NCBI GenBank assembly: GCA_019638835.1
Contig: JAHBTC010000013.1
Location: 1-38,609 of the forward strand
DNA length: 38,609 nt
Direction: 5' to 3'
From: Fimbriimonadaceae bacterium
GTDB taxonomy: Bacteria > Armatimonadota > Fimbriimonadia > Fimbriimonadales > Fimbriimonadaceae
Under the pieces are notes generated by a model. It was not told the origin of the DNA. It searched no databases and was given only the letters and a program-made list of their open reading frames with translations. Within the stretch, counting starts at the first letter, position 1, and each line of letters begins with the position of its first letter. Made by a program: the position numbers and the translations under genes. Shown here one piece after another: positions 1-38,609 of this stretch.

Positions 1-509
1 CCTTGATCGATCTCGACCTACTTGGTCGCCCCGAGTCGCTCGCCCCCGGCACGAGTTTGGGGCAACCTGCGCCGATGTTCCCCAGAATTGAGAAAGAGAA
101 AATGGAAAACGTTCCCCCAGCCGAAAGTAAGCCCGCCGAACCGAAGAAGGAAAAACCAAAGCGCGGCCTTCCCGAGCCAGCCGACGAGATTTCGATTGAA
201 GAGTTCTTCCGGCTGAATCTCCGAATCGCCCGGGTGATTGAAGCGACCCGCGTCGAGGGAAGCGACAAATTGATGAAATTGCAAGTCCGAGTCGGCGATG
301 ACGAGCGGCAAATCATTGCGGGAATCGCACAGCAATATGCTCCTGAAGCCCTGATCGGGCGGCAAGTGTGCGTCGTCTTCAACTTGAAGCCGGCAAAACT
401 GATGGGTCTAGAAAGTCAGGGCATGATCATGGCTGCCGACGACCCAAACGGTGGCGCGATTTTGCTGGAACCTGACAAGGAAGCACCCGAAGCAAGCCGC
501 ATTCACTAA
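1..509 (+). CDS. metG: Methionine--tRNA ligase, C-terminal part (partial)
   Basis: This is the 3' end of a methionyl-tRNA synthetase gene; the catalytic domain lies upstream of the window. The visible part starts with the end of the anticodon-binding region (motif APMFPRIEKEK, equivalent to the LFPRIE stretch common in MetG). A Pro/Lys/Glu-rich linker of about 30 residues follows. The last ~105 residues form a C-terminal tRNA-binding OB-fold of the Trbp111/EMAP-II type, recognisable by FRLNLRIARVIEA, ERQIIAGIAQ and LESQGMIMAA. In the family this domain dimerises the enzyme and increases tRNA affinity. The TTG at position 3 is in frame but is not a start, because recognisable MetG sequence already runs from the window edge. 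The gene converges on yraN across a 242-base gap that holds a long hairpin. A stand-alone tRNA-binding protein is unlikely because of the MetG-type linker. Confidence 0.9.
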   Translation, partial: LIDLDLLGRPESLAPGTSLGQPAPMFPRIEKEKMENVPPAESKPAEPKKEKPKRGLPEPADEISIEEFFRLNLRIARVIEATRVEGSDKLMKLQVRVGDDERQIIAGIAQQYAPEALIGRQVCVVFNLKPAKLMGLESQGMIMAADDPNGGAILLEPDKEAPEASRIH

Positions 510-652
510 GGTCTAGCGTTGACGGACGCGAACAGCTTGACTTGATCTGCCCTAAGACGCGTGCGTCCAGTAGTCAAACTCATTAGATTCGAGTCGTGCA
601 GTCGTATCGATTCTCTGCTGGTCCGGGTGGACTAGGTTTCGCACCTGAGACT

Positions 653-719
653 AGGAGAGGAGACGCGAGGTTGGCGTCCGGCGAAGTAATGCGACGGCGC
701 CGGCGTCAGTTCCTCTCTT
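653..719. other. Long imperfect inverted repeat between convergent metG and yraN
   Basis: Positions 655-661 (GAGAGGA) pair with 711-717 (TCCTCTC), extended by G-T and A-T pairs at 653-654/718-719. After a 3-nt bulge, 662-666 (GACGC) pairs with 703-707 (GCGTC). Inside, 678-683 (CCGGCG) can pair with 698-703, or 675-678 with 693-696. No clean T-run follows on either side, so it is not a textbook rho-independent terminator. It could be a bidirectional termination structure or a small structured RNA. The rest of 510-751 shows nothing I recognise. Confidence 0.5.
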
Positions 720-751
720 CTCTACTCTCTGATGAGCGAGGGCAAACTACG

Positions 752-1096
752 TTACGAATCACTCAATGAGAGCCCACCCGGTAGGTGTTCGATTTGGCTG
801 CTAGATACGAGAATCGCATCGAGTCGAGTTTCCATTTCTTCTAACCCTGCCTCCGCTTGGTAAGCGGCGGCCGCTCCCATCAGCCTCCGAACCTTTTCAG
901 GAGAGATGGAAGCAAGGGCCCACTCGGCTCCAGACCGACGCTCCTTCACCTCGACAAAGACCAGCACATCTCCGTCCAAACATACGAGGTCAAGTTCACC
1001 TGCTCTTCCTTTCCAACGTCGGGTCAAGATCGTGTACCCAATGGACAGCAAATAGTCCGCCGCGCGGTCTTCTGCATCGGTACCCGCGCGCCGCAT
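752..1096 (-). CDS. yraN: YraN family (UPF0102) endonuclease-like protein
   Basis: A 114-residue protein of the YraN/UPF0102 family, a Holliday-junction-resolvase-like, restriction-endonuclease-type fold whose physiological role is unsettled. The family pattern is clear: GTDAEDRAADYLLSIGYTIL near the N-terminus, RRWKGRAGELDLVCLDGDVL (conserved GE-x-D of the nuclease core), then LVFVEVKERRSG (the E-x-K partner). The ATG at 1096 is chosen because homologues begin shortly before G-x-x-A-E; an upstream in-frame start would only translate rnhB sequence in another frame. One base separates this ATG from the rnhB stop, so the two are almost certainly translated from one mRNA. yraN next to rnhB is a common bacterial arrangement. 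Confidence 0.9.
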   Translation of the reverse strand: MRRAGTDAEDRAADYLLSIGYTILTRRWKGRAGELDLVCLDGDVLVFVEVKERRSGAEWALASISPEKVRRLMGAAAAYQAEAGLEEMETRLDAILVSSSQIEHLPGGLSLSDS

Positions 1097-1097
1097 T

Positions 1098-1703
1098 TTA
1101 GGAAAGGAAGAGTGCAGGTTGTTCGAGCAACTCACGGACCGGAGCAAAAGAGCGACGGTGAATCGGGCACGGACCAAGTTTCCTCAGCGCGGCCAAGTGT
1201 TCGGGAGCGGAGTAGCCTTTGTGCTTGGCGAACCCATAGCCCGGATATTCGTCATCTGCAAGCACCATGAGTCGGTCACGTTCGGTTTTGGCGAGTATGG
1301 AGGCCGCCGCGATTGCCGGATGCCGAGCGTCCCCTTTGATGAGGTAGGAGCAGGGCACGGGAGCGTCGAAAGGCACACGGTTCCCATCGATGACCGCCCG
1401 GGCACAAGTCACTCCCTCCAATGACTTACTCATGCCATCCATGGTGGCCCAAAGGATGTTCCGTCGATCAATCTCATCGACACCCACCACGACAATTGAG
1501 AACGAGCAATAGTCTTTGATGCGTTCAGCTTGTCGTTCTCGCTGCGTGACCGAAAGCGCCTTGCTATCGCCTATGCCCGCTACGTCGAACCCCTTGGGAA
1601 GCACGACTGCCGCAACCACAACTGGACCCGCCAGGGGTCCGCGCCCCGCCTCGTCTACCCCCGCTTCATCGGGATTCCAAATGCAAGGGCTTCGGTCATC
1701 CAT
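1098..1703 (-). CDS. rnhB: Ribonuclease HII
   Basis: A 201-residue type 2 RNase H, which removes ribonucleotides from RNA-DNA hybrids and single ribonucleotides misincorporated in DNA. Family signatures are present: GVDEAGRGPLAGPVVVAAVV contains the metal-binding D-E pair of the DEAGRG motif, AVIDGNRVP the third acidic residue, and HPAIAAASILAKTERDRLM the conserved central helix. GYGFAKHKGYSAPEHLAAL and PIHRRSFAPV are the usual C-terminal motifs. Length is normal. The ATG at 1703 is the only reasonable start before the catalytic motif, about 15 residues upstream of it; I see neither a Shine-Dalgarno sequence nor a well-placed -10. It is the first gene of an rnhB-yraN unit and is divergent from tRNA-His. 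Confidence 0.96.
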   Translation of the reverse strand: MDDRSPCIWNPDEAGVDEAGRGPLAGPVVVAAVVLPKGFDVAGIGDSKALSVTQRERQAERIKDYCSFSIVVVGVDEIDRRNILWATMDGMSKSLEGVTCARAVIDGNRVPFDAPVPCSYLIKGDARHPAIAAASILAKTERDRLMVLADDEYPGYGFAKHKGYSAPEHLAALRKLGPCPIHRRSFAPVRELLEQPALFLS

Positions 1704-1741
1704 ACCTATGCAGGGGACGATACCGGAAGGCGAAAGGCGTC

Positions 1742-1747
1742 TATAAT
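1742..1747 (+). promoter_or_regulatory. -10 element of tRNA-His promoter
   Basis: A perfect TATAAT lies 11 nt upstream of the mature tRNA-His 5' end, so transcription would start about 4-5 nt before the tRNA. No clear TTGACA is seen at the expected -35 position. Confidence 0.7.
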
Positions 1748-1758
1748 CGTGCTCACGC

Positions 1759-1836
1759 GGCGGTTATAGCTCAGTTGGTTAGAGTGCCTGACTGTGACTC
1801 AGGAGGTCGCGGGTTCAAGTCCCGTTAGCCGCCCCA
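1759..1836 (+). tRNA. tRNA-His (GTG)
   Basis: A 78-nt tRNA with encoded CCA. The acceptor starts GGCGGTT and ends TAGCCGCC plus CCA. The first G is the extra G-1 that pairs with discriminator C73, the identity hallmark of tRNA-His. The anticodon arm is CCTGA/TCAGG with loop CTGTGAC (anticodon GTG). The T-arm is GCGGG TTCAAGT CCCGT, with one G-T pair. The D-loop carries AGTTGGTTA. Confidence 0.97.
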
Positions 1837-1885
1837 CTTTCTCTTCACCGAACAAAGCTAAAACTGTGCGCCAAGCCTTCATGCG

Positions 1886-1891
1886 TAAACT
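1886..1891 (+). promoter_or_regulatory. -10-like TAAACT, leaderless arrangement
   Basis: TAAACT ends 6 nt before the ATG at 1898. There is no Shine-Dalgarno sequence. Transcription would start on or next to the A of ATG. Confidence 0.5.
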
Positions 1892-1897
1892 GGCCGC

Positions 1898-3118
1898 ATG
1901 ATCACTACGGACGCGATTCGCGCTTGCTTCCCGGCCCTCGCCGGGCCGACGATCTACCTTGAAAACGCGGGGGGCTCTCAGGTGCCGAGAGTTGTCGCGG
2001 ACGCGATGCACGAGTATATGACGGGCACATACGTCCAACTCGGCGCGCCCTACGATGTCTCCCGACGAAGCACGGAAGTCGTAGACCAAGCCCACATCTG
2101 GATCAATCGATTCATGGGAGGGGAGGAAGTTGGCGAAGTCGCGCTCGGCCCATCCTGCACCCAACTCGTGACGATGCTGGCGGAGTGCTACAGCCGTCAT
2201 CTGCGGCCCGGTGACGAAATCATTTTCTGCCAGACGGCGCACGAGGCGAACTACGGCCCGTGGCTGAAGTTGGAGCGGTTCGGATTAGTGATCAACCCAT
2301 GGCCGATTGATCCTGAGACGGGAGTCGCTTCACTTGAGGCGCTTCGCTCTCTGTTTACCGCGCGGACCCGGCTCGTTTGCTTTCCCCATGTATCGAACCT
2401 TCTCGGCGAAGTGGTTGACGTCGCCGCAATCACTCAACTTGCTCACGAGCACGGCGCGGAAGTCGTGGTGGACGGTGTTGCCTTTGCTCCGCACCGGCTC
2501 ATGGATGTTAGGGCTTGGGGCGTAGATTGGTACATCTATTCAACTTATAAAGTGTTTGGGCCGCACATGGCGGCACTGTTCGGCCGCCATGAAGCGTGGG
2601 AAAAGCTAGAAGGTCCGAACCACTTCTTTATCCCAAATCAAGGCACTTACAAATTTGAGTTGGGCGGTGCAAGCCACGAAGGTTGCGCGGGGCTGCTGGC
2701 GCTGGGCGATTACTTGCGCTTTGTCGCGGGCGAGCCGGGGGAAGCAATGCCCGAACGAAGTACGGTCGCCACCGCCATGAATCGGTTAGCAGCGATGGAA
2801 CTGCCCGTTCAACAGGCATTGATTCAGGGACTAAGGAGATTGCCGGGGATCCGGATTGTGGGGCCTGACTCGTTCGGGCCAGAGCGAGTGCCGACAGTGT
2901 CATTCCTGCACAACCGACTTTCTCCCGCCGAGATCTGCGCCCATACCGACGCGGCGGGGATTGGGATTCGGTATGGGCATATGTACGCCTATCGGTTGTG
3001 CCTCGCGATGGGGATTGGGGTGGAGGAGGGCGTGGTCCGCGTCAGCGCAGCGCACTACAACACGGTGGATGAAGTGGAGAGGCTAATAGGGGTTTTTCGC
3101 GGGGCGATGCGCGCGTAG
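1898..3118 (+). CDS. PLP-dependent aminotransferase class V / SufS-like cysteine desulfurase-like protein
   Basis: A 406-residue fold-type I PLP enzyme of the class V group, closest in pattern to the cysteine-desulfurase-like branch rather than true IscS or SufS. Visible motifs: IYLENAGGSQVP at the N-terminus (SufS-like start), ALGPSCTQLVTMLA, the histidine of CQTAHEANYGPW, VVVDGVAFAPH with the PLP-contacting Asp and His, and the Schiff-base lysine in YSTYKVFGPHMAALFG. The C-terminal domain ends in GVVRVSAAHYNTVDEVERLI. No SufBCD, IscU or other Fe-S genes are nearby, so an Fe-S role is not supported; a kynureninase-like or isopenicillin-epimerase-like activity is possible. The ATG at 1898 fits the family N-terminus and has a -10-like hexamer 6 nt upstream. 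Confidence 0.85.
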   Translation: MITTDAIRACFPALAGPTIYLENAGGSQVPRVVADAMHEYMTGTYVQLGAPYDVSRRSTEVVDQAHIWINRFMGGEEVGEVALGPSCTQLVTMLAECYSRHLRPGDEIIFCQTAHEANYGPWLKLERFGLVINPWPIDPETGVASLEALRSLFTARTRLVCFPHVSNLLGEVVDVAAITQLAHEHGAEVVVDGVAFAPHRLMDVRAWGVDWYIYSTYKVFGPHMAALFGRHEAWEKLEGPNHFFIPNQGTYKFELGGASHEGCAGLLALGDYLRFVAGEPGEAMPERSTVATAMNRLAAMELPVQQALIQGLRRLPGIRIVGPDSFGPERVPTVSFLHNRLSPAEICAHTDAAGIGIRYGHMYAYRLCLAMGIGVEEGVVRVSAAHYNTVDEVERLIGVFRGAMRA

Positions 3119-3158
3119 CTGAGAAATGGGGAGTTTTGAATCTGAATGCGGAAAACTT

Positions 3159-3187
3159 TTGATTTGAGTAATTTTTCGCAATACAAA
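3159..3187 (+). promoter_or_regulatory. Possible promoter TTGATT-N17-TACAAA
   Basis: TTGATT at 3159-3164 and TACAAA at 3182-3187 are spaced by 17 nt in an AT-rich gap. A start near 3194 would leave a leader of about 16 nt before the ATG at 3210. A second hexamer, TATAGT, directly abuts that ATG (3204-3209). Confidence 0.4.
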
Positions 3188-3209
3188 TTTCCGTTTCTCG
3201 CGTTATAGT

Positions 3210-3437
3210 ATGCGTATCGCGTGTCTCGCCATTGCATTATCTTCACTACTTGCCATCGGAGGACTTGTAGTCCCTCAATCCATCGGACTTAGTTCTCCAA
3301 ATCCTGCGTGCTGGGAAGGCACTGACCCGGAAACTGGTCAACGAACCTGCAACAGGAACTGTGGCTCGTACCAATGTGCGTGGGATAGTCCGGCAAAGAT
3401 CAATTGCGGGTGTCCGCGAGGTGAACTTTGCAATTAG
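3210..3437 (+). CDS. Small exported Cys-rich protein, unrecognised
   Basis: A 75-residue protein I do not recognise. The first ~22 residues (MRIACLAIALSSLLAIGG...) look like a Sec signal peptide. The mature part holds seven cysteines in about 42 residues: ACWEG, RTCNRNCGSYQCAWD, NCGCPRGELCN. This suggests a small disulfide-stabilised extracytoplasmic domain or a metal-binding knot. It overlaps the next gene by 10 bases, and the next gene's likely ribosome-binding site lies inside this coding region, so the pair is probably co-translated and may act together outside the cytoplasm. There is no clear Shine-Dalgarno sequence at its own ATG. Confidence 0.6.
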   Translation: MRIACLAIALSSLLAIGGLVVPQSIGLSSPNPACWEGTDPETGQRTCNRNCGSYQCAWDSPAKINCGCPRGELCN

Positions 3438-4990
3438 CCGCGCTCTTAATGCTGACAACATCGTTGGCGGCTACACGCCTAGTTCATATGGAGGAATGGG
3501 CGGGGAAGCACGACGTCCGCGTCGCGCCCGAGATCGGTGCGGAGACGCTTGTTGTTCGCGGAGTCTCAGATGACGAGATTGAATCATTTCTACCGAGCCT
3601 TTTTGACGCCGAAAAGAATGAAGGGCGATGGAAGCGCGACGATGCCGACGCGAAGGCGGAATGGCGCGCTGCCCGACAGGTAGCCATTCAAGGTGCCGCG
3701 ATGCGCCGGAGTCCTGGTACGGTCGAAACGTGGGCGTCTGACTTGCGGGCTTCCGCTTTTGACCGGTACGGGAATCCAATGGTCGAAGGCGATAATCTTT
3801 CCGTCAAATTGATGAACGCTTTTCTGTCCACGAATCAGCAGGGGGCCGCGGATGCCGCTATTCAATCGCCAGTTCGAGAAGCTCCGATTAGCGTTTACAG
3901 TTTGCCAACTGATCTTTCCTCGGCCACGAGTACCCTGCTCGCAGATCTGCGTCGGCTCCCGCTCGGAGACTCAAGAGAAGAAAGCGCCTTTCGCAAAAAC
4001 TTTGTCTGGGAACGTAATCCTGATTCCGTACTCATCACTACCCAGTGGTATGGCCATTCACTTACGATGAGAGTCACATTTTGGGGCGGAGATCAGTATC
4101 TTGGTGGCGCATTTGCGTCATTCTTGGCACCGACGGTTGCTGAATCTGAAGTAGAGAAGGAAGCATCTTTTCTTGTTCCGGGTACTCGAGAGCAGTTCCA
4201 TGAAATGGCCCTTGACTCGAAGGAACCATACGGTTATCTGAGCAAGCAGATCTATCCATATGAGCCCCGATTCATTGCGGTTCTATCTCCTCAATTAGAA
4301 GGAGAGTTACTCTCCGTTTGGGGTGTACGGGAAGTTGATGCCGATACGGCAATTCGTCGTTCAACAAGTGCGGGATTTGGTTTTAAAACAAATCGGACAA
4401 ATGATGCCTTGGTTTTGCGCCCTTCGACTTGGGCCGCTCACGCAGCCTATCGATTTGACGTAGCCGCCTTAAACGAGTTCGCGATGGGGCTCGCTACTGA
4501 TGTGACTCATGCCCCCTACATAAAGATTGTGAGGAGAATTGGCACCTCCTATGGACGTCACCCTTGGCTCTCCAACTGGAGGCGCGAATCTCCCGGAACC
4601 GCCACCTACGGTATTCAAACCGATGCTGAGTATTCGGCTTGGAACAGCACCGGCCCCGTTCCTATACAAGTGGCCACGGAAGCGGCAAGAGTGTTCCTCC
4701 TCTCTGAATTGGGTGAACCGGATGCCCTATCGCCAAGCCTTCAGGCCGTTGTTCGCCGAGGACAGTTGGGCACTGCCACCGTCAATTTCGTGCGAGAGCC
4801 GACCGAAGTACGTCGCTACCTTCTTCCTTCGGGGTGGACCGCGTGGCGCAGGCCAGTAGACTGGACTCGAACTTCTTCCGTGATCGCTAACGGTCAGTTC
4901 CGAGAAGAAGTGAGTTCGCGAGTGCTCGGCACCATTACAGTTTCCTCTACGGACCAGTCCGTGAGCAATGAACCTGTAATCCTGCCCTGA
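3428..4990 (+). CDS. Exported protein of unknown function (TTG start)
   Basis: A 520-residue protein that matches no family I can name. A TTG start is chosen because GAGGTG (3418-3423) lies 4 nt upstream and because it gives a complete signal peptide, MQLAALLMLTTSLAA, followed by TRLVHMEEWAGKH. The next ATG (3449) would remove most of the hydrophobic core. The mature protein is rich in Trp, Tyr, Ser, Thr and Arg, with many short alternating strand-like segments (VLITTQWYGHSLTMRVTFWG, TATVNFVREPTEVRRYLLP) and no predicted membrane helix. Internal similarity is not obvious. It forms a two-gene unit with the overlapping Cys-rich gene upstream. It may be a beta-rich periplasmic or surface protein; no function can be assigned. 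Confidence 0.7.
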   Translation: MQLAALLMLTTSLAATRLVHMEEWAGKHDVRVAPEIGAETLVVRGVSDDEIESFLPSLFDAEKNEGRWKRDDADAKAEWRAARQVAIQGAAMRRSPGTVETWASDLRASAFDRYGNPMVEGDNLSVKLMNAFLSTNQQGAADAAIQSPVREAPISVYSLPTDLSSATSTLLADLRRLPLGDSREESAFRKNFVWERNPDSVLITTQWYGHSLTMRVTFWGGDQYLGGAFASFLAPTVAESEVEKEASFLVPGTREQFHEMALDSKEPYGYLSKQIYPYEPRFIAVLSPQLEGELLSVWGVREVDADTAIRRSTSAGFGFKTNRTNDALVLRPSTWAAHAAYRFDVAALNEFAMGLATDVTHAPYIKIVRRIGTSYGRHPWLSNWRRESPGTATYGIQTDAEYSAWNSTGPVPIQVATEAARVFLLSELGEPDALSPSLQAVVRRGQLGTATVNFVREPTEVRRYLLPSGWTAWRRPVDWTRTSSVIANGQFREEVSSRVLGTITVSSTDQSVSNEPVILP

Positions 4991-5000
4991 CGCTCGGGTT

Positions 5001-5029
5001 GGGTTACACCTCTGAAGGTGTTGTAGCCT
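5001..5029 (+). other. Hairpin downstream of the 3428-4990 gene
   Basis: ACACCT (5006-5011) and AGGTGT (5016-5021) form a perfect 6-bp stem with a CTGA tetraloop; flanking GGTTA/TAGCC can extend it with a bulge. No T-tract follows, so it is only a weak terminator candidate. Confidence 0.35.
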
Positions 5030-5171
5030 AAGAGGGCGTTACGCTATGCCCATACCCGCAGCGCCCGTCACAACTTCATGAGTGCAATCAGATCGTGCGG
5101 TTTCCGGTTTGACGGATCGCGCTTCAGAATAGGCAGTGGACGGCAACCAGTCAGGTAACGTCATCGGACCG

Positions 5172-6629
5172 ATGAAATCGTTCGTGAGCCTTGCGCTCCT
5201 CATCGCCGCCGGAGTCTCTGGTGCTCAGGGCTTCAATGAAATCAAGCCCGTTACCGATACTCGCACTGCACAACTTGCCAGCGGGCCATTCACATACAAC
5301 GTGACCGCCGAGCAACTTCCTCTTCGTTCCGACACGGGTGATGTGGAAGTCCGCATGTTCTATGTTGCATACGAAAAGAAAGATGCGGATCCATCAAAAC
5401 GGCCTGTCATGTTTTGCTTCAACGGTGGACCAGGTAGCGCAACGATTTGGCTTCACATGGGTGTGCTCGGTCCAAAGCGAGTACCGCTTGCACCGGACGG
5501 CGGCATGTTGCCGCCACCTTATCAAGCCGTGGACAATCGCGAATCGTGGATTGATATTGCCGATATCGTAGCGGTCGACGCACCTGCAACCGGATTCAGC
5601 CGACTCGCCCCAGGCGTGCAAGGTTCAAGATTCTTCGGGGTCCGCCAAGATATTGCGGCCTTCACTCGTTTCGTCCAGGGCTGGCTGACAAAGCACAACC
5701 GCTGGCGCTCGCCGATCTTTATCGCTGGCGAATCGTATGGTGGCATCCGTGGTTCCGGACTTACGGCGAGTCTATTTGATGCCGGAATCGCGATAAACGG
5801 ATTCATTAGCATCAGCGGGACGAGCAACTACCAAACGTTACGCGCAGCACGCGGTAACGATCTCTTCTACACAAGTTTTATTCCCACGATGGCGACTACC
5901 GCCTTCTATCACAAGAAACTGAACAACCGATTTCGAACGGTTGAACAGGTGTCCGAAGAAGTCGTAAAATTTGTCGAAGGCGAATATCTCATTGCCCTCA
6001 ACAAAGGAGACGCGCTGCCCCAGCAAGAGAAAGAGCGAATCGCGGCACGTCTGAGCGAATTTCTTGGGATTAGCAAAGAGTATTGCTTGGGGGCAAATCT
6101 CCGACCTTCTCTCGGTGCCTACTACCGAGAGCTTCTCAAGGATGACCGTCTACAGTTCGGACGCCTCGATTCTCGTATGGTCGGCCTCGTTGAAACGGCA
6201 ACCGGCGGAGGTGGCGGAGGTGATCCCAGTGATGAGATCATGACTCCGGCCTATACGGTGGCGGCGAACGACTATCTCCGGCGCGAACTTGGTATTGAAA
6301 CGGAGATGCCGTATCTCAACTACGGCCCGGTTCGCCCTTGGGCCGAGCCGGAAGGATCCTATGCTGAGACCGCCAGCGACCTACGGGGGACGATTGAGAT
6401 TAATCCGTACCTCCGTGTGCTGTATTGCATGGGCTACTATGACCTTGCCTGCCCATACTACGCGACCATCTTTACCGTCAATCACATGGGACTGACCGAG
6501 AAGTCGCGGAGCCAGATCAGTTACGCGTACTACCCGGCTGGTCACATGATGTACAACGAAACTTTCTCGCGTGTGAAGATGCACGCAGACGTAAAGCAAT
6601 TCGTTGAAATGGCGCTGGCGGCGAGATAA
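5172..6629 (+). CDS. Peptidase S10 family serine carboxypeptidase-like protein, exported
   Basis: A 485-residue alpha/beta-hydrolase of the serine carboxypeptidase family (peptidase S10), expected to remove C-terminal residues from peptides outside the cytoplasm. The oxyanion-hole motif CFNGGPGSATIWLHMG is near residue 85. The nucleophile Ser sits in IFIAGESYGGIRG (GESYGG). The acid is the Asp in MGYYDLACPY and the base the His in PAGHMMYNE. The start is ATG 5172 because it gives a normal signal peptide (MKSFVSLALLIAAGVSGAQG). GTG 5136 is in frame with CAGAAT 5 nt upstream and cannot be excluded; it would add 12 residues before the basic n-region. A run of six glycines interrupts the region before SDEIMTPAY. 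The gene stands alone and ends at a strong terminator. Confidence 0.9.
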   Translation: MKSFVSLALLIAAGVSGAQGFNEIKPVTDTRTAQLASGPFTYNVTAEQLPLRSDTGDVEVRMFYVAYEKKDADPSKRPVMFCFNGGPGSATIWLHMGVLGPKRVPLAPDGGMLPPPYQAVDNRESWIDIADIVAVDAPATGFSRLAPGVQGSRFFGVRQDIAAFTRFVQGWLTKHNRWRSPIFIAGESYGGIRGSGLTASLFDAGIAINGFISISGTSNYQTLRAARGNDLFYTSFIPTMATTAFYHKKLNNRFRTVEQVSEEVVKFVEGEYLIALNKGDALPQQEKERIAARLSEFLGISKEYCLGANLRPSLGAYYRELLKDDRLQFGRLDSRMVGLVETATGGGGGGDPSDEIMTPAYTVAANDYLRRELGIETEMPYLNYGPVRPWAEPEGSYAETASDLRGTIEINPYLRVLYCMGYYDLACPYYATIFTVNHMGLTEKSRSQISYAYYPAGHMMYNETFSRVKMHADVKQFVEMALAAR

Positions 6630-6644
6630 TCCTACCGCCGCAAA

Positions 6645-6687
6645 AATCCCCTTACCCGGCAATCGGGCGAGGGGGTTCTCTTTTTCT
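6645..6687 (+). terminator. Rho-independent terminator after the S10 peptidase gene
   Basis: The outer stem CCCC (6648-6651) pairs with the G-run at 6671-6675, and the inner CCCG (6655-6658) pairs with CGGG (6664-6667) around a short loop. A T-rich tail (TTCTCTTTTTCTT) follows at once. It ends transcription of the carboxypeptidase gene. Confidence 0.8.
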
Positions 6688-6693
6688 TCCCCG

Positions 6694-6699
6694 TATAAT
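6694..6699 (+). promoter_or_regulatory. Perfect TATAAT upstream of the prepilin-like gene
   Basis: TATAAT just after the terminator T-tract. It ends 6 nt before an in-frame GTG (6706). It may give a 45-nt leader to the preferred ATG 6751, or a leaderless longer form starting at GTG 6706. Confidence 0.5.
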
Positions 6700-6738
6700 T
6701 AACGGGTGATTGAGGAATCTTCTGGGATCCTCCGTCGG

Positions 6739-6744
6739 TACAAT
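6739..6744 (+). promoter_or_regulatory. -10-like TACAAT, leaderless arrangement
   Basis: TACAAT ends exactly 6 nt before ATG 6751, the start that gives a normal prepilin leader. No Shine-Dalgarno sequence is present. Confidence 0.5.
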
Positions 6745-6750
6745 CCTTTC

Positions 6751-7587
6751 ATGACCCCCTGGTTCACAGCCCGACGCTCTCGTGTGCGCGGCTTCACACT
6801 AATTGAGCTTCTGGTCGTGATCGCGATCATCGCCATCTTGGCCGCAATCCTCTTCCCGGTTTTCAGCCGGGCAAAGGAAGCGGCCAAAAAAACGGCTTCC
6901 ATCGCCCAGATGCGGCAGCTCAGCGCCTCGGTAATGATGTACGCGGGCGACTACGACGACTTCATGCCCGCCGCGAGTATGCGGGAAAGTTCGGGAACCG
7001 TTGATCCGCTCATTTGGCCCGCCGCTCTCGATCCGTACGTGAAGAACAAGGATCTCTTTGTGGCCGTCGGTTCCGACGGTAAGCCTTCCTACACCTGGGC
7101 GACACGGCGAACGCAAAGCATTGGCTACAGCGACGCTACCGGCTACGACCCAAACAGCACGGCCGTCCCCGGCGCAGCCCTCCCTGGGACGGAAGGGTTT
7201 ACGACCGTCGCAAACTTTAGCCAAGTTGACGAGACGGCACGAGTCGGCTTGTTTGCGACGACCCCGAATGGACCGGAAGGCGACACAACAAGCAAACATC
7301 GGGGCTACGTGTTTAACCCGTACAACGGCCTGAACTCGCCCGATTTGGACTATTCAAAGGGGTTGCCCATGATCAGTGATCGCAACCTTGTTATGGAGAA
7401 TGGCGACAAGAACTATCCGACCTCTCCGTCGCTCTCACCTGGACAACTTAAGCCAATCTACTGCCGCTACAACAAGGACGGTACGGGGAACGGCTCTACG
7501 CCGGTCGTTTTCGCGGACGGTCATACAAAGAGCTACTCGGCAAACGCCTTGAACTCATTCGGAACCGTCGTCTGGCGCTTCCGCTAA
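6751..7587 (+). CDS. Prepilin-type N-terminal cleavage/methylation protein (type II pseudopilin-like)
   Basis: A 278-residue protein with a canonical type IV prepilin leader: a basic MTPWFTARRSRVRG, then FTLIELLVVIAIIAILAAIL, with Glu at +5 of the mature protein. Cleavage after the Gly by prepilin peptidase is expected. After the helix comes FPVFSRAKEAAKKT and a long globular domain ending in VVFADGHTKSYSANAL, the DGH-type C-terminus seen in the many-copy DUF1559-like prepilin families of Armatimonadota and Planctomycetota. The role (pseudopilus, surface structure or secretion-related) is unknown. ATG 6751 is preferred because it gives a 14-residue leader; GTG 6706 would give an unusually long one. 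No pilus assembly genes are adjacent. Confidence 0.88.
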   Translation: MTPWFTARRSRVRGFTLIELLVVIAIIAILAAILFPVFSRAKEAAKKTASIAQMRQLSASVMMYAGDYDDFMPAASMRESSGTVDPLIWPAALDPYVKNKDLFVAVGSDGKPSYTWATRRTQSIGYSDATGYDPNSTAVPGAALPGTEGFTTVANFSQVDETARVGLFATTPNGPEGDTTSKHRGYVFNPYNGLNSPDLDYSKGLPMISDRNLVMENGDKNYPTSPSLSPGQLKPIYCRYNKDGTGNGSTPVVFADGHTKSYSANALNSFGTVVWRFR

Positions 7588-7601
7588 GGAACGTGTAGAG
7601 G

Positions 7602-8060
7602 TCAGAAACGAAGCGGGGCATCACGACCCGCTTCTTTTTCGCGTTCGGCGAGGCGAGCAGAGAACCGGCGAAACACAGTCCAGTAAACACCCGGTTTGTC
7701 GAGATTGACCCAAAAGTTCTCGCTTCGATCCACGAGGGCGACGTAGTAGCCAAACATGTAGTGCGCCACTTGGATTGAAAGGGCGCCGCTATTCACCATC
7801 AACGCAATCTCTTCGAAGAAGCCGACGAGATTTCGGCGATCTTGCACCTGTGCGCCCGCGAGGGCGGGATCATCGGTGGCAAGCAAGTTGAGGAGGTTTC
7901 GGAACGTGGTGTCCTCTAAGAACCGCCGCCGCATCTCAACAAAGTTCTGGATCCGTTGGATTCGGGTTTGCCGTACGTACTGAACGACACCCGTGGCGAA
8001 GGTGATGAACGCCACAAGTCCGGCGACGACAATGGAGATGTCCTTGACCGTGCTGAGCAC
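7602..8060 (-). CDS. Membrane-anchored protein of unknown function
   Basis: A 152-residue protein I do not recognise. One hydrophobic segment at about residues 8-28 (ISIVVAGLVAFITFATGVVQ) is followed by a basic, helical cytoplasmic-type region: RIQRIQNFVEMRRRFLEDTTFRN..., then FFEEIALMVNSGALS and HYMFGYYVALV. The layout resembles DUF4760-like small membrane proteins, but I cannot confirm that. The start codon is GTG 8060, supported by CACAAT ending 6 nt upstream. Its last ten or so codons contain the terminator stem of the convergent prepilin-like gene. It lies downstream of tRNA-Pro on the same strand. Confidence 0.7.
   Translation of the reverse strand: MLSTVKDISIVVAGLVAFITFATGVVQYVRQTRIQRIQNFVEMRRRFLEDTTFRNLLNLLATDDPALAGAQVQDRRNLVGFFEEIALMVNSGALSIQVAHYMFGYYVALVDRSENFWVNLDKPGVYWTVFRRFSARLAEREKEAGRDAPLRF
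7610..7639 (+). terminator. Rho-independent terminator of the prepilin-like gene, inside the opposing gene
   Basis: Perfect 8-bp stem GAAGCGGG (7610-7617) / CCCGCTTC (7627-7634) with a 9-nt loop, followed by TTTTT (7635-7639). It lies 23 nt after the prepilin-like stop and overlaps the 3' coding end of the minus-strand gene 7602-8060. Confidence 0.85.
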
Positions 8061-8066
8061 CCTGGA

Positions 8067-8072
8067 ATTGTG
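8067..8072 (-). promoter_or_regulatory. -10-like CACAAT, leaderless arrangement
   Basis: CACAAT on the minus strand ends 6 nt before the GTG start at 8060. It matches TATAAT at 4 of 6 positions. Confidence 0.35.
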
Positions 8073-8125
8073 AAGGGTTTCAACTTGGATGAGACGAGTC
8101 CTTCGGGCAGAATGGGAGTGAATTT

Positions 8126-8203
8126 TGGTCGGAGCGGCGAGATTCGAACTCGCGACCTCATACCCCCCAGATATGCGCGCTAACCAAACTGCGCTACGCC
8201 CCG
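8126..8203 (-). tRNA. tRNA-Pro (GGG)
   Basis: A 78-nt tRNA on the minus strand with encoded CCA. Acceptor CGGGGCG pairs with CGCTCCG; discriminator A. Anticodon arm CATAT/GTATG with loop CTGGGGG gives anticodon GGG. T-arm GCGAG TTCGAAT CTCGC. A TAGAAT hexamer (8214-8219, minus strand) lies 10 nt upstream as the likely -10. Confidence 0.95.
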
Positions 8204-8213
8204 ACGAACCTTC

Positions 8214-8219
8214 ATTCTA
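8214..8219 (-). promoter_or_regulatory. -10 element of tRNA-Pro(GGG) promoter
   Basis: TAGAAT on the minus strand, 10 nt upstream of the mature 5' end. Confidence 0.55.
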
Positions 8220-8247
8220 CTCCCTCTCAGCGACTTCTCTCGGGGCC

Positions 8248-8290
8248 AAAAGAAATCGGCCCCGACCCCCATATTGTGAGGTCAGGGCCG
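8248..8290 (-). terminator. Rho-independent terminator of the Ig/TPR gene (minus), with a nested plus-strand stem
   Basis: On the minus strand, CGGCCCTGACC (8290-8280) pairs with GGTCGGGGCCG (8267-8257) in an 11-bp stem with one T-G pair, followed by ATTTCTTTT (8256-8248). An alternative perfect 7-bp stem, CGGGGCC (8241-8247) / GGCCCCG (8258-8264), shares one arm. It sits 14 nt beyond the stop of the 8304-9971 gene. Confidence 0.8.
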
Positions 8291-8303
8291 AGTCTCGTAG
8301 AAC

Positions 8304-9971
8304 TTAGCCGCGAGCCGCCGCGCGTCCCGGAGGAACGAGCCACGGCATTCGACCAGAGAGATACATGTACCGGAAGGCCGCCGTTCCACCGGGCGCCGGT
8401 TGGCCAACCAGATTCTTGTCCAACGTTCCAATCATTTCCATGATGGCTCGTGCGTCAGTCGAACGGTTGTTCATCGCAAGTGCACCAGCGTAGGCGTACT
8501 GACCGGGCGCATATTGCGGCGCGGCTTGAGCCGCTGCACGGCCCCACTTGTAGGCGTCCTCGCGGTTGTTGTCTTCTAGGGCCATGACAGCCAGAAGAGT
8601 GAGCGCTTCGAACGACTCGGGTCGAGCTTCAATAGCGGCTTCGGCGAGTGCCTTGGCCAACGCTTTTTGACGCGGGGCCACATCACCACCCGCCGTGTAC
8701 GAGTATGCATAGGCTTGCATGGCTCGCTCAATCAACAGTTCCGGGCTACCCGGATCGCTGAGAACCGTGAGTTCCCAGGCTTTGCGACTGGCTTCAGGAT
8801 CGCGGGCCAGCGAAAGAGCGATGATTCGGTAGTAGTCAGCGATGATGCTTGGGCCGCCCACCGAGCGCAGTTCGTTCGTGAGTTCGCCGAAGCCGCGCAT
8901 ATTGTTGCGTCGGAGGGCGAGCCAGACTTGGGCACTCTTGACGCCGAGATTATTCGGGCCACCGAACAACGCCTCCTTCTCGGAGGCTTCACTCATTGCC
9001 GTGTTGCCACCGACTTGCGAGATCACCGCGTCAAGCGCATAGGTGTAGGCGTCTGCGCCGCCGGCATCCTTCGCTTTCTTGACCGCTTCTGCGGCGTCGG
9101 TCCAGCGGGCCGATCGAATGTAGGCATAAATGAGTCGGTTATTGACTTCAGGGTTTCCGGGATTCGAGCGGAACTTGGCTTCCAATTGCGAGATCGCCAG
9201 CGAATACCGCCGTGCATCAATCAGAGCGTCCACCAAATCCATGGATTCGGGGTTGCTGGCCTGCAAGGCGCTGATGCGATTCTCTGAGAGAGTTCGCTGA
9301 GCGGACGCTGCGCTCTTGAAAGCGTTCCTAACACTGGATATCGTTGCATCCCAGTCGCCTGTGCCTCTTTCTAAAGCAAGGAATCCACGACGCAAGTTCA
9401 CGCCGCCGAGAAGTGCGAGTCCGCCCGAGTTATTGGGGTCGCTCGCGACCACATCTTCGGCGTACTTTTGGGCGAGGTCGAGGGTGCCCATGCTGAGATG
9501 CGAGCGCGAAAGGAGTAATCGCGCATCGTTGTTTTCGGGCTCAATCTTGATCGCTACGCGACCGTGATAGATGGCCTCGGCATACTTGCCATCGTTCATC
9601 AACTCTTGGCCCATAGAAACGTGGCGCGCGGCCCCTAGTGCCATGCCGTTGTCCACCCTGAGTTTGAGAATCGCTTTGGCGGAACCACCTTCGCTGTCGT
9701 ATGCGGCGAAGGTGACTTCAATCGGGCCGTCGTCTTCAGTCAGCGAGTCTATCGAGAACTGATAAGGCGTGCTCTGGTCGGTGTCGCGCAGGTCGCTGCC
9801 GACATAAAACTCAACGCTCGTGATGAGGTTGTCCGATTCGGCTTCGACTTCGAACGTGACGTCACCCTTGATCGAATCGCCGTTCTTATAGTTCGTCTTG
9901 ATTGTGACCGCCGCCATTGCGGGGGCAACAAGAAGCCAGGAAAGTAGGGGTAGAAGAAGTCGCTTGCTCAT
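8304..9971 (-). CDS. Exported protein with Ig-like domain and TPR repeats
   Basis: A 555-residue protein. Signal peptide MSKRLLLPLLSWLLVAPAMA, then an Ig-like beta-sandwich of about 90 residues (TNYKNGDSIKGDVTFEVEAE, SVEFYVGSDLRDTDQSTPYQ) of the bacterial Big_9 type often found in surface proteins. The remainder is helical TPR-like repeats: MNDGKYAEAIYHGRVAIKIE, LARDPEASRKAWELTVLSDP and ALEDNNREDAYKWGRAAAQA with the usual A/G/Y/P spacing. TPR arrays mediate protein-protein contacts, so it is probably a periplasmic or envelope scaffold. ATG 9971 is preferred over ATG 9995 because it gives a standard signal peptide. It ends in a strong terminator. The P-II-like gene is upstream on the same strand, 51 nt away. 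Confidence 0.85.
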   Translation of the reverse strand: MSKRLLLPLLSWLLVAPAMAAVTIKTNYKNGDSIKGDVTFEVEAESDNLITSVEFYVGSDLRDTDQSTPYQFSIDSLTEDDGPIEVTFAAYDSEGGSAKAILKLRVDNGMALGAARHVSMGQELMNDGKYAEAIYHGRVAIKIEPENNDARLLLSRSHLSMGTLDLAQKYAEDVVASDPNNSGGLALLGGVNLRRGFLALERGTGDWDATISSVRNAFKSAASAQRTLSENRISALQASNPESMDLVDALIDARRYSLAISQLEAKFRSNPGNPEVNNRLIYAYIRSARWTDAAEAVKKAKDAGGADAYTYALDAVISQVGGNTAMSEASEKEALFGGPNNLGVKSAQVWLALRRNNMRGFGELTNELRSVGGPSIIADYYRIIALSLARDPEASRKAWELTVLSDPGSPELLIERAMQAYAYSYTAGGDVAPRQKALAKALAEAAIEARPESFEALTLLAVMALEDNNREDAYKWGRAAAQAAPQYAPGQYAYAGALAMNNRSTDARAIMEMIGTLDKNLVGQPAPGGTAAFRYMYLSGRMPWLVPPGRAAARG

Positions 9972-10022
9972 GGGATCGCCCAGACTCTGAGCCATTATGA
10001 CGTTTCTACGGCAAAAGGGGGT

Positions 10023-10361
10023 TCATAGAGCGTCCATCCCCGCTTCACCCGTGCGAATCCGGTGGGCCTGATTGACTTTTTCTACAAATATTTTGCCGTC
10101 ACCCGGTTCTCCGGTTTGTGCGGCGCGTTGAATTGCGGCGAGAACGGTCTCTTGCTTCTCGAGTTCGACCACTACCTCGACGCGGGCCCGAACCGGAAGC
10201 GCAATCAGCACGGCTTGACCAGCGAATTCCACTGTTTGCTCAGGATGATTACCCCTTCCCCTCGCTTCGCTAACGGTCATTCCTGTCACACCTTGTGCGG
10301 CAATCGCACTCTTTACTTCTTCCAATCGGTGCGGCCGGACGAACGCGGTGATACGGACCAT
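10023..10361 (-). CDS. P-II family signalling protein, atypical T-loop
   Basis: A 112-residue homologue of the P-II regulators (GlnB/GlnK), trimeric sensors of ATP/ADP and 2-oxoglutarate. The N-terminal MVRITAFVRPHRLEEVKSAI and ITGMTV-like VTGMTVSEARGRG are typical, and the C-terminal GDGKIFVEKVNQAHRIRTGE matches the nucleotide-binding signature. The T-loop differs. Where E. coli GlnB has GFGRQKGH...Y51, this protein has GRGNHPEQTVEFAGQAV: no tyrosine for uridylylation and His in place of Gln39. ATG 10361 follows the deoB stop by 2 nt, so translation is probably coupled to deoB. No amtB, glnA or glnD is nearby. It may be a P-II-like protein with another partner. Confidence 0.85.
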   Translation of the reverse strand: MVRITAFVRPHRLEEVKSAIAAQGVTGMTVSEARGRGNHPEQTVEFAGQAVLIALPVRARVEVVVELEKQETVLAAIQRAAQTGEPGDGKIFVEKVNQAHRIRTGEAGMDAL

Positions 10362-10363
10362 GC

Positions 10364-11470
10364 TCACGGAAGATCGCCGCCTTCCAGCCAACGTAATACG
10401 GTCTGACCGACAATCTCAAAGCCCTCAATGTCCCCTCGGTCACCGGGAGGCACGGCTGAGTTGATCATTACAAAGGGTACGAACTCCCGGGTGTGATCTG
10501 TGCTCTCGTCGGTCGGATCGTTGCCGTGGTCGGCGGTCAAAATCAAGAGGTCGTCCTCGCCGAGCCAAGACTGGATCTGCCCGAGCATTTCATCGAACTC
10601 TACGAGGCACTGGGCAAATCCTCGCGGGTCATTGCGGTGCCCGAACTTCATGTCGAAATCTTCAAAGTTTGCAAAGATGAAGGGAGCGGTCTCTAGAACC
10701 GCCATCTGTAAAGCTTTGAAGTGCTGCGGGTTGCTCTGGGTGCGCTTGACCTCCATAAATCCGCGCTGGTCAAACAACTCTGGAACCACGCCAATCCCGA
10801 GAACCGGACCAAACTTCTCGTTGATTTCGTCCACCACGTTTTCGGGCGGTGCAATTGGAAAGTCGCGGCGTCGCTCAGTTCGGTGATACGCGCCCGGCTC
10901 TCCAGTGAACGGGCGGGCGATCACCCGTTGGACATCGGTGATGCCGCGCGCGACCTGACACCATTCGTAGAGAGTCTCCACCGGTACAGTCCCCTCGTGG
11001 GCCGCGATCTGGAACACACTATCCGCACTGGTGTAGACGATCGGTCGCCCCGTTTCCTGATGTTCCTCCCCTAGTTCGGCAATGATTTCGGTGCCACTAG
11101 CCGCGCGGTTTCCGAGAATCGATCGCCCGATTCCGTGAACGAACGCCGCTACCGTATCCTTAGAGAACCCGTGCGGAAAAGTTGGAAACGCCTTTGTCAC
11201 CCGCGCGCCCATCATCTCCCAGTGGCCCGTCACACTGTCCTTGCCTTGGCCCATTGGCTGAAGTCGCCCGTACGCGGCATTCTTCGCAGGGGCTAATCCG
11301 GTACTGGAGAGAAATCCGCAATCCGCTAGATTCGGGCACGAATCAAGTGGATGCAGGGCATGAATGTTCTTCAGAGTGGCGTTTGCCGGGGAGTCTCCAA
11401 AGTCCGCCGCATCCGGGGCCGCTCCCGCCCCACATCCGTCGAGAACGATGACGATGGCGCGGCGTGGCAT
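10364..11470 (-). CDS. deoB: Phosphopentomutase
   Basis: A 368-residue enzyme of the alkaline-phosphatase superfamily that interconverts ribose 1-phosphate or deoxyribose 1-phosphate with the 5-phosphates. Metal-binding and catalytic motifs: IVIVLDGCGAGAAPDA, GKDSVTGHWEMMG (phosphorylated Thr region), FEDFDMKFGHRNDP, ILTADHGNDPTDESTDHTRE. Length is slightly below the usual ~390-400 residues. The ATG at 11470 directly precedes PRRAIVIVLDG; TACCCT ends 7 nt upstream and there is no Shine-Dalgarno sequence. The downstream P-II-like gene begins 2 nt after its stop. A DeoC-like aldolase, the next step in deoxyribose catabolism, lies 4 kb away but not in the same operon. Confidence 0.95.
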   Translation of the reverse strand: MPRRAIVIVLDGCGAGAAPDAADFGDSPANATLKNIHALHPLDSCPNLADCGFLSSTGLAPAKNAAYGRLQPMGQGKDSVTGHWEMMGARVTKAFPTFPHGFSKDTVAAFVHGIGRSILGNRAASGTEIIAELGEEHQETGRPIVYTSADSVFQIAAHEGTVPVETLYEWCQVARGITDVQRVIARPFTGEPGAYHRTERRRDFPIAPPENVVDEINEKFGPVLGIGVVPELFDQRGFMEVKRTQSNPQHFKALQMAVLETAPFIFANFEDFDMKFGHRNDPRGFAQCLVEFDEMLGQIQSWLGEDDLLILTADHGNDPTDESTDHTREFVPFVMINSAVPPGDRGDIEGFEIVGQTVLRWLEGGDLP

Positions 11471-11477
11471 AGGGGAT

Positions 11478-11483
11478 AGGGTA
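11478..11483 (-). promoter_or_regulatory. -10-like TACCCT, leaderless arrangement
   Basis: TACCCT on the minus strand ends 7 nt before the deoB ATG. Confidence 0.4.
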
Positions 11484-11501
11484 CTTCAATCAGAGACTGA
11501 C

Positions 11502-14390
11502 CTACTTCACGCCGACTTTGCCAGCGGTGAGGTGCGGCGATAAGAACCGCGCCGTCGGCGCGGTCTTCTTCTTCACAAGGTCCTCCGGCGAGCCCGCGAA
11601 AACGACCTCTCCGCCGCCGCTTCCTCCGTCAGGCCCCATCTCTACAATCCAGTCTGCCGTTTTGATGACGTCGAGGTTGTGCTCAATCACGATCACCGTG
11701 TTCCCCGCATCCACCAATCGATGCAAGACGAGGAGTAATCGTCGAACATCTTCGAAGTGCAGCCCAGTTGTGGGCTCATCAAGAATGTAGAGCGTGCGAC
11801 CCGTCGCCCGCTTGCTCAGCTCCTCGGCTAGTTTCACGCGCTGGGCTTCCCCGCCCGAAAGCGTGGTCGCGGGTTGTCCCATCCGCACATACCCGAGCCC
11901 CACGTCAAGCAACGTCGCTAGCTTCCGATGGATCTTCGGGATCGGCGAGAAGAACTCCGTTGCCTCCTCAATGGTCATCTCCAACACATCGGCGATAGAC
12001 TTCCCTTTGTATTTGACCTCCAGCGTTTCACGGTTGTAGCGCTTGCCTTTGCAAATCTCGCACGGAACGTAAACATCGGGCAGGAAGTGCATCTCGATCT
12101 TGATGATGCCGTCACCCTTACAGGCCTCACATCGTCCGCCTTTAACATTGAAGCTGAACCGCCCCTGAGTGTATCCCCGCATCTTTGAATCCGGGGTCAT
12201 CGAGAAAAGGTTACGGATCATGTCGAACGTGCCGGTGTAGGTCGCGGGATTGCTTCGCGGAGTCCGACCGATCGGTGACTGATTGATATCGATCACCTTG
12301 TCAAACTGTTGCACCCCATCGATGCTTTGATGTGGTTCCCATACGGTTCGTGTACCGAAGAGTTCATACATCATCCGGGGGAATAACGTGTCTTGAATTA
12401 ACGTACTTTTCCCGCTCCCACTTACTCCAGTGATGGCCACAAAGCAGCCGAGCGGGAACGAGACATCCACTTCCTTCAAGTTGTGCCCTTTCGCCCCTCT
12501 TAGCGTGAGCCAGCCCGGAATCGCCTCCTTCTTGGGAACTGGTGCTTGAGGCGTACGGCGCTTCGTCGGAACTTCGATCCGCTCGTCGCCGCGCAAGAAT
12601 CGCGCCGTTGGCGAGTCCTGTTTGATGAACTGACTCCAAGTGCCCTCGTTGACCACGTAGCCGCCGTGCTCTCCTGCGCCAGGGCCGAGGTCAATCAGCC
12701 AATCTGCCGCCCGCATGGTGTCTTCGTCGTGCTCGACGACCAATACCGTGTTTCCAAGATCACGGAGGCGATGCAACGTGCCAATCAGTCTCTCGTTGTC
12801 CCGCTGGTGCAAGCCGATGCTGGGTTCATCAAGCACATAGAGACAACCCATGAGTCCGCTTCCAATCTGGGTGGCAAGGCGGATGCGTTGTGCTTCCCCA
12901 CCCGCAAGTGTGGTCGCTGAGCGCTCCAAGTTGAGGTAACCAAGTCCAACGTCGAACAGAAACCGCAGCCGTTCGGTGATCTCTTTGATGGCGCGCTCAC
13001 CAATCGAAATTTGACGATCAGAGAGTTGGTCCGGCAGTTCTTCGAACCACGCGAGGGCGTCGCGGACGCTTAGCGCGGCCACTTGACTGATCGTTTGCTC
13101 GTGAAGCCGTACGGTCAGCGACTCGGGCTTCAACCGCTGGCCACCGCAGGCCGGACATGGGCGGGTACTCATGTACTGCTGAAGGTCGTTGCGCACCCAT
13201 TCGCTCTCGGTTGCTTCGTACTTTTTGCGCAGAACCCCGATAACGCCATTCCAGGATGTGTTGAACTTTCGGGTGCCTTTGCCGTACTGCACTTCAACGG
13301 TTACCGGTTCATCCAAGCCTTCCCAAATCGGGGCCATCTGGTCTTCCGTTAGTTCGCTTACCGGAAGCGCGGAATCGAATCCTAACTTTCGTCCAACGGC
13401 GTCCAGAACTTGCGGCCACCAATCCTTGACTTCCCCTGATTTATATACAAACGGTTTGATGGCTCCGTCTCTCAGCGGAAGCGATGGGTCGGGGATGATC
13501 AAATCCGGGTCGAACTCGGTCTTTGTGCCAAGGCCCGAGCACTCCGGACAAGCCCCGTACGGCGAGTTGAACGAAAACATGCGCGGTTCCAATTCCGGCA
13601 ATGTGAACCCCGAAACTGGGCACGAGTAATGCTCGCTGTAGATCTCGTCGTGCGGTTCCTTCACATCCGGTTCCTGCACAGTTACGGTCACAAGCCCCTT
13701 CGCCAATTTTAGGGAAGTCTCGATGCTGTCTGTTAAGCGGCGCTGAACCCCTTCCTTCAGGACGATGCGATCCACAACAACTTCAATCGTGTGTTGCTCG
13801 TACCGCGCCATCGGGATGTCATCGTTCAGGTCATACACCTCGCCGTCCACCCGCACGCGAACAAATCCCTGAGCCTGAATCTCCTTTAGGTCCTTCTGAT
13901 AGGTGCCCTTTCGTCCGCGCACCACGGGGGCCAACACTTGCAGTTTCGTCCCTTCCGGCATCTTGAGAAGCCGGTCCACGATCTCATCGGGAGTTTGGCG
14001 ACTGATCGGCAAGCCAGTGGTTGGCGAATACGGGATGCCGACCCGCGCATACAAGACGCGCATGTAGTCGTAAATTTCGGTGACTGTACCGACGGTCGAG
14101 CGTGGATTTCGACTCGTGCTTTTCTGATCAATTGAGATGGCCGGGCTCAATCCCTCAACGTGATCCACGTTCGGTTTGTCCATCTGCCCAAGGAACTGGC
14201 GGGCGTATGAGCTTAGACTCTCCACATATCTTCGCTGTCCCTCCGCGAAGATCGTGTCGAACGCCAAACTTGATTTTCCGGACCCACTCAGGCCCGTGAT
14301 CACCACAAGTTTGTTCCTCGGAATCTCGACCGTTATGTTTTTGAGGTTGTTCTCGCGCGCTCCGACGACGACGATCTTCTCCATATCCAT
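11502..14390 (-). CDS. uvrA: Excinuclease ABC subunit A
   Basis: A 962-residue DNA damage sensor of nucleotide excision repair, a tandem ABC ATPase. First Walker [21 protein letters not shown]; first signature [20 protein letters not shown] and Walker [16 protein letters not shown]. Second Walker [12 protein letters not shown]; signature [17 protein letters not shown] and [15 protein letters not shown]. The late zinc module CEACKGDG...[10 protein letters not shown] has all four cysteines. The earlier one reads CPVSG...CPECSG, with Ser where many UvrA proteins have the second Cys, and the stretch after ARVGIP is Cys-free (YSPTTG). ATG 14390 is chosen; ATG 14384 and TTG 14396 are close alternatives. 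I see no convincing LexA box upstream. Divergent from a lipoprotein gene. Confidence 0.97.
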
Positions 14391-14482
14391 TCGCAAACCT
14401 GTAGACAGTTGTTACCCTGTTTACGGCTCTCGATTCAAGGGAGAAGCATCCAAAAAGGGCCAAAAACTTCTACGTCAGAGAG

Positions 14483-14488
14483 TAGGAT
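14483..14488 (+). promoter_or_regulatory. -10-like TAGGAT, leaderless arrangement
   Basis: TAGGAT ends 6 nt before the lipoprotein ATG at 14495. The AGGA inside it could alternatively act as a weak Shine-Dalgarno sequence. Confidence 0.4.
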
Positions 14489-14494
14489 AGCGGT

Positions 14495-14848
14495 ATGCGA
14501 ACGCTGGGTCTGTTGCTTTTGGTTCTGGTTGCGGGTCTGATGGGCTGTCAGCCACAAGAGTCAGCGGCAGAAGACGTTCCGGAGACCGAACCGACCGCCC
14601 AAACGCAAACCGCGCCTGACGGCGGCGGCTACATGAACCCGGGGGCGCCACAGGCTCCGACCGGTTCTTCCGGTGGTGTGGGGATCACGACGGCAGGAGC
14701 CGGGGGTCTAGCCCCGGTGACGGGTTCGGATTCGGTCGGCGGCGCCGGAGGCGGAGGAGTGCAACAGGCGGCGAAAGACAGCGCCCGCCGCGCCGCCGAT
14801 CGGGCTGGCTCAATGACGGGCGGTTCGATGGGTTCGACCGGCGAATAA
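14495..14848 (+). CDS. Small putative lipoprotein, Gly/Ala-rich
   Basis: A 117-residue predicted lipoprotein with no recognised domain. The signal sequence MRTLGLLLLVLVAGLMGCQP carries a clear lipobox (LMGC), so Cys18 would be lipidated. The mature part is low complexity: an acidic Glu/Thr/Gln segment (EDVPETEPTAQTQT), then Gly, Ala, Pro and Ser stretches (GGAGGGGVQQAAKDSARRAA) and a C-terminus of MTGGSMGSTGE. It is probably a disordered, membrane-tethered envelope protein. It is a single-gene unit between uvrA and tRNA-Pro. Confidence 0.7.
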   Translation: MRTLGLLLLVLVAGLMGCQPQESAAEDVPETEPTAQTQTAPDGGGYMNPGAPQAPTGSSGGVGITTAGAGGLAPVTGSDSVGGAGGGGVQQAAKDSARRAADRAGSMTGGSMGSTGE

Positions 14849-14918
14849 GCCGCGATGAGTGGGTGCCACTGAGTCAAAAAGTCATCTTTGAGCCCGAGGG
14901 CCGTTGGAAGTAAATGGG

Positions 14919-14995
14919 TGGTCGGGATGACTGGATTCGAACCAGCGACCTCGTCGTCCCGAACGACGCGCTCTACCAAGCTGAGCCACATCCCG
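14919..14995 (-). tRNA. tRNA-Pro (CGG)
   Basis: A 77-nt tRNA on the minus strand with encoded CCA. Acceptor CGGGATG/CATCCCG, discriminator A. Anticodon arm CGTCG/CGACG with loop TTCGGGA gives anticodon CGG. T-arm GCTGG TTCGAAT CCAGT (one G-T pair). This is the second proline isoacceptor in the window. Confidence 0.95.
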
Positions 14996-15006
14996 ATGGG
15001 GCATCA

Positions 15007-15012
15007 AATATA
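15007..15012 (-). promoter_or_regulatory. -10 element of tRNA-Pro(CGG) promoter
   Basis: TATATT on the minus strand, 11 nt upstream of the mature 5' end. Confidence 0.6.
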
Positions 15013-15056
15013 CCCGCGTCGTTGCTTGCTCCACCACGACGCGGGACACCCGACCC

Positions 15057-15887
15057 TCAACCCTCGGCGGGGATCAACCGCGACCGAATCTCGTCCAACA
15101 ATGACTCAGCCCCAATCCGGAACGTATACGGCGAGATCTCTTCAGGCCCCAGCACTGCCGCCGCCAGCCCCCAATACATCGCCGCATCTTCCACCGTCCG
15201 CACCGAGCCGAACGCTTTGAATCCTCGCGTGCGTCCGGTTTGCTCCCGGTAAACCGAAACTGCTTGGAGCATCGCCTCGCTCTGCTCTAGACGCACATCG
15301 GCCCCTTCCCCTTGCGCGGCGTTCACCACGAAGTCTGCCCCAGCGTCAAGGCAGCAGAGCGTTGCCCGGTAGATGGTGCGTCGGTCGCCGATCTCGCTTC
15401 CCGGTAGAACCACCTTGATGGCGCAAGGCGTAGCCGCACGGCGCATCTCCCGCACCCAAGCAGCCAGTGCGCGCCAATCCTGCGAGAAGACCATATACAG
15501 CGGTATCGGGATCTCAATCTCTCGTACGGCCATCGCCGCGCAACTTTTCACGTCTTCAAAAGCGGATTCCATCGCGGAAAGACCGTGGGGATATCCACCC
15601 GCAACCGTGCTCACCTGAATGGACGTGGGTTCCAGTTCCATGCGCGCCGCTACGACCAGCGCTGGGTAGACACAGACGGTGGCCACGGGCTCGGCGTCGC
15701 GTGGGGTTTCCCGGGCAGCGCGGGCAAGGATGATGACCTTGAGCGGGCTGTCGCGGGTGTCGAGCGACGTAACATCCAAGTGACCGTGCAAACGGCGCAA
15801 GAAAGCGTCGTCCACCGAGGCGGGAAAGAACGGCGTCGGCTCTAGAGTCGGGCCGATCTCAATGAGTTCCGTGATCCGCTGATCCAC
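15057..15887 (-). CDS. Deoxyribose-phosphate aldolase-like protein (divergent DeoC)
   Basis: A 276-residue class I aldolase-fold protein of the DeoC family, which in typical members cleaves deoxyribose 5-phosphate to acetaldehyde and glyceraldehyde 3-phosphate. Family landmarks: HLDVTSLDTRDS, ATVCVYPALVVAAR, IQVSTVAGGYPHGLS, IKVVLPGSEIGD (Schiff-base Lys, equivalent to E. coli K167) and GFKAFGSVRTVEDAAMYWGL. The second catalytic lysine (K201 in IKTSTG) is replaced: here DAGADFVVNAAQGEG. The Asp102 region reads REIEIPIPL, with Glu. So it may be a weak or different aldolase. It begins 29 bases inside the upstream membrane-protein gene, indicating one mRNA. Confidence 0.8.
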   Translation of the reverse strand: MDQRITELIEIGPTLEPTPFFPASVDDAFLRRLHGHLDVTSLDTRDSPLKVIILARAARETPRDAEPVATVCVYPALVVAARMELEPTSIQVSTVAGGYPHGLSAMESAFEDVKSCAAMAVREIEIPIPLYMVFSQDWRALAAWVREMRRAATPCAIKVVLPGSEIGDRRTIYRATLCCLDAGADFVVNAAQGEGADVRLEQSEAMLQAVSVYREQTGRTRGFKAFGSVRTVEDAAMYWGLAAAVLGPEEISPYTFRIGAESLLDEIRSRLIPAEG

Positions 15888-16251
15888 TTTCCTTCTTTAT
15901 CGGTTGGGATTTGGGCTCGGGGAAGATATGCCGCCCCATGCTGGTCTCAAAAAGCTTGATGCCCCGGTTCGCAATCAAGCCACCCAACCACGCAAGCAAC
16001 GCTAAGCCCAAAATTTTGATCACCGCGTCGGCGACACCGTTGAGCGTTGCTTGCGTATCCACGATCTGGTCGGGCTGAATCTTGGCGGTCACATTGAGCG
16101 GCGTATCCAGGAAAGCCCACGCGCGCCAGAACGCCACGCCGATAAGCCCAATGCCCGCGGCAAAGGTGATCGTCGCAATTACCAATCCAAGCACCGATCC
16201 AAAGGCGCGGATCGGCTTAGACAGGGCGGGCTGCTCGTTCACTTCTTCCAA
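15859..16251 (-). CDS. Small two-helix membrane protein, unrecognised
   Basis: A 130-residue protein with two hydrophobic segments: about residues 14-40 (SVLGLVIATITFAAGIGLIG) and 74-98 (AVIKILGLALLAWLGGLIAN). Between them is a ~35-residue loop, NVTAKIQPDQIVDTQATLNG. The C-terminus is basic (SMGRHIFPEPKSQPIKKESG). No family is recognised. Start TTG 16251 follows TATTCT (minus strand) by 8 nt; a GTG three codons later is possible. Its 3' end overlaps the DeoC-like start by 29 bases. It is divergent from hisI with only 43 nt between starts. Confidence 0.65.
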   Translation of the reverse strand: MEEVNEQPALSKPIRAFGSVLGLVIATITFAAGIGLIGVAFWRAWAFLDTPLNVTAKIQPDQIVDTQATLNGVADAVIKILGLALLAWLGGLIANRGIKLFETSMGRHIFPEPKSQPIKKESGSADHGTH

Positions 16252-16294
16252 GGTCCGTTAGAATACTCCCCCAACACGGGTACACGTTCCATGT

Positions 16295-16660
16295 ATGACG
16301 TCACCCGCACTCGAGAACCTCAAGTTTGACGACAACGGACTCATTCCGGCAATCGCTCAGGACCACGTCAATGGCGAAGTCCTAATGATGGCCTGGATGA
16401 ACCGCGAGTCATTGGAAAGGACAATCGAGACCGGACGCGCCACTTACTGGAGTCGTTCCCGCCAGCAATTCTGGGTGAAGGGCGAGACGAGCGGACACAC
16501 CCAACGAGTGCACCGTATCAGTGTTGACTGCGACCAAGATTGCCTCTTGCTCAAAATTGAGCAAGTCGGGGCGGCGTGCCACGAGAACTATCGTAGTTGC
16601 TTCTTCCGGGATATCACAACGGATGGCTTGGCCGAGAACCAAACTCGACTCGAAGACTAG
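16295..16660 (+). CDS. hisI: Phosphoribosyl-AMP cyclohydrolase
   Basis: A 121-residue stand-alone HisI enzyme that opens the adenine ring of phosphoribosyl-AMP, the third step of histidine biosynthesis. Motifs: [56 protein letters not shown] (Mg-binding Asp residues and one Zn Cys) and [11 protein letters not shown] (the other two Zn cysteines). Length is normal and there is no HisE fusion. No other his genes are nearby. Its stop (TAG 16658-16660) shares the CTAG palindrome with the stop of the convergent DUF1579-like gene. The start is ATG 16295 without a Shine-Dalgarno sequence; ATG 16291 is in another frame. Confidence 0.95.
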
Positions 16661-17175
16661 CTCTTGCGCTTGAGCGTCATTTCGGAGACTTGCTTATCGC
16701 CGTCGCCGATGTTGTAGCCACGCTCAATCCAAGTATCGGGGGTAATTGTGGATTCGTACCGAATGTTTCCGATCGAAGGTACCGGCACCTCCCATTTGAT
16801 TCCCGCATCTGTAAGTTTGATTTCGAAATCCCCGGAGGCTCCCGTCGCGAGATCAGAGTGCATCATGTACTTCCCGTCTCGCCAGGTGATGACCCCAAAA
16901 GCATCGTGAACGACCATCGGCGCGTCGCGACCGGGAATCTGAATGCTGTGTATCCCGGTGACGGCGAGCACCGTTCCGCCCGCTTTGAACTCTACTTTTT
17001 CGTATGATTTGGTTTCGGAACGGCGCCCGCCGATCTCCATCCAAGCCGTGCCCTCCCATTCGCCGACTAATTTGGCGAATGCCTGCATCTTCTCAATCTT
17101 TTCGCGCCCACCCATATCAGGCGGGCCAGCCTGCTGACTCAAAAGCAGTGCGGCGACACAAGAAATCGCTAACAT
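16657..17175 (-). CDS. Exported DUF1579-like protein
   Basis: A 172-residue exported protein resembling DUF1579, a lipocalin-like beta-barrel family of unknown function. The pattern is a signal sequence ([19 protein letters not shown]), then [57 protein letters not shown], ending MTLKRKS. The conserved G-E-W-x-G near the N-terminus and alternating strands fit the family. The start is ATG 17175; a longer frame upstream would put a charged stretch before the signal sequence. TAGCGT ends 7 nt upstream. It shares its stop palindrome with hisI and is divergent from the ThuA-like gene, only 38 nt away. Confidence 0.7.
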
Positions 17176-17182
17176 GACTAGA

Positions 17183-17188
17183 ACGCTA
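17183..17188 (-). promoter_or_regulatory. -10-like TAGCGT, leaderless arrangement (minus)
   Basis: TAGCGT on the minus strand ends 7 nt before ATG 17175. It lies back to back with the TATGAT of the divergent gene inside a 38-nt gap. Confidence 0.35.
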
Positions 17189-17201
17189 CCTGAGCGGTCG
17201 T

Positions 17202-17207
17202 TATGAT
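17202..17207 (+). promoter_or_regulatory. -10-like TATGAT, leaderless arrangement
   Basis: TATGAT ends exactly 6 nt before the ATG at 17214; no Shine-Dalgarno sequence is present. Confidence 0.55.
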
Positions 17208-17213
17208 AGTCAT

Positions 17214-17894
17214 ATGCCGCGCGCACTCATTGTCCATGGAGGCTGGGAAGGCCACTATCCTGAGATCATTGCTGAGATCTTCGCAATTTGGCTCCGGGCC
17301 GATGGATTCGATGTGGTGCAGAGCGCGGACATTGAGTCCTTTCGGCAAGCAGCGAACCTAAGCGAAGGCGACTTGATCGTTCCTCACTGGACGATGGGTG
17401 AGATTCCATCTGAGTGCTGCCAGGCCGTGCTTGGGGCCGTAGAGCGAGGTGTAGGCATCGCGGGAATTCACGGTGGGATGGGCGACTCATTCCGAAACAC
17501 AACTGAATGGCAGTTTATGGTCGGCGGGCAGTTTGTGGCTCACCCCGGAAACGACGGCACAGCGCATACCATTCACATCGGCCCAACTCCGCATGAGATC
17601 ACAAATGGAATCGCTGATTTTGAAGTGAAGAGTGAGCAGTACTACATGCATGTCGATCCGGGCTTGACGGTGCTCGCGGAGTCCGTTTTCCCGAATCCTA
17701 AGGTCGCCGGGGCACACGATGGCAATCCTTGCCGGATGCCCGTGGTGTGGACGAAAAGTTGGGGCAAGGGCCAGGTGTTTTACTGCAACTTAGGGCACGA
17801 CCCGAGCGTGCTCGACACACCAGCAGGGACTATCACGCGGCGAGGGTTCCATTGGGCGGCCGGACTCCCGGTTCCTACTGGCCAAGGCTGGTAG
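17214..17894 (+). CDS. ThuA-like domain protein
   Basis: A 226-residue protein of the ThuA group, a glutamine-amidotransferase-like fold associated with sugar (trehalose) utilisation in rhizobia but mostly uncharacterised. Signs: MPRALIVHGGWEGHYPEI, the central GVGIAGIHGGMGDSFRNTTE, FVAHPGNDGTAHTIHI, HEITNGIADFEVKSEQYYM and VWTKSWGKGQVFYCNLGHDP, all in family order. There is no signal peptide, so it is cytoplasmic. Its stop codon (TAG 17892-17894) is also the first part of the TAGATT hexamer in front of the RNase J start, so the two genes are nearly contiguous and may be co-transcribed. Confidence 0.88.
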   Translation: MPRALIVHGGWEGHYPEIIAEIFAIWLRADGFDVVQSADIESFRQAANLSEGDLIVPHWTMGEIPSECCQAVLGAVERGVGIAGIHGGMGDSFRNTTEWQFMVGGQFVAHPGNDGTAHTIHIGPTPHEITNGIADFEVKSEQYYMHVDPGLTVLAESVFPNPKVAGAHDGNPCRMPVVWTKSWGKGQVFYCNLGHDPSVLDTPAGTITRRGFHWAAGLPVPTGQGW

Positions 17895-17897
17895 ATT
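17892..17897 (+). promoter_or_regulatory. -10-like TAGATT, leaderless arrangement
   Basis: TAGATT ends 6 nt before the RNase J GTG start (17904) and overlaps the stop codon of the ThuA-like gene. Confidence 0.45.
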
Positions 17898-17903
17898 CTC
17901 CGC

Positions 17904-19556
17904 GTGGCAACGGTGAGAGTGATCCCCCTGGGTGGGGCCGGCGAAATCGGAAAGAACTGCACGGTCCTCGAACAGGGAGAAGATCTGATCGTCGTTGATG
18001 TTGGGCTGAGTTTTCCGCATGAGGAGCAATACGGCGTAGACATCGTCGTCCCCGATTTCTCCTATCTCATCGAGAATCAACATCGGATCAAGGGCGTGTT
18101 TCTCACCCATGCCCACGAGGATCACGTTGGAGCGCTTTCCTATCTCCTGCGCGAAGTAGACGTGCCTCTCTACTGCACCAAGTTGGTGCGCGCCCTCGTC
18201 AAGATGAAACTGGACGAACGGATGCGCGGTTTCGAGCCCAAAATTCGCGAAGTCCAGCCGGGCGATACCGTAGAGGTCGGCTCTCTCAAGGTTGAGTTTG
18301 TGAGAGTCACGCATTCCATCCCTGAGACCTGTGCGCTGGCCATCCACACGGTTCACGGCGTTGTGTTGTTCACAGCCGACTTCAAGTTTGACTTTGCTCC
18401 GGTAGACCGCGCCCAGACAGATTTGCACCGGCTGATTGAGTTGGGCGAAGAGGGCGTCGTCTTGCTAATGAGCGACTCAACCAATGTTGACCGACCAGGG
18501 TGGGGTCCAAGCGAATCCGAAGCGACCCAGGGGTTACGATCGGTCTTCGCCGCCGCTCCCGGAAGGATCCTCGTGACGATGTTCAGCAGCAATATCCACC
18601 GGATGCAACAAGTGGTCAACTGCGCACACGCACTTGGCAAGAAGGTTGCCGTCGCAGGTCGGCGCATGCAGCAAGTGTTTGAGATCGCTCGCAATCTTGA
18701 ATATGCCCATATCCCTCGTGGCACACTGATCCCTATCGAAGACGTCGGGAAGTATTCGGCAAGTGAACTTGTGATCCTCCTCACCGGGAGCCAAGGCGAA
18801 CCGATGGCAGCACTCAGTCAGATGTCGCGCGCCGAGTACCGATGGCTCAAAGTGGCGAAGGGGGACACGATTGTTTACTCCGCGCGGCCCATCCCCGGTA
18901 ATGAAGGCGTAATTTGGCGCACGATCAACAAACTCGTCCAGTTGGGTGCAAACGTCGTCACCGAAGCCGTCGCCCCGATTCACGTTTCGGGCCACGCTTA
19001 TCGAGACGAGATTAAAACAATGGTCAACCTGACCAAACCGTTTTATATTGCGCCCGTGCACGGAGAACCTCGCCACCAAAAGATCTTCCGGGAATTGGCG
19101 CAACAAATGGGACACGCGGATCACCGCATCTTCACCCTTGCGAACGGAGACGTGCTTGAGATTGAGGACGAGCGTGCTGGAGTTAACGGCACTGTCACCG
19201 CAGGCGAAATCTTGATTGATCAGCATGGTGATGTTGAAGTGACCCTTGACGTTCTCAATCAACGCACTCGGCTAGCCCACGACGGAATTCTGATCGTTAC
19301 CGTAACGGTGAACGCTCACGACGGCACCCTCGGCGCCCCACCCAAAGTCCAAGCCCGAGGATTCAGTGGCGGCGAAGAACTCGTGGAGGACATCGATGAT
19401 GCGATTGAAGAGGAACTCGTAAAGCTCAGTTCATTTGAACTGAAGGAGACTGACTACGTTCGTTCAGTGGTGACCGACACCGTGCGGAGGATGTTGAACA
19501 AGGACTCCCGGCAACGTCCGGAAGTTGTGATCAACGTCGTTCCGGTGAAGAGCTAG
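17904..19556 (+). CDS. rnj: Ribonuclease J
   Basis: A 550-residue metallo-beta-lactamase/beta-CASP nuclease, with 5'-to-3' exo- and endoribonuclease activity in mRNA decay and rRNA maturation. The N-terminal VRVIPLGGAGEIGKNCTVLE is diagnostic. The Zn-binding HxHxDH motif is GVFLTHAHEDHVGALSYLL, followed by FTADFKFD (motif 3). The beta-CASP region includes LLMSDSTNVDRPGW, TGSQGEPMAALSQM and HVSGHAYRDE; the C-terminal part includes YIAPVHGEPRHQK and RGFSGGEELVEDI. Length is full. GTG 17904 is the only start close to the conserved N-terminus. Its TAG stop shares CTAG with the convergent DUF4434-like gene. Confidence 0.96.
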   Translation: MATVRVIPLGGAGEIGKNCTVLEQGEDLIVVDVGLSFPHEEQYGVDIVVPDFSYLIENQHRIKGVFLTHAHEDHVGALSYLLREVDVPLYCTKLVRALVKMKLDERMRGFEPKIREVQPGDTVEVGSLKVEFVRVTHSIPETCALAIHTVHGVVLFTADFKFDFAPVDRAQTDLHRLIELGEEGVVLLMSDSTNVDRPGWGPSESEATQGLRSVFAAAPGRILVTMFSSNIHRMQQVVNCAHALGKKVAVAGRRMQQVFEIARNLEYAHIPRGTLIPIEDVGKYSASELVILLTGSQGEPMAALSQMSRAEYRWLKVAKGDTIVYSARPIPGNEGVIWRTINKLVQLGANVVTEAVAPIHVSGHAYRDEIKTMVNLTKPFYIAPVHGEPRHQKIFRELAQQMGHADHRIFTLANGDVLEIEDERAGVNGTVTAGEILIDQHGDVEVTLDVLNQRTRLAHDGILIVTVTVNAHDGTLGAPPKVQARGFSGGEELVEDIDDAIEEELVKLSSFELKETDYVRSVVTDTVRRMLNKDSRQRPEVVINVVPVKS

Positions 19557-20455
19557 GCTTCCAGTTGGAAGTGCTCTGCGTACCGCCGAAAGAGGTTGTG
19601 GGCGGCGGGATAACACGAGTTTGGGCTCATAAAGTGCGGGAACTCAAAGGTGATGAGTCGCTCCGCAACTTTACTGGCGGCCTCCATCTTTAATCTGAGG
19701 TAGCGCCAGTCAGCAGGCGGGAACTTGATCGGCATATCTCGGTCAAATGACTCCACATTGGACCACACCGAGATCCCGTAACGATCACAAAGCGACTTGA
19801 TGCCGGCATGAAACTCCGGCAACTCTTGATATTGGATTTGTCCATCTTGAAACGCACAAATATCAAACGAACCTTGCGTCGCGTCGTAAATTCGCTCCCA
19901 ATGATCAAATGATTCGGCAAGGCTCATCGTGTCGCCTGGGCCGAATTGCTTGCTTCCTTGCGGGTACGGGGAGATCAGTATGGGAACGTCTTTCGCCGCG
20001 CGACAGTGTTTGCCAATAGCGTTGAATAACTCGATGATATGGGCATCATTCTTGCTCGTTTCGTGCGTTAAATACCATCCACCGAAAGCGGGTGAATCGC
20101 CATAGCGACGGACTATCTCATCTACAAATGCGAGGTTAAGTTCGATTTCTTTCCAGTATGTGCGGCGCCACCAGTAGCGTCCGGAATCGTAGGTGCCAAA
20201 CCAAATCTTGAGGCCGTGCTGCTCGGCAAGGTCAAGGAACAACCGTCCCAAATCCTCGTAGACTGGCAATAAATCCGGTATGGAATGTGCAGGAAAAATG
20301 CACTTATTCTGATATCCAGAGCGAATGATGATCAGATCCCGAATACCGATCCGAGCGTAGAGTTCAAACTCGCGATCCCACTCTTTTGCCCCCCAGTTTT
20401 GGCTCGGGATGTCGTGGGTGATTTCGTCAAGAAACGTGCCCGAGAACGGAAGCAT
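19553..20455 (-). CDS. DUF4434-like TIM-barrel (glycoside-hydrolase-like) protein
   Basis: A 300-residue protein without a signal peptide. Its opening, GTFLDEITHDIPSQNWGAKE, and the following EFELYARIGIRDLIII match the pattern I know for DUF4434, a TIM-barrel family related to glycoside hydrolases. Candidate acid/base residues are the Glu in FGGWYLTHETSKND and the acidic residues in ISVWSNVESFDRD. Other strand-end motifs are HGLKIWFGTYDSG, VPILISPYPQGS and FDICAFQDG. No substrate can be named. It starts at ATG 20455, 7 nt after TAAAAT, and a 9-bp inverted repeat brackets both, so it is probably repressor-controlled. Its stop shares CTAG with rnj. Confidence 0.7.
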   Translation of the reverse strand: MLPFSGTFLDEITHDIPSQNWGAKEWDREFELYARIGIRDLIIIRSGYQNKCIFPAHSIPDLLPVYEDLGRLFLDLAEQHGLKIWFGTYDSGRYWWRRTYWKEIELNLAFVDEIVRRYGDSPAFGGWYLTHETSKNDAHIIELFNAIGKHCRAAKDVPILISPYPQGSKQFGPGDTMSLAESFDHWERIYDATQGSFDICAFQDGQIQYQELPEFHAGIKSLCDRYGISVWSNVESFDRDMPIKFPPADWRYLRLKMEAASKVAERLITFEFPHFMSPNSCYPAAHNLFRRYAEHFQLEA

Positions 20456-20480
20456 GGGCGATATTTTATCTGCCCATGCT
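20451..20480. promoter_or_regulatory. Inverted repeat bracketing the DUF4434-like promoter and start (candidate operator)
   Basis: AGCATGGGC (20451-20459) and GCCCATGCT (20472-20480) form a perfect 9-bp inverted repeat with a 12-bp spacer. The spacer contains the -10-like TAAAAT (minus strand, 20463-20468), and the left arm covers the start codon. Arm centres are 21 bp apart, two helical turns, as expected for a dimeric repressor. As RNA it could also form a hairpin. Confidence 0.5.
20463..20468 (-). promoter_or_regulatory. -10-like TAAAAT, leaderless arrangement
   Basis: TAAAAT on the minus strand ends 7 nt before ATG 20455. Confidence 0.5.
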
Positions 20481-20494
20481 ACTCCTTTGTTCCT

Positions 20495-20983
20495 TTAATC
20501 TTCGAAGTAGGACTTGGCTTCACGGACGGCGATTGTGAACCGAATCACCATGGACTCCAAGTATTCCGTGGACACGCCAGACGAGATTGCGGCATCCCAC
20601 TCAACATACACGACATCATCCTGCACGTATGCCCTTAAGAATCGGCTCACCGTGTTCAGTTCGTTGACCGCATCCGTATCCACATCGGAGTTTTCAAACC
20701 TTGCTTGAAGCATGAGTTCGTGGTACGGGCCCTCGTCCGACTCCTCATCGCCGAACAGCACAGCGACGCCTTCAACTCCTTCCGTCGTGAACTCGACCGA
20801 GACATCGTCGATCACATCACCGACCTTGATATCAGCCGACTTCAGGAGTTCAGAAACGGATTTCGTATCAAGTGTCTTGATGGTGTCTAAGCTCACTTGG
20901 GTCGGATCGGCTTGGCTCATAGGAGCGAGGGCGAGGGTTCCAAGAATTACGGCGGCAAGACCGCTTGTCAACATGTGCTTCAT
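20495..20983 (-). CDS. Exported YbjN-like domain protein (copy C)
   Basis: A 162-residue exported acidic protein. The signal peptide is MKHMLTSGLAAVILGTLALA with cleavage probably after PMSQA. The mature part looks like a single YbjN domain (a type III secretion-chaperone-like fold of unclear function): a helix with DTKSVSELLKSADIKVGDVI, a beta-meander, the signature VNELNTVSRFLRAYVQDDVV, then WDAAISSGVSTEYLESMVIR and a C-terminal helix. It is related in pattern to the two proteins encoded at 22709-24030. It has a good Shine-Dalgarno sequence (AAGGAG, 20989-20994 on the minus strand) 5 nt before the ATG and a candidate -10, TAGACT, at 21009-21014. Its extracytoplasmic location is unlike E. 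coli YbjN, which is cytosolic. Confidence 0.7.
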   Translation of the reverse strand: MKHMLTSGLAAVILGTLALAPMSQADPTQVSLDTIKTLDTKSVSELLKSADIKVGDVIDDVSVEFTTEGVEGVAVLFGDEESDEGPYHELMLQARFENSDVDTDAVNELNTVSRFLRAYVQDDVVYVEWDAAISSGVSTEYLESMVIRFTIAVREAKSYFED

Positions 20984-21008
20984 AGAGACTCCTTAGGTTG
21001 GACGTCCG

Positions 21009-21014
21009 AGTCTA
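21009..21014 (-). promoter_or_regulatory. Candidate -10 TAGACT of the YbjN-like gene C
   Basis: TAGACT on the minus strand would give a leader of about 19 nt containing the AAGGAG Shine-Dalgarno sequence. The 47-nt gap also holds a GGACGTCC palindrome (21000-21007) and AGACTC/GAGTCT arms. Confidence 0.35.
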
Positions 21015-21031
21015 ACCGAAGTTTGCGCTCC

Positions 21032-22045
21032 CTAAAGTGGGAGCTGACCATTCGATGGTGGTGTTAGGCCGAGGTGATCGTATGCTAAGGTCGTCGCGGT
21101 TCGTCCCCGGGGTGTGCGCATGATAAATCCCTTTTGGAGCAGATATGGCTCACAAACATCCTCAAGCGTTCCTGTGTCCTCCCCAAGGCTCGCGGCGATG
21201 GTTTCGATCCCCACGGGCCCGCCACTGAACTTATCAATTATCGTCCGCAAATACAACTGGTCCACTCTATCAAGGCCCGCCAAATCCACCTGTAACTGAC
21301 CAAGAGCATGTTGAGTCAGGCTCTGCGTGATCGTTCCTTCTTCGGCAACCTGAGCAAAGTCACGGACGCGCCGTAACAAGCGGTTGGCGATGCGAGGAGT
21401 GCCCCTGCTTCGGCGGGCGATCTCCTCTGCCCCATCGTCGGCTAGGTCGTAGCCCAGCAGTGCGGCCGAACGTATGAGGATTCGCTGCAGGTCGTCGGCG
21501 GCATAAAACTCCAAATGAAAGTCAATGCCAAATCGATGTCGTAGTGGTCCCGAAAGCATGCCCTGCCGCGTAGTCGCCCCAATGACAGTGATTGGGGGAA
21601 TCTCAAGCCGAATACTCCGGGCCGCCGGACCAGAGCCGAGCATCACGTCCACTTTGCGATCTTCCATCGCCGGATAGAGGATTTCCTCGACCGGACGAGG
21701 TAGCCGGTGGATTTCGTCAATGAAGAGGACTTCCCCAGGCTCAAGGTTTGTCAAGATTCCCGCGAGGTCACCGGCACGTACGATCGCAGGACCGCTTGTG
21801 ATATGAACCCCGACGCCCATCTCGGCTCCCACGATGTGTGCAAGGGTCGTCTTGCCAAGGCCAGGGGGGCCATAAAGAAGCAGGTGATCAAGTGGTTCTC
21901 CTCGTTTCTGGGCCGCTTGAAGATAGACCGAAAGGTTCTCCCTTATCTGTCGCTGACCGACAAATTCAGACAATCGTCGGGGGCGCAGACTCAACTCGAT
22001 CGATTCTTCGCCGGGTTGCTGAGTTGGGTTTAAGTTGCCGTTCAC
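21032..22045 (-). CDS. ruvB: Holliday junction branch migration helicase RuvB
   Basis: A 337-residue AAA+ motor that drives branch migration of Holliday junctions with RuvA. Markers: [19 protein letters not shown] at the N-terminus, Walker [17 protein letters not shown], Walker [21 protein letters not shown], sensor 1 [20 protein letters not shown], and the C-terminal winged helix ending [16 protein letters not shown]. Start GTG 22045 overlaps the ruvA stop as GTGA, so translation is coupled. A 6-bp hairpin at 21027-21044 spans the stop codon but lacks a T-run. It lies between two transcription units encoding YbjN-like proteins. Confidence 0.97.
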
Positions 22046-22632
22046 GCCGATCTCAATCTCCTGAGCGCGGCCCGCAGTCGCCCGGCTTCGTCGTCGGCCT
22101 CGTCGCGTACTGAATCAGCAGCGGCCGTTGCTTCGGGTCTTCGAAATCCAAGGTTCATCAATGCTTCAATGACCGGGTCTTCTTGTTTAGGTGGCTCAAT
22201 CTTCGCCGCACCGTTGTTGCCGACGTTGGCGAGTGTGCCGACTTTGTCTCGCAGGTCCACGGCGATCCGCTCGGCCAAACGCACACCAATCCCGTTCGCG
22301 CGGGCGAGTTGCTTATAGTCTCCAGCCTGGATGGCGGCAATCGTTCCGTTCGCGCCTAACGCATCGAGAAGAGCCATGCTGGTTTTTGGGCCACACCCCT
22401 TGACTTCGCGGAGTTGATCGAACAGTTGTCTTTCTTCTGGACTCACAAACCCAAAGAGAAACCACCCATCTTCGCGCACGACCTGCCGAATCTGGACGAT
22501 GATCTCGGATCCAACGGACGCCGAATGTCGAACATTCGAGGGGGCAAAGATCTCGTACCCTACTCCCCCACATTCCACCACGAGCGAGTCCAGCAGTTGC
22601 TCCACGACTACCCCGCGGAGACGCGAAATCAT
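22042..22632 (-). CDS. ruvA: Holliday junction DNA-binding protein RuvA
   Basis: A 196-residue tetrameric protein that binds the four-way junction and loads RuvB. The OB domain is [20 protein letters not shown]; the helix-hairpin-helix region includes [20 protein letters not shown] and [20 protein letters not shown]. The C-terminal RuvB-binding domain is [20 protein letters not shown]. The start is ATG 22632, since RuvA proteins begin MI-x-RLRG; TTG two codons upstream is not needed. TAACAT ends 6 nt before this ATG and a terminator lies upstream, so ruvAB is its own unit. No ruvC is in the window. Confidence 0.96.
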
Positions 22633-22638
22633 AGACAA

Positions 22639-22644
22639 ATGTTA
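22639..22644 (-). promoter_or_regulatory. -10-like TAACAT, leaderless arrangement
   Basis: TAACAT on the minus strand ends 6 nt before the ruvA ATG (22632). Confidence 0.45.
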
Positions 22645-22662
22645 CCTAGTTTGAATGGGCGC

Positions 22663-22697
22663 AAAAACGCCCTCGTTCACCGAAATGAACGAGGGCG
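22663..22697 (-). terminator. Strong rho-independent terminator after the YbjN-like pair
   Basis: Perfect 12-bp stem CGCCCTCGTTCA (minus 22697-22686) / TGAACGAGGGCG (minus 22679-22668), 6-nt loop, then TTTTT (22667-22663). It separates the YbjN-like operon from ruvAB. Confidence 0.92.
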
Positions 22698-22708
22698 CTT
22701 CAGATGCG

Positions 22709-23560
22709 TTAGGAACCGCTTGCGACATCAATTGCACCCGGAAGGGTGTCTTCGATGTACCGTCGTACGAACTCCTCGAGGTTGGACATCGCAATACCGT
22801 CGCCAATCCAGAGATCGTCCTCAATTCGAACTACGCCGTCACTATCCGCATAGTACATGCGACCGAACCGCGTGTTCCAGTTCCACTCGTTGATGGCGTC
22901 CATGTCCGGGTCTTCGTTCGCGACGTCCACTTGGAACATGAGGTCGTTGTCGTCATAGAAGAAAAGGTGGCACACGTTGCCGTCTTCATCCTCCCATGAA
23001 AGGTCACCCTCGTCGTTTTCCTCAGCGTCAATTCCGTACTCAACGAGGATGTCCATCATCATTTCGGCATCAACGCTGCGCACCATCTCGCTTGACGGCA
23101 CGCCCGAAAGAATCATTTCCATGACCGATGGCGTGTCGTTGATGAACTGCTCTACGATGGCGCTGACATTGTTTCGGCTAATGCCACCGTCCGCGTCCAC
23201 GTCAACTTCAAAGTAGGCCGTGCCTTCGCTGTAATATGCGCGACCATTTCTGCTCATCGTGTTCCAATCGTTGGCCGCTTCCCAAGATCCGTCGCCTTCC
23301 TTGATCGCTTGCAGCATCATATTGGTGGTGACCTCCGAATCTTCGTCATCATCTGGTAGATAAAAATATGCGGAGAACGTGGTGCCGTCCTCCCCTTCCC
23401 AGGTGATCATGTCGTCAGCGACCTCGACCTCTTCGCCGAGATCTTCGAAAATCTCAGCAACCTTCTCTGCTTCAAGCGTCGTCCAGATCGGATTGTCCTG
23501 AGCAATGTGAGCGGGCACAACTGAGGCCGCCATCAAAATGGCCGAGGCGAAGATGCTCAT
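22709..23560 (-). CDS. Exported protein with two tandem YbjN-like domains (copy B)
   Basis: A 283-residue exported, very acidic protein. A short signal sequence, MSIFASAILMAASVVPAHIA, is followed by two YbjN-like domains in tandem. Domain 1 (about 25-150) has VAEIFEDLGEEVEVADDMIT and the signature AANDWNTMSRNGRAYYSEGT. Domain 2 (about 155-280) has MMMDILVEYGIDAEENDEGD, VCHLFFYDDNDLMFQ and the signature AINEWNWNTRFGRMYYADSD, then LEEFVRRYIEDTLPGAID. The two halves look like an internal duplication. The ATG overlaps the stop of copy A (TAATG), so translation is coupled. A strong terminator follows. The function is unknown; E. coli YbjN is linked to stress and motility control but is not exported. 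Confidence 0.72.
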   Translation of the reverse strand: MSIFASAILMAASVVPAHIAQDNPIWTTLEAEKVAEIFEDLGEEVEVADDMITWEGEDGTTFSAYFYLPDDDEDSEVTTNMMLQAIKEGDGSWEAANDWNTMSRNGRAYYSEGTAYFEVDVDADGGISRNNVSAIVEQFINDTPSVMEMILSGVPSSEMVRSVDAEMMMDILVEYGIDAEENDEGDLSWEDEDGNVCHLFFYDDNDLMFQVDVANEDPDMDAINEWNWNTRFGRMYYADSDGVVRIEDDLWIGDGIAMSNLEEFVRRYIEDTLPGAIDVASGS

Positions 23561-24030
23561 TACTCTTCACCCCACAAGAAGGACTTTACTTCCGCTGCTG
23601 TCTTCTGGAATCGGGTAACTGCTTTCTTGATCGAACCGACGGTTACGCCTCCCCGGGCAATCAAATCGTGCTCAACATAGACCGTCTCATCGATCGCATA
23701 AACGCGTCCAAACCGACTGGCAACGTTCCAGTCATGTGCATCAGACTCACTCTCCAGCCCTTTCTCGATCGTTGCGCTCATGAATAGTTCGCTCATGTTG
23801 CCGTCTTCGTCCTCAATAGGCGAGAGACTAAAGGAGAAATCTCCCTCTTCCCAAACGTAAGACCCTTCTTCATCAGCGAGTTTGATGTTCAAGTCATTGA
23901 GGACCTGCTCCATCACTCGAGGCGTGAACTCTTCAACCAAACGCTGGTCTTGAGCGATTAAGTCGGCATTTGCCCAACTGTTCGCCGCAACCAGCAACAA
24001 AGCGGCAAGTGCCGCAACTTTTCCATGCAT
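23560..24030 (-). CDS. Exported YbjN-like domain protein (copy A)
   Basis: A 156-residue exported acidic protein with one YbjN-like domain. ATG 24030 gives a clear signal peptide (MHGKVAALAALLLVAANSWA); an in-frame TTG upstream (24045) is less likely. The mature part holds FTPRVMEQVLNDLNIKLADE, a beta-meander with EEGDFSFSLSPIEDEDGN, the signature DAHDWNVASRFGRVYAIDET, then LIARGGVTVGSIKKAVTRFQ and the C-terminal helix AAEVKSFLWGEE, which resembles the end of copy C (REAKSYFED). It is the first gene of a two-gene unit with copy B. An ECF-sigma-like promoter and two inverted repeats lie in the upstream gap. Confidence 0.7.
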   Translation of the reverse strand: MHGKVAALAALLLVAANSWANADLIAQDQRLVEEFTPRVMEQVLNDLNIKLADEEGSYVWEEGDFSFSLSPIEDEDGNMSELFMSATIEKGLESESDAHDWNVASRFGRVYAIDETVYVEHDLIARGGVTVGSIKKAVTRFQKTAAEVKSFLWGEE

Positions 24031-24045
24031 GGGTAATCCCTTCAA

Positions 24046-24059
24046 CGAGATCCATCTCG
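24046..24059. repeat. Short inverted repeat in the leader of the YbjN-like operon
   Basis: CGAGATCCATCTCG is a perfect 14-bp palindrome (CGAGAT-CC-ATCTCG), about 16-29 nt upstream of the ATG. It may form an operator or a leader hairpin. Confidence 0.4.
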
Positions 24060-24068
24060 CTGAACTTG

Positions 24069-24097
24069 TAGACGTTCTACCCGTTCAAGCCGGTTCC
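24069..24097 (-). promoter_or_regulatory. ECF-sigma-like promoter of the YbjN-like operon with overlapping inverted repeat
   Basis: On the minus strand, GGAACC (24097-24092), a 17-nt spacer, then CGTCTA (24074-24069). This resembles the GGAAC...CGTC architecture of extracytoplasmic-function sigma promoters. A perfect inverted repeat, GTAGA-CGT-TCTAC (24068-24080), covers the -10. No TTGACA/TATAAT pair is visible in this gap. Confidence 0.4.
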
Positions 24098-24099
24098 AC

Positions 24100-24735
24100 T
24101 TAATCAAGCGAGTGCGACAAAAACCACTTGGGCAACTCTGGATCGGCATACGCGCGATCCCAGGCGTTGTGCGCCACATCATCGTAAACCGTCAAGAGTG
24201 GTTCTCCCCCGGCGGCCCTGATCTCCGCTTCGACGTCTTGTGATCCTTTCAGTGGCACAAGTGTGTCGAGGGCTCCATGGAACATCCAAACGGGCATCTC
24301 ATTGAGCCTCGCACCAATTCCTGGACGCGTATTCCATCCACAAACTGGCGCAATCGCGGCAAAGTGCCAAGCGAGATCCGTCGCCAATTCCATCGTGCCT
24401 CGGCCGCCTTGACTCAACCCGGTGAGATACCGGCGGTGAGGATCCGTTGCATATTCACGGTCGACTTTGGCGAGGAGTTGATTGATCGTCTCTCTGTGAT
24501 CAAACCAAGCGCTCGCAACCGTCGGCTTTTGCGGAAAAACCATGAGGAACGGCCACGTAACTCGGTTGCGGATCGCCTCCTTTGCCGGACCGTGAACAAG
24601 TTGCCTCAGACCGTCTTCACCGGATTCCCCGGCTCCATGCAGAAACAGGATTGCCGGCATGCCCGACTTAAACTCCCGGGGCACATAAACGACGCTATTG
24701 AGAAGCTCAGGCGCGAACTCGAGAAATCCGGTCAT
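24100..24735 (-). CDS. Alpha/beta-hydrolase, phospholipase/carboxylesterase or feruloyl-esterase-like
   Basis: A 211-residue serine hydrolase without a clear signal peptide. The fold is shown by NSVVYVPREFKSGMPAILFL, the oxyanion motif FLHGAGESGEDGLRQLVHGP, the nucleophile in RRYLTGLSQGGRGTMELA (GLSQGG), the acid Asp in MFHGALDTLVPLKGSQD, and the His in VYDDVAHNAWDRAYADPELP. This arrangement is typical of predicted peptidases and esterases of the dienelactone-hydrolase/LpqC group. The start ATG overlaps the stop of the DUF4127 gene (24732-24735), so the two are translated together. The substrate is unknown. Its stop is just upstream of the ECF-like promoter of the YbjN-like genes. Confidence 0.82.
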   Translation of the reverse strand: MTGFLEFAPELLNSVVYVPREFKSGMPAILFLHGAGESGEDGLRQLVHGPAKEAIRNRVTWPFLMVFPQKPTVASAWFDHRETINQLLAKVDREYATDPHRRYLTGLSQGGRGTMELATDLAWHFAAIAPVCGWNTRPGIGARLNEMPVWMFHGALDTLVPLKGSQDVEAEIRAAGGEPLLTVYDDVAHNAWDRAYADPELPKWFLSHSLD

Positions 24736-26408
24736 GGAGTTAGCTCGGCAGGCGGACTCACTTCACCAAGCTCTTGCTCGGGAAGCGGGGTGTAAGGAGA
24801 CAACACGGGTCTGACCACCAAAGAGAAATCCAACTGCACTTCGTACGCACGGGGCCACGGCAAAGCGATCTGCACATCTCGAAGATCGACTACCTCGTAC
24901 TGGCTGTTCCCGGCGAAGAATCGCGTCCCTTTCAACTGGCTTTCAAAACGGTTTTGGAGTCGCAAACCAAGATCATCGCGAACGCGTTCGTTAATCTCGT
25001 TGAACGGCTCACCGTACGCTTCCTCGCGTCGGCCCGCGTTTAGTTGATCCATCATCGCGTACGCTTCGGGGCGGACAAAGTTGTGGTACTCAAAGTCGTT
25101 CACGAGCCGGTGCAAAACGAACGTTCTTAGCGCAATCTCGCGCCGAAGAGGATCAACCCGCTCTCGGCGCGCCATGAGATAGGTGTTGGCTGCTGGGATT
25201 GTCGTACCCATCGTGTTTCCTGCCGTGTTCCACCCGGCGTAAGCCAGCAAACGGGCTGACCGCCCCTGCTCAGTGACAACCTCAAAGAGCCTTGGATCGG
25301 CGATACCGCCCCGTCCCAAGTTGGTGTCCGCAACTGCCACCGGAAACCCTTGGTCAACTTCGGCTTTCAGGCTGCCTAAGAACGCATCCAATGCAAATGC
25401 GCTGGCATCCGGAGTGTTAATGAAAAGCGAATAATCAAAATCTTGACCTTCACCAACGATCCGGGCCCCGCTCACGTTAATTTGTGACCGGAGGCTCTCC
25501 TCAATCGGCTGGCTCTCGTAACTTGCAATCTTGAGGCGCCCCGCTTCGTCCGCATAGACGATTCGAAGTCGAGGTCGCCAATTGATCGCATCACCAATGG
25601 CCCGACTTACTAAGAGATTCGCGAGTTGATCAATCCCAGCGCACATCAGGACTTGCCCCGGAATGCCAAGGTTCGTCACCATCTGCTGATATCGCTCCCG
25701 CTCCGGCTTTTGGGGGCCAGTTGGTTTACTGTCGTCCTCGCCCAAGGTTAGATGCGTGAAGACCTTCTGCGCGGCCATTCGGATCAGTTCCTCATTAACC
25801 CGTTTGTTTCGGTCGCGGGTACGTTCGTATCGTGCGACTTCCTCATTCGGAATCCGTCGGGCCAAGTCCGCAAGACGTGCCCTTTGGGTCGCGTTCGGCC
25901 TGTCGCCGTAGTCCGCCTTTTCCTCGGCGTATTTGGCGAGGATGTCACGCCAATCTGAGTTGGTCAGCGTCGCGGTTGGAGCAACGCGCATGATCGAAGA
26001 AAAGCCGTAAACCTCGGTTTCCGGAGCCGTATTGCGAATTGCCCAGAAATCACGAAGACGGTTGATCGCGAGATTGTAACTCGATCGATCGACCCGAGAA
26101 GCAATCAAACCACCGTACGCAATCATGTCCATGCTGACCACAATGGCGTCGTAATCCCTCAGGTTTTGGGTTCGCATCCAAGCGAGGATCATTTCTGGCT
26201 TGCCGGGTTGCGTAAACCGCCCCAATAGTTCAGCAGGAGGGGTCTCAACACTCGTGGCGGCCATGTTCCCAATCATCTGGGGAAACTGAACAACCGCCGG
26301 TCGATCATCAATGGGAATGAGGAGAATTCTCTGGGGGACGGCTGCCTGTGCGGTCCATCCTAGACCGGCAAGTCCCAAGCCCAGCATCCATCGGGCTGCG
26401 AATCGCAT
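24732..26408 (-). CDS. DUF4127 family exported protein
   Basis: A 558-residue protein of the DUF4127 family, whose function is not established. The signal peptide MRFAARWMLGLGLAGLGWTA is followed by the characteristic RILLIPIDDRPAVVQFPQMI. Other family blocks visible are YDAIVVSMDMIAYGGLIASR, VYGFSSIMRVAPTATL, LGEDDSKPTGPQKPER, the Asn-rich AVADTNLGRGGIADPRLFEV and LLAYAGWNTAGNTMGTTIPA, and HRLVNDFEYHNFVRPEAY. The acidic DDRP and DDSKP motifs could bind metal or sugar. TACACT ends 6 nt before the ATG. It forms a coupled operon with the esterase, which suggests a shared role in extracellular polymer breakdown (inference). Confidence 0.9.
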   Translation of the reverse strand: MRFAARWMLGLGLAGLGWTAQAAVPQRILLIPIDDRPAVVQFPQMIGNMAATSVETPPAELLGRFTQPGKPEMILAWMRTQNLRDYDAIVVSMDMIAYGGLIASRVDRSSYNLAINRLRDFWAIRNTAPETEVYGFSSIMRVAPTATLTNSDWRDILAKYAEEKADYGDRPNATQRARLADLARRIPNEEVARYERTRDRNKRVNEELIRMAAQKVFTHLTLGEDDSKPTGPQKPERERYQQMVTNLGIPGQVLMCAGIDQLANLLVSRAIGDAINWRPRLRIVYADEAGRLKIASYESQPIEESLRSQINVSGARIVGEGQDFDYSLFINTPDASAFALDAFLGSLKAEVDQGFPVAVADTNLGRGGIADPRLFEVVTEQGRSARLLAYAGWNTAGNTMGTTIPAANTYLMARRERVDPLRREIALRTFVLHRLVNDFEYHNFVRPEAYAMMDQLNAGRREEAYGEPFNEINERVRDDLGLRLQNRFESQLKGTRFFAGNSQYEVVDLRDVQIALPWPRAYEVQLDFSLVVRPVLSPYTPLPEQELGEVSPPAELTP

Positions 26409-26414
26409 TGAGTC

Positions 26415-26420
26415 AGTGTA
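26415..26420 (-). promoter_or_regulatory. -10-like TACACT, leaderless arrangement
   Basis: TACACT on the minus strand ends 6 nt before ATG 26408. Confidence 0.45.
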
Positions 26421-26465
26421 CCGGGACGAACGAGTACGAGAATAGACCGTAAAAGTGACAGGTTC

Positions 26466-27977
26466 TTACTCTGGAATCGAAGATCGGTACTGGACGGCCT
26501 CCGCGAGGTGAGTGACGGCCACCTGATCCGAAGATGATAGGTCGGCGAGTGTCAGGGCGACTTTCAAGATGCGATCATACGCCCGGGCGGAGAGGTTCAA
26601 TCTTGCTGCCGCTTTCTTCATAAACTCGGATTCGGCTTCGGCCAACTGCACTGTCTCTCTCAGTTCTTTGGGAGACATCTGGGCGTTGGTACGACCGGCA
26701 CCGAGACGGTCAAACTGTCTGGCTCTCGCGGATGAAACACGTTCCCGAATAGAAGCCGAAGACTCGCCGGGTGGTTGGTTCGTTAATGCCTCCGGTGAAA
26801 GGCGAGGGACAGTGAGATGCAAGTCGATTCGGTCAAGGAGTGGACCGCTCAGGCGGCCAGCATAACGCTCACAAAGCGAAGCGCCGACGCACTTCGCCTC
26901 CGGGTAGCCCTTGAATCCGCATGGACAAGGGTTCATCGCCCCAATCAAAATGCACCTCGCGGGAAATTCGCCAGTCCCCGTGATGCGAGATACGGTCACG
27001 ACCCCGTCTTCTAATGGTTGCCTAAGGGCTTCCAATACACCCCGGTCGAACTCGGGCATCTCATCAAGAAACAAAACACCGTAGTGGGCAAGAGAAACTT
27101 CGCCTGGTTTCGGCACCTTTCCGCCCCCAACCAAGGCCGCATAACTTGCCGTGTGGTGGGGTGTGCGAAAAGGTCGCTCCCACATCAGTCCTTGCCTTCC
27201 CTGCATCTGACCGCTTGCGCTATAAACCCTAGTTACAGCGAGAGCCTCCTCCAAAGTCAGTTCAGGCAAGATGGTGGGTAGGCGACGGGCGAGCATAGTT
27301 TTGCCACTGCCCGGGGGCCCCGTCATGAGCAAGTTGTGCCCACCTGCCGCCGCGATTTCGAGAGCCCGAACTGCGTGCTTGTGACCTTTCACGTCCGAAA
27401 AGTCGATCTCAAAAGGACGCGGGGAGGGTCGCTGCGAGTGGGCGGGATCCCACGGCTTGATCGTTAAATCACCGTTCACCATGTTTGCCGCTTCGGCGAG
27501 ACTCCGAACGCCGTAGACTTCGACTTCGCTGACTACGGCGGCCTCGGCAGCATTTTCGTACGGAACAACCAGCCTTTTAATGCCAAGGTCACGGGCAAGA
27601 AAGGCCACGCTGAGCGAGCCATTCACGCGCCGCAGTTCGCCGTCAAGCCCAAGTTCACCAAAAAAGATTACGTCTTCCAATTCGCGAATCGGCAACTGCT
27701 CCGTCGCCCCAAGAACCGCGATCGCAATCGCAAGGTCAAGAGCCGCCCCTTCTTTCCGCAAGTCACCGGGGGCAAGGTTGGCGACGACCTTGCCGTTCGG
27801 AAACGTAAAGTCCGAGTTGCGCACCGCGCTTTTGACTCGTTCGCGACTTTCTCGAACCGCTTGGTCAGGAAGGCCGACAACGGTGAACTCGGGGTTCCCG
27901 CGAAGCAAGTCCACCTCGACGGTGACGATGGCGGCGTCAATCCCAACCAGCGTTGCCGCTTTTGCCTGCGCTACCAT
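26466..27977 (-). CDS. comM: YifB/ComM family Mg chelatase-like AAA+ ATPase
   Basis: A 503-residue AAA+ protein of the YifB/ComM family. In naturally competent bacteria ComM is a hexameric helicase that promotes branch migration during integration of incoming DNA. The N-terminal domain has TLVGIDAAIVTVEVDLLRGN, FTVVGLPDQAVRESRERVKS and VVANLAPGDLRKEGAALDLA. Walker A is NLLMTGPPGSGKTMLARRLP, Walker B GVLFLDEMPEFDRGVLEALR, followed by FRTPHHTASYAALVGGG and CILIGAMNPCPCGFKGYPEA. The C-terminal part contains RLNLSARAYDRILKVALTLA. Length is normal. The downstream end is 57 nt from the DUF4127 start; upstream lies the exported-protein gene 12 nt away, so it may be read from the promoter near 28950. 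Confidence 0.95.
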   Translation of the reverse strand: MVAQAKAATLVGIDAAIVTVEVDLLRGNPEFTVVGLPDQAVRESRERVKSAVRNSDFTFPNGKVVANLAPGDLRKEGAALDLAIAIAVLGATEQLPIRELEDVIFFGELGLDGELRRVNGSLSVAFLARDLGIKRLVVPYENAAEAAVVSEVEVYGVRSLAEAANMVNGDLTIKPWDPAHSQRPSPRPFEIDFSDVKGHKHAVRALEIAAAGGHNLLMTGPPGSGKTMLARRLPTILPELTLEEALAVTRVYSASGQMQGRQGLMWERPFRTPHHTASYAALVGGGKVPKPGEVSLAHYGVLFLDEMPEFDRGVLEALRQPLEDGVVTVSRITGTGEFPARCILIGAMNPCPCGFKGYPEAKCVGASLCERYAGRLSGPLLDRIDLHLTVPRLSPEALTNQPPGESSASIRERVSSARARQFDRLGAGRTNAQMSPKELRETVQLAEAESEFMKKAAARLNLSARAYDRILKVALTLADLSSSDQVAVTHLAEAVQYRSSIPE

Positions 27978-27989
27978 CGCCCGGCTAGG

Positions 27990-28661
27990 TTACCGCCGGA
28001 CCCAGGTGCCCGTGAGTGACATCGGCATCCGTTCTTCGTCGCCTGGGCGGACCGCACCTTCTACTTTGAGATCAATGCGCGCGGGAAACTCGGAAGGTGG
28101 CTCGTCTCGGAGCCACGCACGGGATACAGTCCCTTCTGCTTGGGGTTGAGTGGTCTCCCAAAAGGAAGTGCGCAGAAGAAGACCTTGCTCGGAGCCACCG
28201 ACAACCCCACCCAAACGGATGGCGGGCAGAAAGTCGGCTTCCCAGCCCCACTCCCAGACCTCCCCCGGCACCACCGGGCCACCGGGCCAATGCACGTCTA
28301 ACCAGCGGAGTAGCCGTCCATCCGTCGCCGGATCGGGGCCCGTCTTCGTGCGTTCGCGCACATCTCCCCGAGGGCTGCGCCATTCAGTGTTCACTGTGGG
28401 GTCTTCGCCTGACGCGGGATACCTCGTGCCCTCTACGGAAAGCGCCACGAGCTTTCGTGTCAAAGAAAATTTGGCTTGACCAATCTCATTGACTTCGGTA
28501 ACGGTCCAAGTCCAGACTTCCTCCGAACCCTCCTTCTCGGTTTCGCCGACATAACTCAAGGTCACGTCGTACGTTGCGGATTGATTCGATTTGTACTCAA
28601 AGCGACCTGGCCATGGGGCGTCAGGCGGAACTAGGGCAAGCGCAAGGACAAACGATATCAC
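27990..28661 (-). CDS. Exported protein of unknown function
   Basis: A 223-residue protein I do not recognise. GTG 28661 overlaps the stop of the upstream FtsB-like gene as GTGA. A short hydrophobic start, MISFVLALALVPPDAPWPG, may be a signal peptide. The rest is beta-rich with many Trp and Glu: YKSNQSATYDVTLSYVGETE, EVWTWTVTEVNEIGQAKFSL, VWEWGWEADFLPAIRLGG, FPARIDLKVEGAVRPGD. The alternating pattern of strands suggests a lipocalin- or LolA-like barrel, but no motif proves it. It lies in an apparent operon with the small membrane protein upstream and comM downstream. Confidence 0.65.
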   Translation of the reverse strand: MISFVLALALVPPDAPWPGRFEYKSNQSATYDVTLSYVGETEKEGSEEVWTWTVTEVNEIGQAKFSLTRKLVALSVEGTRYPASGEDPTVNTEWRSPRGDVRERTKTGPDPATDGRLLRWLDVHWPGGPVVPGEVWEWGWEADFLPAIRLGGVVGGSEQGLLLRTSFWETTQPQAEGTVSRAWLRDEPPSEFPARIDLKVEGAVRPGDEERMPMSLTGTWVRR

Positions 28662-28912
28662 TGGTCAATGAGTTTTTCGTCGCGGGCCACATAACCTCGT
28701 CCGCGCACTAAGGCATCACGTCCGCCAGGGCTCTCCAAATGGGCTCGGCGCTCGGCCATATCCACTCGCTCCTGAGCAGCCGCTTCACGGGCCATCGTTG
28801 CCTCGGCTCGCTCCTGCGAGGCATCTCGTTTGATCTGCCACGACCATGCACTCATTCCTAAGCCGATCATTGCGGCGAGTCCGTAGATAACGAAAACAAA
28901 TTTGCGGTCCAT
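28658..28912 (-). CDS. Small bitopic membrane protein, FtsB/DivIC-like
   Basis: An 84-residue protein with the layout of septum-formation-initiator proteins: a short basic N-terminus (MDRK), one membrane helix (FVFVIYGLAAMIGLGMSAWS), then an acidic/basic coiled coil (RDASQERAEATMAREAAAQE), ending in ESPGGRDALVRGRGYVARDE. The tail resembles the R-E-L-G-Y-V-x-P-G-E region of FtsB/DivIC. If so, it would sit in the divisome with FtsL and FtsQ, but no division gene is next to it, so this is an inference from layout. Translation is coupled to the exported protein downstream. A candidate promoter with an inverted repeat at +1 lies upstream. Confidence 0.6.
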   Translation of the reverse strand: MDRKFVFVIYGLAAMIGLGMSAWSWQIKRDASQERAEATMAREAAAQERVDMAERRAHLESPGGRDALVRGRGYVARDEKLIDQ

Positions 28913-28922
28913 CCTTGGCCCC

Positions 28923-28952
28923 CATCACGATGCGTGATGTTGCTTCATTGTA
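28923..28952 (-). promoter_or_regulatory. Candidate promoter (TACAAT) with inverted repeat at the transcription start
   Basis: TACAAT on the minus strand at 28952-28947 would start transcription near 28940. Directly there, CATCACG-ATG-CGTGATG (28923-28939) is a perfect 7-bp inverted repeat. It could be an operator or a 5'-end hairpin. The promoter lies in the 54-nt gap after pyk. Confidence 0.45.
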
Positions 28953-28966
28953 GACGATTCATGAAC

Positions 28967-30370
28967 TTATACGGTTCGCACGAGAATCAGGTTTGTGTTT
29001 CCGGCAACCCCGGGTGGGACGCCAGCCGTGAGCACGACCGTATCCCCCATTCGAAGAACGCGATTCTTGACCATGGCTTCCAACGCCATTCCAACTGCTT
29101 CGTCCGTCGTTTCGGGGTGTTCAATCAACACGGTTTGCACCCCTCCAACCAATGCGAGTTGCCGATGAACCCGCGGATCCCAAGTCGCGCAAAGGATGGG
29201 AACGTTTGGATTGAACTTGCGCACCATGCGTGGGGTTGCCCCGCTTGTGCTAGCCGTGACTACGGCCTTCGCTTCAAGCGAATGGGCGATCTGCACTGCG
29301 GCTTGGGCCACCGCTTCGGTACAGTCGGCCCCTTTGGGCAAATGGATACTCCGTGACGTCTTGGCTTGCTGATGTAACTCGGTCTTCTCCGCGATTTTGG
29401 CCATCGTGGCGACGGCGGCGACGGGGTGGGCACCGGCCGCCGTTTCTCCGCTGAGCATGACGGCATCGGTTCCATCAAGGATCGCGTTGGCGACATCGGT
29501 GGCTTCCGCCCTTGTGGGTCGAGGATTGGTAACCATGCTTTCAAGCATCTGAGTTGCGGTGATCACGGGTTTGCCTATCCGGTTCGCTCGCTCAATGATT
29601 CGTTTCTGAGCCAAAGGCACGTCTTCGATCGCAATCTGAAGGCCCAGATCACCCCTTGCCACCATGACACCATCACAGGAGGCGATCACCGCGTCAATGT
29701 CTTTCAGTGCCTCCTTCGTTTCGATCTTCGCGATCAAACGGATCTTCGGGTCGTATTTATCCACTTCCCGCCGAAGTTCGAGCAGGTCGGCGCTACTCCG
29801 AACGTACGAGAGCGCGATATAGTCCACTTCCAACTGTGCTGCCTGAAAGATATCAAACTTATCTTTGTCGGTCAGGGCACGGCTGTCAAATGACTTTCCG
29901 ATCACGGTGACGCCCTTGCGGCTTTTTAGGGTTCCGCCATCAATGACGGAGAACACCCCGCGAGAACCCTGTTGCTCAATGACCTTGAGCGATATCTCCC
30001 CGTCGCCAATCAGTGCCTTGTCCCCGACTCGCAGTCCGGAATACACATCTTCATCGAGGATCGGAACCTGGACATCCTCACCTTCGGGTCCGTATGTGAG
30101 TTTCTGGCCAGCACGGATGTTTAGTCCGTCCCCTGGGAGAGTGCCGAGACGATGTTTCGGTCCCTGCAAGTCCGCCATGAGGGCGATCGGAGCTACCGGA
30201 GCGCTATTCGATCTGACCCATGCCGCCGCCTCGGCCTTGACATCCCACTCGCCATGGCTACAGTTCAATCGGGCCATATTCATGCCCGCTTTGATCAGTT
30301 GCTGGATCGCGCCTTCGCTATGACACGCCGGGCCAAGGGTCGCAACAATCTTTGTTCGGCGTGACGGCAT
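28967..30370 (-). CDS. pyk: Pyruvate kinase
   Basis: A 467-residue glycolytic enzyme that makes pyruvate and ATP from phosphoenolpyruvate. It has RRTKIVATLGPACHSEGAIQ, MNMARLNCSHGEWD, the nucleotide- and metal-site motif LIAKIETKEALKDIDAVIA (with the catalytic Lys), DGVMVARGDLGLQIAIEDVP and GKPVITATQMLESMVTNPRP, then TRAEATDVANAILDGTDAVM. The C-terminal allosteric domain contains EAKAVVTASTSGATPRMVRK and ends GNTNLILVRTV; there is no extra PEP-utiliser domain. DLQGPKHRLG stands where DxxGPxIR is usual (His instead of Ile). ATG 30370 is 42 nt downstream of the pepF stop, so it may be co-transcribed with pepF. Confidence 0.96.
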   Translation of the reverse strand: MPSRRTKIVATLGPACHSEGAIQQLIKAGMNMARLNCSHGEWDVKAEAAAWVRSNSAPVAPIALMADLQGPKHRLGTLPGDGLNIRAGQKLTYGPEGEDVQVPILDEDVYSGLRVGDKALIGDGEISLKVIEQQGSRGVFSVIDGGTLKSRKGVTVIGKSFDSRALTDKDKFDIFQAAQLEVDYIALSYVRSSADLLELRREVDKYDPKIRLIAKIETKEALKDIDAVIASCDGVMVARGDLGLQIAIEDVPLAQKRIIERANRIGKPVITATQMLESMVTNPRPTRAEATDVANAILDGTDAVMLSGETAAGAHPVAAVATMAKIAEKTELHQQAKTSRSIHLPKGADCTEAVAQAAVQIAHSLEAKAVVTASTSGATPRMVRKFNPNVPILCATWDPRVHRQLALVGGVQTVLIEHPETTDEAVGMALEAMVKNRVLRMGDTVVLTAGVPPGVAGNTNLILVRTV

Positions 30371-30412
30371 CGCCTTACGGACGCCGTCACACGATGGTTT
30401 GACGCGCCGAGC

Positions 30413-32212
30413 CTATACCGGAGTTGAGGCGGCCAATCTCTCAAACTCGTCAAGGAAGCCCTCAAGCACCCGGAATCCACCTTCCCAAAACGACTTATCC
30501 TTCAGATCAACCCCCAAGATCGACATGAGTTCGTGCGGCGTCTTTGATCCACCAGAGCTAAGCACCTCAAGGTACTTCTCCGCGAACTCTTGACCTTCTC
30601 CCTTGGCCTTTTGGTACAGCGACATGGTGAGGAGTTCTCCAAAGGCATAGGCATAAACGTAAAACGGCGCAAAGAAGAAGTGCCCCACATACGTCCACCA
30701 CACTCGGTGGTCATCACCCAGATTCACTGAATCCTCAAACATGGACTGCATTTCCGACTGCCAGTACTCTTGGAATTGCTCGGCACTCAGTTCGCCCTCG
30801 GTTCGACGGTGCTGATGGCATCGCTTCTCAAATCGGTACATCGCTGCTTGCCGGTGGACGCTCGCGAACGCTCCTTCGAGTTTGCCCGCAAACAGCGCCA
30901 TTCGATCCTTGTCGGAAGCGCTCTCAATGAGTCGTTCAAATACCAGCATCTCGCCGAAGATAGATGCGAGTTCCGCCATTGGCAAGGTGGCATCAAAGTT
31001 GAGATAGGTTTGCTTGCGCGCGAAGTGATAGTGGCAGCAGTGCCCGATTTCGTGAGCCAGTGTTTCAACGTCTCGGAGTTTGCCGAGGTACGTCATGAGC
31101 ATCACCGGATACAAGTCCGGCGTATTCGGCATACAGAATGCACCGCCGGTTTTGCCGGGGCGAGGCTCTGCATCAATCCAGTTGTGGATGAAGAAGTCGT
31201 CGGCAGCCTTACCCAGATCAGGGTGGAATTCCGCGAATGAGTCCACGACGATCCTGCGGGCTTCTTCCCAAGAGACGGTTCCTTCGGCCTCGAACAATGG
31301 CGCATATCGGTCGGCGTGGGTCAGTTCGGGCAAGCCTAGCAATCGCCGTTTCACGTGGTAGTAGCGGGAAACAATGTCGCTGCGCTCCTCGCAGAGCGAA
31401 GTGACGATATCTACTGTGGACTGATCCAACTCATTGGCAAGGTGCCGGCTTGCTTCTGCGGAACCGAATCCCCGCAGTTCATCTTCCAATTTTTTGTCGG
31501 CCAAGATCGTGTTGTAGGTGAACACGATTGTCCTTTCTAACTCTTTCAGACCCGCCGTAAACGCGGCGGCCGCAGCTAACCTGACTTCCGATCGATGATC
31601 GCGAAGATTGTCAAGCAACTCCTCAAGCGCCAAGTCTTCGGTCTCGCCGGTGAGGGGATTCGCAAAATGAAACACCTGATTGGCATTGAGGTCGTCGTGA
31701 AGCCGCACCCAAGCTCGCACGCCGGTGTTGGCTGTCCGCTCCAAGAGGCGCTCTTCGACTTCGCTCAGTTTGTGCGGACGAAACTGCCTTGTCACATCGA
31801 GGTGGTGACCGTAAGGAGCTAGCACTGGATCGTTGCGAAGTTGCGTAAAGGCACTATCGTCAATGTCCTGAATCTCCAACGAAAAGAACATGAGGCGCAC
31901 CCTGACTTCGCTTGACTTTTCGCCTTGCTCGGCGTAAAAGGCACCGTGTCGCGGGTTGCTCGTGTCCGCCGCGTAAAGGAGTGAAGCAAAGAGGCTCGGC
32001 TTCACGGCTTCTTGCCCAAGCATCTCGTACTCGCGAAGCGCATTCGCCATCTCCGGTGCCGAGAGCGAGGCGACGCGCCCCCGGTACTTTTCGGCAAATG
32101 CGTCGGCCCGGTTTAAGGTCTCTTCGTAGTCGGTCTTAATCTTTGGGTCGTCGAGTCCGGCGTAAAGAGAAGACAAATCCCAGGCAACGCCCGCGGCGGG
32201 AGAACCACTCAT
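30413..32212 (-). CDS. pepF: Oligoendopeptidase F (M3 family)
   Basis: A 599-residue zinc metallopeptidase of family M3B that degrades peptides in the cytoplasm. The catalytic motif is VETLAHEIGHCCHYHFA, with the HExxH histidines near residues 387 and 391 and a downstream Glu in LPMAELASIFGEMLVFERL. Other family blocks: AWDLSSLYAGLDDPKIKTDY at the N-terminus, PRPGKTGGAFCMPNTPDLYP before the active site, and FFFAPFYVYAYAFGELLTMS near the C-terminus. ATG 32212 is chosen because the homologous region starts at AWDLSSLY and because CATAAT ends 6 nt upstream; a longer frame exists but adds nonconserved residues. Divergent from doxX. Confidence 0.94.
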   Translation of the reverse strand: MSGSPAAGVAWDLSSLYAGLDDPKIKTDYEETLNRADAFAEKYRGRVASLSAPEMANALREYEMLGQEAVKPSLFASLLYAADTSNPRHGAFYAEQGEKSSEVRVRLMFFSLEIQDIDDSAFTQLRNDPVLAPYGHHLDVTRQFRPHKLSEVEERLLERTANTGVRAWVRLHDDLNANQVFHFANPLTGETEDLALEELLDNLRDHRSEVRLAAAAAFTAGLKELERTIVFTYNTILADKKLEDELRGFGSAEASRHLANELDQSTVDIVTSLCEERSDIVSRYYHVKRRLLGLPELTHADRYAPLFEAEGTVSWEEARRIVVDSFAEFHPDLGKAADDFFIHNWIDAEPRPGKTGGAFCMPNTPDLYPVMLMTYLGKLRDVETLAHEIGHCCHYHFARKQTYLNFDATLPMAELASIFGEMLVFERLIESASDKDRMALFAGKLEGAFASVHRQAAMYRFEKRCHQHRRTEGELSAEQFQEYWQSEMQSMFEDSVNLGDDHRVWWTYVGHFFFAPFYVYAYAFGELLTMSLYQKAKGEGQEFAEKYLEVLSSGGSKTPHELMSILGVDLKDKSFWEGGFRVLEGFLDEFERLAASTPV

Positions 32213-32230
32213 GGTCTCATTATGCAGACC
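32213..32230 (-). promoter_or_regulatory. -10-like CATAAT (leaderless) inside a short inverted repeat
   Basis: On the minus strand, CATAAT (32224-32219) ends 6 nt before the pepF ATG. GGTCT (32213-32217) and AGACC (32226-32230) form 5-bp arms around it, a possible small operator. Confidence 0.4.
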
Positions 32231-32272
32231 CCCGCATCGCACTGTCGGTCCCTCGCGTCGTAACGAATAAGA

Positions 32273-32713
32273 ATGAAGAAAGACACACCGACCGATATCG
32301 GTCTGTTGTTGGTTCGCATCGGTATCGGCATCACAATGACCTACGCTGGCTTGGGTAAAGCGTTTGGGCTGTTCGGAGGTACGGGACTTGAAGGATTTGT
32401 TGCGTTCATGGGATCACAAGGAGTTCCGCCGATCGCCGCGTACTGTGCCGTTGCAAGTGAACTACTCGGTGGGCTGGGCGTGATGTTTGGTTTCCTCTCA
32501 CGGATTGCAGCCGCATCCATTGTCGCGACAATGGCCTACGCCACCTACTTCAACTTCCAGAAAGTATTGGGGGGGACGGTACCGATGAACGAGCAAGTTT
32601 CCACCGTCATGAACTCAGGTATCTACTTGTTGCTCGCTCTCGCTATCCTTATCGCCGGGCCGGGTCGGCTTTCAATGGATGCGGCCATCTTCAAGAAGAA
32701 TTCGCGCAAGTGA
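32273..32713 (+). CDS. DoxX family membrane protein
   Basis: A 146-residue protein with the four-helix layout of the DoxX/DUF417-like family: DIGLLLVRIGIGITMTYAGL, then GKAFGLFGGTGLEGFVAFMG, IAAYCAVASELLGGLGVMFG, IAAASIVATMAYATYFNFQK and GIYLLLALAILIAGPGRLSM. Family members are inner-membrane proteins linked to redox or thiol stress, or form part of terminal oxidases, but the role is often unknown. It starts at ATG 32273; TAACGA lies 6 nt upstream, a poor -10 match. Its stop overlaps the recN start (GTGA), so recN is translated from the same mRNA. Confidence 0.88.
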   Translation: MKKDTPTDIGLLLVRIGIGITMTYAGLGKAFGLFGGTGLEGFVAFMGSQGVPPIAAYCAVASELLGGLGVMFGFLSRIAAASIVATMAYATYFNFQKVLGGTVPMNEQVSTVMNSGIYLLLALAILIAGPGRLSMDAAIFKKNSRK

Positions 32714-34413
32714 TTCGAGATCTGTCCGTTCGGAACTTGGCGACCCTAGAAGCGGTTGACGTTTCCTTTCATCCGGGTCTGACAGTCCTCACCGGAGAAA
32801 CTGGAGCCGGAAAATCGCTTCTGATTGACGCGATTGGACTCGCCCTTGGCGACCGAGCGGACGCGACGCTTGTTCGTACGGGTTGCTCACGGGCTTCTGT
32901 CAGGCTTACCCTTGACGTGGGCCCGGCGCTTGCCGAAACCGTTGGTTCGCTTGGCTTTCCTACCGGCGTTGGGCCCCTCGTCATTGAGCGAGAGGTCAGC
33001 ACCGAAGGACGAAGCACCGCTCGGGTCAACGGACAAACGACCACTGTTGCACAATTGAAGTCGCTTGGAAGCATTCTGATCGATTTGCACGGCCAGCACG
33101 ACCACCAAGCATTGCTTGACCCGGAAAGGCAAATGGCATTCCTTGATGATTGGATCGGGAATGAGTGTGTCGCCGCTAAGGCGACAATGTCCAATGACTT
33201 CGCGGTCTGGGCCGAACTTGATCAGAAGGTGCGATATGCCGGATCGAATGCGAGAGAACGAGCCCAGCGATTGGACTTGCTCCGATTTCAGCGAGACGAG
33301 ATCGGGGATGCCAATATTCGAATTGGCGAGTTTGAAGAGTTAGAAACGCAGCTCTCTCGGTTCGCTAATACCCAACGACTGGGAGAAGCGGTGCAAACAG
33401 CATTGGCGGCGATTCGTCATGACGAAAGTTCAGCAAGCGCCCTCGCCGGACGTGCCAAACGAAGCCTTGAGTCCGTTGCTTCGTTCGATTCCGCTTTGGA
33501 TGCCCCAATGGAACTCATTTCAGAGGCGGCGATCTTGCTTGATGAGGCCGGGTTGAGTCTCGGCTCCTATATTGCCGACCTAGACTCAGATCCTAGAGCC
33601 CAACAAATTGCCGAGGAGAGACGACAAAGGCTACGGGATCTATTGCGTAAGTACGGTGAGGATGAGAGCGCCCTTCTAGAGCATCTTGATTCAGTTTCAC
33701 GAGAGGTTGAGGCGCTGGAATCCTTAGACGAAGACACCGAATCTCTGCTTGCCGCTATGGGCAAAGCCGAAGAAAGACGAGATCAGTCGGCGAAAAGGCT
33801 GTCGGAAATCAGAAAGAAGCACGCATCCGTATTCGCGCAAGCCGTGAGAGAGACCATTCATGACCTTGCTATGCCGAATGCCGAGTTTCTTGTGCGACAA
33901 GAACAAGCGCCGATTTCCGCGAACGGCACGGACGCGATCACCTTTGACTTCAGTGCCAACCCCGGCGAGGAACCACGTGCGATCCATAAAGTCGCGAGTG
34001 GTGGCGAAATTGCGCGGGTTATGCTGGCAATCAAAGCCGCATCGGCAGGACGAGCCGGAGTCCCGACCATGATCTTCGATGAGGTGGATACGGGATTGAG
34101 CGGAAGGGCGGCGGCACTTGTTGCAAAACAGATGGAACGATTAGGACTCCATTCCCAGGTGTTGGTGATCAGTCACCTCCCCCAAATGGCGGCGAAGGCG
34201 ACTCATCACGCCCGGATTGAAAAACGGGAAGTCAAGGGACGAGTCGCCACGCAGATTGTGTTCTTGGCGGGCGATGAACGGGTGGAAGAGGTTGCGCGCC
34301 TGCTCGCGGGCGAAACACTCTCGGATGAAGCGAAAGCGAATGCCCGTGTAATGCTTGGTGGGTCCCCGGGGCGAGACTCGAACTCGCACGACCGTAAAGC
34401 CAAAGGATTTTAA
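32710..34413 (+). CDS. recN: DNA repair protein RecN
   Basis: A 567-residue SMC-like ATPase of double-strand break repair. The start is GTG 32710, overlapping the doxX stop. Walker A is [20 protein letters not shown] (residues 29-36); the family motif [20 protein letters not shown] follows. A long coiled-coil region (about 160-370) is rich in Glu, Arg and Leu. The signature is [20 protein letters not shown] and Walker [18 protein letters not shown], then [20 protein letters not shown]. The normal RecN end, around ANARVMLG, is followed by about 16 residues translated from the antisense of the tRNA-Leu gene, and the TAA stop lies in its anticodon loop. It is divergent in strand from, and overlapping, that tRNA. 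Confidence 0.95.
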
Positions 34414-34445
34414 GTCCTCCGCGTCTACCATTCCGCCACCCGGGG
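34363..34445 (-). tRNA. tRNA-Leu (TAA)
   Basis: An 83-nt class II tRNA on the minus strand. Acceptor CCCCGGG/CCCGGGG, D-arm TGGCGGAATGGTAGACGC, anticodon loop CTTAAAA (anticodon TAA), a variable arm with TGGCTTTACGGTCG, and T-arm GCGAG TTCGAGT CTCGC. The discriminator is A. CCA is not encoded (the next bases are CCC). The last 51 bases overlap the 3' end of recN on the other strand. TATGAT (34458-34463, minus) lies 12 nt upstream. Confidence 0.95.
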
Positions 34446-34457
34446 CGGGCCCTCGGC

Positions 34458-34463
34458 ATCATA
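34458..34463 (-). promoter_or_regulatory. -10 element of tRNA-Leu promoter
   Basis: TATGAT on the minus strand, 12 nt upstream of the mature 5' end. Confidence 0.6.
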
Positions 34464-34478
34464 CCGCTGGGACTGGGC

Positions 34479-34508
34479 TTGCTGGGAGACCCGTCACGAG
34501 CGCATAAT
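34479..34508 (+). promoter_or_regulatory. Promoter of rpmG-rpmF (TTGCTG-N18-CATAAT)
   Basis: TTGCTG at 34479-34484 and CATAAT at 34503-34508 with an 18-nt spacer. Transcription would begin near 34515, giving a ~33-nt leader with GGAGGT (34535-34540), 7 nt before the rpmG ATG. Confidence 0.5.
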
Positions 34509-34547
34509 ATCAGTTCGCTCCCAGTTCACGCGGTGGAGGTGTGCCCC

Positions 34548-34718
34548 ATGGCCAAGAAGAAAGGCGAAAAGCGCGAAATCATCCGGTTGGTTTGCACCGA
34601 AGACAACAAGCATTACGTGACGACCACCAAGAACAAGGTCAATACCCCGGACAAGTTGGAACTCATGAAATACAATCCGACTCTCCGCAAGACGACCCTG
34701 CACCGAGAGAAGAAGTAA
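34548..34718 (+). CDS. rpmG: Large ribosomal subunit protein bL33
   Basis: A 56-residue ribosomal protein with the L33 pattern [20 protein letters not shown] then [20 protein letters not shown]. The two CxxC zinc-ribbon pairs of the C+ type are absent (only one Cys remains), so this is the zinc-independent C- form, as in E. coli. ATG 34548 has a strong Shine-Dalgarno sequence (GGAGGT). An in-frame ATG 23 codons upstream falls in the leader and is rejected. rpmF follows after 12 nt. Confidence 0.93.
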
Positions 34719-34730
34719 AGAGGAAGATTT

Positions 34731-34919
34731 ATGCCGAATCCGAAACGCAAACATAGCCACGCGCGAACGGCAAGCCGTCGCACTCACTGGACAACCGATC
34801 TTCCGGAATTGACGGAAACGAAGAACGTGGGTGGCGAACCGCTAGCCAAGCGACACTGCGCGAGCCCCGATGGCTACTACAAGGGCCGCCGGTTACCTGG
34901 CTACAAGGACAAGGAATAG
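34731..34919 (+). CDS. rpmF: Large ribosomal subunit protein bL32
   Basis: A 62-residue ribosomal protein recognised by the N-terminal MPNPKRKHSHARTASRRTHW and the C-terminal DGYYKGRRLPGY. The four zinc-ribbon cysteines of many L32 proteins are missing; one Cys (KRHCASPDG) is left, so it resembles the zinc-free type. GAGGAAG (34720-34726) precedes the ATG by 4 nt. It is the second gene of an rpmG-rpmF pair that ends at a perfect terminator. Confidence 0.9.
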   Translation: MPNPKRKHSHARTASRRTHWTTDLPELTETKNVGGEPLAKRHCASPDGYYKGRRLPGYKDKE

Positions 34920-34943
34920 TTCCTTTAGAGTTCGACATTTGGG

Positions 34944-34981
34944 TCGCCACGGTCTGCAATGGACCGTGGCGATCTTTTTTT
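34944..34981 (+). terminator. Rho-independent terminator of rpmG-rpmF
   Basis: Perfect 11-bp stem TCGCCACGGTC (34944-34954) / GACCGTGGCGA (34962-34972), 7-nt loop, then TCTTTTTTT. The converging nuoN gene ends 30 nt further on. Confidence 0.93.
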
Positions 34982-35011
34982 ACTGGGTGTTGGGCTCGTT
35001 TTTGAGGCTGA

Positions 35012-36484
35012 TTAGCGTTGCACAATGGTCGGCGTGACTAACGGCTCGGTGACCGAACCCGTCGCCAGATCACCGGCGAAGAACGCCCCTAGTACCAACA
35101 AGGCACAGATGCCACATGCAATGTTCAGCCCCAACGTTCCCTGACTAAAGTGACCGCCAGTTGGCTCTTCCGCTTCGACAAACGTCGCTTTGATGATTCC
35201 GAGATAGTAGAAAACGCTGATGGCCGAGTTCGCGGCTAGCACAATCGCCAGCGGTTGCAAGCCCGCCTGCAGAGCCCCCTGGAAGATCATGAACTTACCG
35301 ATGAAGCCACCCGTGAACGGCATCCCAATCAGCGACACCATGAACACGGCCAAGGTGCCCGCAGCAAAAGGATTCTTCTTCCAGAGTCCATTTAGAGCAA
35401 ACTCACGGGAGTCCTCGCGACCATTCTTCGCCGCTAAGGAGATCACGGCAAACGATCCAATGGTAGCCACGCTGTAGACGGCAAGATAAAACAAGAGTGC
35501 ATCCAACGGAACCGCGATCGGCATCTCCAGATGAGCCAGAAGCGCAACCAAGAGATAGCCCGCGTGAGCAACCGAAGAGAATCCAAGCGTTCGTTTGATG
35601 TCTCGTGAGCGTAATGCACCGAGGTTGCCAATGGTCATCGTGAGGATCGCCATCCAAAAGACAAGTGGTGTCCAGAATTCCTGAATCAAGTCCGCTGCGA
35701 CCAGCAATCTGGCAAGCGCTCCAAACGCCGCGATCTTCGAAACCGAGGCCATGAACGCGCTCACATTCGAAGGCGCACCCTGGTAAACATCGGGCGTCCA
35801 CACGTGGAACGGGAACAGCGAAGCCTTGAACCCGAGCCCTACCAGAATGAATCCAAGTCCGATCATCTGCATGGATTCGTTTACGGGCACGACCTCCAGG
35901 GCACGAAGGGAGAGTAACCCGGTGGCGCCGTATAGGAAGGCCATGCCGTACAGCATGAAGGCACTGGCGAGCGAACCCAATAGGAAGTACTTGAGTGCCG
36001 ACTCTTCGCTACGCTGGTCTTCACGGCAAAGGCCCGCAAGGCAGTAAAGAGCGATAGAAAGCACCTCAACGCCGATGAATAGCATGATGAGGCTATCCGT
36101 ACTCACAACGAGCATGCCTCCCGCCGCCGACCACAACGCGAGGGGATAGAACTCCGCAAACGGCACATGTCTCTCGCGAAGATATGGTTCGCTAAAGAGG
36201 AAACAAAGTCCACACGCACCGAGCATCAAAATCTGTAAGACAGTTCCGAAGTGGTCGCGCGAAATCAGGTCGTTGAAGGTCGTCGCTTCGGGCAAGCCGA
36301 TCTGGTTTGCCAGTTGGAAAATTGCAATTGCGAGCCCGACCAGACTGACGCCAACAATCATGTTGTTGTTCTGACGGGGCCGGATCATCTCAATCGTGAG
36401 CCCCACGATTCCCGTTAGCATAACGGTCATCACGGGCCAAAGGAGAGTCCAATCTACCGATGGAACGGCCGGAATCGACATCAT
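35012..36484 (-). CDS. nuoN: NADH-quinone oxidoreductase subunit N
   Basis: A 490-residue antiporter-like membrane subunit of respiratory complex I, with about 14 predicted helices. Characteristic segments: LFIGVEVLSIALYCLAGLCR with the membrane Glu, LKYFLLGSLASAFMLYGMAF with the conserved Lys, FKASLFPFHVWTPDVYQGAP, VSAFMASVSKIAAFGALARL with the central Lys, and GMPFTGGFIGKFMIFQGALQ. It begins at ATG 36484 (or 36481), overlapping the nuoM stop as ATGA. Gene order nuoL-nuoM-nuoN is canonical. It ends 30 nt before the rpmF terminator on the opposite strand. Confidence 0.95.
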   Translation of the reverse strand: MMSIPAVPSVDWTLLWPVMTVMLTGIVGLTIEMIRPRQNNNMIVGVSLVGLAIAIFQLANQIGLPEATTFNDLISRDHFGTVLQILMLGACGLCFLFSEPYLRERHVPFAEFYPLALWSAAGGMLVVSTDSLIMLFIGVEVLSIALYCLAGLCREDQRSEESALKYFLLGSLASAFMLYGMAFLYGATGLLSLRALEVVPVNESMQMIGLGFILVGLGFKASLFPFHVWTPDVYQGAPSNVSAFMASVSKIAAFGALARLLVAADLIQEFWTPLVFWMAILTMTIGNLGALRSRDIKRTLGFSSVAHAGYLLVALLAHLEMPIAVPLDALLFYLAVYSVATIGSFAVISLAAKNGREDSREFALNGLWKKNPFAAGTLAVFMVSLIGMPFTGGFIGKFMIFQGALQAGLQPLAIVLAANSAISVFYYLGIIKATFVEAEEPTGGHFSQGTLGLNIACGICALLVLGAFFAGDLATGSVTEPLVTPTIVQR

Positions 36485-38205
36485 CGGAACGCGACCTCCT
36501 GAGCGGTAGGAGCCTGCTGTTTTAGGTTCTCGAAGAAGTGATTCGCCGGGGCGATCACCTCGACAATCTCATAGGCGCTCAACTGAGTGCCTTCGTCGCG
36601 TGGGGCAACGCGAATGAGGTCGCCGTTGACCGCAACCTCGGTCGTGCCGTCGGCCCAAACGGGTCGCTTCCCTTCTTCGTTTACGGCCATCATGCGGGCC
36701 GCGCCAACGGCTTTCTCCATCGGCTTCATGAATGTATTCGGGAAGATGCCGCCCCAGAAAATCAAAACGATAAACATTCCGACGAGCGCCACTTCGTGCG
36801 CTTTGATATCGCGGAGCCCTTTGAGCATCGGATTGGTGATCGGTCCGTAGAACACCTTCATGAACATGGAGAGCAGATAAACGGCGGCGAAAACAACGCC
36901 CGTAGCCGCGAGAACGGGCCAAACCATGGTCAACCCGAATGCCCCCACATAAGCTGTTTCGAACGCCCCCATCATCGCGAGGAATTCGCCGATGAACCCG
37001 TTCGTGCCTGGCAGACCGACGCTGGAGAACATCACGATGAGGAAGAGGGTCGTGAAGACTGGCATTTGCGCCTTCAGACCGCCCATGTCCTTGAACGCTC
37101 GCGTGTGGATGCGCTCATAAAGAAGTCCAATGAGGAGGAAGAGCGCACCTGTGCTTACGCCGTGATTGAGTTGTTGGAAAGCACCGCCCATCATCCCATG
37201 CTGAGAAAGAGAACAGATGCCAAGCATCACGAACCCCATGTGCGCAACCGACGAGTAAGCAACTAGTTTCTTCACGTCGTCCTGCATTGCTGCGACAATC
37301 GCACCGTAGATAATGCCGATCACGCTGATGACCACGAGGATCGGAACGGCAGACTGCATCGCCTCCGGGAACAGCGGGATACAGAACCGAAGGAATGCGT
37401 AGGTCCCCATCTTGAGGAGCACGCCCGCAAGGATCACCGAGCCCGCCGTCGGCGCCTCGGTGTGAGCGTCCGGGAGCCAGGTATGCACCGGGAACATCGG
37501 GCACTTGACCATGAACGCCACCGCGAACGCCCAGAAGATGAGGGACTGCATTTGAAAAGCCCCCATCCAGAGTTTGCCGTTCGCAACTTGCTCTTGGATG
37601 GCGATGACGTCAAAACTCATGCTTCCGGTCACGCCTCGCATCTGCATCCCCACTGCGATCAACCCAACAAGCATGAACACGCTTGCCGTGAAGGTGTAAA
37701 TGAAAAACTTGGCCGAGGCGTAGCGGCGGCCACTTCCTCCCCATATGTTGATAAGGAAGTACATCGGGACGAGCGATGCTTCGAAGAATGTGTAGAACAG
37801 AACGAGGTCCAACGACACAAACACTCCGAGCATGGCGAGTTGCAAGATCTGCAAACAGACGAAGTACGTCTTGACCCGCTCCTTCACATAGAAACTGAAC
37901 CAGTTCGCAACGACGGTTAGGAAAGTCGTGAGAACGATCAGCCAGACACTGATTCCGTCCACGCCTAACTTATAGGTGATACCGAACCGAGGCAAAAAGG
38001 GCACGGACTCTAAATACTGGAAGTGGTAGGTTCCTCCGTCAAAGCCTGCCAGCATGTACGCGCTGACCGCAAATGCCAGCACGCTAAAAACCATCGAAGC
38101 CGTCTTGATCGCCTTGTCGAACGTGCCCGGCATGAGCATCAGGAAGATCATCCCGAGCAACGGAACCGAGAGCAAAAGCGAAAGCAAGCCAATTCCCGTA
38201 CTCAT
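36481..38205 (-). CDS. nuoM: NADH-quinone oxidoreductase subunit M, with C-terminal extension
   Basis: A 574-residue proton-translocating subunit of complex I. Family motifs: ITYKLGVDGISVWLIVLTTF, FYTFFEASLVPMYFLINIWG with the conserved Glu, FAVAFMVKCPMFPVHTWLPD and AHTEAPTAGSVILAGVLLKM with Lys and Glu of the antiporter channel, VAYSSVAHMGFVMLGICSLS, and SVGLPGTNGFIGEFLAMMGA. After the last helix (LVGMFIVLIFWGGIFPNTFM) about 85 hydrophilic residues follow (KRPVWADGTTEVAVNGDLIR ... APTAQEVAFR), beyond the usual ~500-residue length. ATG 38205 overlaps the nuoL stop by one base; a longer frame upstream is inside nuoL. Confidence 0.95.
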   Translation of the reverse strand: MSTGIGLLSLLLSVPLLGMIFLMLMPGTFDKAIKTASMVFSVLAFAVSAYMLAGFDGGTYHFQYLESVPFLPRFGITYKLGVDGISVWLIVLTTFLTVVANWFSFYVKERVKTYFVCLQILQLAMLGVFVSLDLVLFYTFFEASLVPMYFLINIWGGSGRRYASAKFFIYTFTASVFMLVGLIAVGMQMRGVTGSMSFDVIAIQEQVANGKLWMGAFQMQSLIFWAFAVAFMVKCPMFPVHTWLPDAHTEAPTAGSVILAGVLLKMGTYAFLRFCIPLFPEAMQSAVPILVVISVIGIIYGAIVAAMQDDVKKLVAYSSVAHMGFVMLGICSLSQHGMMGGAFQQLNHGVSTGALFLLIGLLYERIHTRAFKDMGGLKAQMPVFTTLFLIVMFSSVGLPGTNGFIGEFLAMMGAFETAYVGAFGLTMVWPVLAATGVVFAAVYLLSMFMKVFYGPITNPMLKGLRDIKAHEVALVGMFIVLIFWGGIFPNTFMKPMEKAVGAARMMAVNEEGKRPVWADGTTEVAVNGDLIRVAPRDEGTQLSAYEIVEVIAPANHFFENLKQQAPTAQEVAFR

Positions 38206-38609
38206 CAGAGTGAACCTCCGGCTCGGGCTGCGGCCCACACCATAGCGATAAGGACAAGGATTACCCCGACTTGAAGCACCAAGGCATACCCCCGAACAAA
38301 TCCCGTTTGGAACATCGTACTGAACCGACCGAAGACATCCTTGGTCAGGCTTCCGGTGAGGTTGACCAAGCCATCGACGACCTTTTCATCCAGCCACCGG
38401 ATAACTCCCCCAATCACTCCGCCAGTTTTTACCGAGCCATCCGCCAAAACCATATCAATGCCGAATTGCTTGTTGGAAGCGCGGAAGAAGGGCGTCCATT
38501 TCTTCTCGTCGAACCCCTCTTTGTCGGGAAGTTTTGACTTGTAAAGCGCCCATCCCATCCCCATACCTGCGACCGCCATGGCGACAGAGATACCGAGCAC
38601 TGCCATGTG
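38205..38609 (-). CDS. nuoL: NADH-quinone oxidoreductase subunit L, C-terminal part (partial)
   Basis: The last 134 residues of the largest antiporter-like complex I subunit; the gene continues past the window edge. The visible part has a hydrophobic segment (AVLGISVAMAVAGMGMGWAL), the linker KSKLPDKEGFDEKKWTPFFR, the family stretch GVIRWLDEKVVDGLVNLTGS and a last helix VLQVGVILVLIAMVWAAARA. Identity rests on this C-terminal pattern and on position directly before nuoM. The ATG at 38606 is internal and is not the start. Confidence 0.9.
   Translation of the reverse strand, partial: HMAVLGISVAMAVAGMGMGWALYKSKLPDKEGFDEKKWTPFFRASNKQFGIDMVLADGSVKTGGVIGGVIRWLDEKVVDGLVNLTGSLTKDVFGRFSTMFQTGFVRGYALVLQVGVILVLIAMVWAAARAGGSL

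Follow-up and report, generated by a model that had tools for sequence, protein, structure and literature searches.

The perfect inverted repeat at 20451-20480 of the window (the whole 38,609-nucleotide stretch of Fimbriimonadaceae DNA that was analysed) overlies what looks to be an ordinary leaderless promoter of a DUF4434 gene. The repeat itself is most likely a neutral, lineage-specific palindrome, a reading to which we assign a probability of roughly 0.58. The leaderless promoter is the part that stands up, and the palindrome in itself probably matters little.

The earlier note described a perfect 9-bp inverted repeat, AGCATGGGC-N12-GCCCATGCT, with arm centres 21 bp apart, and this was confirmed exactly at 20451-20480. 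Read on the minus strand, the repeat is AGCATGGGC-AGATAAAATATC-GCCCATGCT, with a 12-nt spacer. The features of the locus are as follows.

19553..20455, minus strand: DUF4434 gene, 300 aa, Pfam match to PF14488
20453..20455, minus strand: ATG start codon of the DUF4434 gene and predicted +1 (putatively leaderless); N-terminus MLPFSGTF
20451..20459, minus strand: right arm (in minus-strand order), GCCCATGCT, holding the DUF4434 ATG and the two bases after it
20460..20471, minus strand: spacer, AGATAAAATATC, where GATA/TATC contributes 4 more pairs on RNA folding, for 13 in all and one bulged A
20463..20468, minus strand: −10 element TAAAAT, inside the spacer; the ATG lies 13 nt downstream of its first base
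20472..20480, minus strand: left arm, AGCATGGGC, upstream of the −10
20482..20488, minus strand: SD-like AAAGGAG, followed after 4 nt by an ATG (20477) and after 26 nt by the DUF4434 ATG
20477-20466, minus strand: mini-ORF of 3 codons, its ATG 22 nt from the DUF4434 ATG and out of frame with it
20495..20983, minus strand: co-directional upstream gene of the YbjN family, its stop codon ending 39 nt before the DUF4434 ATG

It had also been proposed that the arms enclose both the −10 and the transcription start. This holds for TAAAAT, which lies in the spacer, but the DUF4434 ATG (20455-20453) sits in the right arm, which puts the likely +1 there and not between the arms. At 26 nt, AAAGGAG is by itself too far from this ATG, and the hairpin could bring it nearer.

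The assignment of the gene to DUF4434 is supported by the Pfam match (6.1e-61), and the closest solved structure by sequence is 4h41, 'putative alpha-L-fucosidase' (4.8e-78). The nearest named match to the protein comes from Armatimonadetes bacterium Uphvl-Ar2, at 77% identity. The 45 best DUF4434 loci (61-77% identity) carry titles such as Armatimonadetes/Armatimonadota, Fimbriimonadaceae, Fimbriimonas and Chthonomonas, or plain 'bacterium', and the matches ranking below them have mostly Bacteroidota-type titles at 40-49% identity. A search of the open literature for DUF4434 by name returned no paper. At one locus in a same-genus genome (L035, G002:C26 37145-37883), the DUF4434 orthologue matches as two adjacent pieces with about 50 residues skipped, and this copy looks broken or mis-assembled.

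The DUF4434 gene looks leaderless because TAAAAT stands at the distance at which TANNNT peaks across the genome, and because the signal recurs at the starts of orthologues; on both counts the earlier choice of TAAAAT as the −10 is well supported. Among 711 first-ATG starts, TANNNT lies 12 and 13 nt before the start in 39 and 28 cases respectively, where positions 22-50 nt average 6.48 each, and the histogram has a shoulder at 15-18 nt (24, 13, 11 and 15 of the 711). These starts come from a sample of 141 stretches (1,092,784 of 2,742,185 bp, about 40% of the genome), which also provided the leaderless sites and spanning palindromes discussed below. In a smaller sample of 61 stretches and 500,423 bp, used as well for the repeat count and the hairpin ranks, the same two distances account for 21 and 12 of 280 starts. 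Start regions of orthologues that were identical over 60 nt were counted once, and loci lacking the anchor motif or having too little upstream DNA were dropped. TANNNT occurs 11-14 nt before a start codon in 29 of the 64 regions kept, the window's included, while 35 lack it under this strict rule. The wider orthologue set comprised 95 rows; G001 was lost from it in deduplication and is covered by the other orthologue comparisons.

The larger sample yielded 116 candidate leaderless-type sites among 869 ORFs; starts were called by simple ORF rules with no gene finder, so that any single start is approximate and some sites among the 116 will be chance occurrences. Leaderless genes thus appear, from sequence, to be common in this genome, and the leaderless nature of the DUF4434 gene is well supported, with its transcription start predicted. 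A simple sigma-70 scan of 19500-21100 found no −35/−10 pair for the gene, as expected because the promoter would be of the −10-only kind.

Based on this, RNA polymerase would use TAAAAT as the −10 of the gene's own promoter. We infer that transcription starts at the A of the ATG or within 1-2 bases of it, which would give an mRNA with no 5' leader. The repeat would overlie this promoter because GCCCATGCT around the start happens to be mirrored upstream of the −10, an arrangement that is most likely neutral and probably originated within this lineage. The left arm would be untranscribed in the leaderless mRNA, so that no hairpin would form.

The arrangement resembles the leaderless (TA-led) genes of Deinococcus-Thermus, as far as these are covered in the accessible text of two papers (PMC12340547, PMC3160421). 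In the former, Zhong et al. report that an ORF-adjacent −10 is common in that group, and in the latter, Zheng et al. regard genes with a TA-like signal some 10-12 bp upstream as leaderless. The likeness lies in TANNNT about 12-13 nt before the start and a genome-wide peak at that distance. The present case differs from the accessible accounts in its host, a member of the Fimbriimonadaceae, in a start predicted from sequence, and in an SD-like stretch further upstream. The accessible part of a 2024 survey (PMC10783764) gives SD-bearing mRNAs as 25% in Fimbriimonadia versus 70% in Chthonomonadetes. We found no description of leaderless genes in Armatimonadota in the open literature searched, where the accessible part of that survey offers the SD percentage only. 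If leaderless genes are indeed common, this matters for calling gene starts and promoters in Armatimonadota, and −10 elements may be locatable from sequence alone through comparison of orthologues.

The repeat did not recur when the genome was searched for further copies, as the earlier note had suggested doing. The assembly (207 contigs, 97.84% complete) holds no other site at up to two mismatches, and the four sites at three mismatches all lie inside ORFs of at least 100 aa. Nor is the repeat present, at up to one mismatch, in the 84 other genomes of the family (85 were searched, the window's own included). A lineage quirk is likelier than a control switch because no second copy was found. 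A mobile or dispersed repeat was considered separately and rejected, there being no second copy at up to two mismatches in the assembly or one in the family.

Conservation at the gene itself gave a similar outcome, the arms being missing in both same-genus DUF4434 orthologues. In each relative a GTG start is preceded, at 11 nt, by TAAACT, with neither arm and no hairpin at the same place, and both start regions lack the window's ATG at 20477 and its AAAGGAG. More widely, an ATG stands at the window's start position in 7 of the 29 other DUF4434 loci, and 6 of these read ML(P/R)..GTF. In two related genomes (L050 and L097), a perfect 10-bp repeat, TCCGGTCAAT-N6-ATTGACCGGA, lies over the start codon of the DUF4434 orthologue, its sequence unlike the window's. 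The other repeat over the same gene at these two loci, like the palindrome richness of leaderless-type promoters, counts against a purely neutral reading and lends a hairpin or operator role some probability.

This richness was quantified in several ways. The window has 7 distinct places with a perfect repeat of at least 9 bp per arm and a spacer of 3-20, and the 500,423-bp sample has 88; under a Markov-1 model of the window the average is 2.58, and 7 is reached in 2 of 100 simulations. Repeats of 9 bp are therefore above a simple random model yet frequent, and the one at 20451-20480 is just one of seven. As a repeat it is unremarkable; less ordinary is that it stands over a promoter. Five of 337 starts, that of the DUF4434 gene included, lie inside a repeat, where simple arithmetic predicts about 1.8.

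For palindromes spanning a start, expectations were taken from shuffles or from re-paired halves of different promoters. Arms of at least 9 bp span 2 of the 116 leaderless-type starts (the window site and L184) against 0.1-0.25 expected, the expectation being 0.1-0.18 for a junction at −5; when the junction is set at −3, the count is 1 of 116 against 0.1. At a −5 junction, arms of at least 6 bp span 16 of 116 against 6.0-7.0 expected. Two of these 16 rows are a single place read on both strands (L250), and another is the window site, which had prompted the test. Arms of at least 7 bp at this junction span 6 of 116 against 1.5-2.1. Junctions at −8 and −3 gave 12 against 6.7 and 14 against 6.2. 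The 241 SD-led starts have no excess at −5 (10 against 14.5, and 4 against 4.3), and at −20 they have one for arms of at least 6 bp (26 against 17.0) with none at 7 bp (5 against 5.0). At leaderless-type sites the excess is as large with the junction at −30 (18 against 7.5 and 10 against 2.6), and it is reversed at +15 in the coding sequence (3 against 8.1). The excess thus extends upstream, so that the upstream intergenic DNA as a whole is palindrome-rich. Palindromes that span leaderless-type starts are over-represented in this genome, and pure chance is therefore not the whole story for this class.

The palindromes known at leaderless-type starts form a mixed set, comprising a stem at L184, a divergent pair at L250 and others with no explanation, among them one at 1879-1901 of the window. 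There, TCATGCG-N9-CGCATGA encloses TAAACT and its right arm holds the ATG that opens a plus-strand ORF, a layout matching that at 20451-20480; this look-alike is downstream of a tRNA gene (1760-1833). At L184 (4244-4281, minus strand), a long stem followed by TTTT encloses a leaderless-type −10, TAGAAT, together with the start codon of an 839-aa ORF, so that a terminator-like hairpin and a promoter occupy the same bases. The stem begins some 35 nt downstream of 4317, where an 89-aa ORF on the same strand ends; by eye, this ORF resembles ribosomal protein S20. At L250 (6439-6456), divergent ORFs have leaderless-type starts common to one 18-bp inverted repeat with 6-bp arms.

Folded as RNA, the repeat at 20451-20480 gives a 13-pair hairpin of −18.3 kcal/mol with one bulged A, built from the arms and GATA/TATC. 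Its z-score is −5.96 against shuffles of the same 34 nt and −2.86 in 111 nt of context, whereas the presumed leaderless mRNA has no unusual structure over its first 50 nt (z 0.48). Among hairpins of the window that reach −15 kcal/mol, on either strand, this one is 27th by energy; in the 500,423-bp sample it is 274th of 1232, and so is not exceptional for the genome. Two further observations count against neutrality: the number of 9-bp repeats in the window exceeds 98 of 100 simulations, and shuffled versions of the hairpin are far less stable than the hairpin itself. An intrinsic terminator was considered for the site and rejected, as the stem is followed by TCCGTTCT, with no T-run, and the terminator scan gives nothing there. 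An Rfam scan of the window at gathering thresholds returned four tRNA matches, none of them at the repeat.

The main rivals to a neutral palindrome are insulation at the RNA level and a local operator, followed by a bidirectional promoter and then by an SD-led start. According to the first of these, read-through transcripts from the ruvA-ruvB-ybjN side would fold the full hairpin and bury the DUF4434 start codon, perhaps with weak termination; with the start codon buried in read-through RNA, only the short leaderless mRNA would be translated. A co-directional gene does end 39 nt upstream, and the −18.3 kcal/mol hairpin pairs the start codon, with the presumed leaderless mRNA lacking such structure. 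L184, with its leaderless-type start inside a stem followed by TTTT, demonstrates that nesting of this kind occurs. At the DUF4434 gene, however, no T-run follows the hairpin, the terminator scan is empty, and the same-genus start regions have no hairpin; we regard insulation as unlikely. The operator proposal, in which a dimeric protein would bind both arms and block RNA polymerase, was put forward in the earlier note as a sugar-responsive LacI/GntR-type site. That note had named uniqueness in the genome and lack of conservation upstream of orthologues as the outcome that speaks against a repressor site, and both were found as far as the genome, family and orthologue comparisons reached, leaving the LacI/GntR version unsupported. 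Like operators of these families placed over −10/+1, the repeat covers the −10 and the likely transcription start with perfect arms, palindromes are enriched around leaderless-type promoters, and the genome has three LacI-domain loci (C13, C20, C146) and one GntR-domain locus (C101) just over the cut-off (28.6 bits against 27). Unlike such operators, it is a single copy, both in the assembly at up to two mismatches and across the 85 family genomes at up to one, and it is absent from the same-genus orthologues. A distance of 21 bp between arm centres exceeds what is usual for dimers of LacI or GntR, and a domain search of the genome's contigs placed no LacI/GntR-domain locus on the window's own contig (C35). 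As a species-specific candidate site for one gene, an operator is improbable.

A symmetric bidirectional promoter would explain the symmetry differently, as an A+T-rich centre with a −10 on both strands and the mirrored plus-strand ATG as a leaderless antisense start. Hexamers resembling a −10 do stand on both strands around one centre, TAAAAT on the minus and TATTTT on the plus, as in the pseudo-symmetrical bidirectional promoters of E. coli described in the accessible part of PMC12825309; TATTTT begins 14 nt before the plus-strand ATG at 20476, and the divergent leaderless-type pair at L250 shares one inverted repeat in the same genome. The divergent side here, unlike in the accessible description of those promoters, is an ORF of just 20 codons, antisense into ybjN, and with the repeat not conserved we regard this explanation as very unlikely. 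Least probable of all, to the point where we give it little weight, is that AAAGGAG and the ATG at 20477 are the real signal and the leaderless reading is wrong, through a frame disruption either real or made by assembly. A good SD does stand 4 nt before that ATG, but the reading frame from 20477 runs for 3 codons only and does not match the frame of the DUF4434 gene, several orthologues have an ATG at the window's position, and the same-genus start regions have neither the ATG at 20477 nor AAAGGAG. We also considered, as a doubtful proposition on a par with the operator, that palindromes over leaderless −10/start regions are a real class of control element in Fimbriimonadaceae, which would silence transcripts carrying upstream RNA, by burying their start codon in a hairpin, and leave the leaderless mRNA free. 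If this were true, expression would depend strictly on the local promoter, and the members would be the window site, L184, the 1879-1901 look-alike and the 10-bp repeat of L050/L097.

Upstream of the DUF4434 gene, three YbjN-family genes are clustered around ruvA-ruvB in the window (20495-20983, 22709-23560 and 23560-24045). Between a YbjN gene and ruvA, at 22665-22700, lies a 15-nt inverted repeat that is 93% complementary; it is the second strongest hairpin of the window by energy and is perhaps a terminator.
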